Below are positions 1 to 57,253 of a stretch of 57,253 nucleotides of DNA, one piece after another. The notes beneath the pieces are model-generated. The model saw nothing but the letters and a program-made list of their open reading frames with translations. It was not told where the DNA came from and searched no databases. A program made the translations under genes and the position numbers. The DNA lies in the NCBI GenBank assembly GCA_020047915.1, contig JAIFND010000079.1:1-57253 (forward strand), read 5' to 3'. How positions within the stretch are numbered: the first letter of the stretch is position 1; each line of letters starts with the position of its first letter. This DNA comes from a bacterium. GTDB taxonomy: Bacteria > Planctomycetota > UBA11346.

Positions 1-86
1 ACGGCTGACGGGCGACCCATGCGTGTACCTCCGCAAGGTATACGCCGGGGCCGCTTTGTTATTCAAGACATTTTAGGAGCAGGACA
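1..86. other. Left-edge segment, unassigned
   Basis: Two forward frames are open from the window edge: one stops at 74-76 (tail ending LLFKTF), the other at 88-90 (tail ending ILGAGH). Either could be the 3' end of a gene lying outside the window. Neither tail is long enough to recognise, and the glycosyltransferase stop codon lies on the other strand at 87. I see no hairpin or promoter here. Confidence 0.3.
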
Positions 87-1217
87 CTAGGACGGCTTAA
101 GCAGGTCGCGCCACGCCGATTCCCAGCGTTCGGCGACGGCGTCCCAGGTGTAGGAGAGGACGGCAGTGCGCGCGGCCATGCCGAGCGCGTGACGGCGGGC
201 GGGGTCGGCGGCGAGGTCGGCCACCGCTGCCGCGAAATCGGGTACGGTGTTCGGCACCGGCAGCACGCAGGCGCCGGCTGGGGCTAGGCAGTTGAGCACG
301 GCCCCGCCCGGTCGGCCGACGATCGCCAGACCGGAGGCCGCCGCTTCCAGCAGCACATTCCCCCACGGCTCGCCAGCGGGCGGAAACGCGAAGATGTCCG
401 CCGAGGCGTAGGCCTGACTTAGCGCGTTGCCGCTCAGGACACCGGGGAACACCGCCCACGGCAGCGCGGCGCGCAGGGCCGGCCCCTCGGGGCCGTCGCC
501 GACGATCACAGCCCGCAGCGCGGGGTGGCGCGCGCGTGCCGCCTGACAGGCCGCAACCAGGGCGCCTGGATCCTTGATCGATAGCAGCCGGCCGACCGAC
601 AGGATGACCGGGGTCTCGGGCGTTGCCCCCCACGCCAGACGCATGGACGGGTCACGCCAGCGGGGATGGAAATCCTCGGTATCAACCCCGCGCCCGATCA
701 CGGCGACGGACTCGACGCCCAGGCTCGCCAGCAACGCGGCTCCAGGCTGTCCCAGAGCCACGCTCAGGCTACAGCGGCGGTGAAAAGCGGCCATTTGTGC
801 CAGGACCCGGGATTCCGCCTCTGGCGATCCCGTCAATCTGTCGATGCGGTGGAAGGTGGCCGTGGTCGGCAGACCGAGTTGCGTGGCGGCATCGAGGGCG
901 GCCAGGCCGACATTGCCTGCCAGTTCGATGTGCACGAGGTCGGGTCGGCGGGTGGCCCAACGCCGGGCGAGCTCGCGCATGAACGCTGTGCGCACCGCGC
1001 GCAGTCGCTGCGCTGCGGCCTGCGCCTCACCAGGCGGTGGGGCCTCGGGGCAGGTGATCAGGGTCAGGTCGTGGCCGCGCGCCAGCAGGGCCTGGCGCCA
1101 GCGGGCGACGGCCAGGCCGGTCCCCGCGATCGCGGTGGCCGCCTCGCGGGTGAGGATCGCATCGACGCACAGGGGGTCGGACATGTGGGCAAACTCGGGC
1201 ATTGTTTCAAAATTCAT
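87..1217 (-). CDS. GT4-type glycosyltransferase
   Basis: Probable retaining GT-B glycosyltransferase of family GT4, moving a sugar from a nucleotide-sugar donor to an envelope or exopolysaccharide acceptor. The N-terminal half has a LTREAATAIAGTGLAVARW segment of the kind that binds acceptor. The C-terminal half has SVGRLLSIKDP, VIVGDGPEG and the donor-site EPWGNVLLEAAASGLAIVG, an E-x7-E motif. The frame stays open upstream to 1319 but would then overlap the divergent gene starting at 1305, so I chose the ATG at 1217 (MNFETMPEF), giving 376 residues; ATGs at 1202 and 1184 are also possible. No clear Shine-Dalgarno precedes any of them. Acceptor and donor cannot be told from sequence. Confidence 0.85.
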   Translation of the reverse strand: MNFETMPEFAHMSDPLCVDAILTREAATAIAGTGLAVARWRQALLARGHDLTLITCPEAPPPGEAQAAAQRLRAVRTAFMRELARRWATRRPDLVHIELAGNVGLAALDAATQLGLPTTATFHRIDRLTGSPEAESRVLAQMAAFHRRCSLSVALGQPGAALLASLGVESVAVIGRGVDTEDFHPRWRDPSMRLAWGATPETPVILSVGRLLSIKDPGALVAACQAARARHPALRAVIVGDGPEGPALRAALPWAVFPGVLSGNALSQAYASADIFAFPPAGEPWGNVLLEAAASGLAIVGRPGGAVLNCLAPAGACVLPVPNTVPDFAAAVADLAADPARRHALGMAARTAVLSYTWDAVAERWESAWRDLLKPS

Positions 1218-1304
1218 AGAGTATGGCCATGCACCGACAGTTGCAAGCCAAAGCCTTGCGCTGTGTTTGCTCGGCGTATCACCTAATCCCCACTGGAGGT
1301 CGTC

Positions 1305-4300
1305 GTGAGGAACCGCCATCTCGTCCCCACTCTCGCCATGCTGGCCTTGGCCGGCATGTTGCCCGCCGAAGACGGTGTTGCTCCGGTCACAACCCTGGCT
1401 GTTGACGACACGCTCCTCACCCCTTTTTCGGACGGTGGTTCGGTCCCCGATGTCCTGGCCAGCGATGCCATTCCCCCAGACACGGCCATTGATCTATCGA
1501 CGCTATTCGGCCGATTTTACGCCTACTCCACCTCGACCTGGGTGAATTTCTCTGGTCGTCTGACAACGGCTGGCATCGCTGTCATTGCCGCACATAGCGA
1601 TGGGGCCGGGGATTGGGAGTACTACGATGGCACCTCTTGGCTTACCCTTCCTGGGGCGATCAGTGATGCAAACGCGTTCCTGATCCCACTTGGGAATAGC
1701 GAACCTTCGTATTTGCTCCGCTTCCACGCGTATGCCTCGTCCGGCGATGCCCGGCCGACGCTTTCCTTCCGCGCCTGGGATGGGACGAGCGGCACACCAT
1801 TGTCCATGGAGGACACTACCAATTCCGACCTCTTCGCCCCGCAAACCTACGGCGGATCACCGACGGCTTTTTCGGCCGAGACGCGTACTTTGACGGTGCA
1901 GGTCGTGGCGGAAAATGACAGCCCCGCACTGGTAAGCGACCCCGCGGCTCCGGAGATCATCGCCTTCATCCCCAAGACGGTGGGCGACCTCTTGGCCACT
2001 ACCGCCCCATTCACGGATCCTGATCCCGCGACGAATCTGGGAATCGCCATTGATAAATTCGACACGGTCGATGCTGGTTGGGAATACAGCCAGGATGGCG
2101 GAACAAACTGGTCGTCTCTGGCAACTGTCCAACCCGGGGCCGAAAGTGGCACGGTCTTTGTTCTGGGACCAGACGACCAACTCCGCTACACGGGAAGCGG
2201 CTCTGGATCGGAGCTGCTTACCCTCCACGCCTGGGATCAGACCATGGGGGCCCCCGGCGATACATTCGTCACGGACGGCAGCATCTCGGGCTCGTCGATT
2301 GGCGTAGTTGTCAATGCCAATAATCAGCCGGTGTTGGTATCCCCGTCCTCGCCCCCGTTCCCTCCATTGACCATCGATGTGCGCCGGGGAACGGATTATG
2401 AGCTGTCGCTGTCGGCTAGCGATATCGACACTGACGACCAGCTGACCTGGAGCGCAGCCTCGACCTCCTATAGTTCCGGTGGCACGGTTACCGTGGGGGA
2501 CAGTAGTGCGGCTGAAACCACGGCGACCTATGCCGCGCCAACCGACCCCACTGTCACCAGTGATGAGATCGAAGTCACGATTACCGATCTGGCCGGCAAC
2601 CAGGCCACCGCCCTCGTAACTGTGAATATCATCGAAAATGCCTCGCCGACCTGGACCGCCCCTGGCCCTTTCAATCTCGACGAGGTTACGGTCGGAGAGG
2701 AGGATCCATCCGGGACCTATTTGTCGGACCTGCTGATCAACGCGATCGACGACCTCGACGGCAATCCGGATGGCATTGCGATCATCGGCGCCACCACCAC
2801 CGGCTTTGGCACGTGGCAGATCGGGAATGATGTCGAAGGCATCTATTACAGCGACCTCGGCGAAGTCAGTGACAATGCGGCGATCCTCCTGGATTCCTTG
2901 GATTCCCGCCTGATCCGCTACCTGCCTGGCAGCAGCAATGAGACGGTGACCCTGACCATCCGGGCCTGGGATCAGACGAGCAACGACACCGATCTGACGA
3001 ATCCGGTAGACGGCGGCCATGTGTCGCTGGAAACCCGCACGATCACGGTCGTGGTGGCCGGCGCCAATGCCGCCCCGGAGATCACCAGCCATCCGACCTC
3101 GCAGAGCGTCATCACTGGCCGACCGCTGACCCTGACCTTTGCGGGCATGGATCCGGATGGCGACGCGTTGACCTGGACCCTGAGCGGCGACATCGCCGGC
3201 ACGGCCTACTCCGACGAAATCGCTGGGACCTCTCCGGAATTCTCGCTGACCGCCGGCAATCCCGGAAGCGGCACGCTCAACGTGACGGTGAGCGACGGTA
3301 CTGACAACGCGTCGATCGACATAAACGTCGAGGTGCTGGCCAACAACGCCCCGGCCATCATCAGCGCGGCCCCTGGCACCATCGCCATCTCCGGTCAGCC
3401 GTGGGAGGCCCTGGTGACAGCGACGGATGCCGATGCGGGCGATCTCGCCCTGCTCGCCGCCGGTGGAGTGCCGACCTCGTGGATGACGCTCAGCCAGCTG
3501 GGCGCTGGACGCTGGAAGATCCACGGCACGCCGGGCAACGGCAATGTGGACACCACGACCTCTTTCTTTTTCACGGTCTCCGACCCGTCGTCGGCCCAGG
3601 CTTCAGTCAGCTTCTCGGTGACGGTCCTCGACAGCAGCGTGCAGCCGGTGTCCGGCCCGCAGGTCCCGGTCTCGACCCCCGGTGCGGTGACCTACGCCTC
3701 GATCCATCCCGGCAGCAGCGCCAACCTGACCTCGTTGTCGGCGGCGCTGGCCCTGTCCGGACGCCAGCGCGCGCGCGGCTTCTGGTGGTCGCCGGGCGGC
3801 GCGGCCTTCGGCGAACTGCCGGCTTCGCCGGCCGATCCGGCCTCGGCCGGCATCTTCGTCGCCTCGCTCGATCCGCTGAATGTCACCTATGACGCGCCGA
3901 TCCACGCCGCCCCCTATGCGATCACCCTGCCGGCGAATTCGTGGAGCTTCATCGGCATCCCGCCGATCCAGCTCGATGCTGTCAGCAGCACGGCGACGAC
4001 CAGCCACGCGTGGGATGACTTTCGACTGGAGACGACGGCTGGCGTCCCGCTTGACGAGACTACCGTGCTGAGCGTCCTGGCCGGCACCAGCAACCTGGCC
4101 GACATCGAACCGTGGTCGTGGGATGGCACCGCCTACAACCGGGTTGAGACCCTGCAGACCGGCACCGCCTACTGGGTGCGCAATCGCAGCAGCACGACAT
4201 ATCGTCTGGTGCGCGCCACCAGCGGCGCATCTGGCACCTTCGGAACCATGGGTGTGCAGCCGTCGCCTGCCCCGGCCCCCATGGCGGTCAACCTGGCTCA

Positions 4301-4454
4301 AGCGCCCGAGACCCCGCCTGCCCCGCCCAGCGGCCTGGCCAGCCCGGCATCCCAGCCCGCCCAGCAGGCCGATGGCAGCTGCGGCGCCGGCGGCCTCGCC
4401 GGCCTGTTTGCCGCCACGTTGCTCGCCCTCGGACTGCGCCGGCGCCGGAACTGA
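1305..4454 (+). CDS. Exported cadherin/Ig-like repeat protein with C-terminal sorting signal
   Basis: A 1049-residue exported protein. A GTG start is supported by GGAGG about 7 bp upstream. The signal peptide is LVPTLAMLALAGMLPAED. The body is a chain of beta-sandwich, cadherin- or Ig-like modules, each opening with a phrase such as NAAPEITSHP or NNAPAIISAAP and carrying acidic DPDGD/DADAGD loops typical of Ca-binding cadherin-type repeats; roughly residues 190-780. A distinct region at about 790-980 (GFWWSPGGAAFGE, TGTAYWVRN) is unrecognised. The last 25 residues are CGAGG, a hydrophobic helix and RRRRN, the layout of Synerg/MYXO/GlyGly-CTERM sorting tags. It is therefore likely an anchored surface protein. 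It is first in an operon with the kinase at 4457, two bases downstream. G+C of the first 1.5 kb is lower than in its neighbours. Confidence 0.7.
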   Translation: MRNRHLVPTLAMLALAGMLPAEDGVAPVTTLAVDDTLLTPFSDGGSVPDVLASDAIPPDTAIDLSTLFGRFYAYSTSTWVNFSGRLTTAGIAVIAAHSDGAGDWEYYDGTSWLTLPGAISDANAFLIPLGNSEPSYLLRFHAYASSGDARPTLSFRAWDGTSGTPLSMEDTTNSDLFAPQTYGGSPTAFSAETRTLTVQVVAENDSPALVSDPAAPEIIAFIPKTVGDLLATTAPFTDPDPATNLGIAIDKFDTVDAGWEYSQDGGTNWSSLATVQPGAESGTVFVLGPDDQLRYTGSGSGSELLTLHAWDQTMGAPGDTFVTDGSISGSSIGVVVNANNQPVLVSPSSPPFPPLTIDVRRGTDYELSLSASDIDTDDQLTWSAASTSYSSGGTVTVGDSSAAETTATYAAPTDPTVTSDEIEVTITDLAGNQATALVTVNIIENASPTWTAPGPFNLDEVTVGEEDPSGTYLSDLLINAIDDLDGNPDGIAIIGATTTGFGTWQIGNDVEGIYYSDLGEVSDNAAILLDSLDSRLIRYLPGSSNETVTLTIRAWDQTSNDTDLTNPVDGGHVSLETRTITVVVAGANAAPEITSHPTSQSVITGRPLTLTFAGMDPDGDALTWTLSGDIAGTAYSDEIAGTSPEFSLTAGNPGSGTLNVTVSDGTDNASIDINVEVLANNAPAIISAAPGTIAISGQPWEALVTATDADAGDLALLAAGGVPTSWMTLSQLGAGRWKIHGTPGNGNVDTTTSFFFTVSDPSSAQASVSFSVTVLDSSVQPVSGPQVPVSTPGAVTYASIHPGSSANLTSLSAALALSGRQRARGFWWSPGGAAFGELPASPADPASAGIFVASLDPLNVTYDAPIHAAPYAITLPANSWSFIGIPPIQLDAVSSTATTSHAWDDFRLETTAGVPLDETTVLSVLAGTSNLADIEPWSWDGTAYNRVETLQTGTAYWVRNRSSTTYRLVRATSGASGTFGTMGVQPSPAPAPMAVNLAQAPETPPAPPSGLASPASQPAQQADGSCGAGGLAGLFAATLLALGLRRRRN

Positions 4455-4456
4455 CC

Positions 4457-7400
4457 GTGGCCGACGCCCCCAAGCCGTCGCCGCGCGACGTGCAGGACAT
4501 GATCATGACGCGGCTCGCCAACGAGCCGCAGCCGGCCGAGCCGATGGCGGACACCAGTCCGACTGCGGATGCCGGGGCGGCGACGCGCGCGACCGAGGCC
4601 GCGTCGCCTGATGCCGCGACCGTGGTCGCCGCTGATCCCGACGCGACCCGGGCCTCGACCGGGCAGTCCTCGCAGACCCTGTCCGCGTCGGGCGCGCTGA
4701 CCGGTTCGACCCGGCGCGGCACCGGCACCTTCACCCGCCTCGGCCGCACGCGCACCAACGCGACGCTGCCACGCGACACCCAGGACCTCGACCTCAAGCT
4801 GCAGATGTCGCGCGGCAGCGTGCTGGCCGACCTCGGCCGGCTCGGCCCCGGCAGCCTCCCGCCCGGGGTGCAGAAGCTGATCGACGAGCACGGCACCGAG
4901 GGCCGCTACGCGGTGGACAAGCCGCTCGCGCAGGGCGGCATGGGCGCGGTGCTGCTGATCAAGGACGGTGACTTCCAGCGCCCAGCGGCGATGAAAGTGA
5001 TGCTGTCGCGCTACGCGCAGAACGCCGAGGCGATGGAGCGCTTCCTCGCCGAGGCGCAGGTGACGGCCCAGCTTGAACACCCCAACATCGTGCCGATCCA
5101 TGATCTCGGGATCATGGAGGATGGCACCGTGTACTTCACCATGAAGTACATCGAGGGCGAGTCGCTGGGCAGCGTGGTGAAGAAGCTGAAGAGCGAGGAC
5201 GCCGCGGTCGCCGCCAAGGCCGCCGCCGAGTGGAGCGACGAGCGCATCCTGCTGACCTTCCTCAAGGTCCTGGACGGGATGAGCTATGCCCACGCCAAGG
5301 GCGTGGTGCACCGCGACATCAAGCCGGACAACATCATGCTCGGCGGCCACGGCGAGGTCCTGGTGGTTGATTGGGGCATCGCCAAGGTCCTTGGCCGCGA
5401 TGAACTGGGCAAGACCCAGGACGTGGTGCACCTGCGCGATCAGGACGCGCTGTCGCTGACCCGCGAGGGCGCGACGATGGGCACCCTCTACTACATGCCG
5501 CCCGAGCAGGCGAGCGGCGAGCTGGCCGCGATCGGCCCGCATAGCGATGTGTACGCCCTCGGCGCCACGCTCTACGAGTTGCTGACGCGCAAGCGGCCGA
5601 TCAGCGGACCGACCGCTGCCGACATCATCGCCAAGGTGGTGCGCGGCGAGATCGTCCCGGTGTCCGAAGCGCGGCCTGATCTGCCCGCCGACCTCGCGGC
5701 CATCGTGATGAAGGCCATGGCTCTGGCGCCGGAGCGCCGCTACCCGCAGTGCGGTGCCTTCGCCGAGGATGTGCGGCGCTACCTGGCCGGACAGGCGGTG
5801 GCGGCACGCCAACGCAACCTGATCGAACGCATCGGCGCGTGGGTGGCGGCGCATCGCCGCCAGGTGCTGGCCGGCGCCGCCGGCGTGGTACTGGTCGCCG
5901 CCAGCACCGGGGCTGCGGTGTGGTGGACACGCAGCGCCGAAGCCCAGCGCCTGGCCGGCCTGGTCGCGCAGGCTGAAAGCGCCGCGGCCGCAGGCCGCTG
6001 GCAGCAGGCCTACGAGGCTGCGGCCCAGGCCGGCCAACTGCCCGCCGCCATCGCGATCAAGGCCAAGGCCGAGGCGGCGATCGATCAGGCCAAGCGCGAC
6101 GCCGTCGCTGCCGCCGCCGCCGAGGCGAACCGTGCCACCGCCCTGCGCCTCACCGCCGAGGCGCGCACCGCCAAGGGCGCGCAGCAGTGGGACACCGTGC
6201 GCGACAAGGCCAAGGCGGCGCTGGAGGCAGCGCCGATCGCCGAAGCCCAGGACCTGCTCGCCGAAGCCAGCGCTGCGCTGGCCGACGCACAGCGCCAGGA
6301 GCAGCGCGCCAAGGCCCTGACCCACAAAGCCGCCGGTGACGCTGCCCTGGCGACGGCGACGGCGCTGGCCCTGCTTGACCCCAAGCTGCCCGAGGCGATC
6401 TCCAGCGCCCGCGCGGCCTACGCACTGAGCGCCGCCGATGGTGTGGCGATCAGCGGGGTCGATGTCGCCTTGGCCAAGCTCGGCGAAATGCAGGCGCGCA
6501 GCGATCAGGAGACCAAGAACGAGGCGAAGCGCGTGGCCGAGGCCGCCGAGGTGGCGCGCCGGCGCACCCAGGCCGACGAGGCCCTGGCTGCGGCCGAGAC
6601 CGCGCTGGGTGCCGGCCAGCTTGATCAGGCCGCCGAGCAGGTCGCAGCGGCACGCAAGCTGGCGCCCGCCGACGAACGCGCCAACGCCCTGCGCGAGCGC
6701 GTGCTTGACGCCCTGCGCCAGCGCGAAGCGCAGCGCGCCGGCGAGGCCGCCCGTGCCCAGGCCCGGCGCAGTGCCGCCGACAGCCTGGCCACCGCACGAA
6801 CTGCCGCAGCCGCGATGCAGGCCGCAGCGCAGGAGCACGCCACGCGCAGCGCCGAGGCTGCCCGCCTCGAAACCGCCCTCGCCGCCGAGCCGGTCGAGCG
6901 CAAGCAGACGCTGTTCGCGGCGCGCGCCGCGGCGCAACAGGCGCGCGCCCAGGTCGCCGAGCAGTGGGCCCTGGCCGAAGGCGCGGCACGCGGCGCCCTC
7001 GATGCGCTGGCCGGTGAGCCGCAGCACGCTGATGCCCTCGCCGCCCGTGCCCTGCTCGTCGACCTGTATCGCGGCCGGCTGGGCGATGCGCGGCGCAGCG
7101 GCGCCCTGCCCGAGATCGCCGCCTTCACCAACCTGCTGCGCCGCCTGGGCAGCGACCCCGGCGCCACCGGTGAGGGCCGCCTGGCGCTCAGCGGTGCGGC
7201 CGGCACGCGGATTGCCATCCACCGCCTGGCTGAAGATGGCCTTGGCCGGCTGATCGCCGCCGCGGCGGCCCTGTCCGAGGCGACCCTGCCCAGTGCGGCG
7301 CTCGCCCTGCCGGCCGGCCGCTACGAACTGCGCGCCGGCGACGAACTGGCCAGCGTGGTGATCGGCGATGGCGTCGAGACAACCCTCGCCTGGGCCCCGG

Positions 7401-8122
7401 CCGACCGGCCGCAGATCCCCGGCCTGCGCCTGCGCTGGGTGCCGCACGGCCGCGGCTTCTGGCTGGCCGAGGACGAGGTGACGATCCGCCAGTACGCCAA
7501 CTTCCTGGCCGATGCCGCGATCGCCACCCAGGTGCGCGCCAGCTGGCTGGCCTACAAGCAGGACGACACGAAGTTCCTGAGCCTGTTCCCGCGCCAGGGC
7601 GGGGCGCCGGATGAAGCGGTGTGGCAGCCGGTGCCCGGCGCCGACGGTATCAGCCTGGCCAGCTGGACGCCCAAGCGCGACACCCTTGGCGAACCGCTGC
7701 GCGGTGTCTCGCGCGACGACGCCGTGGCCTACTGCCAGTGGCTCGGACGCGCCACCGGCCGCAGCGTACGCCTGCCGACCCTGGCCGAGTGGCGCGCTGC
7801 CGCCAACGGCGGCGACGACCGCCGCATCCATCCCTGGGGTCCGGGCTTCGACCATACGTTGGCCACCAGCGCCGTGCCCAAGAAAGACCACCCGCCGGTG
7901 GTTGGCAGCGCATCCAGCGATCGCGGTCCCTACGGCCACCGCGATCTCGCTGGCGGCGTGCGCGAGTGGGTCAGCGACGGCGGCCTGGTCTATGATGCGC
8001 GCATCGCCGGCGGTGCGTGGACCGACGAAGACCCCGCCCGCCTGCGCTGCGACTCGGTCGAAAGCACCTCCGCCTCCGCCACCTTCGCCGCCATCGGCTT
8101 CCGCATCCTGGTTGAACCATGA
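4457..8122 (+). CDS. Ser/Thr protein kinase with C-terminal SUMF1-like domain
   Basis: A 1221-residue membrane kinase. After about 145 disordered residues comes a Hanks-type kinase domain (about 149-450): Gly-rich loop [14 protein letters not shown] lysine in AAMKVM, catalytic loop HRDIKPDN near residue 284, Mg loop DWG in place of DFG, and MPPEQ for APE. One membrane segment lies at about 468-491. The next 500 residues are Ala/Glu/Gln-rich and helical, probably a long coiled coil with TPR-like repeats. The C-terminus (about 990-1221) is SUMF1/formylglycine-enzyme-like ([48 protein letters not shown]) but lacks the catalytic CxxxxC arrangement, so it is probably a binding module. GTG start two bases after the upstream stop; its own stop overlaps the next ATG (ATGA). 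Confidence 0.88.
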
Positions 8123-9243
8123 TCCGCACGACCCCGCTGCTCCTGCTCATCGCTCTCGGTTTCGCCGCCGAGCCCGAACCCGTCGCCCCGGCCCCCGCCG
8201 CCGAACCGGCGGTGACCCCGCCGCCCGCCGAGGCGCCGGTCACCCCCGCGCCGGTGGAAGCGGCGGTGACGCCACCGCCCGTCGAGACCACGGCCGTCCC
8301 GCCGCCGACCCCACTCGCGCCCCGGGCGCGGACGGGCGGCAGGGTGGCCCGCGTCGCCGGGGCGGCGCCCACCTGGGATGGGCGTCTGCGCATCGGTGCC
8401 GGCTGGGACTCGAACGCTCTGCTCGATAGCGACCCCGACACGGCGCAGTCGAAAACCTCGGTGTATAGCGGCGAGGCGGCTGTCGGCTGGCGTCCGGTCG
8501 CTGATCAGACCGACTACGTGAAGCTGACCGCCACGATCGGACAGGAGCAGCGGCCCCTGCTCGACGACCTGGACACCACCCGCCTGGCCCTGAGCGCAGC
8601 GGGGGCCAGCCAGGGTGAGACCCTGACCACCGGCGGCAGCATTTCAGCGGCGCGCTACTGGCTCGAAGGTGATGGTGCCGCTGCCGAACTACGTGGTGGC
8701 GCCAGCCTGGGCTGGTTGCGCCAGGACAGCGCCGATCTGCTGGCGCTTGAACTGGCGGCGATCCATTTCGACACCGGCACCGACCGGCCAGAAGGGGCCG
8801 AAGGCCTCTTCGACCTCGGCGATGCCGATGACCGCAGCGGTGTGCTGGTCGCCGGCAGCTGGCGGCATTGGTGGCAGCTTGGCGGCGGCAGCCGGCTTGA
8901 GGCCGGGGTGCGCGCCGGCCTCTTCTCGGCCAACAGCGAGGTCGAGAGTTATCAGCTCGCCCAGCCATTCATCGCACTGCGTCTGCGTCCGGCCGGCTGG
9001 GACATCAATGCCCGCGCTGCCGTCGAAGGCCGTGCCTATGATGGCTCGCGCGTCGCCGGCCAGGATGATGAGTCGGCGGTGATCGGCACCCTGGCGGCCA
9101 GTGCCGACCGCAAGCTGGCCGGCAACCTGTGGGCGGGCGCCACCGCCGGCCTGTCCGCACGCGACAGCTCGCTCAACGAACGTGACTACGAACGCTGGCA
9201 GGTCGGTGCCCGCCTGACCTGGACCTTTGCGGCCGAGGAATGA
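8119..9243 (+). CDS. Putative outer-membrane beta-barrel protein
   Basis: A 374-residue exported protein with a signal peptide ([18 protein letters not shown]), then a Pro/Ala/Val-rich linker to about residue 70. The remainder is built of alternating amphipathic strands (WDGRLRIGAGWDSN, TDYVKLTATIG, GGASLGWLRQDS) and ends in LTWTFAAEE. This resembles outer-membrane barrels that model bacterial surface proteins, but no named family is evident. The ATG overlaps the kinase stop as ATGA, so translation is probably coupled. It may be the surface partner of the kinase and FecR proteins on either side. Confidence 0.6.
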   Translation: MIRTTPLLLLIALGFAAEPEPVAPAPAAEPAVTPPPAEAPVTPAPVEAAVTPPPVETTAVPPPTPLAPRARTGGRVARVAGAAPTWDGRLRIGAGWDSNALLDSDPDTAQSKTSVYSGEAAVGWRPVADQTDYVKLTATIGQEQRPLLDDLDTTRLALSAAGASQGETLTTGGSISAARYWLEGDGAAAELRGGASLGWLRQDSADLLALELAAIHFDTGTDRPEGAEGLFDLGDADDRSGVLVAGSWRHWWQLGGGSRLEAGVRAGLFSANSEVESYQLAQPFIALRLRPAGWDINARAAVEGRAYDGSRVAGQDDESAVIGTLAASADRKLAGNLWAGATAGLSARDSSLNERDYERWQVGARLTWTFAAEE

Positions 9244-9247
9244 CCCC

Positions 9248-10114
9248 ATGCGCCACCTGATCCTCCTCCTCTCCGCCACCGTCCTGTGCGCCGCCGATCC
9301 GGTCGGCCACTGGCGTTTCGGGCTCGGCTCGGTCGATGGCCAGCCGGCCCGCATCGGCACCATCGTGCTCACCGGCCAGCAGGTCGTGGCGGCGACGACC
9401 GCGCCGCTGCGTCTGGTCTGTCACGAGGCGCCCGGCATCACCACCATCCTCGCCCCCGGCTCGACCGGCCGCTTCCTGGTCGAAGGCCAGGCTGATGCGC
9501 GGACCCTGGTCCTCGAGTTGGAGAGCGGCGTGGCGCAGCTCGACATCACCGATCGTGCGCCCTACGCGGCCGTGCGTGTGCGCGGTGCGGCCCTCGACGT
9601 GCGTGTCACCGGCACGCTGTTCGTCGTCGAGCGCACCCGCCGCGACGCCGACTACATCGCCCTGGTGCGCGGCAAGGTCGTCGTCGGCCTGCGCCCGGAA
9701 GTCGCCAAGGCGCTGGGCAAGGCCGGCGAGATCGAACTGCTCGAACGCCAGGGCATGGCGGCGGACACCGCCAACGGACTGGGTTCGCCCAGCGAGATGA
9801 GCACCCGCCCGCAGGTCACCGCGATGGCGCCGCTGTCCGAGCAGGCCTCGGGACAGGGCACCGACTGGGATATCGACCTGGGAGCCGAACTGACCGGCGC
9901 CCTGCTCGAGAACAATGGTCTGGGCGATGTCCCGGGACCGGCCGATGAACTCGCTGGCGGCACCCCGTTCAGCGAAGTGGCCGAGGAACTGGTCGACAGC
10001 ATGGCCGAACTCGGTGCCCCGCCCGAATCGAGCGGCGACACGGCCAGCGAGATCGCCGGCGGATCGACGAGTGGCGCGCCGCCGCTCCTGCCCGGACCGC
10101 CCAGCCCTCCGTAA
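9248..10114 (+). CDS. Exported FecR-domain protein
   Basis: A 288-residue exported protein. I chose the ATG at 9248 because it opens directly on a signal peptide (RHLILLLSATVLCAADP), four bases after the upstream stop; the frame continues seven codons further upstream. Residues about 60-160 match the FecR fold: a repressor-like Ala/Val-rich strand pattern with VRVRGAALDVRVTGTLFVVE and IALVRGKVVVGLRPE. The tail is acidic and low-complexity, rich in Gly, Ser and Pro. Classical FecR proteins are anti-sigma sensors with an N-terminal cytoplasmic tail. This one is secreted and has no sigma factor beside it, so it is more likely a structural or sensing module of the same surface operon. Confidence 0.7.
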   Translation: MRHLILLLSATVLCAADPVGHWRFGLGSVDGQPARIGTIVLTGQQVVAATTAPLRLVCHEAPGITTILAPGSTGRFLVEGQADARTLVLELESGVAQLDITDRAPYAAVRVRGAALDVRVTGTLFVVERTRRDADYIALVRGKVVVGLRPEVAKALGKAGEIELLERQGMAADTANGLGSPSEMSTRPQVTAMAPLSEQASGQGTDWDIDLGAELTGALLENNGLGDVPGPADELAGGTPFSEVAEELVDSMAELGAPPESSGDTASEIAGGSTSGAPPLLPGPPSPP

Positions 10115-10125
10115 CGTGTGGTGAG

Positions 10126-10270
10126 CCTAAACGCAGCATTCCACACAGAGAACCAGAGCTACCAGAGGTCAAGACAAGGATTTGCGCGATTTCTTGGGTT
10201 CACCCGGACGGTGCATATTTCCCCTCTGGTCACTCTGGTGCTCTGTGTGACCGCTATCGCCGGGTTTAGG
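10126..10270. repeat. CCTAAAC-bounded hairpin element, copy A
   Basis: A 145-bp element with termini CCTAAAC and GTTTAGG. Inside are 27-nt inverted arms at 10142-10168 and 10223-10249 (24 of 27 positions pair) made of CACAGAG/ACCAGAG units. The 54-nt loop (10169-10222) is itself conserved and contains a small CGGGT/ACCCG hairpin. Near-identical copies lie at 15997-16145 and 54285-54449. It sits between two convergent stops. Confidence 0.9.
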
Positions 10271-10283
10271 GTGAGTCGTCATG

Positions 10284-10316
10284 GGGAACGTACCGAGACG
10301 TATTCTCGGACTTCCC
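10284..10316. terminator. Compound stem-loop between convergent genes
   Basis: Inner stem CCGAGA (10293-10298) with TCTCGG (10304-10309) and outer stem GGGAA (10284-10288) with TTCCC (10312-10316). It follows repeat copy A and lies before the stop of the LpxL-like gene on the other strand. No U-tract on either side, so a terminator role is only plausible. Confidence 0.35.
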
Positions 10317-10338
10317 ACATCCTGTTGCTGACCGGCTG

Positions 10339-11256
10339 TCACGCCTGCTGATCGGCAAGCAGGCGCACGCCGCGCGTCCGCCATGGCTCGACCGCACGCG
10401 GCGGCAGCTCGGGCCGAGTGCCGACGAAGCGGCGATGCTGCCAGAAGTACTGCCCCGGAGCGGCCAGCACCATCGCGCCGAGCAGGTCCATGACGTGCTG
10501 CGTGTCGCGCACCCGGTCGCCGGTGGTGAGGTACGGCCGGCCGACGAATAACTGGCTGACCCCGGCGCGACGGCGCACCGCGAAGCCGGGGATGATCGGC
10601 ACGCCGGCCTTGTGCGCGAAGAAGGCTGGGCCGTCGAAGCCGAGGGTCGGCTGGCCGAGGTACCACACCGGGCTGCCCTCCCACGGCCGCTGGTCGGCCA
10701 TGATGCCGAGAGCCGCTCGGCGGCGCAGGGCGCGCAGCGCCTGGACCCCGGTCGAGCGATCGGCCGAACCGACCATCAGCACCTTCACGCCAAAGCGCCA
10801 GCGCTGGGCGTTGAGCAGTTCGTCCATCGCCGGATTGTGCTGTGCCTTGGCATAGACGATGACCTCGGGGATGTGCCGGGTCATGCCATGACCCGCCATG
10901 TCCCAGTCGCCGTGGTGGCTGGACAGGAAGACGGCTGACGGATGGCGGCGCACCTGCAGGTCGATCCAGCGCGGATTGAGCACCACGGCATGCCGTTCCG
11001 GCCCATCAGGCCCGCCCGCTGTCCACACCTGCACGAACTGCGCTCCCATGCTGGCGTAGGAGCGGCGCACCACCCGCGCTCGCGCCGGCCCACGCAGGCC
11101 GAGGCAGTCGGTCACCTGCCGGCTGGCCAGGCGACGCCGGACCCCGATCCGCCAGGCGAGAATCCCCAGCGTGCCGCCGAGGCGACAGGCGGTATCGGCA
11201 GCCAGCCGGTTAAGCAGGCGGAGGAGGAATATCTGGAGCCACGCCACGGGCGGCAT
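10339..11256 (-). CDS. LpxL/HtrB-family lipid A acyltransferase
   Basis: A 305-residue inner-membrane acyltransferase. The N-terminus is a short hydrophobic anchor (VAWLQIFLLRLL). The catalytic HX4D motif is seen as HHGDWD at residues 114-119. Other family features are ALGIMADQRPWEGSPV, the equivalent of the MLxDQ segment, and GPAFFAHKAGVPIIPGFAVRR. By family knowledge it transfers an acyl chain from acyl-ACP to a lipid A precursor, which implies an LPS-bearing outer membrane. The substrate position (LpxL-, LpxM- or LpxP-like) cannot be decided from sequence. Transcribed divergently from the gene at 11568. Confidence 0.85.
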   Translation of the reverse strand: MPPVAWLQIFLLRLLNRLAADTACRLGGTLGILAWRIGVRRRLASRQVTDCLGLRGPARARVVRRSYASMGAQFVQVWTAGGPDGPERHAVVLNPRWIDLQVRRHPSAVFLSSHHGDWDMAGHGMTRHIPEVIVYAKAQHNPAMDELLNAQRWRFGVKVLMVGSADRSTGVQALRALRRRAALGIMADQRPWEGSPVWYLGQPTLGFDGPAFFAHKAGVPIIPGFAVRRRAGVSQLFVGRPYLTTGDRVRDTQHVMDLLGAMVLAAPGQYFWQHRRFVGTRPELPPRAVEPWRTRGVRLLADQQA

Positions 11257-11295
11257 CGGATCGGTCGAGCGCGCGAAGGGAAGGGGGGCCTGTGG

Positions 11296-11422
11296 GAAGG
11301 CGGAAGATTTGCCACATCGCGTTGACTGGCAGACCGTCGTAGGACCGACCCGTTTTCGAATTCACGACTGGTCCGGCAGTCCTATACTGCATTTCTTCCG
11401 CCTTCCGCCTTCTCGCCTTCCA
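11296..11422. repeat. Inverted GGCGGAA-type repeat pair
   Basis: In the 311-bp gap between divergent genes. Left arm GAAGGCGGAAGA at 11296-11307; right arm TCTTCCGCCTTC at 11394-11405, continuing with more TTCCGCC-like units to about 11422. Units match those of the element at 26804-26930. The 86 bp between the arms hold TTGACT at 11332 and TATACT at 11383, but their spacing (45 bp) is wrong for a single promoter. Nothing else is evident in the gap. Confidence 0.75.
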
Positions 11423-11567
11423 CAAGTCCCCATTCCGCATCGCCCATCACAGCCGGCGGGTGTATGACAAGGCCTTCCACCTCTGCCACCCGCCCCCTTG
11501 GCCGCCCACCGCCCCCGGTCTAGCCTGCGGGTCCGCGCACCCGCAGTGCGCCACGGAGACCGTCGCC

Positions 11568-12596
11568 ATGGGCATGATCGACGCCAAGCAGGCCAAAGAC
11601 ACCCTCGGGTGCGATGACGCCACGCTGCAGCAGCACGTCAACAGCGGTGCGATCAAGGCCCAGCGCCAGGGCGGCAAGCTCCTGGTCGATGAGGACGACG
11701 TCCAGCGCCTGGCCAACAAAGAGGACGAGGAAGGCACCATCGTCCTGACCGGCGAAAGCGACAACCTGCAGATCGACCTTGGCAAGGTGGTCGATGACAG
11801 CTCTGAGACCATCGTGCAGGCCAAGGCCCAGCCCAAGGACTCGCAGCAGATCACCTTCGGCGAAGAGCTCGAAGTGGTCAGCCTCGAGGACTCGCGCACC
11901 CAGGACCTGGCGCAGACCAAGCCGACCACCGCCGCCCAGGGCCTGTCGTTCACCGACAGCAACACTGCGGTGATGACCTCGGTCGAGGATACCCAGGTCG
12001 GCGGCACCACCGCCCCGATCGAGACCGGGCCGCAGCAGGCCGGCCCCGGCGGCATGCTGCCGACCGGCGAAAGCGGCCGCCGTAGCGTGCGCTCCAGCCG
12101 TCGCGTCATGGAGACCGAGGTTGAAGTGCCGTGGTACTGGATGGCCTGTGCCGCCCTCGCCTTCGCCATCGGCATCTTCTTCATCGCTCCGTACTACGTG
12201 GTCAGCACGACCGCCCGTCAGGGTGAGAAGGATTCCGGCGGCTACGCCCTGCGTGGCGCCGATGACAACTTGTGGACCGGCATGGCCAGCGGCATCGCCG
12301 GCTTCCATGTCGAGCCGGACAAGAAGAAGTGGGAGAAGGCTGGCAACACCGGCGAATACCGCGACATCCGCCTCAAGGACCCACAGGCCCAGTGGCGCGT
12401 GTCGGGCTACCTCGGCGACCTCAGCGGCCCCGGCGAGCGCATGCAGTCCTTCCTGGTCGCTTCGGTCAATCCCGAAGGCACCAAGGCGACCAGCAAGCTT
12501 GGCAACAAGGAATACGCCCTGGTCGAGAAGACCGTGAAGTCCGAACAGGGCCCCGAGATCAAGGTCCTCGAAGCCCAGGTCTGGGCTGAGAAGTAA
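11568..12596 (+). CDS. Membrane protein with excisionase/MerR-type helix-turn-helix domain
   Basis: A 342-residue protein. I chose the ATG at 11568 because GGAG lies 9 bp upstream and the domain begins immediately; the frame extends to 11460. Residues 3-46 (AKQAKDTLGCDDATLQQHV, then VDEDDVQRLA) match the DNA-binding helix-turn-helix of the excisionase/MerR family. A long acidic linker follows. One membrane helix lies at about 183-205 (YWMACAALAFAIGIFFIAPY), and the C-terminal 130 residues are probably exported. The layout suggests a cytoplasmic DNA- or protein-binding head joined to a periplasmic sensor. In related bacteria such domains may have lost DNA binding, so function is open. Confidence 0.6.
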   Translation: MGMIDAKQAKDTLGCDDATLQQHVNSGAIKAQRQGGKLLVDEDDVQRLANKEDEEGTIVLTGESDNLQIDLGKVVDDSSETIVQAKAQPKDSQQITFGEELEVVSLEDSRTQDLAQTKPTTAAQGLSFTDSNTAVMTSVEDTQVGGTTAPIETGPQQAGPGGMLPTGESGRRSVRSSRRVMETEVEVPWYWMACAALAFAIGIFFIAPYYVVSTTARQGEKDSGGYALRGADDNLWTGMASGIAGFHVEPDKKKWEKAGNTGEYRDIRLKDPQAQWRVSGYLGDLSGPGERMQSFLVASVNPEGTKATSKLGNKEYALVEKTVKSEQGPEIKVLEAQVWAEK

Positions 12597-12597
12597 G

Positions 12598-12618
12598 GGG
12601 CTCGCCTGGGGCGAGCCC
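12598..12618 (+). terminator. 9-bp stem-loop after HTH membrane gene
   Basis: Perfect stem GGGCTCGCC (12598-12606), loop TGG, GGCGAGCCC (12610-12618), one base after the stop codon. There is no T-run, so termination may need another factor. Confidence 0.5.
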
Positions 12619-12706
12619 AGCTTGGAGCTTAGAGCCCGAAACCCTGTGCGGGGCGTGTGTTTGAGTGCGGGCTCAAAGCTCTAAGCTTTAAGCTCAAAGC
12701 TTACCA
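12619..12706. repeat. CTYNAAG heptamer array with inverted units
   Basis: Right side: four consecutive heptamers CTCAAAG, CTCTAAG, CTTTAAG, CTCAAAG at 12672-12699, then a decayed fifth. Left side: inverted units CTTGGAG, CTTAGAG at 12621-12634. The two sides can pair around a GC-rich middle. It lies in the 176-bp gap before the OmpA-family gene, where I see no other feature. Confidence 0.7.
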
Positions 12707-12772
12707 AAGCGCCCCCTTGCCGGGGCCCCGTATCCCGGCTAGCCTGCCTTCCCTACCCCTCGCGGAGTCCCC

Positions 12773-13417
12773 ATGCCCCCTGTCCGCACCCTGGCCATCA
12801 TCCCCCTCGCGCTCGTGGTCGCCCTCGGCGCCGCCGGCTGCAAGCCGCGTGGCCAGAAGGCCGCCGCCGCCGAGCAGGATGGCGGCCGCAACTCGGTCGC
12901 CCTGCAGGCCGAGAACGACGAACTGCGCAGCCAACTCGCCCAGGCCCGCGAGGAACTGGACAAGAACCAGGGCGGTACGGTCGGTGACAACGCCGCCGCT
13001 ATCGGCGTCGATGGCCTCGGCGAGGGCTGGAGCAGCGCCGGCGGCGGCAAGGTCGCCCTGGGCGAGGACTTCGCCTTCGAGAAGGGCTCGGCCAGCCTGA
13101 ACAAGGAAGGCAAGAAGGCGATCGAGAAGCTCGCCCTGCGCCTCAACGACGGCGACCTGGCCAACCACGTCGTGGTCGTCGAAGGCCACACCGACGACGC
13201 GCCGGTCAGCCGCCCGCGCACCATCGAGCTCTACACCGACAACTGGGGTCTGTCCGCCGCCCGTTCCGCCTCGGTGGTGCGCGCCCTGCAGGCCGCCGGC
13301 GTCAAGTCCGAGCGTCTGCGCGGTGCCTTCCGCGGCCAGTACGCCCCGGCCGTGACTGGCGGCAAGAAGGATGACCGCGGCGCCAACCGCCGCGTCGAGA
13401 TCTACCTGGCGAAGTAG
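12773..13417 (+). CDS. OmpA-family peptidoglycan-associated lipoprotein
   Basis: A 214-residue lipoprotein. The signal peptide ends in a lipobox (ALGAAGC, Cys at 23). Residues 40-65 form a short coiled coil (LQAENDELRSQLAQAREEL). The C-terminal 130 residues are an OmpA/MotB domain: VVVVEGHTDDAP, NWGLSAARSASVVRAL, ANRRVEIYL. This fold binds the diaminopimelate of peptidoglycan, so the protein would tether the outer membrane to the wall, as Pal does. It differs from canonical Pal in an insert after HTDDAP (VSRPRTIELYTDNW). Repeat arrays flank the gene on both sides and a strong terminator follows. Confidence 0.85.
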   Translation: MPPVRTLAIIPLALVVALGAAGCKPRGQKAAAAEQDGGRNSVALQAENDELRSQLAQAREELDKNQGGTVGDNAAAIGVDGLGEGWSSAGGGKVALGEDFAFEKGSASLNKEGKKAIEKLALRLNDGDLANHVVVVEGHTDDAPVSRPRTIELYTDNWGLSAARSASVVRALQAAGVKSERLRGAFRGQYAPAVTGGKKDDRGANRRVEIYLAK

Positions 13418-13450
13418 CTCTGAGCTTCGAGCTGAGAGCTGAGAGCTCGA
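13416..13450. repeat. AGCTNNN heptamer array
   Basis: Five contiguous heptamers: AGCTCTG, AGCTTCG, AGCTGAG, AGCTGAG, AGCTCGA. The first overlaps the TAG stop of the OmpA-family gene. Because AGCT is its own reverse complement, the array is also largely self-complementary. Confidence 0.7.
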
Positions 13451-13458
13451 ATATCGGA

Positions 13459-13491
13459 CACGCCGCGGCCATGCCGCGGCGTGCTTTTTTT
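13459..13491 (+). terminator. Intrinsic terminator
   Basis: Textbook Rho-independent terminator: 11-bp perfect stem CACGCCGCGGC, loop CAT, GCCGCGGCGTG, then C and seven T (13485-13491). It ends the OmpA-family transcript, 22 bp before the next ATG. Confidence 0.92.
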
Positions 13492-13513
13492 CCACTCACG
13501 ATAGGTTCCGCCC

Positions 13514-14740
13514 ATGCCTCGCTGTCTGATCCTGCTGCTGCTCGTCTGCGCCCTCTGCGGCGCCGAGGCCGCAGCCTCGTCAGGCACCGTGGTCGATCGG
13601 CCGGTACGTTTCGTCAACGACCGCATCGTGACGATCGGCGACATCCGCACGCGCAACGGCATGCGCATCGAAATGTGGCGCCGGGCGGCCCGCGTGCTGC
13701 CCGACAGCCGCGAAGGCCTGCTGCGCTTCAACCGCGAGACGCTCGAAGAGTTGACCGACGAGGAACTGCTGGTGCAGAAGGCCGAGGAACTGCAGGTCGC
13801 CATCGACCGCGACCGGCTGTCCTCGGATGTCATCGCTGAGGCACGCGAGCGCGGCCTCGCTCTGCGCGAGATCGCGGTGTTGCGTCGCATCCGCGACCGC
13901 GAAGCCAAGGTCGATGCGGTGCTCGGCTGGTTCGAGAGCCGGGCCGCCAGCATCTCGCCCAGCGAACTGCAGCACACCTACGACCGGCGCAAGGCCGACT
14001 TCGCCCGTCCGCCGCGCGCCCGCACCCTGCTGATCGCCCTGCGCCCGACCGGCGATGACGAGCGGCGGGAACTGGTCAAGGCGATGGCCGGCCTGATGCG
14101 CGCGGCCCAGACCGACAAGGATCCCGCCCTGGCCGCTGCCGCCGCCGGGCGCCTGGACGCTTTCCTCGCCGCCGATATGGCTGGCCAGGAGGGCATCCTG
14201 GCCGAGGTCGCCAGTGCCCTCGCCGCCCAGGCCGGACGCGAAGGGCTCGGCAAGGAATCGGCCAGCCTGGCCGCCCGGGCTGGTGAGCTGGCCACCCGTT
14301 GGAGCGGCGTCCGCAGCCGCGCCACCTGTGAAACGCTGCTCGACCAGTTGCGCGCCGAACTGCTGCAACTGCCCGCCGAACAGCGCGCTGCGGCCTTCGC
14401 CCAGCGTGCCCAGGCGATCAGCCAGGGACCGCACGCCGCCGATGGCGGCATGCTCGGCTGGGTCGAACCCAAGACCTACGGTGCCGAGATCGAAGAACAG
14501 GCCCTGGCCATGCCGCTGAACGAGCCCTCGGCCCCGTTCAGCAGCGGCGGAGCCCTGGCGATCGTCCTGGTGAGCGAACGCGAGGAAGGCCGCACGCAGA
14601 GCTTCAGCGAGGTCAGCGCCGCCCTGCAGGCCGCCCTCGATCGCGAACGGAGGGCCGAGGTGCGCCATCGCGTGACCACCGTGCTGCGTTCGCAGTCGTC
14701 GATCCGCGACGTGGTCGATTTGGACTCCCTGCTGCGTTGA
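13514..14740 (+). CDS. SurA-like periplasmic chaperone / parvulin-type prolyl isomerase
   Basis: A 408-residue exported protein with a signal peptide (RCLILLLLVCALCGAEA). The N-terminal region (FVNDRIVTIGDI, LEELTDEELLVQKAEEL) matches the SurA N-domain that chaperones outer-membrane proteins. A parvulin-like domain begins with RARTLLIALRPT (residue about 170) and resumes with GGMLGWVEPKTYGAEIEEQAL, ending ALAIVLVSEREEGR. Between these lie about 115 Ala-rich helical residues not seen in standard parvulin domains, so isomerase activity is uncertain. It lies after the OmpA-family gene terminator and before the sigma factor, whose ATG is 9 bases beyond its stop. Confidence 0.75.
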   Translation: MPRCLILLLLVCALCGAEAAASSGTVVDRPVRFVNDRIVTIGDIRTRNGMRIEMWRRAARVLPDSREGLLRFNRETLEELTDEELLVQKAEELQVAIDRDRLSSDVIAEARERGLALREIAVLRRIRDREAKVDAVLGWFESRAASISPSELQHTYDRRKADFARPPRARTLLIALRPTGDDERRELVKAMAGLMRAAQTDKDPALAAAAAGRLDAFLAADMAGQEGILAEVASALAAQAGREGLGKESASLAARAGELATRWSGVRSRATCETLLDQLRAELLQLPAEQRAAAFAQRAQAISQGPHAADGGMLGWVEPKTYGAEIEEQALAMPLNEPSAPFSSGGALAIVLVSEREEGRTQSFSEVSAALQAALDRERRAEVRHRVTTVLRSQSSIRDVVDLDSLLR

Positions 14741-14748
14741 GTCCTGAC

Positions 14749-15342
14749 ATGGATGAGCAGGTAAGGTCGCAGCCTCCTCCGGCGTCTCCCTCCCCGATGC
14801 ACGCCGTCGCCGCGCCCGTGATGCTGGTCCCCGAGGCCACCGATCTGCTCGCCCGCGAAGAGGGCGGGGTGCGTCGGGTCCTGGGCTACTACGTGCGCGA
14901 CCACGCGGCGGTCGATGACCTGTGGCAGGAGGTGTCGCTGCGCGTGCTGCGCCGGTTGCACACCCTCGAACAGCCTGGGGCGGCACGCGGCTGGCTCTAC
15001 CAGATCGCGCGCAACGCCGCAATGGACTGGCTGCGCCGCTGCGACCGCGCCGTGGTCCGCGCGACCGGCGAGCTGCCCGAACCTACCGCCACCGGCCAGG
15101 ATGGCCGCACCCCGATCGACGATGTGCTGAGTGCCGAACGCATCAGCGCCGTGCGCCGGGCCCTGGCCGAACTGCCGCCGAGCCAGCGCGAAGCGATCCG
15201 CCTGCGCATCGAGGAGGGTCTCGACCACGTGCAGATCGCCGAGCGCCTGGGCATCAACCGCCAGGCCGTCGAGGTGCGCCTGTGCAAAGGTCGGGCCGCG
15301 CTGCGTGAACGCCTGGCCGACATCTTCGAGGGCGACTTATGA
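14749..15342 (+). CDS. ECF-family sigma-70 factor
   Basis: A 197-residue extracytoplasmic-function sigma factor. Region 2 is seen as VLGYYVRDHAAVDDLWQEV and GWLYQIARNAAMDWLRR, region 4 as LAELPPSQREAIRLRIEEGL and IAERLGINRQAVEVRLCKGR. Region 2 binds the -10 element and region 4 the -35. The ATG at 14749 lies just after the SurA-like stop; a TTG start at 14737 would overlap that stop. Its stop overlaps the start of the anti-sigma gene (ATGA), as is usual for ECF/anti-sigma pairs. The position next to envelope genes suggests an envelope-stress regulon. Confidence 0.9.
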   Translation: MDEQVRSQPPPASPSPMHAVAAPVMLVPEATDLLAREEGGVRRVLGYYVRDHAAVDDLWQEVSLRVLRRLHTLEQPGAARGWLYQIARNAAMDWLRRCDRAVVRATGELPEPTATGQDGRTPIDDVLSAERISAVRRALAELPPSQREAIRLRIEEGLDHVQIAERLGINRQAVEVRLCKGRAALRERLADIFEGDL

Positions 15343-15839
15343 GTGAGGCCATGACCTGCGCCGAGGCCGAGCCTCTGCTGCCGCTGGTCGCCGACGGCGC
15401 TCTCGATCCGGACAGCGATCCGCAACTCTTCGCCCATCTTGCCACGTGTGCTGACTGCCAGCGCATCGTGGCCACGCATGACCTGATCGGTCTGGCCCTG
15501 CGTGCACCTGCGCCGCCCGCACGCCGGCCTTCGGTGATCCTCCGCTTCTGGCCCGCGCTGCCGGTGGCGGCTGCGGCGGCCCTGGCCTTCGCCTTGTGGC
15601 CCACCACGCCCGTCGTCGTGGCGCCACAGACTCCGACCATCGTGCACGCCCCGGCAGTCGCACCGCCGGTCGTTGTCACGCCGGTTGCGCCCCCGCGTGT
15701 CATCGCGCTGGCCCAGGCGGACGGCACCCAGATATACCTGGTGCAGTCGGGCGAGCACTGGACCGTGGTCAATCCCGCCGACCTCGATTCCGGCGCACAA
15801 AAACCGCAGACCGCCAACGGCGTGCAGGTCCGCTACTGA
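15339..15839 (+). CDS. Anti-sigma factor with zinc-binding domain
   Basis: A 166-residue single-pass membrane protein. The N-terminal 45 residues carry a ZAS-type zinc motif HLATCADC (H-x3-C-x2-C), which in the known family grips the sigma factor on the cytoplasmic side. A membrane helix follows (LPVAAAAALAFALWPT, about residues 71-90), then a Pro/Val-rich periplasmic linker and a short sensor tail. Overlaps the sigma gene by four bases, so the two are probably co-translated. The periplasmic part is short, about 75 residues, and matches no sensor domain I know. Confidence 0.85.
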   Translation: MSEAMTCAEAEPLLPLVADGALDPDSDPQLFAHLATCADCQRIVATHDLIGLALRAPAPPARRPSVILRFWPALPVAAAAALAFALWPTTPVVVAPQTPTIVHAPAVAPPVVVTPVAPPRVIALAQADGTQIYLVQSGEHWTVVNPADLDSGAQKPQTANGVQVRY

Positions 15840-15858
15840 CTTCGAGACTCGCACAAGA

Positions 15859-15988
15859 ATCCACAGGGAGGACCAGAGCCACCAGAGGTCAAGCCAAGGC
15901 TTTGCTTCTTCTTTCGCGCCCGGCCAACGAGAGCGATGCACCCTGCAACCCCATTCCCTCTCTGATCCCTCTGGTCCTCTGTGTGAAA
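15859..15988. repeat. Partial/divergent ACCAGAG hairpin element
   Basis: Left arm about 15861-15890 (CACAGGGAGGACCAGAGCC and following), right arm about 15968-15988 (CTCTGGTCCTCTGTGTGAA). Arms match the CACAGAG/ACCAGAG family but the loop is unrelated to copies A-C and the CCTAAAC ends are missing. It lies 8 bp upstream of full copy B. Together the two fill the 327-bp gap, where no gene is evident. Confidence 0.75.
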
Positions 15989-15996
15989 TACTTGAA

Positions 15997-16145
15997 CCTA
16001 AACGCAGCATTTCACACAGAGAACCAGAGCCACCAGAGGTCAAGACAAGGATTTGCGCAATTTCTCGGGTTCACCCGGACGGTGCATGTCCATTTCCCCT
16101 CTGGTCACTCTGGTGCTCTGTGTGACCCCTATCGCCGGGTTTAGG
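15997..16145. repeat. CCTAAAC-bounded hairpin element, copy B
   Basis: A 149-bp copy with the same CCTAAAC/GTTTAGG termini. Arms at 16013-16039 and 16098-16124 pair over 25 of 27 positions. The loop matches copy A except for a 4-nt difference before the right arm. It lies between the anti-sigma gene and the convergent ppc gene. Confidence 0.9.
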
Positions 16146-16166
16146 TTGAATGAAGCCTGACCGCGA

Positions 16167-18905
16167 TCAGCCGGTGGTGCGCAATCCGCCGGCGATGGCG
16201 TTGACCGTCATCAGCAGCGAAGCCAGCAGGCCGTCGGCCGCCGCCTGGTCGCCGCTGCGGCGCAGGTCGCGCCAGCGCCGCATCAGCGCAATCTGATGCG
16301 CATGCAGCGCACGTAGGCCGGCATCGCGCAGCTGCAGCGTGCGCGCCAGGCGCGGCCGGCGCTCGGCGAGCGGCGCCCCGAACAGCCGGTCGAGCATGCG
16401 CACGGTGCGCGCGTGCTCGTCGAGGATGCGCGCCAGGAAGGACTCGCGGATCTCGCGGTCGGAGACCAGCGCGGCGTAGTCGCGCATCAGGTCGGGGGCG
16501 GTCGAGGCGAGGTTGCTCTCGATGTTCGACAGCGCGTAGGTCAGGAAGCGCCAACCGCGTACGCCCTCGCGCAGGCGCGCGAAACCGGCGGCATCGGTCT
16601 GTTCAAGCTGTTCCAGCGCGGTGCCCAGGCCATACCAGCCTGGCAGGTAGTGGCGCGACTGGTTCCAGCCGAAGACCCACGGGATGGCACGCAGATCGGC
16701 CAGCGTGCGCTTGCCGCTGCGCCGCGACGGACGGCTGCCGATCGCGGCATGCTCCAGTACGTCGATCGGCGTCGCCTCGACGAAATAGGTGAGGAAGCCG
16801 TCGGTGTTCAGCAGGCGCTCGTAGGCATCCCGGCTGCCCTCGGCCAGGCGATCGACCAGCGGATGCAGATCGGCCCATGGATCGGCGGCCGGCCGGGCAT
16901 GGCGCGCAGTCGCTGCAACCGTGCCGGCGACGAGCAGCTCGAGGTGATAGGTCGCGGTCAGCAGGTTGGCGAACTTCTGCGCGATCACCTCGCCCTGTTC
17001 GGTGATGCGGATGTCGCCCGACAACGAACCGTGCGGCAGCGCTTCGAGGAAGCGGTGGGTGGGGCCGGCGCCGCGCGACACCGTGCCGCCCCGGCCATGG
17101 AAGAAGCGGATCGGTATGCCGGCCTCGGCGCCGACGCGCGCCAGCAAGTCCTGGGCGCGGTGCAGATTCCACTGGCTGGCGAGGATGCCGCCGTCCTTGC
17201 ACGAGTCGCTGTAGCCAAGCATCACCTGCTGCGGTGCCGTGCCCTGGATCGCCAGGCTGCGCCGGGTGACCGGGTGGGCGAGGAAGGCGCGCAGGATCTC
17301 GCCCGAGCCGCGCAGGTCGCCGATCGTCTCGAACAGCGGCACCACCGGCAGCTCGCAGGCCAGACCGGCGCCGTGGCCGGTGTCGGCGACCCAACGCACC
17401 AGGCCGGCTTCGCGCGCGAGCACATAGACCGCCAGCAGATCGGAGAGCGACCGCGTCATCGACACGATCAGGGCGCCGAGGCCGTCTCGGCCATGCACCG
17501 CCCGGTGGGCGGCCAGCGTGCGATGTGCGCCGATCACCCGCGCCGCGTCCTCGCCCAAGGCGGCATCGGCGTGCAGCAGCGGCCGCGCGGTGCGCAGTTC
17601 GGAGTCGAGCAGCGCCAGGCGCTCCTTCTCGCTCCAGCTGGCCCAGCCGGCCGCCTCGATGCCGGCGGCGCACAGCAGTTGCGCCAGCGCGGCATCGTGC
17701 ATCGCGCTGTTCTGGCGCACGTCGAGGGCGGCGAGATGGAAGCCGAGGCACTCGACGGTGCGCTCGACCGGGGCCAGTTCCAGGCGCACCAGGCGCCGCG
17801 CCCCGACCTCGTCGAGGGCGCCGCGCAGCACCGCCAGGTCGGCGAGCAGTTCGTTCGGCGAACGGTACATCCCGGGCAGCGCATCGTCGCCGCCATCGGG
17901 CAGGCGCGCCAGGCACAGCGAGCACCATTGCCGCCACGGTTCCAGCGGATTGCGCTTCAGCGCCGCGGCACCGGCCTCGCCGAGCAGTTCGGCGCGGGCG
18001 CTGATCGCGCTGGCGAAGGCGATGGGCGGGGCCTGCAGGCGGGCCGACAGCGACAGGCGTTCGGCGAGGTGGCGCAGGGCCGAGCGGTGCACGCCCAGCG
18101 CGGCCCGGCGCAGCTCGTTCAGCGTGGTGGCGGTGACGTGCGGAGTCACTCCAGGGTGGCCATCGCGGTCGCCGCCGACCCACGAGCCGAAGCGCACGCG
18201 TGGCAGCCGGCCCTGGCCATCAAGGGCGGCCTCGTCCCAGCCCAGGTCGCGCCAGGCGGTGCGCAGGCGCTGGTCGGTGCGCACCACAGCCTCGGGGAAG
18301 ACATCGCGCAGGTGGTGCAGGACGTTGCGTCGCTCGGAAGCGACGTCGGGCTTGACCAGGCGGATCTCGCCGGTGCGCCACAGGCGCTCGACCAGCGCGG
18401 TGACCTCTTCACGGATGTGTTCTTGCTCGGCCGGGGTCCACATGGTGTTCTCGCGCCGCACCAGCGCGAGATACAGCTCGCGCTGCGCCGCGATCACGGT
18501 GCTGCGTTTGGCCTCGGTGGGATGCGCGGTCAGCACCGGCTCGACGCGCACCGCCGGCAGCAGTTTGGCGATATCCTGCTGGGTGAAACCGCTGCGCTGC
18601 AGGCCAGCCAGGGCGGCGCCCCATTGGCCGGGCTCGGCGCTGACGCCGTCGTCGCTCTCGCGTTTGCGTCGCGCCTGGTTGGCGGCGTTCTCCTCGACCA
18701 TGTTGAGCAGCTGGAAGGCGAGCGAGAGCATCTGCACCTCGCGCTCCTCGAGGGTCTGCGGCAGGGCGCTGGCACCGTGCCACGGCAGTCGCCCGGCGAG
18801 TTCGCGGTGGCCGAGACCGGCCAGCACATCGTGGAAGCAGGCCATGACGAACGCGAGATCGCGTTCCAGCTTGGCGAAGGCGAAATCGACGATCGGTGCG
18901 GCCAT
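16167..18905 (-). CDS. ppc: Phosphoenolpyruvate carboxylase
   Basis: Full-length 912-residue PEP carboxylase, which adds bicarbonate to phosphoenolpyruvate to give oxaloacetate and refills the TCA cycle; cytoplasmic. The family signatures are all present: VLTAHPTEAKRSTV near residue 122 with the catalytic His, GYSDSCKDGGILASQW near 561, the mobile loop FHGRGGTVSRGAGPTH near 605, PWVFGWNQSRHYLPGWYG, and the C-terminal LRTTG (normally R-x-TG). The ATG at 18905 opens at the family's normal N-terminus. It is monocistronic, with repeat-filled gaps on both sides. Confidence 0.97.
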   Translation of the reverse strand: MAAPIVDFAFAKLERDLAFVMACFHDVLAGLGHRELAGRLPWHGASALPQTLEEREVQMLSLAFQLLNMVEENAANQARRKRESDDGVSAEPGQWGAALAGLQRSGFTQQDIAKLLPAVRVEPVLTAHPTEAKRSTVIAAQRELYLALVRRENTMWTPAEQEHIREEVTALVERLWRTGEIRLVKPDVASERRNVLHHLRDVFPEAVVRTDQRLRTAWRDLGWDEAALDGQGRLPRVRFGSWVGGDRDGHPGVTPHVTATTLNELRRAALGVHRSALRHLAERLSLSARLQAPPIAFASAISARAELLGEAGAAALKRNPLEPWRQWCSLCLARLPDGGDDALPGMYRSPNELLADLAVLRGALDEVGARRLVRLELAPVERTVECLGFHLAALDVRQNSAMHDAALAQLLCAAGIEAAGWASWSEKERLALLDSELRTARPLLHADAALGEDAARVIGAHRTLAAHRAVHGRDGLGALIVSMTRSLSDLLAVYVLAREAGLVRWVADTGHGAGLACELPVVPLFETIGDLRGSGEILRAFLAHPVTRRSLAIQGTAPQQVMLGYSDSCKDGGILASQWNLHRAQDLLARVGAEAGIPIRFFHGRGGTVSRGAGPTHRFLEALPHGSLSGDIRITEQGEVIAQKFANLLTATYHLELLVAGTVAATARHARPAADPWADLHPLVDRLAEGSRDAYERLLNTDGFLTYFVEATPIDVLEHAAIGSRPSRRSGKRTLADLRAIPWVFGWNQSRHYLPGWYGLGTALEQLEQTDAAGFARLREGVRGWRFLTYALSNIESNLASTAPDLMRDYAALVSDREIRESFLARILDEHARTVRMLDRLFGAPLAERRPRLARTLQLRDAGLRALHAHQIALMRRWRDLRRSGDQAAADGLLASLLMTVNAIAGGLRTTG

Positions 18906-18972
18906 GGACGGCGGCTTAACCCGGCGCCGCCGCGCGGCAAGGCGGGCGGGGCAAACCCCGGACGGGGGGAAT

Positions 18973-19128
18973 CGTTCGGCGTTCGGCGTTCGGCGTTCGG
19001 CGTTCGGCGTTCGGCGTTCGGCGTTCGGCGTTCGGCGTTCGGCGTTTTCGGCGTTCGGCGTTCGGCGTTCGGCGTTCGGCGTTCGGCGTTCGGCGTTCGG
19101 CGTTCGGCGTTCGACGTGCGGCGTTGGG
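18973..19128. repeat. CGTTCGG heptamer tandem array
   Basis: Twenty-two units: ten perfect CGTTCGG, one CGTTTTCGG 9-mer, eight more perfect units, then decayed CGTTCGA, CGTGCGG and CGTTGGG. One inverted fragment, GAACGCCGAACC, lies downstream at about 19211-19222. The array fills the 326-bp gap between ppc and the rodA-type gene; I see no gene in it. Any reading frame through it gives a heptapeptide repeat, but none looks coding. Confidence 0.95.
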
Positions 19129-19231
19129 GACAGGTGAGATATATCGACGGTTTCACATCACCCGCCTGCTGAGTCGCCAAAAACCGTCTATCCCACGCAG
19201 GCCCCTGCGGAACGCCGAACCAATCGCACAG

Positions 19232-20359
19232 TCAGTTTTCCCGCTCCAGCGCACACGAGGACGCGCAAATGCCCAGGCCCAGCCAGCACACCACCAGGGA
19301 GGAGCCGCCGTAGCTGACGAAGGGCAGGGTGACGCCGGTCACCGGCATCATGCCGGTGGCGACGCACAGGTTGATCGCCGCCTGGCCGCCGGTCAGGCAG
19401 GTGAAGCCGGCGCACAGCAGGCGGCTCCACGGGCCGGGGGCGCGCGAGGCGGCGATCAGGCCGGCCGCGCACCACGCCAGCAACAGGATGGCGAACAGGG
19501 CCGAGCCGACGAAGCCGACCTCCTCGCCGATCACCGCGAAGACCAGGTCGGTGTGCTTCTCGGGCACCCAGCCGAGGCGGTTCTGCTCGCCCTGCATGTA
19601 GCCCTTGCCGACCCACTGCCCGCTGCCGATCGAACGTTTCGAACGTTCGGTCTGGTAGGCCTCGGCCAGGGCATAGTTCTCGGGATGCAGGAAGGCGTCG
19701 ATGCGCCGCCACTGGTAGGCCTTGGGACCTTCGCGCGGCAGGACGTGGTAAGCCCCGACCACGGCGGTGGCGACGAGCAGCCCGGCGAGCACCAGCCAGC
19801 GCAACTTGATGCCGGCCACCAGCAGGATGCCGAGCACCATCGGCGGGATGGTCAGGGCGCTGCCCAGGTCCTCGCGTGCGACGACCGCCATGGGAATCCC
19901 GGCGACCAGCAGCACCCAGCCGCAGTGCGCCAGGCGCCGGGCGTCGAAATTCGGCCCTGCCGCCAGGGTCGCGCAGGTCAGCAGGGTGGCGAGTTTGACC
20001 AGTTCGACCGGCTGCAGGCGCAGGCCGCCAAGCACGATCCAGTTCGCTTGGCCCTTGATGCGCGGCACCAGCGCGGTGCCGGCAAGCAGCAGCATCAGCA
20101 GCATCACCGCAAGACCGGCGATGGCGGCCGGGAAGGCCAGATTGCGCCAGGTGGTCGGCGAGACGTGCAGGGCGATGGCTGCGGCGATGCCGCCGAACAG
20201 CCACCACAGCAGCTGGGCGCCCGTCTCGCGTGAGATCCAGCCGTCGCTGGCCCCGTCAGCCGTGGCGCTGGCGACGAAGAACATGCCGACCAGCGACAGC
20301 GCCGCGCTCAGGCTCAGCCACCACCACGGGACGCGGGCGTAGACGGGCCGGTGGAGCAT
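19232..20359 (-). CDS. rodA: RodA/FtsW-family SEDS glycosyltransferase
   Basis: A 375-residue, ten-helix SEDS protein that polymerises peptidoglycan glycan strands with a partner PBP. Visible signatures are NWIVLGGLRLQPVELVKLA, EDLGSALTIPPM, KGYMQGEQNRLGWVPEKHTD, FAVIGEEVGFVGS and the C-terminal GVTLPFVSYGGSSL. The EKHTDFVF-type motif and length favour RodA (elongation) over FtsW. The C-terminus is short. Ten bases separate it from the upstream pseudouridine synthase on the same strand, so they probably share a transcript. Presence of SEDS synthesis argues against a lineage that has fully lost peptidoglycan. Confidence 0.88.
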   Translation of the reverse strand: MLHRPVYARVPWWWLSLSAALSLVGMFFVASATADGASDGWISRETGAQLLWWLFGGIAAAIALHVSPTTWRNLAFPAAIAGLAVMLLMLLLAGTALVPRIKGQANWIVLGGLRLQPVELVKLATLLTCATLAAGPNFDARRLAHCGWVLLVAGIPMAVVAREDLGSALTIPPMVLGILLVAGIKLRWLVLAGLLVATAVVGAYHVLPREGPKAYQWRRIDAFLHPENYALAEAYQTERSKRSIGSGQWVGKGYMQGEQNRLGWVPEKHTDLVFAVIGEEVGFVGSALFAILLLAWCAAGLIAASRAPGPWSRLLCAGFTCLTGGQAAINLCVATGMMPVTGVTLPFVSYGGSSLVVCWLGLGICASSCALEREN

Positions 20360-20369
20360 GGCGCCTGGA

Positions 20370-21371
20370 TCAGTGCGCCCGGTGCGGACGCGGACGCGAC
20401 ATGGTGCGCTGGTACGGCTCGGCGCGCTCGCACTCGCCGAGCACCTGGCGGAACAGGTCGGGCAGCGGGCTTTCGAAACGGATGCGGCGTCCGCTGCGCG
20501 GGTGGTCCACTTCCAGCGAGAAGGCGTGCAGCATCAGGCGCGGCGCGCGCGCGTCGGCGCGTTCCTTGCCGTACACCCGGTCGCCCATCACCGGGCAGCC
20601 GATCGCGGCCAGGGCGACGCGCACCTGGTGGGTGCGGCCGGTGCCGAGTTCAACTTCGAGTTCGGCGTGGCGGGCGAAGCGACGCAGCACCTTGTAGCGC
20701 GTCACGGCCTCGACTCCGGCCTCGTCCTCCTCGACCAGGGCGCGCCGGCCATCGGCGCCGCGACCCTGCTTGCCGCGGATCTCGTCGGCGTCGGCGCGCG
20801 GCTGCCCGGCGACCACGCAGCGGTAGGTGCGCACCGCCGAGGTGCCGGCGAACTGTGCCGCCAGCATGCGTTGCGCCTCGCGGGTCAACGCGACCGCGAT
20901 GCAGCCGCTGGTGTCGCGGTCGAGGCGGTGGACGACGCCGAGGAAGCCGGCCTCGCGGCCCTGCTTGCGCAGCTGCCGGCGCAGCACCTCGCCGACGTGG
21001 TGGACCTTGCGCTCGCCCGGGGGCGGCACCGAAGCCAGGCCGCTCGGCTTGTCCACGATGCACAGCTGCTCGTCGAGGTGCAGGATGCCGAGGCTGATCA
21101 CCTGCTCGATCGGCGCCTCGCCGTGACGCGCCCGCACCCACGGGGTGCGCAGGCCCTGGCGCAGGTCGAGCTCGGCGGTGGCGCCGCCGGCCGGGACCAC
21201 CGCTTTGGGATCTTCGCACAGCGTGCCACCCAGCTTCAGCAGCTTGGAGCGCATCGCCTTGCGCGCCTGGGCGCGCGACAGGCCAGTGATGGCACCGGCC
21301 AGGGCCTCGAACACGGGCTGGTCGGCGGTGGCCAGGCGTACCCGGTGGAGGCTGTAGAGGTCCTGCGTCAT
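20370..21371 (-). CDS. RluA-family pseudouridine synthase
   Basis: A 333-residue RNA pseudouridine synthase of the RluA/RsuA superfamily. The catalytic-Asp motif is FLGVVHRLDRDTSGCIAVAL, followed by GTGRTHQVRVALAAIGCPVMGDRVYG. The first 70 residues look like a degenerate S4 RNA-binding domain. The ATG at 21371 fits the family N-terminus; the frame is open far upstream, but that is antisense to phoH. The C-terminal tail is very basic (RTMSRPRPHRAH) and may aid RNA binding. RluC, RluD and TruC types cannot be separated here. Confidence 0.88.
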   Translation of the reverse strand: MTQDLYSLHRVRLATADQPVFEALAGAITGLSRAQARKAMRSKLLKLGGTLCEDPKAVVPAGGATAELDLRQGLRTPWVRARHGEAPIEQVISLGILHLDEQLCIVDKPSGLASVPPPGERKVHHVGEVLRRQLRKQGREAGFLGVVHRLDRDTSGCIAVALTREAQRMLAAQFAGTSAVRTYRCVVAGQPRADADEIRGKQGRGADGRRALVEEDEAGVEAVTRYKVLRRFARHAELEVELGTGRTHQVRVALAAIGCPVMGDRVYGKERADARAPRLMLHAFSLEVDHPRSGRRIRFESPLPDLFRQVLGECERAEPYQRTMSRPRPHRAH

Positions 21372-21518
21372 GGCGGGGGATGACAGCAGATAGGAGGAGG
21401 AATGGAAGGCGGGAATGGCAGACGAACCCTTGCAGTCCCGATGCGCATGCGCACAGAAGAGCATCCGAGGTGGCCATGCCGGCCTTACGCGGATCCACAC
21501 CTGGAAGGCGACCACCTG

Positions 21519-22844
21519 ATGCCCCCCGCCAACAGCGCCAAGACCTTCGTCATCGACACCAACGTGCTGCTGCACAACCCGGCCTCGCTGTTCGCCTTCG
21601 CCGACAACCACGTCGTCATACCCATGGTCGTGCTGGAGGAGCTCGACAAGTTCAAGACCGCCAGCAACGAGCTGGGCCAGAACTCGCGTGAGGTCGCGCG
21701 CGCCCTCGACCGCCTGCGCCACCAGGGCAGCCTGCGCTCGGGCGTGGTCACGCCCCAGGGCGGCACGATCCAGGTGCTGATGGACTACGCCGACGTGGAC
21801 GGCATGGCGCCTGGGATCAACGACAACCGCATCCTCGGCTGCGCAGCGGCGCTGAAGAAGGCCGGGCACAATGTCTTCTTCATCTCCAAGGACATCAACG
21901 CGCGGGTCAAGGCCGATGCGCTGGACATCCCCAGCGAAGATTTCAAGGCGATGCGCGTCAACGTGGACGAGCTGTACACCGGCTATGTCACCGTCGAGGT
22001 CTCCGGCGACGAGGTCGATGACCTGGCGCACAAACCGCAGACCGATCCGGCGACCCTGGTCCCCAAAGAGGATCTGCCGCTGGTGTGGAACCAGTTCGTG
22101 GTGCTGCGCGACCGTACCGACAAGGATCACACCGCCCTGCTGCGCTTCGACGGCGCCTCCGGCATGTTGCGGCCGCTGGTCGAGGAACCGCCCGAGATCT
22201 ACAGCGTCACGCCGCGCAGCCCCGAGCAGCGCATGGCCTTCGAGCTGCTGCTCGACGACCGGGTGAAGCTGGTCACCCTGGTCGGGCGCGCCGGCACCGG
22301 CAAGACCCTGCTCGCCCTGGCCTGCGGCCTGAACAAGGTGATCGACTCCGAACGCTACAAGAAGCTGCTGGTGTCGCGGCCGATCATGCCGTTGGGCGCC
22401 GACATCGGCTACCTGCCCGGGTCGAAGGACGACAAGCTGCAGCACTGGATGGGCCCGATCTTCGACAACCTGCACTTCCTGCTCGCCAGCGAGGAGCGCG
22501 ACCCCGACGACGTGATCAAGCGGCTGATCGCCGAGGAGACGATCACGATGGAGGCGCTGACCTACATCCGCGGCCGTTCGATCGCGCGCCAGTTCGTGGT
22601 CGTGGACGAGGCGCAGAACCTGACCCCGCACGAGATCAAGACGATCATCTCGCGCGCCGGCGAGGACACCAAGGTGGTGCTGACCGGCGACCCGCACCAG
22701 ATCGACAACCCCTACCTCGACTCGAACTCGAACGGCCTGACCCACGTGGTCGAGCGCCTGCGTGGCCAGGAGCTGGCCGGGCATGTGACCTTCACCAAGT
22801 CGGAGCGCTCGGTGCTGGCGGGAGTCGCTGCGGATATTCTATAG
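21519..22844 (+). CDS. PhoH-family ATPase with N-terminal PIN domain
   Basis: A 441-residue PIN-PhoH (PhoH2-type) protein. The PIN RNase-like domain occupies residues 8-150 (KTFVIDTNVLLHNP, VVLEELDKFK, DNRILGCA, with the acidic residues that bind metal). The PhoH ATPase domain follows, with Walker A GRAGTGKTLL near 258 and Walker B FVVVDEAQNLTPHE near 362, then VVLTGDPHQID. Family members couple helicase-like ATPase activity to RNA cleavage. The ATG at 21519 opens on the PIN domain. An upstream ATG at 21402 has a strong AGGAGGAGG but would add 39 unconserved residues. Divergent from the RluA-family gene. Confidence 0.9.
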   Translation: MPPANSAKTFVIDTNVLLHNPASLFAFADNHVVIPMVVLEELDKFKTASNELGQNSREVARALDRLRHQGSLRSGVVTPQGGTIQVLMDYADVDGMAPGINDNRILGCAAALKKAGHNVFFISKDINARVKADALDIPSEDFKAMRVNVDELYTGYVTVEVSGDEVDDLAHKPQTDPATLVPKEDLPLVWNQFVVLRDRTDKDHTALLRFDGASGMLRPLVEEPPEIYSVTPRSPEQRMAFELLLDDRVKLVTLVGRAGTGKTLLALACGLNKVIDSERYKKLLVSRPIMPLGADIGYLPGSKDDKLQHWMGPIFDNLHFLLASEERDPDDVIKRLIAEETITMEALTYIRGRSIARQFVVVDEAQNLTPHEIKTIISRAGEDTKVVLTGDPHQIDNPYLDSNSNGLTHVVERLRGQELAGHVTFTKSERSVLAGVAADIL

Positions 22845-22871
22845 GCTTGGGGGCCTGCGGCCCCCAAGCCT
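22843..22871. terminator. Bidirectional 13-bp perfect hairpin
   Basis: AGGCTTGGGGGCC, loop TGC, GGCCCCCAAGCCT. It overlaps the end of the phoH stop and reaches the stop of the convergent gene, so it could end both transcripts. No T-run on either side. Confidence 0.6.
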
Positions 22872-23208
22872 AATGCCAGCAACCTCCGCCCGGCGGGACC
22901 ATGGCGATCGTCGCTGACTCGAGATCCGGCGCATAGCGCACCAGGACGCCCTCATCGCTGTCCTCGCCAGAGAGGCCGATCAGCACCACACCGCTTAAGC
23001 CGGCGGTGGCTGCAGTCGGGACGGCCGTCGGATTACGGGTCGCCAGCCAGCTGACGGCGGCGGCGGGGCCGGCGGCGCGCAGCAGGACCTTGGCCGACAG
23101 CGCCTCGACCACCACGCCGGCGGCGCCGCGCAGGCGCAGGCGCTCCTGCAGGGCGGGCAGGGCAGGGTCGGCGGCGAGTTCTGGGCCGATCAGCAGCAGC
23201 GCGGTCAC
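22870..23208 (-). CDS. Small hypothetical protein, C-terminal Cys-His
   Basis: A 112-residue protein I cannot assign. The GTG start overlaps the HD-GYP stop (GTGA), so it is probably co-translated with that gene. The sequence opens with a strand (TALLLIGPELAADP) and has WLATRNPTAVPTAATAGL followed by GVVLIGLSGEDSDEG, which loosely resembles the last third of a HAD-type phosphatase, though no catalytic DxD motif is present. It ends in GGGCWH, a possible metal or thiol site. Confidence 0.6.
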   Translation of the reverse strand: MTALLLIGPELAADPALPALQERLRLRGAAGVVVEALSAKVLLRAAGPAAAVSWLATRNPTAVPTAATAGLSGVVLIGLSGEDSDEGVLVRYAPDLESATIAMVPPGGGCWH

Positions 23209-24743
23209 GGCAGGAAGCCGGGGATGCGCGCCAGATCGACCTCGTCGAGCTGTTCCTCGCGCAGGAAGCGCTTGGCGTAGTCGAGCCACACCCGTTCGCG
23301 GACGAAGACGTCGAACAGGTCGGGGTCGATGTGCCCGTCGAGCTTCATCCGTCCGAGGATCGCCAGGGCCTGGCTGAGGGCCATCGCCTTCTTGTACGGG
23401 CGGTCACCGGCGGTCAGTGCCTCGAAGATGTCGGCGATGCCCATGACCCGGGCCTGGACGCTCATCTGCGCGCGGTGCAGGCCCTTGGGGTAGCCCTTGC
23501 CGTCCATGCGCTCGTGGTGGCCGCCGGCGAATTCCGGCACCCGCTTGAGCTGGCGCGGGAAGGGCAGCGATTCCAGCATCTTGATCGTCGCCACGATGTG
23601 GTGGTTGATGATCTCGCGTTCGCGCGGCAGCAGCGTGCCCTTGGCGATGCACAGGTTGTCCACCTCGTCGGCGGTCAGCAGCGGCTGCATCGACCCGTCG
23701 AGGGCGGTCCAGCTGCGCGTGGCGATGGCGCGCACCCGCGCCTGGTCCTCGGGGCGCATGAACTCGCCGCCGGTGTTGGAGCGACGCAGGAAGGCGAGAT
23801 CGTCGGCGAGTTGCGCCGCCTGCAGCGGATCCTGCGCTGCCGCCGCGGCGAAGCGGGTGGCGACCAGTTCGATGCGGTCGTGGATGGCGCTCAGCTTGGT
23901 CGCCTTGTCCATCACCCATTCCGGGGTGGTGATCTTGCCGCAGTCGTGCAGCCACGCGGCGATGCGCAATTCGTAGCGGTCGCGGTCGTCCATGGCGAAG
24001 CCGGCGATGCCGCCACGCGGATTGCGGGTTGCTGCCTCGGCCAGCATCATGGTCAGCTCGGGGACGCGCCGGCAGTGACCGCCGGTGTAGGGGCTCTTCT
24101 CGTCGATCGCCGTGGCGATGAGCTGGATGAAGGATTCGAAGAGCTGGCGCTGGTCCTCGATCAGCTGGTGCTTGGTGCGCGCGGTGGCGGCCTGCGAGGC
24201 GAGGCTTTCGACCAGATCCTGGTCGCCGTCGGAGAAGGGCACGCTGCCGCCGCCTGCATCACGTGCATTGATCAGCTGCAGGGCGCCGGTGATCACGCCC
24301 TCGTGGTCGCGCATCGGCACAACCAGCACCGAGGTGGTGCGGTAACCGTTGCGGGCATCGAAGGCGCGGGTGCCGGCGAAATCGAAACCGGGCGCGTCGT
24401 AGGCGTCGGGGATGTTGACCGTCGCTCCGGTCAGCACGCAGTGTGCGACCACGGAAGCGTGGTTCTCGGTCCCGTCGGAGAAGCGCAGCTGCACATCAGG
24501 CAGCGGGACCGGGCGTATTCCACTGACCCCCGAGTGGATGCCCATCGACTGGTTGTGGATGATCTCGAAGCGCAGGCGGTCGGCCCCGACCGCATAGACC
24601 GTTCCGCCGTCGGCCCGGGTCAACTCCATTGCCGCCTGCAAGATGCGCTCGACCAGGTCGCGCGGATTGGTCTCGCTGGACAGGGCCAGGCCGACCTCGG
24701 TCAACAGGGAGATACGGCGGCGGAGATCTTCGGCGCGGTCCAC
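23205..24743 (-). CDS. GAF/HD-GYP cyclic-di-GMP phosphodiesterase
   Basis: A 512-residue cytoplasmic protein. An N-terminal GAF sensor domain (about 15-190: LVERILQAAMELTRADGGTV, VLVVPMRDHEGVITGALQLIN) precedes an HD-GYP domain (about 205-500). HD-GYP marks are EKSPYTGGHCRRV, metal-binding HDCGK near 267, HHERMDGKGYPKGL near 407, and DIFEALTAGDRPYK. The HD and GYP motifs are intact, so it should break cyclic-di-GMP to pGpG or GMP. There is an unusually long insert between HD and HHE. The GAF domain is the probable regulatory input. Confidence 0.93.
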   Translation of the reverse strand: MDRAEDLRRRISLLTEVGLALSSETNPRDLVERILQAAMELTRADGGTVYAVGADRLRFEIIHNQSMGIHSGVSGIRPVPLPDVQLRFSDGTENHASVVAHCVLTGATVNIPDAYDAPGFDFAGTRAFDARNGYRTTSVLVVPMRDHEGVITGALQLINARDAGGGSVPFSDGDQDLVESLASQAATARTKHQLIEDQRQLFESFIQLIATAIDEKSPYTGGHCRRVPELTMMLAEAATRNPRGGIAGFAMDDRDRYELRIAAWLHDCGKITTPEWVMDKATKLSAIHDRIELVATRFAAAAAQDPLQAAQLADDLAFLRRSNTGGEFMRPEDQARVRAIATRSWTALDGSMQPLLTADEVDNLCIAKGTLLPREREIINHHIVATIKMLESLPFPRQLKRVPEFAGGHHERMDGKGYPKGLHRAQMSVQARVMGIADIFEALTAGDRPYKKAMALSQALAILGRMKLDGHIDPDLFDVFVRERVWLDYAKRFLREEQLDEVDLARIPGFLP

Positions 24744-24817
24744 GCCGGCACCCTATGCGCCCCGGCCGGCCCCGCCACGGCCTTTGCCCCGGACCTGCGC
24801 CGGGATAGAGCCTGTCC

Positions 24818-25996
24818 ATGCCCCCCGCCCTGCGCCTCGTCCCGCGCCAGACCCACCGCTGCCTGGGCGGCCACCCGTGGGTGTTCCGCTCCGAGCTTGA
24901 ACCGGCCGCGTTGGCCGGTCTGGCCGACGGCGACGAGGTCGAGGTCGCCGACGGACGTGGCCGGACGGTCGGGCGCGGCTGGTACTCGGCCTCCAGCCAG
25001 ATCGCGGTGCGCCTGTGCTCCCGCGCATCCGGCGCCCTCGACGAGGCCTTCCTGCGCCGCCGTCTGCAGGCCGCCCTGGCGCATCGCCAGGCGACCCTCC
25101 CCGACCGCCAGGCCCTGCGTCTGGTGTCCAGCGAGGGCGACCTGCTGCCCGGGCTGGTGGTCGAGCGTTACGCCGACCGCCTGGTGGTGCAGGCCCTGAC
25201 CGGCGGCATCGAGCGGCGTCTCGACACTATCGTCGCCCTGCTGGGCGAGCTGTGCCATCCAGCACAGATCGTCGAGCGCAGCGATGGGCGGGGTCGCGAA
25301 CTGGAGGGCCTCCCGACGCGCAGCCGGGTGCTGCACGGCCCACCCGGCACGCTCGTGCGGGTGCACCTGGGCGCGGTCGAACTCGATGTGGATCTGCTCG
25401 ATCCGCACAAGACCGGCGCCTATCTCGACCAGGTGGAGGCGCATCGCGCCCTGGCCGCCTGGACGCCGCGCGGCGGACGGATCGCCGACGTCTTCGCGCA
25501 TCGCGGCGGTTTCGCCCTGCACCTGCTGGCGGCCGGGGCGGGCAGCGCCGTCGCGGTGGACCAGTCGGCCGCCGGGCTGGCTGACGCTGCGGCGGCAGCG
25601 GCCCGCCAGGGGTACGCCCTGGAAACGGCCACCGCCGACGCTTTCGCCTGGCTGCGCGCCCAGGTCGCCGCGGGTGCGACCTACGACCTCATCGTGCTCG
25701 ACCCGCCGGCCTTCGCGCGCACCCGTGCGGCGGTGCCGGGGGCGCTGCGCGGCTACCGCGACCTGCACCTGCAGGCCCTGCGCCTGCTGCGTCCGGGCGG
25801 ACGTCTCGCCACGTGGTCGTGCTCGTCGCATGTCGGAAGCCAAGAATTCCTCGCCACCGCGAGCGACGCCGCCGCCGAACTACATCGCACCCTGCGCCAT
25901 GACGCCGACTTCGGCCAGCCCGCCGACCATCCGTGGCTGCCCGCCGCGCCCGAGACGCGCTACCTCAAGGGCTTCCTGGTCAGTGTGATCGAATAG
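24818..25996 (+). CDS. RlmI-like class I SAM-dependent rRNA methyltransferase
   Basis: A 392-residue PUA-methyltransferase of the RlmI (23S rRNA m5C) type. The N-terminal PUA domain begins [16 protein letters not shown]. The SAM-binding domain has [31 protein letters not shown] (motif I), [12 protein letters not shown] (motif IV) and TWSCSSHV near residue 334, with the nucleophilic Cys position. Family members methylate C1962 of 23S rRNA. Transcribed divergently from the HD-GYP gene, 74 bp away. Confidence 0.88.
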
Positions 25997-26000
25997 GGAT

Positions 26001-26783
26001 TCAGACGCCCCGGGCAGGTCCGCTGGCGAGCGCCAGGCGGTCGCGGCGCAGCCCGGCGTACCACGGTGGCAGGCTGTCGCGGTGGATCAGTTCGCCGACC
26101 AGCAGGCCCGCGCCGCAGGTGCCGCCGCGCATCCCACGCGCATCCCACACGGCGCAATCCAGCCAACGGTCGGGCGCGGCGGTGTTGGCCAGGGCGAGGG
26201 GCGCGGCCCACTCGGCGGCGCGTGCGGCGTAGAGCGTCGGCACGACCTGCGCCTTTGTACCTGGGTCGGGGTCGGGACCGGCCATGTGCGCGATGGCGAG
26301 GAATCCGTCGGCGTCGGTCCACAGCTCGGGGAAGCGCACCTCGTAGCAGATCGACACGGCGAGGCGCCAGCCGTCGAGGTCGAGTGTGGTCGCACTGCTG
26401 CCGGCGGCGAAGTGCGCGCGATCCCCCGGCGTCAGGGCGCGTTTGCGGTGACGGCGTGGGGCGATGGCACCGCAGCACCAGGCGTCGTTCGACCAGCCGC
26501 CATCGGCGGTCGGGGAGGCGGTGCCGAGGACCAGCAGCAGGCCGAGGCGCTCGGCGCGCAGCGCGAGGCGATCTTCGATTTCGGCCAGCTGGCAGGTGTT
26601 GATGCTCTGCAGATCGTCTCGCACCGCGCCGGGATAGCCGGTCAGCATGCACTCCGGCGTCAGCAGCACGCGCGCCCCGGCCCGCGCCGCGTCGGCCAGG
26701 GCGGCCTCGACCAGCACGGCATTGGCCACCGGATCGGCGGTGGCGGCGGCGGCCAGGCAGGCGACGCGCAGGGGGGCGGGCAT
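26001..26783 (-). CDS. Nitrilase-superfamily carbon-nitrogen hydrolase
   Basis: A 260-residue amidase of the nitrilase superfamily. The catalytic triad is visible as Glu44 ([13 protein letters not shown]), Lys114 ([11 protein letters not shown]) and Cys146 ([13 protein letters not shown]). The length and single-domain build fit omega-amidase, beta-ureidopropionase or a generic aliphatic amidase; the substrate cannot be told. The ATG at 26783 fits the fold; the frame is open upstream only because of antisense coding. Its stop lies 5 bases from the convergent rlmI-like stop. Confidence 0.87.
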
Positions 26784-26803
26784 GGAGGAAGGGTAGATGA
26801 CAA

Positions 26804-26930
26804 GGCGGAAGGAGGAAGGCGGAAGGCGGAAGAGTTGCTGCGCAAGCGTAGGCGACGGCCGTCTCCGCGAAGGCGCGCGAAGCGCGCGGCATTCCTTCCG
26901 CCTTCCGCCTTCCGCCTTCCGCCTTCCGCC
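26804..26930. repeat. GGCGGAA heptamer array, inverted pair
   Basis: Left array of four: GGCGGAA, GGAGGAA, GGCGGAA, GGCGGAA at 26804-26831. Right array of five perfect inverted units TTCCGCC at 26896-26930, preceded by TTCC. The 64 bp between include GC-rich self-complementary sequence. The whole 198-bp gap between the divergent nitrilase and purB genes could fold as one hairpin; I see no promoter outside it. Confidence 0.92.
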
Positions 26931-26981
26931 TCCATCCTCCCCGGTTGCCCCCATGCCAAAACCCCCACGCTGCCGCCCATC

Positions 26982-28421
26982 ATGGCTACCGACCACACCC
27001 GCTACGACTCGCCCCTCTGCTCGCGCTATGCCTCGAAGACCATGCAGGCCTTGTGGGGCGACCAGCGCAAGTTCTCGACCTGGCGCAAGCTGTGGGTCGA
27101 GCTGGCGCGCGCCGAGATGCACCTCGGCCTGCCGATCAGCGAACTGCAGGTCGCCGAACTGGCCGCGCACACCGACGACATCGACTGGGAGATGGCGGCG
27201 CGCGAGGAGAAGAAGCGGCGTCATGACGTGATGGCCCACGTCCACACCTACGGCGCCGCCTGCCCGATCGCCGCCCCGATCATCCACCTCGGCGCGACCA
27301 GCTGCTACGTCACCGACAATACCGACCTGATCCTGATGCGCGAAGGGCTGGAACTGCTCGCCCGCGCCCTGGCGCGCGTGATCGAGCGCCTCGCCGCCTT
27401 CGCCCACCTGCAGCGCTCGGTCCCCACCCTCGGCTACACCCACTTCCAGGCCGCCCAGCTGACCACGGTGGGCAAGCGCGCCTGCCTGTGGATCCAGGAT
27501 CTGCTGATCGACCTGAAGAACATCGAGCGCGCGCGTGACGACCTGCGCTTCCGCGGGGTCAAGGGCACCACCGGCACGCAGGCTAGCTTCCTCACCCTGT
27601 TCCACGGCGACCACGCCAAGGTCGAGGAGTTGGACCGCAAGGTGACGGCCGCCTTCCATTTTCCCTCCGCCTTCCTGGTCACCGGCCAGACCTACACCCG
27701 CAAGGTCGATTCGCAGGTCGTGCTGGCGCTGTCCAACCTTGGCGCCACTGCGCACCGCATCGGCACCGACCTGCGCCTGCTCGCCCACCTCAAGGAAGTC
27801 GAAGAACCCTTCGAGGCCGACCAGATCGGTTCGTCGGCGATGGCTTACAAGCGCAACCCGATGCGTGCCGAACGCGCGTGTTCGCTCGGACGGCACCTGA
27901 TGGGCCTGGCCGCCGACGCGATGAACACGCACGCGGTGCAGTGGATGGAGCGCACCTTGGACGACAGCGCGGTGCGCCGCATCGCCATCCCCGAGGCCTT
28001 CCTCGCCAGTGACGCAGTGCTTGGCATCCTGCAGAACGTATGCGAGGGCCTGGTCGTCCATCCCGGCATGATCCGCCGCCACATCGACGCCGAGCTGCCC
28101 TTCATGGCGACCGAGAACATCATCATGGCGATGGTCGAGGCGGGCGGCAATCGGCAGGAGGTGCACGAGAAGATCCGCGTCCTGTCGCACCAGGCGGCGG
28201 CGGTGGTCAAGGGCGAGGGCAAGGACAACGACCTGATCCCGCGTATCCGCCACGACGCCTTCTTCGCGCCGATCCACGCCGACCTCGACGAACTGCTCGA
28301 CCCCGCGACCTTCATCGGCCGCGCCCCCGAGCAGGTCGACCGCTTCCTCGCCGAGGAGGTCAAGCCGGCGATCGCGCGCTACACCGAGCACCTGGGCGGC
28401 ACCTCGCAGCTGCATGTGTGA
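26982..28421 (+). CDS. purB: Adenylosuccinate lyase
   Basis: A 479-residue fumarase/aspartase-superfamily enzyme that removes fumarate from SAICAR and from adenylosuccinate in purine synthesis; cytoplasmic tetramer. The family signature [15 protein letters not shown] is at about 283-297, with Pro replaced by Ala after Met as in the eukaryote-like PurB branch. Also seen are [25 protein letters not shown] and TVGKRACLW. Its length and start ([12 protein letters not shown]) fit that branch. The ATG at 26982 follows the GGCGGAA array; no clear Shine-Dalgarno is visible. Confidence 0.96.
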
Positions 28422-28434
28422 ACTGGGACGATGT

Positions 28435-28512
28435 GTTCACACAGAGCACCAGAGCCACCAGAGTTACGAACAGAAATTATGCCGCATAGCACTCTGGTCC
28501 TCTGTGTGTACA
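28435..28512. repeat. Short ACCAGAG hairpin element
   Basis: Left arm 28438-28463 (CACACAGAGCACCAGAG and on), right arm 28493-28509 (CTCTGGTCCTCTGTGTG), loop of 29 nt. Same arm family as copies A-C but short and with a different loop. The right arm lies within the coding region of the next small gene. Confidence 0.8.
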
Positions 28513-28772
28513 TGATCTTTACATGCGGCTGCGCCCCGCGCCTCGCGGTCACCGATGCGGTCAGTGGCGCGCCGCTAGCGGCCGAGGTGCGCGAACTGCC
28601 CGACGGCCGGCTGCTGGTCAGTGCCAACGGTTACGAAACGTGGAGTGGTGCGCGCCAGGAGCGTGTCGCATTGCTGCCGTTGTGGCAGGCGCGCTTCGTC
28701 GGCGAGACGGTGCGGCCGGTGCGGCCGCCGCGTCCGCCGTGTCCCGGCTGCCCCTCCACGCGCGCCCGCTGA
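28479..28772 (+). CDS. Small putative lipoprotein with repeat-derived signal peptide
   Basis: A 97-residue candidate gene. The ATG at 28479 gives a signal-like N-terminus (PHSTLVLCVYMIFTCGC) with a lipobox-like Cys. Codons 5-10 of that peptide lie inside the right arm of the ACCAGAG repeat. The mature part (AVTDAVSGAPLAAEVREL then GRLLVSANGYETW) resembles a carboxypeptidase-regulatory-like or Ig-like strand pattern. The C-terminus is Pro/Arg-rich. No known family; ribosome binding is unclear. Followed at 43 bp by comEC. Confidence 0.5.
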   Translation: MPHSTLVLCVYMIFTCGCAPRLAVTDAVSGAPLAAEVRELPDGRLLVSANGYETWSGARQERVALLPLWQARFVGETVRPVRPPRPPCPGCPSTRAR

Positions 28773-28814
28773 CGGGGTTGCCGCTGCTGGCGGGTTTGTG
28801 ATGCTGCGCTGTCC

Positions 28815-30242
28815 ATGGCTCCGTGGCTGCCCTTCCTCGCCCTTGGCCTGGTCCTCGGCTGCTGTGCGCCGCAGGCTCTTGCCGGCTGGTGGGCGTGGGC
28901 GCTAGGCACCGGGATCGTCGCGTTGGCGATGGCGCTGCGCTGGCCGTGGGCGGCGCGCTGGGCCGGCTTCGCCGCTGCCGCGGCGATCGGTACGGCCCTC
29001 GCCGCGCCCGCTCCCGAGCCGCCTGCCGGCACGACCCGGCTGCTGGAGGTGCGCGGCACGGTCTCCAGCGTGGTGTGGCAGGGCTGGAACCAGGGCTTCC
29101 GTCTGGTCGATGCCGAGGTGCTGCAGCCCGCGGGTTGGACGCCACCCGCGCGCCTGTTCGTGCGCGCGCCGGCGCTGCCCGAGGTGCGCCCCGGCGACCA
29201 GGCGACGGTGCGCGGGGTGTGGGAGCGCGAGGAGCGCGGCGAGTCCGTGCGCGCCGTCGAACTGGAGGTGGTCGCGCGCGAGGAGGGCCGCCGCGGCTTC
29301 GCCTGGCGCGCGCTCGAACGCGTCGGTCCGCATCGCGAACTGGCCGGGTCGCTGCTGCTTGGGCGCGGCGACGCGCCGGAGAAGACGGTCTTCCGCAGCG
29401 CCGGGCTGGCGCATGTCCTGGCGGTCAGTGGCATGCATCTCGCCATCGCCGCCGGTCTGGCGTGGTGGCTGCTGCGCAGTGTCGGGGTGGGCTGGACGGC
29501 CCGTCTGGTCTGCCTCGGCGTCCTGGTGGTCGGCTACACCTGGCTGACCTACGGCAGCCCGGCGACAGTGCGCGCCTGCGCCATGGCGTTGGCGGTGCTG
29601 GCCTACAGCGTGCTGGCGCGCGAGCCGCACCGTCTTGGGCCGGTCGCCCTTGCGGCTCTCGCCCTGGTGGCGTGGGATCCCGGCCTGGCGCGCGACATCG
29701 GCTTCCAGCTCTCGCTCGCCGCGGTGCTCGGCATCGTCACCCTTGGTCTCGATCTGATCCAGGTGCGCAACCGTGCGCTGCCGCTCAAGCCGTGGCCGCT
29801 CGACCGGCCGGTGTGGCGCCTGGGGTTGTGGTCGGCGCGCAGCGCGCTCGACAGCTTGGCAATCGGGCTGGCGGCGACCCTGGCTACCGCGCCGCTCATC
29901 GCCTGGCATTTCGGCCAGGTCGCGCCGTGGTCGTGGCTCACCTCGCTGGTCGCCGGCATCCCCGCCACGCTCGCGCTGTGGGCCGGCCTGCCGCTGCTGC
30001 TCGGCGCCGGGCTGTGGGAATCCGGACCGTGGGAAGGGCTCTACCGCCTGGTCGAGTGGAGCCTGCAGGTGCTGGTCGCGTGTGCCGACTGGGGCGCCGT
30101 GCATCTCCCACAGGAACCGGTCGCCGCGCCCTCGCCGTGGCTGCTGTGCGCCTGGCCGCTGCTGTTCCTGCGCCTGCGCGATGGCTGGGATGTGCTGCTG
30201 CGCGGAGCGGCGGTGGCGACTCTCCTGCTCGCCTGGGGTTGA
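28815..30242 (+). CDS. comEC: ComEC/Rec2-family DNA-uptake channel, short form
   Basis: A 475-residue polytopic membrane protein. The first part has three hydrophobic segments and an OB-like region (TTRLLEVRGTVSSVVWQGWN). The competence core has LLLGRGDAPEKTVFRSAGLAHVLAVSGMHL, the ComEC signature, then many helices (SPATVRACAMALAVLAYSVLA, DIGFQLSLAAVLGI). In transforming bacteria this protein carries one DNA strand across the inner membrane. The C-terminal metallo-beta-lactamase domain of long ComEC is absent, as in several Gram-negative lineages. Confidence 0.88.
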   Translation: MAPWLPFLALGLVLGCCAPQALAGWWAWALGTGIVALAMALRWPWAARWAGFAAAAAIGTALAAPAPEPPAGTTRLLEVRGTVSSVVWQGWNQGFRLVDAEVLQPAGWTPPARLFVRAPALPEVRPGDQATVRGVWEREERGESVRAVELEVVAREEGRRGFAWRALERVGPHRELAGSLLLGRGDAPEKTVFRSAGLAHVLAVSGMHLAIAAGLAWWLLRSVGVGWTARLVCLGVLVVGYTWLTYGSPATVRACAMALAVLAYSVLAREPHRLGPVALAALALVAWDPGLARDIGFQLSLAAVLGIVTLGLDLIQVRNRALPLKPWPLDRPVWRLGLWSARSALDSLAIGLAATLATAPLIAWHFGQVAPWSWLTSLVAGIPATLALWAGLPLLLGAGLWESGPWEGLYRLVEWSLQVLVACADWGAVHLPQEPVAAPSPWLLCAWPLLFLRLRDGWDVLLRGAAVATLLLAWG

Positions 30243-30410
30243 GATCCTATCCGTCTGGTTTTGCTGACGGAAGCCTCGCCGTCGAGCTTCTGGAGAGCGC
30301 ATATGGGGCGGACAACCCAGGGTCCACACCAGGCAAGAGTGGCGGTTGTCAATTGAATAATCGAAATACCACGCCGACCCCGCGTTGTGCCGCCGCCGAG
30401 GAGCAGCCGC

Positions 30411-32759
30411 GTGAGCAACCCGCCGCCAGCCACCCCCACTGAAAGTCCGGCCGGCTCCCCCCAGGATCCGCGCGAGCAGGACGCCTCGTTCAAGGAGATC
30501 CTGCTCTACGCTTTCGGCAATATCGAGGGCGCGATCGCCAATCAGTTCTTCCATGTGCTGCAGAGCATCATGGTCGTGGCGATGCTGGTGAACCCGCTGC
30601 TGATCGGTGCGGTGCTGGCGATCAAGACGCTGTGGGACAGCGTCACCGATCCGGTCATGGCCTACATCACCGACAACACCCGCAGCCGGTGGGGTCGGCG
30701 CCGGCCCTACATCCTGGTCGGCGGCTGCCTGCGCATCGCCATGCTGGTCGGCGTCGTCGCCTTCTTCCCGTGGAGCGAGAAGACGCTCAGCAACGAGCAG
30801 CTCGAGGCCAACAAGCAGGCCAGCGAGTCGCTCAAGGCGGCAGCCGAGGCCGAGAAGGCGGCGGTGGCGCTGTATCAGGATGCCACGGATGGTTCAGTGC
30901 CGGCCGATGCCGTCGAGCGGGCGCAGCGACTGGTCGCCGAGGCCGACAGCGCGCTGGCCAAGACCGACACCGTGCTGGGGCTGATGCAACGCACCTGGCA
31001 GCAGCGCCAGGAGTGGCTCGACCAGGGGGTCGCCAACCGGGCCGCCAGCGGCTTCAATCCCGAGGCGGCGGAGGAGATCCGCAAGGTCGATGCCGACCGC
31101 GCCAAGCGCGCCAAGGACGAGGTGGCGAAGGCGGAGAACGCGGTCTCGACGGCACGTCGCGCCAGACTGCTCGCAACCGCTGTCGCCCAGCCCGAGGCGG
31201 CCCCCGCCGCCAGCGCGACGGTGCTGGCGGTCCAGCAGGTGCTGACCCGCAGCGATGCGGCCAAGGGACTGCTGGCCGAGGCGGTGGCGATCCACGCCGC
31301 CACCGAGACGGGGCGTACGCGCGAGGCCGCCACCATGCAGTCGCTGGCCGACCGGCACGGCGAACTCGCTGGGGTGCTTGGCGCGGCCCAGGCTACGCTC
31401 GCGGCGGCCACCGCTGACGCCGATGCCGGGGTTCCCGAGGAGGTGCTGGCCGCGACCCGCGGCAAGCTCGAACGGGCGAGCACTCAGCTCGAGCAGGCGG
31501 AGACCATCATCGTGGCGGCGCAGGCGGTGGCGTCCGGCACCGTCCATGACCAGGCGCGAGCCCGCGCGATCATCGCCGACCTGGCTGCTGCGGCGGAGAA
31601 GGCGGCGGCAGCCAAGCAGAAGAAGGGGACCTTCGAATCGATCACCGCCGGTTTCGAGGCCTTCTTCAATCCCGGCTACGCCGACCAGCAGCGCATCATC
31701 ATCTATGTCCTGATCGTCATGCTGCTGTTCACCACCCTCACCACCGTGCAGTCGGTGCCCTACTACGCCCTGGGCATCGAGATGTGCCCCTCCTACCACG
31801 GCCGTACGCGCGTCGTCGCCTGGCGCTCGGCGGTGGACAAGCTCGGTGGCCTGGTCGCTCCGGCGGTGCCGTGGTTCTGCTTCCTGCCGCTGTTCGCGTA
31901 TGCTGTCGATGGGTTGCTGTGGGTGGCGATCCTCGCCTGCGCCATCGGCATCCCCAGCACGGTGATCATGTGCATCTGGGTCAAGGAGCGCACCCAGGTC
32001 CAGTCGCGCAAGGGCGGCGGCAACCGCATCGGCTTCGTCAAGTCGATGTGGATCACGGTCAAGAATAGGCACTTCCTGCGTATCTTCGCGCTCTACACCT
32101 TCATCGGCTTCACCAACGGGCTGTTCGCCCAGATCGGCTTCTACCTCAATGTGTACTGGGTGATGGGCAGCGCCCTCGCCGGCGCGCAGATGGGCTTCTA
32201 TATCGGCATGATCGCCTGGGGCCTCGGCTTCCTCACCCTGCCGATCATCACCTGGGCGTGCAAACGCTTCGGCAAGCACCGGACGCTGCGCTACGCCCTG
32301 GTGCTGATGTCCTTCGGCACCGCGCTCAAGTGGTGGGCGATGGATCCCGAGCACCCCTACTACCAGCTCATCCTGCCCTTCTTCTTCTCGGTCGGCATCT
32401 CCAGCGTCTATACCGTGCTGCCGACGATGATGGCCGATGTCACCGATGTCGATGAGCTGAACACCGGCTCGCGGCGCGAGGGCATGTTCGGCGCGATGAT
32501 GGCCTTCCTGATGAAGATGATCGGTACCTTCATCCCGCTGCTCGCCGGTGCGGTGCTGGTCGCCTCCGGCTTCGATCCCGTCCTCGAGCACGCCCAGGAT
32601 CCGCAGACCATCCTCAACATGCGCATCCTCTACAGCCTGGTTCCCGCCTGCCTGCTGCTCTTAGCTCTGTTCCTGCTGTGGCGCTATCCGCTGACCGAGG
32701 CCAAGATGGTGGAGATCAAGGAGGAGCTGGGCCGGAGGCGGGCAGCGGCTGCAGAGTAG
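30411..32759 (+). CDS. GPH/MFS sugar transporter with large coiled-coil insert
   Basis: A 782-residue carrier of the glycoside-pentoside-hexuronide (MFS) type. The GTG at 30411 has GAGGAG 8 bp upstream, so I chose it over the GTG at 30387. Helices 1-3 carry the loop motif DNTRSRWGRRRPYILVGG. After helix 3 (residue about 118) comes a block of about 300 mostly Ala/Glu/Lys residues (EQLEANKQASESLKAAAEAE) predicted to be helical. The transporter resumes at about 425 (IIIYVLIVMLLFTTL) and continues with VPYYALGIEMCPSYHGRTRV. Normal family members have only a short loop here, which by topology faces the periplasm. Substrate probably a glycoside or uronide. Confidence 0.8.
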   Translation: MSNPPPATPTESPAGSPQDPREQDASFKEILLYAFGNIEGAIANQFFHVLQSIMVVAMLVNPLLIGAVLAIKTLWDSVTDPVMAYITDNTRSRWGRRRPYILVGGCLRIAMLVGVVAFFPWSEKTLSNEQLEANKQASESLKAAAEAEKAAVALYQDATDGSVPADAVERAQRLVAEADSALAKTDTVLGLMQRTWQQRQEWLDQGVANRAASGFNPEAAEEIRKVDADRAKRAKDEVAKAENAVSTARRARLLATAVAQPEAAPAASATVLAVQQVLTRSDAAKGLLAEAVAIHAATETGRTREAATMQSLADRHGELAGVLGAAQATLAAATADADAGVPEEVLAATRGKLERASTQLEQAETIIVAAQAVASGTVHDQARARAIIADLAAAAEKAAAAKQKKGTFESITAGFEAFFNPGYADQQRIIIYVLIVMLLFTTLTTVQSVPYYALGIEMCPSYHGRTRVVAWRSAVDKLGGLVAPAVPWFCFLPLFAYAVDGLLWVAILACAIGIPSTVIMCIWVKERTQVQSRKGGGNRIGFVKSMWITVKNRHFLRIFALYTFIGFTNGLFAQIGFYLNVYWVMGSALAGAQMGFYIGMIAWGLGFLTLPIITWACKRFGKHRTLRYALVLMSFGTALKWWAMDPEHPYYQLILPFFFSVGISSVYTVLPTMMADVTDVDELNTGSRREGMFGAMMAFLMKMIGTFIPLLAGAVLVASGFDPVLEHAQDPQTILNMRILYSLVPACLLLLALFLLWRYPLTEAKMVEIKEELGRRRAAAAE

Positions 32760-32802
32760 CCTCATCCTCTGTACCGGCGGGTCCCGTCCGCATCATCCGA
32801 AC

Positions 32803-34599
<1,797 letters not shown>

Positions 34600-34656
34600 A
34601 GGTCGGCTGAGCGCGCAGTTGCAGCCCGGCCGCGCCTGCGGATTATCACTGGCGGA

Positions 34657-37600
34657 ATGCCGTCAGACCGCCCCCTCGATGTCACCCGACCTGATGCCGA
34701 ACTCGCGGCCGAGGCGGCGCGCCTCGCCGAGCGTTTCCACGGCCGGGGGGCTGGCGATCCGCTGGACAGCACCACGCCGCGCACCCAGGGCACGACTCCG
34801 CCCGATCCTGGCGACCGGGTGCCGCCGGAACTGCCGGACAATGCGCTGGCCGAGGGCGGACGCTGGTCGTTCCAACGCCTGCTCGGTGGAGGCGGGGGGG
34901 GCGAGGTCTTCGCCTTCGAGGACGGCCTGCTCGGCCGTCCGGTCGCGGTCAAGGTGCTGCCAGCCGCGGTCTCGGCCCAGCCCGAGCGCGCCCGCCACTT
35001 CATCGACGAGGCGCGTACCGCCGCCGCCCTCGAGCATCCCAGCGTGCTGCCGGTACACGATCTCGGGCGGGCCGCCGATGGCCGGCTGTGGTTTGCTATG
35101 CGGCAGGCGAGCGGCCGCTCCCTGGCCGCGATCATCAGCGATCTCGCCGCCGGCCACAGCGCCGAGCGTCTGGAGCCGCTCAACGAGCGGGTCGGTCTGA
35201 TCGTCCGGGTTTGCGACGCGATCGCCTTCGCGCATGCGCGCGGCTATCTGCACTGCGATATCAAGCCGGGCAACATCATGGTCGGCGATTACGGCGAGGT
35301 CCTGGTCGTCGACTGGGGCTCGGCCGTGCGCCTTGGCGGCGGTGGCATCGGCGGTGGCGGTGGCACCCCGCTGTATATGGCGCCCGAGCAGGCCCGACAC
35401 GGGTCGGCTGTCGCTTCATGGGACATCTACGGCCTTGGGGCGACCCTGTGGCATCTCGTGTTGCTGCGCCCGCCGCTCCACGACGTCGCTCCGGAGCGCT
35501 TCTGGGAGCGCAAACGCCAGGGCGAGTTCGATCCGCCCACCGAGGTCGAGCGTGCCGCCGTGCCGGCGAGCCTGTTGGCGGTGATGGAGCGGGCGGTGCA
35601 CGCCGATCCGGCTGCACGCCAGGCCAGCATCGAGGCGCTGCGCGACGAACTGCGTGCGTGGCTTCGGCATCGTGATGCCGAAGCGGTGGTCGCCACCGCC
35701 GAACGCCACCTCGACGAACTCAAGCGGCATGGCGACTACGAGGCCTTCCAGCGGATCGAGAACGACCTGCAGCGGGTCCTCGCGGAATCGCCGGCCCTGG
35801 TCGCGGCGCGCCAGGCCCTCGCCCGGGTGCGCGGCAGCAAGGCGCGTCTCGCCATCAGGCGCGGCGACCTGGCGCTGGCCGAGGGTCTGCTCGATGCGGC
35901 CGAGCCGCAGCATCGTTCGGTGTTGCGGGATCTGCTGGCGGCGCGGCGGACGCAGCGGGTGCAGCGCCGCCTCGGGTGGACCGCCAGCGTGCTGGCCATG
36001 CTGGCGTTCGTTGTGCTCGCGGCCTGGATCTGGCGCGAGCACCGCGCCAGCTTCGGTCTATGGCAGACGGTCTGGCAGCATGATTTCACGACCACCGAGG
36101 CAGCTCAGGGCCTCACCACCGGATCGTGGGACGCCGACCTCAACCTGTCGGCGCGGCAGCGTCTTCCGGTCGCCGCCCAGGCGGGCGGACTGATCCTCGG
36201 GGCGCAGCAACTGCTCCACCTGCCGGTCGAGGTGCCGGGCAGCGTACGCGTCACCGTCGATGCGACCTGGACCGCCGGGCTCGATGCCTGCGAAATCATC
36301 GTCAACGCCTCGCCCGAGCATCCTGATCGTTCGTTCCTGTATCCGCCGGGAATCGTCGCCCAGTTCGCCGGCTACCGCGGCCACCGCACGCTGATCGCCG
36401 TCCAGCGCCAACCCGGCATGCTGCAGTCGTCCGAGGAGACCCATGTCCCATTCGAACGCGGCCGCCGCTACCGTCTGGAGTTGGCCGTCGAGGACGGCCG
36501 CTGCATCCTGGCGGTGGATGGCCGTCAGGTGCTGGCCTACCAGGATGCCCGACGACTGGGCGACGATGCCTATCGCCATATCCATTTGCGTGCCTGGCAG
36601 CCGGGCCTGCGCCTGGAGAATCTGCGGGTCGAACGGCTGGGCGATCCGCGACGGGCGAGCCCGCTGCGCTATGCCGACGGCCTGCTCGACGCCGGTCGCA
36701 GCGAGCAGGCGGCGACCGCCTACCTGCAATTGGCAGACGACCATCCCGGCACGGCGTTGGAAGCTGATGCGCTGCTGGGGGCCTGCGTTGCGCTGCAAGG
36801 CAGCGTGCGGTTGCCGGACCTGCTGCAACGGCTCGAGCGCGGACATCCCGGCAATCCGCGGTTGGCGGCGATGTGGGAACTGGACGCCATCGCCGCCATC
36901 GACGGCGATGATCTGCCGCGCGCGTTGCAGCGTCTGACCCAGATCCACAGCTCGGATCCGGCCAGCCGCGCGCCACTGCGCCTGCTTGGCCATGCCGCCT
37001 ACCGTACAGAGCCGGAGGCCACGCGTGCCATGGTGCAGGCGGCGACGCGGATCGAGGGCCGCTTCGTCCTCGATCTGCGTGGCCACCGGCTTGGCAGCCT
37101 CGAGCCGCTGCGTGGTGCGCCACTCATCGAACTGCACGCCGAAGGCTGTGGCAGTGGCGATCTGTTGCCACTGTCCGGCATGCCGCTGCGTGAACTGTCG
37201 GTGGCCGCAACGGTGGTCCGCGATCTGTCTCCGCTGTCCGGCATGCCGCTGGAGCGGTTGCAGCTAACGGAGACTGAGGTCGCCGACCTGCGTTCCTTGG
37301 CGGGCATGACATCGTTGAGCGATCTGTCGCTCGCCCAGACCCGTGTCAGCAGCCTGTCGCCGTTGACCGGCCTGTCCTTGCAAACCATCGACATCAGCCG
37401 CACTGCCGTCGGTGATCTGCGGCCCCTCGCGGGGATGCCATTGTGGCGTCTCCAGGCCGACAACACCCCGGTTGCCGATCTCACCCCACTAGGCACCACA
37501 CACCTGCACACGCTCGAACTGGACGGCAGCGCCGTGGCCACGCTGGCCCCGCTCGCGGGCGGCAAGCTCCGCCGCCTGGTCATCAACCGCACGCGGATCA

Positions 37601-38553
37601 GCGACCTCACGCCGCTTCGCGGTCATCCGCTGGAAGAGCTGGATGCCACCGACACCCCGATCGCCGACTTGTCGCCGCTGGCTGCGAGCGTCCTGCGCGA
37701 GGTGCGCCTGGATCGCAGCCAAGTCCGCGACCTCTCGGCCCTGGCATCGGGCAGGCTCCGTAAACTGGGCATCGCCGGCACTCCGGTGACCGATCTGGCG
37801 GCGCTCGCCGGCCAACCGCTATTCGACCTCGACATCTCGGACACCGCAGGCCTGGACCTGCGGCCAGTCGTCACCAGCCTAGTGCAGTTGAGGGCCCAGG
37901 ACGCGCGGCTGGATCTCGAACCGCTGCGCGGTTCGAGGATCGTCAGGCTCGACCTGCGCGGAGCGCGCGTCTCGTCGTTTGCTCCGCTGCTGGGCATGCC
38001 GCAGCTACGGCAGGTGTTCCTCCATGGCGCGGTTGCTGTCGATGGAGGTACGCTCGAGGAACTGGCCGACGGCCTGCGGCGGCGGGGGGCGGAAGGGCCA
38101 GCCGAGGCGGCGCTAATCGCAGCGTTGGTCGGCCGCGGCGACTGGACCGGCCTGCGACGCCTTGCCACCTACGCGGATGGTCGGCTGATCCTCGACCTCC
38201 GCCATCGCATGACCTGGGATTCCGCCCGCGCCCTGGCGGCGCGGGCCGGCGGCCATCTCCCCCATGCGTCGGCCGCGTTGCGTCTGCTGATCGATCGGCC
38301 CGACAGCGACACCTTCTGGTTGGGGGCAGCCCACGACGCAGAGGTCGGCTGGCGCTGGGATGATGGCACGTCGCCGTCGAAAGCCGATGCCCGGGCCTTC
38401 GCCCTGGTCAGTCGGCGGGCGGATCGCCTGCTCGCCAATCGGGGCTTGCTTGCGGGCTTCTATGCGGGCTTTTCGTCCGCTGAACCGTACGGCGACGGCG
38501 AGTCCGGCGTCATCCTCACTTGGGCCGCGGACGGGAACCGCGAGCGTCCGTAG
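34657..38553 (+). CDS. Ser/Thr kinase with LRR array and C-type-lectin-like tail
   Basis: A 1298-residue single-pass membrane protein. Kinase domain about 69-330: Gly-rich loop LLGGGGGGEVF, lysine VAVKVLP, catalytic loop HCDIKPGN near 199 (Cys replaces Arg of HRD), DWG for DFG, MAPEQ. Membrane helix about 438-461. Next, a region at 470-660 of beta-sandwich type (VWQHDFTTTEA, LRLENLRVERLG), resembling the DUF1080/LamG-like fold. A helical TPR-like stretch precedes about 14 leucine-rich repeats of about 22 residues (812-1125; DLSPLSGMPLERLQL). The tail (about 1175-1292) has MTWDSARALAARAGGHLPH and FWLGAAHDAEVGWRWDDGTS, a C-type-lectin-like pattern without the Cys pairs. Probably a receptor kinase binding a glycan or protein outside the cytoplasm. 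Confidence 0.88.
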   Translation: MPSDRPLDVTRPDAELAAEAARLAERFHGRGAGDPLDSTTPRTQGTTPPDPGDRVPPELPDNALAEGGRWSFQRLLGGGGGGEVFAFEDGLLGRPVAVKVLPAAVSAQPERARHFIDEARTAAALEHPSVLPVHDLGRAADGRLWFAMRQASGRSLAAIISDLAAGHSAERLEPLNERVGLIVRVCDAIAFAHARGYLHCDIKPGNIMVGDYGEVLVVDWGSAVRLGGGGIGGGGGTPLYMAPEQARHGSAVASWDIYGLGATLWHLVLLRPPLHDVAPERFWERKRQGEFDPPTEVERAAVPASLLAVMERAVHADPAARQASIEALRDELRAWLRHRDAEAVVATAERHLDELKRHGDYEAFQRIENDLQRVLAESPALVAARQALARVRGSKARLAIRRGDLALAEGLLDAAEPQHRSVLRDLLAARRTQRVQRRLGWTASVLAMLAFVVLAAWIWREHRASFGLWQTVWQHDFTTTEAAQGLTTGSWDADLNLSARQRLPVAAQAGGLILGAQQLLHLPVEVPGSVRVTVDATWTAGLDACEIIVNASPEHPDRSFLYPPGIVAQFAGYRGHRTLIAVQRQPGMLQSSEETHVPFERGRRYRLELAVEDGRCILAVDGRQVLAYQDARRLGDDAYRHIHLRAWQPGLRLENLRVERLGDPRRASPLRYADGLLDAGRSEQAATAYLQLADDHPGTALEADALLGACVALQGSVRLPDLLQRLERGHPGNPRLAAMWELDAIAAIDGDDLPRALQRLTQIHSSDPASRAPLRLLGHAAYRTEPEATRAMVQAATRIEGRFVLDLRGHRLGSLEPLRGAPLIELHAEGCGSGDLLPLSGMPLRELSVAATVVRDLSPLSGMPLERLQLTETEVADLRSLAGMTSLSDLSLAQTRVSSLSPLTGLSLQTIDISRTAVGDLRPLAGMPLWRLQADNTPVADLTPLGTTHLHTLELDGSAVATLAPLAGGKLRRLVINRTRISDLTPLRGHPLEELDATDTPIADLSPLAASVLREVRLDRSQVRDLSALASGRLRKLGIAGTPVTDLAALAGQPLFDLDISDTAGLDLRPVVTSLVQLRAQDARLDLEPLRGSRIVRLDLRGARVSSFAPLLGMPQLRQVFLHGAVAVDGGTLEELADGLRRRGAEGPAEAALIAALVGRGDWTGLRRLATYADGRLILDLRHRMTWDSARALAARAGGHLPHASAALRLLIDRPDSDTFWLGAAHDAEVGWRWDDGTSPSKADARAFALVSRRADRLLANRGLLAGFYAGFSSAEPYGDGESGVILTWAADGNRERP

Positions 38554-38593
38554 CGTCTGCGGCTCTCAGGTGATCTGCATGCAGGAGGCCGGT

Positions 38594-39619
38594 TCACCCG
38601 CGCAATGCCGGCTCCAGGCGCTCGGCGATGATCGCAGAACCGTGCGCGACCGGGTGCAGGCCGTCGGGCAGCAGGCGGACGTCCTCTGGCACATGGCCTT
38701 CGGCCAGGACCAGGCGCGGGGCGAATGGTGTAAGCGCCGTGCGCAGGCTCTCGCGTACCTGACGCACGCGCTCGCCGGTGTCGGGGCCGAGCGGCACGCC
38801 CTGGAAGTCACTCGGCCCCTTGCCCGCTTCGCACGGCTTCCACGGCGGCAGGATCCATACCACGCGGCGGTGTGGGCCGGCCAGCACGAGTCGCGCGAGA
38901 TGCGCGGCGCGCTCGGCCGCGGTGTCGGCATCCGATTGGCGCCAGGCGTGGTTGCTGCCCAGACCGATGGTGACCACATCCCAGACCCGCGCTTCCAGCG
39001 CCCAGCGGAAGGCCTCGGGTTCGATCTTCAGCCCGCCGACGCCGAGATTCCAGCCCGGCAGGGCGAGGCGGCGCGACAGGCGATGCACCCAGCAGTCGGT
39101 CGGGCTTTGCACGCTGAATCCCTGGGTCAGCGAGTCGCCGATCGCCAGCCAGCGTGGGACCGGGGCAGGTGTGGCTGCGAGCTGGGCGCCGTCCGCGACC
39201 GCCACGCCGGCCACGACGCAGGTCGAGATCAGCGGCAGCCACAGTGCGCATGGCGTCAGCGGCCCGCCGCGTTCCAGGCCGGTGGGCAGGCGCACGCGCA
39301 CCTCGCCCTGCTGTTCGCGTAGATCGGCGCCCGGCACGATGGCCACGCCATCAGCGTGTTCGACCTCCAGGGCGCAGGCGGCGGGGAAAGGCTGGTGATG
39401 GCGCAGCCGGGCGAGCTGCAGTTCGATCCACGGGCTGTCGGTCGCCAGGCGCAGGCCGCAGCCGCTGGACGAGCGCACATTGGCGAGCGGCCCGATCTGG
39501 CCGGCGAGCAGAGCCGCCGTCGCGGCGGGGAAGCGGGCCAGGCGCAGGCCATCCGCCTCGCGCATCGGCGCCTGCGGCGCCACCCAGGTCAGACGCGGAT
39601 CATCGACCGTCAGTTGCAA
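38594..39619 (-). CDS. SGNH/GDSL-family hydrolase
   Basis: A 341-residue hydrolase. The C-terminal half carries SGNH blocks: IGDSLTQG (nucleophile Ser, near residue 163), GVGG, GLGSNHAW and LPDGLHPV with the Asp-x-x-His pair near 320. The N-terminal 140 residues are beta-rich and probably a jelly-roll like that of carbohydrate esterase family 2/SsfX3 enzymes. By family it would remove acyl groups, perhaps acetyl from polysaccharide. No signal peptide is seen. It has a TTG start overlapping the slyD stop by ten bases; the internal ATG at 39568 is an alternative. Convergent with the LRR kinase. Confidence 0.8.
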   Translation of the reverse strand: MQLTVDDPRLTWVAPQAPMREADGLRLARFPAATAALLAGQIGPLANVRSSSGCGLRLATDSPWIELQLARLRHHQPFPAACALEVEHADGVAIVPGADLREQQGEVRVRLPTGLERGGPLTPCALWLPLISTCVVAGVAVADGAQLAATPAPVPRWLAIGDSLTQGFSVQSPTDCWVHRLSRRLALPGWNLGVGGLKIEPEAFRWALEARVWDVVTIGLGSNHAWRQSDADTAAERAAHLARLVLAGPHRRVVWILPPWKPCEAGKGPSDFQGVPLGPDTGERVRQVRESLRTALTPFAPRLVLAEGHVPEDVRLLPDGLHPVAHGSAIIAERLEPALRG

Positions 39620-40239
39620 CCGCAGCCGCCCGAACCGCAGCCGCCGCCCTTGGCTTCGGCGTGCTCGTGGCCGTGCTCATGGTCGTGGCCTTCGTGCGAG
39701 CCGCAGGCACCGCTGCCGCACGAGCCTTCTCCGCAGGAACCGGAACCGCAGCCGCCGCTACCGCAGCAGCCACCGCCGCCGGACAGTTCCTCTTCGGTCG
39801 CTTCGCGCACCGCCAGCACTTCGCAGGCGACGCGCAGGGTCTTGCCGGCCAGGGGGTGGTTGCCGTTCGCCACCACCTCGTCGCCGTTGATCGCGGTGAC
39901 GGTGAAGGCGACGACCTTGGCCGCGTCGGCCGGGTGCGGGCCGCGGAAGCGCATGCCGGGCTTCAGCACCTCGCGCGCGTTCTCGGGGAAGTCGCTGAAC
40001 GGCACGCGCAGCTCCAGGGCCGGGTCGTGCTCGCCGAAGGCTTCGGCGGGAGTCAGGGTCAGATCGACCCGCTCGCCCTCATTGTGGCCGGCGAGCTTGG
40101 TTTCCAGGCCGGGCAGGATCTGGCCGCGGCCGCAGATGAACTCGGTCACCTGGCCGTCGGCATCGCTGTCCGGGGCGACGTCGCTGTCAAGGGCGACGGC
40201 ATAGCGGAGGGTCACGTGGGCGTCGGCGGTGATCTGCAT
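39610..40239 (-). CDS. slyD: SlyD-type FKBP peptidyl-prolyl isomerase
   Basis: A 209-residue FKBP with an inserted-in-flap domain. VTLRYAVALD and LPGLETKLAGHNEGERVDLTL are the FKBP fold, and EAFGEHDPALELRVPFSDFP opens the IF chaperone domain. The tail (about 158-209) is extremely rich in Gly, Cys and His (GGCCGSGGCGSGSC, HEGHDHEHGHEH) and would bind Ni, Zn or Cu. By family it supplies nickel to hydrogenase and helps folding. Its tail is longer and more Cys-rich than in many SlyD proteins. The start ATG at 40239 fits the family. Confidence 0.93.
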   Translation of the reverse strand: MQITADAHVTLRYAVALDSDVAPDSDADGQVTEFICGRGQILPGLETKLAGHNEGERVDLTLTPAEAFGEHDPALELRVPFSDFPENAREVLKPGMRFRGPHPADAAKVVAFTVTAINGDEVVANGNHPLAGKTLRVACEVLAVREATEEELSGGGGCCGSGGCGSGSCGEGSCGSGACGSHEGHDHEHGHEHAEAKGGGCGSGGCGCN

Positions 40240-40303
40240 GGCGGGGGATTATGGGCCTGGTACCCCGCTGGGAAGCGGTCGCTGACGCTGCAGTCTTGTG
40301 CTG

Positions 40304-40391
40304 TTCACAGGGAGGAACGGAGTGAACAGAGTTCGCACAAGGAGTAGACAAAGACCACCTCGCCTCCGTTCCCTCCGTTCCTCCCTGTGAA
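40304..40391. repeat. Perfect 19-bp inverted repeat, GGAACGGAG type
   Basis: Left arm TTCACAGGGAGGAACGGAG (40304-40322), right arm CTCCGTTCCTCCCTGTGAA (40373-40391), 50-nt loop. Outer CACAG ends resemble those of the ACCAGAG elements, while the inner unit differs. It fills most of the 173-bp gap between slyD and cysH; I see no other feature there. Confidence 0.88.
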
Positions 40392-40412
40392 TCCAAGAAG
40401 GCGATCAGGGCG

Positions 40413-41105
40413 TTAGCGTTTGTTTCCACTATGCAGCCCGCATTCCTTGTGCCCCGGATCCTCCCACCACCAGCGGCCTTCGCGCTCGTGCTGGTTGGGC
40501 AGGGTCGGGCGGGTGCAGGGTTCACAGCCGATTGAGATGAAGCCGCGCTCGTGCAGTTCGTTGAACGGCAGGTCGAGGGCGCGGATCACCGTCCACACCT
40601 GATCCGAGGACTGCTCGGCCAGCGGGTTGAACTTCATCAGTTCGCCGCCGCCCAGGCCACGGAAGGCGGGGTCGGTCTGCACCAGCGGCAGGGCGGTGCG
40701 CGTCGCGCCCTGGTCCTTGCGCTGGCCGGTGATCCAGGCCTTGAGCGTTCCGAGATGGCGGCGCAGCGGCGCGACCTTGCGGATGTCGCAGCACTCCTGG
40801 TGGCCGTCGGTGCGGAACGAGAACAGGCCCTTGGCCTTGACCAGCGCCTCGACCGCGGCGGCCTCGGGGAACAGCACCTCGATGCGCAGGCCGTAGTGGC
40901 GTTCGACACGGTCGAGATAGCGGTAGGTCTCGGCGTGCAGCCGGCCGGTGTCGAGGGTGAAAACGCTGAAGGGCAGGCCGCTCTGTTTGGCGTATTCGAG
41001 GACGACGACGTCCTCGGCGCCGCTGAAGGCGATGGCGCAGTCGGCGCCAAAGGTCTTCAGGGCGTGGGCGACGAGATCGGCGGGGTCGGTGAGGTGCATG
41101 ATCAT
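40413..41105 (-). CDS. cysH: Phosphoadenylyl/adenylyl-sulfate reductase
   Basis: A 230-residue CysH-family protein that reduces APS or PAPS to sulfite in assimilatory sulfate reduction, using thioredoxin; cytoplasmic. [16 protein letters not shown] is the nucleotide-binding SGGKDS-like loop (Ala replaces Gly), with [13 protein letters not shown] after it. [11 protein letters not shown] and GCEPCTRP give the two Cys pairs of the [4Fe-4S] cluster of APS-type reductases, and KECGLH holds the catalytic Cys. So APS rather than PAPS is the likely substrate. The start is ambiguous (GTG 41111, ATG 41105 or 41099), all at the edge of a repeat, so no normal Shine-Dalgarno exists. Confidence 0.93.
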
Positions 41106-41252
41106 TGCCACTAGGGGTTAGGCCGGTCCATTGCCCCTAGGGGTTAGGCCGATCCATTGCCCCTAGGGGTTAGGGGTTAGGGGTTAGGCTGCGGACTAAA
41201 CCCTGTGGCAATGGCGGTGCAATGTCCCTAACCCCTAACCCCTGTGGCAATG
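41103..41252. repeat. Telomere-like GGGGTTA heptamer element
   Basis: Two direct repeats of about 26 bp (containing CTAGGGGTTAGGCCG and TCCATTGCC), then GGGGTTA three times in tandem at 41166-41186. On the right, inverted CCTAACCCC units end in CCTAACCCCTGTGGCAATG (41234-41252), which pairs with the left outer end CATTGCCACTAGGGGTTAGG. The left end covers the cysH start codons; the right end stops 17 bp from the sigma gene. Nothing else is evident in this gap. Confidence 0.9.
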
Positions 41253-41268
41253 GGAATTGGGGCAATGG

Positions 41269-41877
41269 CTAAATGAGATTGCGTCCGTCCGGCCCCGCCA
41301 CCGCTTCGACCTTGGCCCGCAACATGCGCAGGGCGTGGAACATGCGGCTGCGCAGGGTGCCCAGGCTGACCCCGCCGAGGATCTCGCTGGCGGCCTCGTA
41401 GGTCATGTCCTGGTACACCACCAGTTCGATGATCTCGCGGTAGATCTGCGGCAGTTCGCCGACCGCGCGCGCCATCACCTCGGCCGCCTCGCGGCGCTGC
41501 AGGCGCTCGCCGATCTCGCTGGCGTTGCGGTCGGGCAGGACCGGGGCGCCGGGCGTATCCTCGTCGGCATCGGCGAAGGACACCTGGGGGCGGCGGTTGC
41601 GCGACTGCAGCCAGTCGAGCGCGGTGTTGCGCGCCACGGTGTAGAACCAGGTCGAGAAACGGCGCGTCGGGTCGTAGCGGTCGGCGCGCTGGAACACCTT
41701 GACGAACACGTCCTGGCCGATGCACGCGGCCTGGTCGTAGTCGCGCACGATCTGGTAGAGATAGGCGAGGATCGGCCGGCGGTAGCGCTCGTAGAGCAGG
41801 CCGAACGCTTCCAGGTCGCCGTCGCGGCAGCGCTCGGCCAGGCGTTCGTCGCTGTCCTCACCGGGCTTGGCGAGCAT
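41269..41877 (-). CDS. ECF-family sigma-70 factor
   Basis: A 202-residue RpoE-like sigma factor. Region 2: GDLEAFGLLYERYRRPILAYL, QDVFVKVFQRADRYDPTRRF, STWFYTVARNTALDWLQS. Region 4: VGELPQIYREIIELVVYQDMTYEAA and SLGTLRSRMFHALRML. The ATG directly follows the TGA of the upstream dehydratase-like gene (TGA-ATG), so it is in an operon with that gene and purN. There is no anti-sigma gene beside it; control may come from transcription of the operon or from a distant partner. Confidence 0.92.
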   Translation of the reverse strand: MLAKPGEDSDERLAERCRDGDLEAFGLLYERYRRPILAYLYQIVRDYDQAACIGQDVFVKVFQRADRYDPTRRFSTWFYTVARNTALDWLQSRNRRPQVSFADADEDTPGAPVLPDRNASEIGERLQRREAAEVMARAVGELPQIYREIIELVVYQDMTYEAASEILGGVSLGTLRSRMFHALRMLRAKVEAVAGPDGRNLI

Positions 41878-42777
41878 TCAGGCCAGCGTCGCGTCGATCA
41901 GCAGGGTGTCGCCGGGGCGCACCGGCTCGCGGAAGGCGATGCGGCGCAGACTGGCGATGCGTGGCACGCCGCCGTCATCGGCCAGGACCAGCTCGCGCAC
42001 CTCGGCGACCTCGCTGCCGTCGGGTCGTTTCACGCTGCCCGAGGCGGTGCACGACTTCACCCCGAGCCGGCTGGCCGCGACCCACGCCGCATCGGCGACC
42101 GAGGCGAGCTGGGTGACGCCCATCATCAGCGGGGCGCCGGGGAAGTGGCCGGCAACGAAGGGGTGGTCGTGCGGGTAGGTGTACGCGCAGACGATCTTCT
42201 TCGTCGACGCGTCCCACGAGACCACGCCATCGACGAAGCGGATCGGGCGCTCCTTCCAGCCGAAGTCGCTGATCGGCTCGCTGGCGGGCAGCGGCAGCGG
42301 CTTGGGCGGACGGCCGGAGACCTCGGCCAGGGTCGAGACGCCGCTCATCACCTCGGCCTCCAGCACCTTCTCGCCGTCAATCTCGGCCCAGGTGCCGAAC
42401 ACGGTGAAGGGGGCGCGGTCGCGGGTGATCTCGGCGTGGCCGACCAGCTTGCCGGCGAAGGGCACCTGGCGGTTGAACACCACGCGCGAGATCGAGCTGA
42501 ACACGGCGACGTTGCCAGCCGGCGCCAGGCGCGGGGTGAGCAGCGGGATGCCGGTCAGGGCGAGGAACTCGAAGACGAAGGGCTCGTACCAGCAGGCGCG
42601 GCCCTGCGCGTCGCGCCGGCCCATCACCAGGCGGCCGCGCGCATCGCCGGGCAGGACGGTGGCGGTCGAGCGGGCGACCTTGCCGCAGTCGTGCACTTCG
42701 ACCAGATCGGGCAGCATGTTGCAGCCGCGATGCGGGAGGTGCGATTCGAGGGCCTTGGGGTCCAGTTGGAGGGGCAT
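41878..42777 (-). CDS. Double-hotdog FabZ/FabA-like dehydratase
   Basis: A 299-residue protein made of two fused hotdog domains. The second (about 165-299) has the FabZ catalytic-His motif HPFVAGHFPGAPLMMGV, with His211, but the helix Glu of FabZ is Ala. The first (about 1-150) lacks the HFPG motif yet keeps the Glu-helix (FVFEFLALTG, Glu70). FabZ active sites form between subunits, His from one and Glu from the other, so this fusion probably makes one composite site. A 3-hydroxyacyl-ACP dehydratase or polyketide-like role is likely. ATG at 42777; 43 bp after purN. Confidence 0.8.
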   Translation of the reverse strand: MPLQLDPKALESHLPHRGCNMLPDLVEVHDCGKVARSTATVLPGDARGRLVMGRRDAQGRACWYEPFVFEFLALTGIPLLTPRLAPAGNVAVFSSISRVVFNRQVPFAGKLVGHAEITRDRAPFTVFGTWAEIDGEKVLEAEVMSGVSTLAEVSGRPPKPLPLPASEPISDFGWKERPIRFVDGVVSWDASTKKIVCAYTYPHDHPFVAGHFPGAPLMMGVTQLASVADAAWVAASRLGVKSCTASGSVKRPDGSEVAEVRELVLADDGGVPRIASLRRIAFREPVRPGDTLLIDATLA

Positions 42778-42820
42778 CCGCGCAACGGTCAGGCGTGGAG
42801 GGCGAAGCGCAAGACGCAGG

Positions 42821-43375
42821 TCAGCCCCGCGCGATGGCCCTGGCCAGGGCGCGCGGATACAATTCGCGCTCAGCGGCCTGCACCCGTGCCGCCAGGGTGT
42901 CAGGGGTGTCGCCGTCCTCGACCCGCACCGCCAACTGGTCGATGATCGGGCCGGTGTCGTAGCCGCCGCGCACCACATGGACGGTGCAGCCGCTGACCCT
43001 GCACCCGTGCGCCAGCACCGCCTCGTGGACATGGTGCCCGTACATGCCCTTGCCGCCGAAGGCGGGCAGCAGGCTGGGGTGGACGTTGATGGTCCGCCCG
43101 GCGAACTCGCCGGGTGGATCCCAGAAGCGCATCCAGCCGCACATCGCCACCCACTGCGCGCCATGCGCACGCAGCGCCTCGGACGGATCCTTGGCCACGA
43201 CGCACGGGTGGCCGAGCCTTTTCGCGCGCTCGATGCCGTAGGCGTCGGGCCGGCTGGCCACCACTACCGCGATGGTCGCGGGCAGACTGCCATCGGCGAT
43301 GCGGTCGGCGAGGTTCTGGTAGGTGGTGCCGGAACCGGACAGGAGGATGCCGAGGCGTTGCGTCATCACGGGCAT
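42821..43375 (-). CDS. purN: Phosphoribosylglycinamide formyltransferase
   Basis: A 184-residue GAR transformylase that transfers formyl from 10-formyl-THF to GAR in purine synthesis. GILLSGSGTTYQNLAD is the phosphate-binding N-terminus. NVHPSLLPAFGGKGMYGHHV holds the family's NIHPSLLP catalytic Asn-His, followed by GCTVHVV and YDTGPIIDQLAV with the catalytic Asp. The normal PurN length is about 200, so this is slightly short. The start may be the ATG at 43375 or 43366. Downstream and upstream genes on this strand form an operon with no other purine gene. Confidence 0.92.
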   Translation of the reverse strand: MPVMTQRLGILLSGSGTTYQNLADRIADGSLPATIAVVVASRPDAYGIERAKRLGHPCVVAKDPSEALRAHGAQWVAMCGWMRFWDPPGEFAGRTINVHPSLLPAFGGKGMYGHHVHEAVLAHGCRVSGCTVHVVRGGYDTGPIIDQLAVRVEDGDTPDTLAARVQAAERELYPRALARAIARG

Positions 43376-43393
43376 GCTGAGGGGGATTGGGGA

Positions 43394-43483
43394 AATGCCA
43401 AATGCTGGAATGTCGGAATGCTGGAATGGAAAGACAGACGGCTGCCCGTATTCCAGCATTTCAGCATTCCAGCATTTGGCATT
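43394..43483. repeat. ATGCTGGA octamer hairpin
   Basis: Arms 43394-43427 and 43450-43483 pair over 31 of 34 positions around a 22-nt loop. Each arm is built from AATGCTGG-like 8-mers. It lies between the divergent purN and 43508 genes and fills most of the gap. Confidence 0.9.
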
Positions 43484-43507
43484 CGTGGCAATGCGTTATC
43501 CTCGGAC

Positions 43508-44083
43508 ATGCCCCTCGATCCCCAACAGCAGGCCGAGGTCGACCGCCTGGTCTCCGAGCGCGTCGCCGAACTGCGCGACCGCGAACGCCTGCGCTTGTGG
43601 TTCTGGCTGTCTTGCGCCGGGCTGGTCCTCGCGCTGGTGATCGGCGGCGGCATCGCTCTGGTGGTGCGGGAGATCGGCCAGATGCGCCAGCAGGTCGCCC
43701 AGCAGGCCGCCGCATTCGAGGCCGCCCAGCAGGAGTATCAGCGCCAGCTGGCGCACGACCGGGCGATGCAGGTCGAGCGCGCCGCCGCGGCCAAGGTGGT
43801 CGGCTACCAGGCCAACCAGTCGGCCCCGGCCTACAACGCCAACCTGCTGCGCGGCTTCATCGACTTCATGGGCAAGAGTGGCGAACTGCGCGAGCGCCTG
43901 CAGCACCTCGACGGCAACGACCCCGAGGATCTCGAACGCTTCGCCGGTGATTTGGAGAAAGTGCTGCACCAGGGCCTCGGCACGCTCGGGCAGGTGGTGT
44001 TGCGCAACACCGAGCCGGTGCCAGGCCCCGGTCCGGAGAAGCCTGCGCCGGCGACGCAGAAGTCCCAGCCAGCTGCGCAATAG
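43508..44083 (+). CDS. Small membrane protein with coiled coil, unknown function
   Basis: A 191-residue protein I do not recognise. After a charged start (QQQAEVDRLVSERVAEL) comes a membrane helix (LRLWFWLSCAGLVLALVIGG, about 28-50). Residues 55-95 form a Gln/Ala coiled coil (QMRQQVAQQAAAFEAAQQEY). A folded region follows (LLRGFIDFMGKSGELRERL, FAGDLEKVLHQGLGTLG) and the tail is Pro-rich. It is probably anchored in the inner membrane with its bulk outside. 37 bp before the next gene on this strand. Confidence 0.65.
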   Translation: MPLDPQQQAEVDRLVSERVAELRDRERLRLWFWLSCAGLVLALVIGGGIALVVREIGQMRQQVAQQAAAFEAAQQEYQRQLAHDRAMQVERAAAAKVVGYQANQSAPAYNANLLRGFIDFMGKSGELRERLQHLDGNDPEDLERFAGDLEKVLHQGLGTLGQVVLRNTEPVPGPGPEKPAPATQKSQPAAQ

Positions 44084-44120
44084 CTTCTGCCATCAGACAG
44101 CGGCCTGAGATAGTGGCGGC

Positions 44121-46214
44121 ATGCTTCGTCATCTGCTGACCATCCTGCTGCTCGCTCCGCTGAGCGCTGCCGACCCGCTCGACATTCCGCGTCTCGACGG
44201 CATTGCCATCGATGGCAGTGGCGAGGATTGGGGCGAGCGCGGTTACCACATCTCTGCCCTGTCGTGGGCCACCCAATGGGGGCCCTTGCCGCGTGCTCTC
44301 CCCGATCCGGCCGACCAGGCGCTGGACATGCGTCTGGGCTGGGACGATCACGGACTGCTGCTGTGTGTCGAGCTGCGCGATGACCGCTGGCACGCCGCTG
44401 ATCAGGACGGCGCCCTCTACACCCGCGACAGCCTCGAGCTCTTCCTCGCCGCTGCGGATGGTACCGGTCTCTACCAGCCGGTCATCGGCCCCGATGCTGG
44501 CGCGGCCCATCCCGTCGCGCGCTGCTTCGTGCACCAGCGTGCCGGTCGCGATATCACGGTGGAATGGAAGATGAGCAGTCAGGATGGGCGACGCCTGATC
44601 GAGGCGCGTCTGCCGTGGGCGGCGCTGCCACTGGTGGCGCAAGTCGGAGCGCTGTGTTCGTTCCAGGTGCTGCACAACGACTGGGACGGGCCGGGAAGCA
44701 ACCGTCGGGCGGCCTGGGCCGTCCCCGGCGAACCGGCTGGCAAGGGGCGTCGCGTGCTGCGCCTCGCCGGGGCGCCAGGACCGGCGAGCGACACGGCGAT
44801 CTCGCTGGCGCCCGAGCGCTGGCGCCGTCTGCGCGTGCTGGTTGAGGCGCCGCCCGCGCGGGTCGGCGAGGCCGTCGTGATGCGGCTGGGTGATGCAGAA
44901 CTGGGTCGGGCGCGGCTTGTGGCCGAGGCCGGCCGCGCGGTCGCGTCCTTCACCGTGCCGTTGCCAGCGCCGGGATCCGCGCTGGCCGGCCTGCACGCCA
45001 GCCTCGGGGACGCTGCGCTCGACCTGCCCGGCCTGGGTGATCTGGATGGCGATCGGAGGAAAGCCCTCGAACGCCTCGAATTCGAAACTGGCTGGGTGTT
45101 CACCGGGGCGGCCTTCCCGACCGTCGATTTCCGCGACGCGAACCTCGCCGACGACATCACCGGCGGCTACGACCTGCGCACGCGCTGGTTCGACGCGGCG
45201 GGACAGCCCTGCTCGGTACCGCAAGCTACCGGCCGCTACGGAGCACTGGTCGAGGTGTCCGGTGGCGACGGCACGCTGCGGCTGCGCCGTTACCTGACCT
45301 GCTACCGCGTCAGCGCGTGGCAGCAGGACTACCGCACCTGGATGTTCGGCGTCCCCGGCTGGGCCGGTCTGCCCACGGCCTTGCCGCAGGGGCTGGGTGC
45401 GCTGCCGGTGTGCGGAGAGATCCAGGTTGGACGCATCCTGCGCAGCGCATTCGTGCGGGAGCCGAATGCCGCCCGCCTGCTCGCGGCGCGGGACGAGGGG
45501 ATCGACCCCATGCTCGCCGAGCAGGCCGACCGCGCGTGGTGGTGGCGCGTGCGTCGTGACCTCACGCTGTTCGCCGACATGCCCTACGCCGAATTCCTGC
45601 CCGAGGGCTATGAGCAGGACGCCCAGCGGCGTTGGCCGCTGGTGGTGTGCCTGCACGGGTCCGGCGGCAGCCAGCAGGGCGATGTCGCCAAGCTCGCGAC
45701 CCGGCAGGCCGTGGCCTTGGCGCGACGTTCGCCCGGCTTCCCCGCCCTGGTGCTGCAGCCGGCCAATGTCGAGGAGTATCAGCCGTTCCGTGGCGAGGGC
45801 CTGTGGAACGAGGCAGCCCTCGACGATCTGCTCGACCGCTACCTGGCGCAGCGGCGGGTCGATCCGACGCGCATCGTCCTGGTCGGTTTCAGTCGCGGTG
45901 CCATCGCCACCTGGATGTGGTCGGCAGTACGGCCCGAGCGCTTCGCTGCGATCGCCGCCGTCGGTTTCCGCGGCGACCGTGAACTGGCCTACCGCTATCG
46001 CGGACTGCCCGTGCATCTGGTGTTCGGCGATGCCGATCAATTGACCCCGCCTGACGAGATGGCGGCGATGCAGGCCGAGCTGGCCGCCCAGGGCGAGGCT
46101 GCCCTGACGCGCTACCCCGGCACCGACCATCCGGGCGCCGAAGCCAAGGCCTTCGCCGATCGGACCGTCATCGACTGGCTGCTGGGTCACCAGCGAGGCG
46201 TCCAGGCGCCCTGA
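44121..46214 (+). CDS. Exported CBM9-like/alpha-beta-hydrolase esterase
   Basis: A 697-residue exported protein with a signal peptide (RHLLTILLLAPLSAADP). Residues about 22-215 look like a CBM9/DOMON carbohydrate-binding module (DGIAIDGSGEDWGERGY, LRLGWDDHGLLLCVELRDDRW-type strand). A beta-rich middle part of unknown type follows. Residues about 485-697 form an alpha/beta-hydrolase: WPLVVCLHGSGGS for the oxyanion hole, nucleophile GFSRG near 588, Asp in VFGDADQLTP, His in GTDHPGAEA. This fits a polysaccharide or feruloyl/acetyl esterase, or a dienelactone-hydrolase-like enzyme. Neighbouring AraC and sulfatase genes support a polysaccharide role. Confidence 0.78.
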   Translation: MLRHLLTILLLAPLSAADPLDIPRLDGIAIDGSGEDWGERGYHISALSWATQWGPLPRALPDPADQALDMRLGWDDHGLLLCVELRDDRWHAADQDGALYTRDSLELFLAAADGTGLYQPVIGPDAGAAHPVARCFVHQRAGRDITVEWKMSSQDGRRLIEARLPWAALPLVAQVGALCSFQVLHNDWDGPGSNRRAAWAVPGEPAGKGRRVLRLAGAPGPASDTAISLAPERWRRLRVLVEAPPARVGEAVVMRLGDAELGRARLVAEAGRAVASFTVPLPAPGSALAGLHASLGDAALDLPGLGDLDGDRRKALERLEFETGWVFTGAAFPTVDFRDANLADDITGGYDLRTRWFDAAGQPCSVPQATGRYGALVEVSGGDGTLRLRRYLTCYRVSAWQQDYRTWMFGVPGWAGLPTALPQGLGALPVCGEIQVGRILRSAFVREPNAARLLAARDEGIDPMLAEQADRAWWWRVRRDLTLFADMPYAEFLPEGYEQDAQRRWPLVVCLHGSGGSQQGDVAKLATRQAVALARRSPGFPALVLQPANVEEYQPFRGEGLWNEAALDDLLDRYLAQRRVDPTRIVLVGFSRGAIATWMWSAVRPERFAAIAAVGFRGDRELAYRYRGLPVHLVFGDADQLTPPDEMAAMQAELAAQGEAALTRYPGTDHPGAEAKAFADRTVIDWLLGHQRGVQAP

Positions 46215-46266
46215 CCGCTGGGGAAGAAACAATAACGCTCTCACCTCGGGCCGCGCCAGCCGGTGC

Positions 46267-47061
46267 TTAGCGCTGGCGGGCCAGCCAGCGGCGTGGGCTG
46301 TCACCCATGACGGTACGGAACTGCCGGCTGAATAGGAACAGGTCGGCATAGCCGAACTCGGCCGCCACCGCGCCGATGCTGTCGGCCGACAGCAGCCGCT
46401 CGGCGGCTTGGCCGATGCGGTGCCGGACCAGCCAGGTGCGCGGGGCGCAGCCGTAGGTGCGCCGGAACAGGCGGGCGAACCAGGTTGGCGACATCGCCAG
46501 TTCGCGGGCCAGGGCTGCGGGTGCCAGGCGGGCGGCGGGGTCGCGGTCGATCAGCGCCAGCACCGCCTGCTGGTCGCCCGCATCGAGGCCGCGGGTGGCG
46601 CGTGCGGCGATGCGTCGCAGATCGCTGAACAGCAGCACCAGCAGGGCGCGCAGGCGCGGCTGGCGGTCGGGCTGCTGCGCCGTCCAGGTGCGCCGGAGGT
46701 CGTCCAGGCGCGGAGCCAGGGCGCCGGCGCCGGGGATCACGGTTGGCAAGGGGGGTGGCGGGGCGGCCAGGGTGAAGCGCAGGTTGCGCTTGGCGAACCA
46801 GCGGCGGTCGGCGCGCTGGCGCAGGATCTGCACCTGGCCGGCCGGCACCCACAGGGCGTCGCCGGCGGCCGTGCGCAGCGCCCGCCCAGCGACCTGACCG
46901 ACCTGGCCGCCTTCGTGGACCAGGTGCAGCATGTGGTCGTCCAGCACCCGCCGGCCCATGTCCCAGCCGGTCTGGCGGTAGCGGGCGCACAGCGTCACCG
47001 TCAGCGGGGTCGCCGGATCGGCCAGGGCGTTGAGCCAATGCTGCCATGGGTCGTCGCTCAT
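46267..47061 (-). CDS. AraC-family transcriptional regulator
   Basis: A 264-residue regulator. The C-terminal 100 residues have both helix-turn-helix units: LARELAMSPTWFARLFRRTYG and DSIGAVAAEFGYADLFLFSRQF, then the closing SPRRWLARQR. The N-terminal part (about 1-130) is a cupin-like effector domain (MLHLVHEGGQVGQVAG, DALWVPAGQVQILRQ). By family such proteins sense a sugar and control nearby catabolic genes; it is divergent from the sulfatase, 71 bp away, so that gene is the probable target. Confidence 0.92.
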   Translation of the reverse strand: MSDDPWQHWLNALADPATPLTVTLCARYRQTGWDMGRRVLDDHMLHLVHEGGQVGQVAGRALRTAAGDALWVPAGQVQILRQRADRRWFAKRNLRFTLAAPPPPLPTVIPGAGALAPRLDDLRRTWTAQQPDRQPRLRALLVLLFSDLRRIAARATRGLDAGDQQAVLALIDRDPAARLAPAALARELAMSPTWFARLFRRTYGCAPRTWLVRHRIGQAAERLLSADSIGAVAAEFGYADLFLFSRQFRTVMGDSPRRWLARQR

Positions 47062-47132
47062 GCGGTCATTCTAGTGCAAGTCATCGCGACTCCAGCCATG
47101 GCCGGCTATGGCCCCCGGCGTAGGGTGGCGGC

Positions 47133-48668
47133 ATGCGCGCCATCATGATCATGTACGACACCCTGTGCCGGCGGTTCCTTGAGCCGTACGGGGGAACCGA
47201 CACCCTCACCCCGAACTTCACCCGCCTGGCGCAGCGCACGGCGCAGTTCCAGAACTGCTATGTCGGTTCGATGCCGTGCATGCCGGCCCGCCAGGAGATC
47301 CATACCGGCAGGTACAACTTCCTGCACCGCGCCTGGGGGCCGCTCGAAGGCTTCGACGATTCGATGCCCGAGCAGCTGGCCCGCGCTGGTATCCACACCC
47401 ACCTCGTCACCGACCACTACCACTACTGGGAGGACGGCAGCGGCACCTACCACAATCGCTACCAGACCTGCGGCTTCGTGCGCGGCCAGGAGGGCGATGC
47501 CTGCTTCGGCTGGGCCGGGCCGGTGGCCGACCGCGAGCGTTGCCGCCACCGCGGCGGGGCCAAGGCGCGCTGCGGCTTCGACGACATGACGACCCAGGAC
47601 TGGGTCAACCGCACCCAGTTCACCAGCGAGGCGTCGATGCCGCAGACGCGGACCTTCGACGAGGGCCTGGACTTCGTCCGACGCAACGCCCCCTTCGACC
47701 AGTGGTTCTGCCAGATCGAGACCTTCGACCCGCACGAGCCGTTCTTCACCCAGAAGAAATGGCAGCAGATGTACCCGCATGAATGGGACGGCAGCACCCT
47801 CGATTGGCCGGGCTACGAACGCCACGATGGCGACAGCGCGCGTCTGGAACATCTGCGCTGCATGTACCGCGCCCTGGTCTCGATGTGCGACGCCAACCTC
47901 GGGCGCGTGCTCGATCTGATGGATGAGCTGGACCTGTGGAAGGACACGATGCTGATCGTGAACACCGACCACGGATTCCTCCTCGGCGAGCATGACTGGT
48001 GGGGCAAGTGCCGCATGCCGTGGTACCAGGAGGCGGCGCACATCCCGCTGTGGGTGTGGGATCCGCGGGTAGGCGTGGCCGGGGTGCAGCGCCAGGCGCT
48101 GGTGCAGACCATCGATCTGGCGCCGACCCTGCTCGAGTTCTTCGGCCAGCCGATCCCGGCGAACATGCAGGGGCGGCCGCTGCGCCCGGTGCTGGAGTCG
48201 GACGCGCCGCTGCGCGACGGCGCGCTGTTCGGCATCTTCGGCGGCCACGTCAACTGGACCGACGGCCGTCAGGTGTACATGCGCGGGCCTGGGCGGGGGG
48301 GCAACCAGCCGCTCAACGAATACACCACCATGCCGACGCACATGCGCAGCCGCTACAGTGTCGAGGAGCTGCGCGGCTGGCGGCAGCACGGCCCCTTCGT
48401 CCACACCAAGGGCTGCCCGGTGATGGCCTTCCCGCGCGGCGCATCGAGTTGGATCGTCGAGCAGGAGACGCGGCTCTACGATCTGCAGCAGGATTACGCG
48501 CAGAAGGCGCCGCTGCACGACCGTGCGCAGGAGGCAGCGATCATCCCGCTGCTGGTGGCGGCGATGGCGGCTTCCGACGCCCCGTCCGAGCAGTACCAAC
48601 GCCTGGAGCTGCCTGCGCCGGATGGCTGCGATTCCGCGGCGGCGCTGGCCGCCTGCCGCGCCACCTAG
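47133..48668 (+). CDS. Type I sulfatase
   Basis: A 511-residue sulfatase/alkaline-phosphatase-superfamily enzyme. The formylglycine site is CMPAR at residues 49-53 (CxPxR), followed by QEIHTGR. Metal-binding Asp are in MYDTLCRRFLEPYGG and VNTDHGFLLGEHDWWGK. LVQTIDLAPTLLEFFGQPIP is a typical late block. It would split a sulfate ester, probably from a sugar. No signal peptide is visible, so it may act on imported oligosaccharides in the cytoplasm, as some planctomycete sulfatases may. Needs a formylglycine-generating enzyme, not present in this window in active form. Confidence 0.92.
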   Translation: MRAIMIMYDTLCRRFLEPYGGTDTLTPNFTRLAQRTAQFQNCYVGSMPCMPARQEIHTGRYNFLHRAWGPLEGFDDSMPEQLARAGIHTHLVTDHYHYWEDGSGTYHNRYQTCGFVRGQEGDACFGWAGPVADRERCRHRGGAKARCGFDDMTTQDWVNRTQFTSEASMPQTRTFDEGLDFVRRNAPFDQWFCQIETFDPHEPFFTQKKWQQMYPHEWDGSTLDWPGYERHDGDSARLEHLRCMYRALVSMCDANLGRVLDLMDELDLWKDTMLIVNTDHGFLLGEHDWWGKCRMPWYQEAAHIPLWVWDPRVGVAGVQRQALVQTIDLAPTLLEFFGQPIPANMQGRPLRPVLESDAPLRDGALFGIFGGHVNWTDGRQVYMRGPGRGGNQPLNEYTTMPTHMRSRYSVEELRGWRQHGPFVHTKGCPVMAFPRGASSWIVEQETRLYDLQQDYAQKAPLHDRAQEAAIIPLLVAAMAASDAPSEQYQRLELPAPDGCDSAAALAACRAT

Positions 48669-48677
48669 CCGCGCCGC

Positions 48678-49457
48678 TCAGCTGCGCGGTGGCAGTCCGG
48701 CGATGGTCCGCGTGAGGCCGGCGGCGGCGCGCTTCAGCGGCTCGGCCAGGCGCAGCGCGTTCGCGTCATCGGGGCGGCGTGACAGTCCGAGGGCGGCGAG
48801 GCAGCGGTGGAAGCCGTCGAACACCGGCACCGAGACGGTGAACACCGCCGGATGGTTCTCGCGGTCGTTGACCGCATAACCGGCGGCGCGCACCGTCTCA
48901 AGCTCGGCGGCCAGGCGGCGGCGGTCGGTGATCGTGCGTGGGGTCAGGCGTGGCAGCGGCAGGGTGGACAGCAGGGATTCCTGCTCGGCCAGCGGCAGCC
49001 AGGCCAGCAGCACCTTGCCGTTGGCGGCGCCGTGCAGCCACGAGGTGCGGCCGAGGGTGGAGAAGGGGTCGTCGGCCGGCCGGCCGGCCGGGCTGTCGAC
49101 GGCGATCGCCAGGCTGCGTCCGGCATGCAGCACCGACAGGGTGGCATCGCAGCCGGTGCGGTCGCACAGGCGGCGCAGCACCGGCAGGGCATGGGCGCGC
49201 AGCGGATGGCGCGACATCACCCCGCTGGCCAGGGCCAGCACCTGCGGCGTGGCGCGGTAGCGGCGAGCGTCGTCGCGCGCCGCATAGCCAGCCGCGACCA
49301 GGGCGGCGAGGATGCGGTGCGCGCGGCTCTTGGGCCAGCCCAGGCGCGACGCCACCGCGCTGACGCCCTGCGCCTCGCTGGCGTCGCTGAGCAGGGCGAG
49401 CAGGGCGAGTCCGTCATGCAGCGGGCGTAGCGCGGCAGGCATGCCACCATGTTCCAT
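48678..49457 (-). CDS. IclR-family transcriptional regulator
   Basis: A 259-residue regulator. The N-terminal winged helix is LHDGLALLALLSDASEAQGVSAVASRLGWPKSRAHRIL, and the C-terminal effector domain has SLAIAVDSPAGRP, LHGAANGKVLLAWLP and GYAVNDRENHPAVFTVSVPVF. I chose the ATG at 49457; the first ATG of the winged helix alternative is 49442. Divergent from the PfkB kinase, with a shared operator-like site. Relatives such as KdgR control 2-keto-3-deoxygluconate or pectin use, which fits the kinase next to it. Confidence 0.9.
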   Translation of the reverse strand: MEHGGMPAALRPLHDGLALLALLSDASEAQGVSAVASRLGWPKSRAHRILAALVAAGYAARDDARRYRATPQVLALASGVMSRHPLRAHALPVLRRLCDRTGCDATLSVLHAGRSLAIAVDSPAGRPADDPFSTLGRTSWLHGAANGKVLLAWLPLAEQESLLSTLPLPRLTPRTITDRRRLAAELETVRAAGYAVNDRENHPAVFTVSVPVFDGFHRCLAALGLSRRPDDANALRLAEPLKRAAAGLTRTIAGLPPRS

Positions 49458-49468
49458 ATGGCGGAACA
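49450..49468. promoter_or_regulatory. IclR-type palindromic operator candidate
   Basis: TGTTCCATATGGCGGAACA, an inverted repeat of TGTTCC and GGAACA around a 7-nt centre. It has the form of IclR-family operators (for example KdgR-type GGAAC/GTTCC dyads). It overlaps the iclR start codon and lies 57 bp before the kinase ATG. GGAAC recurs at about 49485 and 49495 (GGAACTCTTTTGGAACA), perhaps a second half-site pair. Confidence 0.55.
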
Positions 49469-49524
49469 CAGTCCAGCGATTGGAACTCTTTTGGAACACA
49501 TGCGCGGAGCTCCACCATGCCGGC

Positions 49525-50616
49525 ATGAACATCAAGCCCCGCCAGTCCGTCACCTGGGATGCCCTTTCGCTCGGCGAGATCATGCTGCGCCTCGATCCCG
49601 GCGAGGGCCGCATCCACACCACGCGCCAGTTCGCGGCCTGGGAGGGGGGCGGCGAGTACAACGTGGCGCGCGGCCTGCGGCGCTGCTTCGGCCTGAAGAG
49701 TGCCGTCGCCACCGCCTTTCCCGACAATCCGGTCGGGCGCTTGGTTGAGGACCTGATCCTGCAGGGCGGGGTGGACACCTCGCTGATCAAGTGGGTGCCC
49801 TACGACGGCCTCGGGCGCAGCGTGCGCGTCGGGCTCAACTTCACCGAACGCGGCTTCGGCGCACGCGGCGCGGTGGGCTGCTCTGATCGCGGCCACACCG
49901 CCGCCAGCCAGCTGAAGCCGGGCGACTTCGACTGGGAGGACATCTTCGGCCGCCAGGGCGTGCGCTGGTTCCACACCGGCGGCATCTTCGCGGCGTTGGG
50001 CGAGAAGACCCCCGAGGTGGTGATCGAGGCGGCCAAGGCGGCGCGCAAGCACGGCACCATCGTCAGCTACGACCTCAACTTCCGCCCCAGCCTGTGGAAG
50101 GCCTACGGCGGCACCAAGCGTGCCCAGGAGGTCAACCGCGAGATCGCCCGCCACGTCGATGTGATGATCGGCAACGAAGAGGACTTCACCATGGCGCTGG
50201 GCTTCGCCGTGCCTGGCCTCAACGAGAACCGCAGCGCCCTCGATCCGGCCAACTTCCAGGCGATGATCGGCGAGGTGACCAAGGCCTATCCCAATTTCCA
50301 GGCCGTCGCGACGACGCTGCGCGAGGTGCATTCAGCCAGCGATAACGACTGGGGCGCGGTGCTGTGGGCCGAGGGGAAGTTTCATCAGGCGGCGCAGCGC
50401 GACCACCTCGCCATCCTCGACCGCGTCGGCGGCGGCGACAGCTTCGCCTCGGGTCTGGCCTACGGCTTCCTCGCCGGTCTCGGTGCGCAGGCGGCGGTCG
50501 ATTACGGCGCCGCGCACGGCGCCCTGGCCATGACCACGCCGGGCGACACCTCGATGGCGACGAAGGCCGAGGTCGAAGCGCTGGTCAAGGGCGCCAGCGC
50601 GCGCGTGGTGAGATAA
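49525..50616 (+). CDS. PfkB-family sugar kinase, KDG-kinase-like
   Basis: A 363-residue ribokinase-family kinase. WEGGGEYNVARGLRRCFG is the substrate-binding GGxxxNVA block, FNFRP-like YDLNFRPSLWKAYGG follows, and the ATP/catalytic block is ILDRVGGGDSFASGLAYGFLAG (normally DTxGAGD, here DRVGGGD with the Asp kept). YDLNFRP and the overall pattern match 2-keto-3-deoxygluconate kinase (KdgK) more than fructokinase. It would phosphorylate KDG to KDPG in uronate or pectin/alginate breakdown. The ATG at 49525 was chosen because the upstream open frame overlaps iclR on the other strand. Confidence 0.87.
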   Translation: MNIKPRQSVTWDALSLGEIMLRLDPGEGRIHTTRQFAAWEGGGEYNVARGLRRCFGLKSAVATAFPDNPVGRLVEDLILQGGVDTSLIKWVPYDGLGRSVRVGLNFTERGFGARGAVGCSDRGHTAASQLKPGDFDWEDIFGRQGVRWFHTGGIFAALGEKTPEVVIEAAKAARKHGTIVSYDLNFRPSLWKAYGGTKRAQEVNREIARHVDVMIGNEEDFTMALGFAVPGLNENRSALDPANFQAMIGEVTKAYPNFQAVATTLREVHSASDNDWGAVLWAEGKFHQAAQRDHLAILDRVGGGDSFASGLAYGFLAGLGAQAAVDYGAAHGALAMTTPGDTSMATKAEVEALVKGASARVVR

Positions 50617-50742
50617 CCTGCGCTTCACGGGGCCGCCCCGCCCTCTCGGTCTGACTAAGGTCGTGCTGTTCGCCAGACAGCCTCTGGCCTTGCATCATGG
50701 GGGGGGATGTGTTTAGAGTGACGCCCCCGGAGGAGCTCTCAC

Positions 50743-51873
50743 ATGCTGTCCATCTGCCCTAAGTTGCGTCCCTTGGCTGCACTGGTCGCCTGTGCCGCCA
50801 TCCTGGCTGCCGCCGACCCGATCCTGGTCGGGCAGCCCTGCCCCCTTGACGGTCCCGCCAAGGGTCTTGGTACGGGCATGAATCTCGGGCTGCGCGCCGC
50901 TTTCGCCGAGACTCCGCAGGTGCACGGGCGTACGGTCGAACTGGTCGCCGTCGATGACGGCTACGACCCCGACAAGTGCGTCGATGCCACCGCGGGTCTG
51001 ATCGAGCAGCGCAAGGTGTTCTGTCTCGCCGGCCTGGTCGGCACGCCGACCGCCAAGGCTGCCTTGCCGGTGGCGATCGAAGCCCAGGTGCCGGTGGTGG
51101 GACTGTTCACCGGGGCCATGGCCCTGCGCCAGCCGCCCAGCCCGCTGGTCTTCCATGTCCGTGCCAGCTATGACGACGAAACCGAACTGCTGGTCGAACG
51201 TCTGACTGCCGACCTTGGCGCCAAGCGCATTGCCGTGTTCTACCAGAATGACGCCTTCGGCCAGGCTGGGCTGTCGGGCACCAAGAAGGCGCTCGAGAAG
51301 CGCGGTATGGCGGTAGCCGGCATCGGCGCCTTCGAGCGCAACACCGTCGCGGTGCAGACCGGTCTCGCCGCGGTGCAGGCGGCGACGCCGGATGCGGTGG
51401 TGATGGTCGGGCCGTACAAGCCGGTCGCGACCTTCGTCAAGGAGGCGCGCGCCAAGGGCCTGACCTGTCCGCTCGCGACGATCAGTTTCGTCGGAACCGA
51501 GAACCTCATCGTCGAGGCCGGGGCGAATAGCGACGGTCTGATCATCAGCCAGGTGGTGCCTTCGCCCGCTGATCCGGCCCTGCCGGTGGCGCTGGCCTAC
51601 CGGGCCGCGCTGGCCAAGGTCGATGCCGCAGCCAAGCCCAGCTACGTCTCCTTCGAGGGCTATATCACCGGGCGGGTGCTGTTGGCCGGTCTCGACAAGG
51701 CTGGGGCCGAGCCCACCCGCCAGGGCCTGGTCGCCGGCCTCGCCGGCCTGCAGGGCCACGACCTGGGTGGTCTGGCGATCAGCTACGGGGCAGAACGCCG
51801 CGTCGCCCTCGACCGCGTCTGGCTGACCCGCGTGACCGGCGGGACGGCGGCCGGCATCACCTCGCTCAAGTAG
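50743..51873 (+). CDS. Periplasmic solute-binding protein (Peripla_BP_6 / LivJ type)
   Basis: A 376-residue exported binding protein of type I periplasmic fold. The signal peptide is PLAALVACAAILAAADP. The body begins ILVGQPCPLDGPAKGLGTGMNLGL, then VDDGYDPDKCVDATAGLI and FHVRASYDDETELLVERL, the LivJ-like pattern. AGGAG precedes the ATG by about 8 bp. No ABC permease or ATPase lies beside it. The next gene is a chemoreceptor starting 7 bp later, so this protein probably hands a ligand (amino acid, amide or small organic acid) to that receptor. Confidence 0.85.
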   Translation: MLSICPKLRPLAALVACAAILAAADPILVGQPCPLDGPAKGLGTGMNLGLRAAFAETPQVHGRTVELVAVDDGYDPDKCVDATAGLIEQRKVFCLAGLVGTPTAKAALPVAIEAQVPVVGLFTGAMALRQPPSPLVFHVRASYDDETELLVERLTADLGAKRIAVFYQNDAFGQAGLSGTKKALEKRGMAVAGIGAFERNTVAVQTGLAAVQAATPDAVVMVGPYKPVATFVKEARAKGLTCPLATISFVGTENLIVEAGANSDGLIISQVVPSPADPALPVALAYRAALAKVDAAAKPSYVSFEGYITGRVLLAGLDKAGAEPTRQGLVAGLAGLQGHDLGGLAISYGAERRVALDRVWLTRVTGGTAAGITSLK

Positions 51874-51879
51874 GTTTCC

Positions 51880-54219
51880 GTGTCTCTTGAACCACAGCTG
51901 CGCACCCTGACCCGCGGCCAGACCCTGGCCCTGGTCTCCGTCATCGTCGTCTCGGTGGGCGTCAGCGGCGTCATCGTGTGGCAGAGCCATCAGGTCTCGG
52001 AAATCGCCACGCCGCAACGCGAGGCGGCGGCGCAGATGGAGGCGGCCTTGGCCGCTGCGGCTGGCCGGATCGAACTGCTGGGTGCGGCTGACGGCCGCGC
52101 ATCGGTGATGGCGGCCGGACGCGCCGCCGAGCAGGCGATGACGGCCTGTCGGACGGCGGCCCAGAACCTGGACCAGCGCATGGGTGGAGTGCGCACGGGG
52201 CAGGCCCTGGTCGAACTCGAGGCGCTGTGCAAGCGCCTGGGCGAGGTGCGGCTCGAGCGCGCGAGCGCGATCGAGACCGGTGCGGAAGCGGTGCGCCAAG
52301 TGGATGCTGGCGTGGCGCAGATGACGGTCAGCCTCAACCGCTTGGTCGAGGTCGCCGCGCGGCGGCGCAGTGAGGCTCAGGAACAGCTCAATCAGGCTCA
52401 GGCGGCGAGTAGCCGCAACAACCAGGATCTGCACCGCCTGTCCAGGTTGCGCGAACTGGTCGCCCAGTTGCGCAGCATGGTTGATCGCCCGCTGGCCATC
52501 GACAGTCGGCATCGGTTGAATCCCCTCCTCGACCGCGTCCAGGCCCAGGTCGAGGGCATGCGCAGCGAACTGAGTGGAGCCGTCCCGGCCGAGGCGGCGA
52601 TCCTCAGTGCGCTTGATGTGTTCCTCACAGGCTACGCCGATCCGGCGGATGGGCTGCTTGCTCGGCGGCGGGCGCAACTGGTCGACCTGGCCGCCGAAGC
52701 GCCCCGCGCGGCCTACTTTGAACGCGCCCGCGTCCTGGCCAGCAGCGTCGAGACCTGGCTCTCGTCCCTGGCGGAATTGGCCGACCCGCTGCATGTCGCG
52801 GTGATCGAAGCCGAGCGTACCACGGCCGCCTCGATCGCGACGATGGTCGATTGCGTAACCCTGGAAATGGTCGCGCGCGACGCCCTGCTGTCGGCCCGCA
52901 TCCTCGCAGACGACGTCAGTGGATTCGCTGCGCGGGCGGCGGACAACACCACAATCCGCGCTTTCCGCCAGGGAGCCGTGTCGCGCTTGCGCGACCTGCG
53001 CGTCAAGCTGGGAATCGTGCATGGACTGTGCGAAAAGGCCGGCGCGGTCGAGGACGCGCGGCAGGTGGACGAGATCCGCATCCTGGTGTCCAAGGTCGAG
53101 CCGCTGCTTTCGGGCCAGGACGGCCTGTCGGTAGCGGTGGAGAAACGCGTCGCAGCCGAGGCGGCGGCCAATCAGTCGTCCGCGCAGGTGCCCGAGTCGC
53201 TGCGCTTGGCGCACACCCAGGTCGAGGACCTCTCTGGGCAGGCGCGCACCGCTCAGGAGGGGGCACTCGGGCGCATGCAGCTGGTCGCCAAGCTGGCGAT
53301 CGCGGTCCTCGCCGGCATCGGCGCCCTGGCCCTGCTGTTCGGTCGGCGCGTTGCTCGCCGGGTGTCTGGCGGCATCCTGGAATCCGAGGCGCGCGATCAC
53401 GCCCAGGCCCAGCGCATGCGGACGATGATCGAAGAGGTGGCCGGCTCGGCCAAGACCGTGTCCGGAGCCTCCGGAGGCCTGGTTGCCGCGAGTTCCACCC
53501 TGGCCCAGGCGGCGGACGCCAGCCGCGCGCAGTCCGATGCGGTCGCGCACGGTGTGCAGCAGGTCAACGCCGCGGTCGGCTCGGTGGCGACCGCTTCCGA
53601 GCAGATGCAGGCGACCATGAGCGAGATCGCACGGCAGACCAGCCGCGCGGCCGAGGTCGCGCGCGCAGCCGTCAACCACGCCGGCAGCAGCGCCGCGGCG
53701 GTGGACAATCTTGGCGTATCGAGCCGCGAGATCGGCAAGATCGTCGAGCTGATCGCCGGCATCGCCGAGCAGACCAACCTGCTGGCGCTGAACGCGACCA
53801 TCGAAGCGGCGCGGGCCGGTGATGCCGGTCGTGGCTTCGCCGTGGTGGCCGGCGAGGTGAAGTCGCTGGCCAAGCAGTCCGGGAACGCCAGCCAGGACAT
53901 CGCCCGGCGCATCAGCGCGATCCAGGCCGACGTCGCTGCAGCCACCGCTGCGATCGGTTCGATCCGCACCGTGGTCGGCGAGATCGACGGCATCCAGGGC
54001 ACGATCGCCAGCGCGGTCGAGGAGCAGACCGCGACCAGCCGCGAGATCACTGGCTCGCTGACCACCGCTGCCGCCACATGCCGGTCGATCGCCGAGCAGA
54101 TCCAGGCCGTGGTCGGGGCGGTGGTCCAGACCGCAGAGCAGGCCGGGGCGGTACAGCGCCTCGCCGACGAGCTGTCGGCGACCGCGCGCCAACTCGACGA
54201 GCAGGTGGCGAAGGGCTGA
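51880..54219 (+). CDS. Methyl-accepting chemotaxis protein
   Basis: A 779-residue chemoreceptor with a GTG start 7 bp after the binding-protein stop. Membrane helix 1 is about 11-33 ([19 protein letters not shown]). A large, mainly helical periplasmic region (34-465) follows, with many Ala/Arg/Glu residues and no recognised fold. Helix 2 is about 467-488. The signalling domain has the conserved tip [20 protein letters not shown], then [18 protein letters not shown]. No clear HAMP domain is seen after helix 2. It passes ligand state to CheA/CheW. Confidence 0.93.
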
Positions 54220-54284
54220 TCAGCCCAGGTTGACCCCTTGCAGGCTCACGCGGAGGAATCTGTCGCGATCCCTTGGGAATTGAT

Positions 54285-54449
54285 CCTTAACGCAGCATTT
54301 CACACGGAGAACCAGAGCCACCAGAGGTCAAGACAAGGATTTGCGCGATTTCTCCGGTTCACCCGGACGGTGCATGTCGATGTACCATGCAAAGCATTTC
54401 CCCTCTGGTCACTCAGATGCTCAGTGTGACCCCTATCGCCGAGTTGAGG
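54285..54449. repeat. CCTAAAC-type hairpin element, copy C
   Basis: A 165-bp diverged copy: termini CCTTAAC and GTTGAGG, arms at 54301-54327 and 54402-54428 with more mismatches than in A and B. The loop is the same as in copy B plus a block of about 16 bp (around TACCATGCAAAGC). It lies between the chemoreceptor and the convergent xthA gene, and fills most of that 283-bp gap. Confidence 0.88.
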
Positions 54450-54502
54450 TTTTCTCCGCGGCTCACGCGCCTTCGCGTGAGATCCAATCGAGCAATCGCG
54501 GA

Positions 54503-55264
54503 TCAGGCCAGGTCGATCGACACCGGGCAGTGGTCGCTGCCCTGGATCGCCGGATGGATCTGCGCGTCGGTCACGCGCGCCACCAGATCCGGGCTGACCG
54601 TGGCGTAGTCGATGCGCCAGCCGACGTTGCGTGCGCGCGCCCCGCCGCGCATCGTCCACCAGCTGTAGGCGCCAGCCAGGGTCGGATTGCGCTCGCGGAA
54701 CACGTCGCGGTAGCCGAGCGCGAGGTAGCGCGAGAACCAGGCGCGCTCTTGCGGCAGGTAACCGGGGTTCTGCTCGTTGTCGGCCGGACGGGCCAGGTCG
54801 ATCGGCTGGTGCGCGATGTTGTAGTCACCGAGCAGCACGGTGGCGCAGCCGCGCGCCCGCCACGCCGCCAGGTGACGTTCCAGCGCGGCGCAGAAGCCCA
54901 GCTTGTAGGCGATGCGCGCGCCCAACTCCTGGCTGTTGGGGAAGTAGGCGCTGACCACCAGCAGGTCGCCGAAACGCGCACTCAGGACGCGGCCCTCGCG
55001 GTCGAAGTCGGGCTCGTCCAGGCCCTCGACCACCTCGTCGGGCTTGGTCCGGCTGACGATGGCGACCCCGCTGTAGCCCGGCTTCTCGGCGGCGAACCAG
55101 CTGGCGTGCCAGCCTTCGGGTTCGGCGAGGTGGCCGATCTGGTCGAGGTTGGCGCGCACCTCCTGCAGGCCAACGATGTCCGAGCCGGGCACCGCCTCCC
55201 ACGGGATCATGCCCTTCTTGGTGCAGGCGCGGATGCCGTTGACGTTCCAGGTGACGAGGCGCAT
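54503..55264 (-). CDS. xthA: Exodeoxyribonuclease III
   Basis: A 253-residue AP endonuclease/3'-5' exonuclease of the ExoIII/APE1 family, for base-excision repair; cytoplasmic. Motifs are MRLVTWNVNGIRA, VGLQEVRANL with the metal Glu (Val replaces Thr of LQET), GYSGVAIVSR, GDYNIAHQPIDLA, YSWWTMRGGARARNVGWRID and SDHCPVSIDL with catalytic Asp-His. The start at 55264 fits the universal MRLVTWNVN opening; the longer upstream frame is antisense to the next gene. Confidence 0.96.
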   Translation of the reverse strand: MRLVTWNVNGIRACTKKGMIPWEAVPGSDIVGLQEVRANLDQIGHLAEPEGWHASWFAAEKPGYSGVAIVSRTKPDEVVEGLDEPDFDREGRVLSARFGDLLVVSAYFPNSQELGARIAYKLGFCAALERHLAAWRARGCATVLLGDYNIAHQPIDLARPADNEQNPGYLPQERAWFSRYLALGYRDVFRERNPTLAGAYSWWTMRGGARARNVGWRIDYATVSPDLVARVTDAQIHPAIQGSDHCPVSIDLA

Positions 55265-55269
55265 GCGCG

Positions 55270-55304
55270 GGATCCTGGACCGCCGTTTCCGGCGTCCAGG
55301 ATCC
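55270..55304. promoter_or_regulatory. Inverted repeat between divergent genes
   Basis: GGATCCTGGACCGCCG and CGGCGTCCAGGATCC, nearly perfect with one extra base in the left arm and a four-nt centre. It fills most of the 46 bp between the xthA ATG (55264) and the TPR-gene ATG (55311). It could be an operator for both, or an RNA hairpin in either leader. Confidence 0.55.
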
Positions 55305-55310
55305 ATCGCC

Positions 55311-56165
55311 ATGCGCTTCGTCATCCTGTGCTGCCTGGCCTGCCTGTGGGCGGCCGAGCCGCCTGCCGACCTCGGTGGAGCGGCCCCGGCGCTGCCAGCC
55401 GGCTCGCCAGCGCCGCCCCTGGTCGTGCTGTGCGTCGAACCAGAGGACGACGCGACCCCGGCGCTGCCGGCCGGACTCGCCGTGGTGCGCCTCGCTGAGG
55501 CAGCCCAGGTCGAGCGCTGGCTGGGACCGGACCCGGCGCTGCCGGCGGCGGCCCTGGTCGGCGGCGACGGGCTGCTGCTGTGGCGTGGCAACCTGCGCGG
55601 CCTGCCCGCGGCGTGGGAGCGTGAACGCGCGGGCGGCTTCGACCGCACCCGGCTGGCCGAGGTCGCGGCCCTGCGCCTGCGCCTGCGCGCGGCGCTGCAG
55701 GCCGAGGCCGACCAGACCTCGCTGCCGCGCGCCCTCGATCTGACCGGCGAGATCCTGACCCGCGAGCCGCTCGATGACGAGGCCCTGCGCCTGCGCCTCG
55801 ACCTGGCGCGCCATCTCGACCGGCGCGAGGTGTTCCGCGACACGCTGCAGCGCCTGCCGCTGGCTGGGCTGTCGGCCGAACTGGCCAACGAACTGGCCTG
55901 GGCGCGGGTCACCGACGAGGATCTGGCCTGGCGCCAGCCGGATCTGGCCCTGCGCCTGTCCGAGCATGCCCGCGAATTGACGCCCGAGGATCCCGCCGTG
56001 CAGGACACCTACGCGCGGGTGCGCTATGCGCTCGGCGATCTGGATGGTGCGATGGCGGCGCAGATCAAGGCGGTGTCCCTGGACCCCGACGACCCCGCCC
56101 TGGCTGGCGCCCTGGACTACTACCGCGAGGTGCTGGCGTTGCGCGAAGCAGCGCTCAAACGCTAA
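55311..56165 (+). CDS. Exported TPR-type protein
   Basis: A 284-residue exported protein. A signal peptide (RFVILCCLACLWAAEPP) starts at the ATG at 55311; the frame is open upstream but would overlap xthA. The first 110 residues may hold a thioredoxin-like or other small domain (PPLVVLCVEPEDDA, ALVGGDGLLLWRGNL). The rest is helical with TPR-like repeats (LRLSEHARELTPEDPAVQDTYARVRYALGDLDGAM, given here as the region at about 222-256). Function unknown; TPR proteins usually mediate protein contacts. Confidence 0.65.
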   Translation: MRFVILCCLACLWAAEPPADLGGAAPALPAGSPAPPLVVLCVEPEDDATPALPAGLAVVRLAEAAQVERWLGPDPALPAAALVGGDGLLLWRGNLRGLPAAWERERAGGFDRTRLAEVAALRLRLRAALQAEADQTSLPRALDLTGEILTREPLDDEALRLRLDLARHLDRREVFRDTLQRLPLAGLSAELANELAWARVTDEDLAWRQPDLALRLSEHARELTPEDPAVQDTYARVRYALGDLDGAMAAQIKAVSLDPDDPALAGALDYYREVLALREAALKR

Positions 56166-56223
56166 GGGAATGCGAGCCAATTGTCATTGCAGCGCGAACG
56201 GTGCTTCGTCATGATGCAGTGAC

Positions 56224-57039
56224 ATGCGGCCGGCTGGCATCTTGCGCTTCCTCACCTCGAACCGGGCCGTCGTGCCTGATGCCGCTGCGTTGCCGACCGT
56301 AGCCATCGCTACCCCGGCTCATCCATCAGCCCCGGACCTTGCCCCAGTGGTGCAGGCGATGGCGGTGGCCCACGGCGAACTGGCGACCCTGTCCCAGCAG
56401 ATCAGCGTCACCGCCATGGGCGCCCAGGCGGCGGCCGGAATGGCCGCCTTCGGCGCCGCGCAGGGGGTCGGGCAGGTGCAGTCCCTCGCCACCTTCGCCG
56501 AAGAGATGAGCGCCAGCGTGCAGGAGGTCGCCACCCGCAGCACCGCCATGGCGGCGCAGGTGGCGAGCGCCGCCGAGACCGCCCACGCCGTGGGCCGGGC
56601 CTCGGCGGCGGTGGCCGAACTGGCCGACAGCATCACGCGGATCGCCAGCAAGACCCGTCTGCTGGCGCTGAACGCGACCATCGAGGCGGCGCGCGCCGGC
56701 GAGGCCGGGCGCGGCTTCGCCGTGGTCGCCGACGAGGTGAAGCAGCTCGCCGTCGCGGTATCGGTGGCGGCCACCGACATCCGGCGCACGGTCGATGACC
56801 TGCGCCCGCATGTACAGCGCCTCGACGCCGGCAGCCAGACGGCGCAGGACGCGGCGCGCAGCATCGCCGAGGCGACGGGTCAGCAGGCGACCACCGCGGC
56901 AGAGATGGCGCGCATCATCCACGAGACCAGCGATGCCCTGGGAGGCATCGGCCAGGGCATCCAGCAGCCAATGCCGTTGACTTTGCGTGGTGTGACACGG
57001 GCCTGGTGTCGCATAAGCCGTTGTTATAAAAAGACTTGA
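56224..57039 (+). CDS. Soluble methyl-accepting chemotaxis-like protein, 3' end altered
   Basis: A 271-residue cytoplasmic receptor without membrane segments. The signalling hairpin is present: [20 protein letters not shown], tip [33 protein letters not shown]. Receptor-like sequence runs to about residue 248 (GGIGQGIQQ), after which the frame reads through 23 residues ([16 protein letters not shown]) unlike any receptor. The junction near 56970 coincides with the probable left end of an insertion sequence, so the original C-terminus is probably lost. Confidence 0.75.
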
Positions 57040-57253
57040 CAAAGCTCGGGAGGTCGGCGGTCGGACCTCATGAGCACCTCTCATGAGCGCGCGATCCACA
57101 ATGACGCGCGGAACTTCATCGACTTCCTCGCGACCGGCTTCGACCGCGAACGATTGTTGGGTCCCCGCCAGGTCGTCGCAGTGCTGATGACCATGATCCG
57201 CGAGCAGTGTGGCTACCAGCGCGGCATCGACTTGGTCCATGAACATCATGGCG
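56968..57253 (+). mobile_element. Left end of probable insertion sequence
   Basis: From about 56968 the receptor homology stops and a lower-GC stretch begins (GTTGTTATAAAAAGACTTGAC near 57020). About 100 bp later a transposase-like gene starts. The right end is outside the window, so terminal repeats and target duplication cannot be checked. Confidence 0.45.
57070..57253 (+). CDS. Transposase-like protein, N-terminal fragment
   Basis: An open frame of at least 61 residues that runs off the window: MSTSHERAIHNDARNFIDFL, then RLLGPRQVVAVLMTMIREQ and GYQRGIDLVHEHH. GGGAGG lies about 17 bp before the ATG. The helical start and the RQVVAVLMTMI segment look like the N-terminal region of an IS4/DDE-type transposase, though no catalytic residue is in view. 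The position at the point where a receptor gene is broken supports this. Confidence 0.45.
   Translation, partial: MSTSHERAIHNDARNFIDFLATGFDRERLLGPRQVVAVLMTMIREQCGYQRGIDLVHEHHG

Follow-up and report, generated by a model that had tools for sequence, protein, structure and literature searches.

A recently spread, gene-less MITE with a 5-bp N-T-S-A-N target rule and a probable IS1380-type mobilising partner

RESULTS

A three-copy hairpin repeat is a recently spread MITE

We found that a hairpin repeat present three times in the window (the whole stretch of DNA analysed, 57,253 bp) is a recently spread, gene-less MITE, and its identity as a transposon is firmly supported. Its ends are very probably served in trans by an IS1380-family DDE transposase using a 5-bp N-T-S-A-N target. 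The earlier note had placed the copies at 10126-10270, 15997-16145 and 54285-54449, and these positions are correct. It had also placed all three between convergent genes, which held in a codon-usage gene call. The features are as follows.

10121..10125, no strand: target-site duplication GTGAG, left of copy 1
10126..10270, + strand: MITE copy 1, 145 bp, loop-deleted form, ends CCTAAAC...GTTTAGG
10142..10168, + strand: left inner arm of copy 1, CACACAGAGAACCAGAGCTACCAGAGG
10223..10249, + strand: right inner arm of copy 1, CCTCTGGTCACTCTGGTGCTCTGTGTG
10271..10275, no strand: target-site duplication GTGAG, right of copy 1
15860..15983, + strand: older diverged relative, sharing the hairpin core only (~75% identity) and lacking CCTAAAC ends, immediately upstream of copy 2
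15992..15996, no strand: target-site duplication TTGAA, left of copy 2
15997..16145, + strand: MITE copy 2, 149 bp, loop-deleted form
16146..16150, no strand: target-site duplication TTGAA, right of copy 2
28438..28508, + strand: short hairpin with the same arm motifs, without CCTAAAC ends, downstream of a stop codon at 28421
54285..54449, + strand: MITE copy 3, 165 bp, full-length form, decayed ends CCTTAAC/GTTGAGG, target duplication lost
Flanking genes (codon-usage gene call): 10114+/10339- for copy 1, 15839+/16167- for copy 2, 54219+/54503- for copy 3

The 7-bp inverted termini described in the note are exact in copies 1 and 2 (CCTAAAC/GTTTAGG), but those of copy 3 have decayed. Between the two ends of the MITE, the CCTAAAC terminal inverted repeats agree exactly, and over 17 nt the match is 11 positions. 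The 27-nt inner arms were confirmed, with complementarity of about 24/27. The loop is near-identical among the three copies, but copies 1 and 2 have lost an internal part that the 165-bp form retains. Of the two explanations that the note gave for this conservation, selection or recent spread, the second mainly applies, as the copies are young.

The genome that contains the window is a 3.97-Mb draft of 248 contigs, about 80% complete. A blastn search of this genome with copy 1 returned 48 matches (best non-self E value, 1e-65), far beyond chance. In a genome-wide covariance search about 35 loci scored strongly, with diverged hairpins trailing below them. Around 30 near-full-length members carry recognisable CCTAAAC-type ends or clearly belong to that subfamily, and there are fragments and diverged relatives besides. 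The element is multicopy and without coding capacity, and it is typically 130 to 166 bp long; shorter copies are internal deletions of the full-length 165-bp form. A 100-bp copy on contig C24 lacks a whole arm, yet it is flanked by a perfect duplication, ATTAT. Most copies diverge from the consensus by 1 to 5%, and therefore the spread is recent. The CCTAAAC form was not found in the whole genomes of 97 relatives, where arm fragments alone occur, in one congener. The exact CCTAAAC-plus-arm pattern had three matches in 84,980 species genomes, all unrelated, and the CCTAAAC form had a single, unrelated match in IMG/VR and none in a plasmid collection.

Exact 5-bp target duplications, nesting and stacking

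We observed a perfect 5-bp direct repeat around 15 of the 24 copies with definable ends and a one-mismatch repeat around 4 more; none was longer than 5 bp. When the flanks were randomly re-paired 20,000 times, the mean number of perfect repeats was 1.0 and the maximum was 7. The duplicated targets follow the consensus N-T-S-A-N, with T at position 2 in 23/24, G or C at position 3 in 20/24 and A at position 4 in 22/24. Copies also insert into and beside one another. On contig C168 one copy is nested within another, with (G/A)TCAA on both sides. Contig C193 carries a stack of two copies (TTGAG-MITE-TTGAG-MITE-GTGAG), and on C122 a copy is stacked on the duplication of an older hairpin, giving three CTGAT repeats (CTGAT-MITE-CTGAT-older hairpin-CTGAT). 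Such stacking is expected because each insertion regenerates the target. The note had offered two readings of the repeat: a MITE/REP-like element mobilised in trans, or a family of small structured RNAs. A MITE mobilised in trans is favoured by the many copies, the exact 5-bp duplications, the nesting and the presence in a relative of an IS1380-type element with matching ends and the same target rule.

Other sequences adjoin or interrupt some copies. The right arm of one MITE on C193 (L010, G000:C193, 1105-1755) contains a 651-nt group II intron at the site CTCTG^TGTGACC. The intron matches RF02005 and RF00029, is present once in the genome and has no long reading frame that we could see. Among group II introns, those of class IIC insert at terminator or attC stem-loops (PMC4424553). 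MITE fragments also adjoin a different palindromic repeat, which has GATATCTC-type motifs, in L026 (G000:C2), near the copy at 3820-3961, and in L058 (G000:C91), near its end.

Insertions at stop codons and between convergent genes

We analysed 46 elements, young and older together. In 18 of them exactly one base separates the element from the stop codon of the neighbouring gene, so that this codon is the TGA or TAA within the duplication. In a reconstruction of empty sites that lets only harmless insertions survive, the target rule gave an expectation of 9.5 stop-codon sites, and 12 were observed (P = 0.09). Active targeting of stop codons beyond the target rule was thus not established, and the placement is largely that expected from the rule together with selection against gene damage. 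A copy on C167 (L021, 2480-2655) lies among consecutive genes of one strand, where a stop and a start codon overlap as ATGA. Its duplication is ATGAT, and the upstream gene still ends in ...GCATGA while the downstream gene still starts with ATGATT. The Chunjie MITE of Geobacter uraniireducens reportedly also lies within an operon without disturbing it. The family we describe illustrates cleanly how a short target rule can turn stop codons and ATGA overlaps into places where insertion is safe: the duplication gives back both reading frames.

Young copies are concentrated between convergent genes: such genes flank 20 of the 27 gaps that hold a young copy but 13 of the 155 other gaps, an excess that is only approximate in size because the intergenic background is small and comes from the same loci. 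This concentration would suit an element that serves convergent genes as a bidirectional terminator or an mRNA 3'-end hairpin and owes its spread or retention to that role. Such a reading is compatible with a MITE, and we consider it unlikely. The stable fold also fits it (RNA fold z-scores of -6.2 for copy 1 and -3.5 for copy 3), and in the 18 youngest copies the arms are less variable than the loop and outer parts (1.1% versus ~2.9%, P = 0.002). However, among singletons alone in the youngest copies the arms are no different (P = 0.37), and selection on the arms was rejected as not robust to singletons. An intrinsic terminator is also opposed by the lack of a T-tract after the stem and by the lack of a terminator match at copies 1 and 2. 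Compensatory changes are absent as well: none of the 22 inner-stem pairs is changed on both sides, and overall 1 of 33 pairs is, a level that 100 of 500 shuffles reached. The arm substitutions that do occur break pairs. The small hairpin that the note saw within the loop does fold but has no meaningful support from covariation. Finally, no function is needed to account for the positions: survival bias, acting against copies that land in operons or promoters, suffices. A role for the element as a transcript end is possible.

An IS1380-type element in a relative shares the ends and the target

A complete IS of 1,710 bp is present in G019, a genome of the same taxonomic family and another genus (L176:2340-4049). 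It has the ends CCTAAACACCGCGTTAG and CCTAGACGCCGCGTTAG and is flanked by a perfect duplication, ATCAT/ATCAT. Further copies of this IS are preceded by TTGAT, ATCAT, TTGAT and ATGAT, all of which fit NTSAN. Its transposase scored 84 bits against PF13701, above the cut-off, and 166 bits against NF033539 (IS1380), just under the cut-off of 180. The right end of the MITE, CCTAAACCCGGCGATAG, matches the end of this IS at 14/17 positions, and the left end, CCTAAACGCAGC, matches more weakly, at 12/17. The MITE and the IS have in common both the 5-bp length of the duplication and the NTSAN target. Related elements occur elsewhere. A transposase fragment with 70% identity adjoins the end CCTAAACGTCTCAATAG in the genome G016, and plasmid CP087967 of Polaromonas sp. 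P1-6 (L182, 1427-3056) carries an IS1380-type IS whose transposase is 39% identical to that of G019, with the unannotated ends CCTATTTTCGGCAGTTAGC and CCTAGAAACGGCAGTTAGC and a 5-bp NTNAN duplication, TTAAA. In the IS1380 family, 5-bp duplications have been described for IS1247 (PMC3281130) and for ISEcp1 (PMC2887853).

Profile and protein searches of the MITE's own assembly (~80% complete) found no IS1380-type transposase, and a candidate partner is taken from another genus for this reason. ISs are often missing from drafts of such completeness. The interior of the MITE has nothing visible in common with the G019 IS, and therefore descent of the MITE from that IS by internal deletion is unsupported. 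A weak transposase match in the congener G003 lies in sequence that looks like a regulator gene and was taken as chance.

A MITE mobilised by a transposase of some family other than IS1380 is improbable. It would agree with the lack of an IS1380-type gene in the own assembly. The sole PF01609 transposase found there (L129, G000:C21:4289-4834) belongs to an IS with unrelated ends, GTGGACTTTCGCACTT, and was rejected as the partner. However, the end sequence, the duplication length and the NTSAN target all fit the IS1380-type element of the relative. As the mobilising system of the MITE, an IS1380-type IS is well supported by these sequence comparisons, short of proof.

An older hairpin layer and the REP question

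We counted the arm motif CACAGAGNACCAGAG in 98 genomes: the MITE's own genome has 89 occurrences, the congener G002 has 32, G017 has 3, and two others have one each. The arm hairpins of G002 lack CCTAAAC ends, and several, read by eye, lie about 10 to 13 bp past a stop codon. One G002 locus (L076, 1502-1929) holds three tandem 152-bp arm-hairpin units, each with CTGAG, which is the stop-codon context of the preceding gene. Some older hairpins of the own genome keep NTSAN duplications (TTCAG on C245 and CTGAT on C122). The older hairpins may be decayed copies of this transposon, or they may form a separate hairpin repeat.

REP units are palindromes of 20 to 40 bp without a target duplication. 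Classical REP/BIME elements moved by a RAYT (Y1) transposase would share with this family the intergenic position of the palindromes at gene 3' ends, and the arm motifs do occur in other arrangements and in tandem arrays in a sister species. However, the exact 5-bp duplications contradict this reading for the CCTAAAC form, the 165-bp element is far longer than a REP unit, and the outer inverted ends match an IS1380-type IS; we therefore hold it to be very improbable. Given these duplications, the note's term "REP-like" does not hold in the strict RAYT sense. The note's remaining reading, a family of independent structured small RNAs, is scarcely credible: the loop is conserved and the fold is strong, but this reading is unsupported because the inner arms lack compensatory change, the exact target duplications and nesting also stand against it, and an Rfam search of the window gave no match.

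DISCUSSION

A model for the mobile element

We propose that the outer ends of the MITE (CCTAAACGCAGC on the left and CCTAAACCCGGCGATAG on the right) would be recognised in trans by an IS1380-family DDE transposase. The transposase would join the element to a staggered 5-bp N-T-S-A-N target, leaving a 5-bp duplication on each side. With a target core of TGA or its complement TCA, in-frame stop codons would be natural sites. Insertions at gene ends would survive selection because the duplication leaves the stop codon intact and, at an ATGA overlap, the next start codon as well. The inner 27-nt arms may derive from the older hairpin repeat of the genus and have been carried along by the transposable ends. 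ISEcp1 moves adjacent DNA by means of an alternative right end (PMC2887853), and by analogy a similar alternative end offers a possible route for the capture of a host hairpin. Three parts of this model are inferences: that an IS1380-type element moves the MITE, how its ends acquired the hairpin, and that most positions reflect survival bias and not active targeting.

A further idea, which we regard as doubtful, is that a transposase with an N-TGA/TCA-N rule made a mobile gene-end module out of a 3'-end hairpin found throughout the genus. If it were true, the module would install the same strong hairpin behind genes that remain undamaged and so reshape transcript ends between convergent genes.

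Comparison with known systems

The MITE shares its 5-bp target duplication with the ISs of the IS1380 family (IS1247, ISEcp1 and the G019 IS), to which the PF13701 DDE transposase belongs. The copies of the G019 IS have the ends CCTAAAC...GCGTTAG and the NTSAN target. Unlike these ISs, the MITE is gene-less and its interior is unrelated, and the G019 IS comes from another genus of the family. In a non-exhaustive literature search of titles and the beginnings of abstracts, we found no earlier report of a MITE linked to an IS1380-type element.

In two known pairs a short gene-less element likewise agrees in its ends and duplication with an IS that is resident or related: MITEAba12 with ISAba12 (PMC6382973) and RUP with IS630-Spn1 (PMC2229807). 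Both involve other transposase families, with a 9-bp duplication for ISAba12 and a TA target for IS630-Spn1. Unlike in these pairs, the partner of our MITE was not found in the same genome, a draft that is about 80% complete. ERIC, Correia/NEMIS and YPAL are likewise intergenic, hairpin-forming mobile repeats of 100 to 170 bp (PMC2229807). However, the ends of ERIC and Correia/NEMIS carry TA where the MITE has CC...GG, and the duplications of YPAL vary in length, whereas those of the MITE are exactly 5-bp NTSAN. The Tn3-derived miniature elements, TIMEs, are also non-autonomous with 5-bp duplications, but their ends are ~40-bp Tn3-type repeats, which the MITE does not have (PMC4133298). The element is a young MITE family of an ordinary kind, with an instructive target rule.
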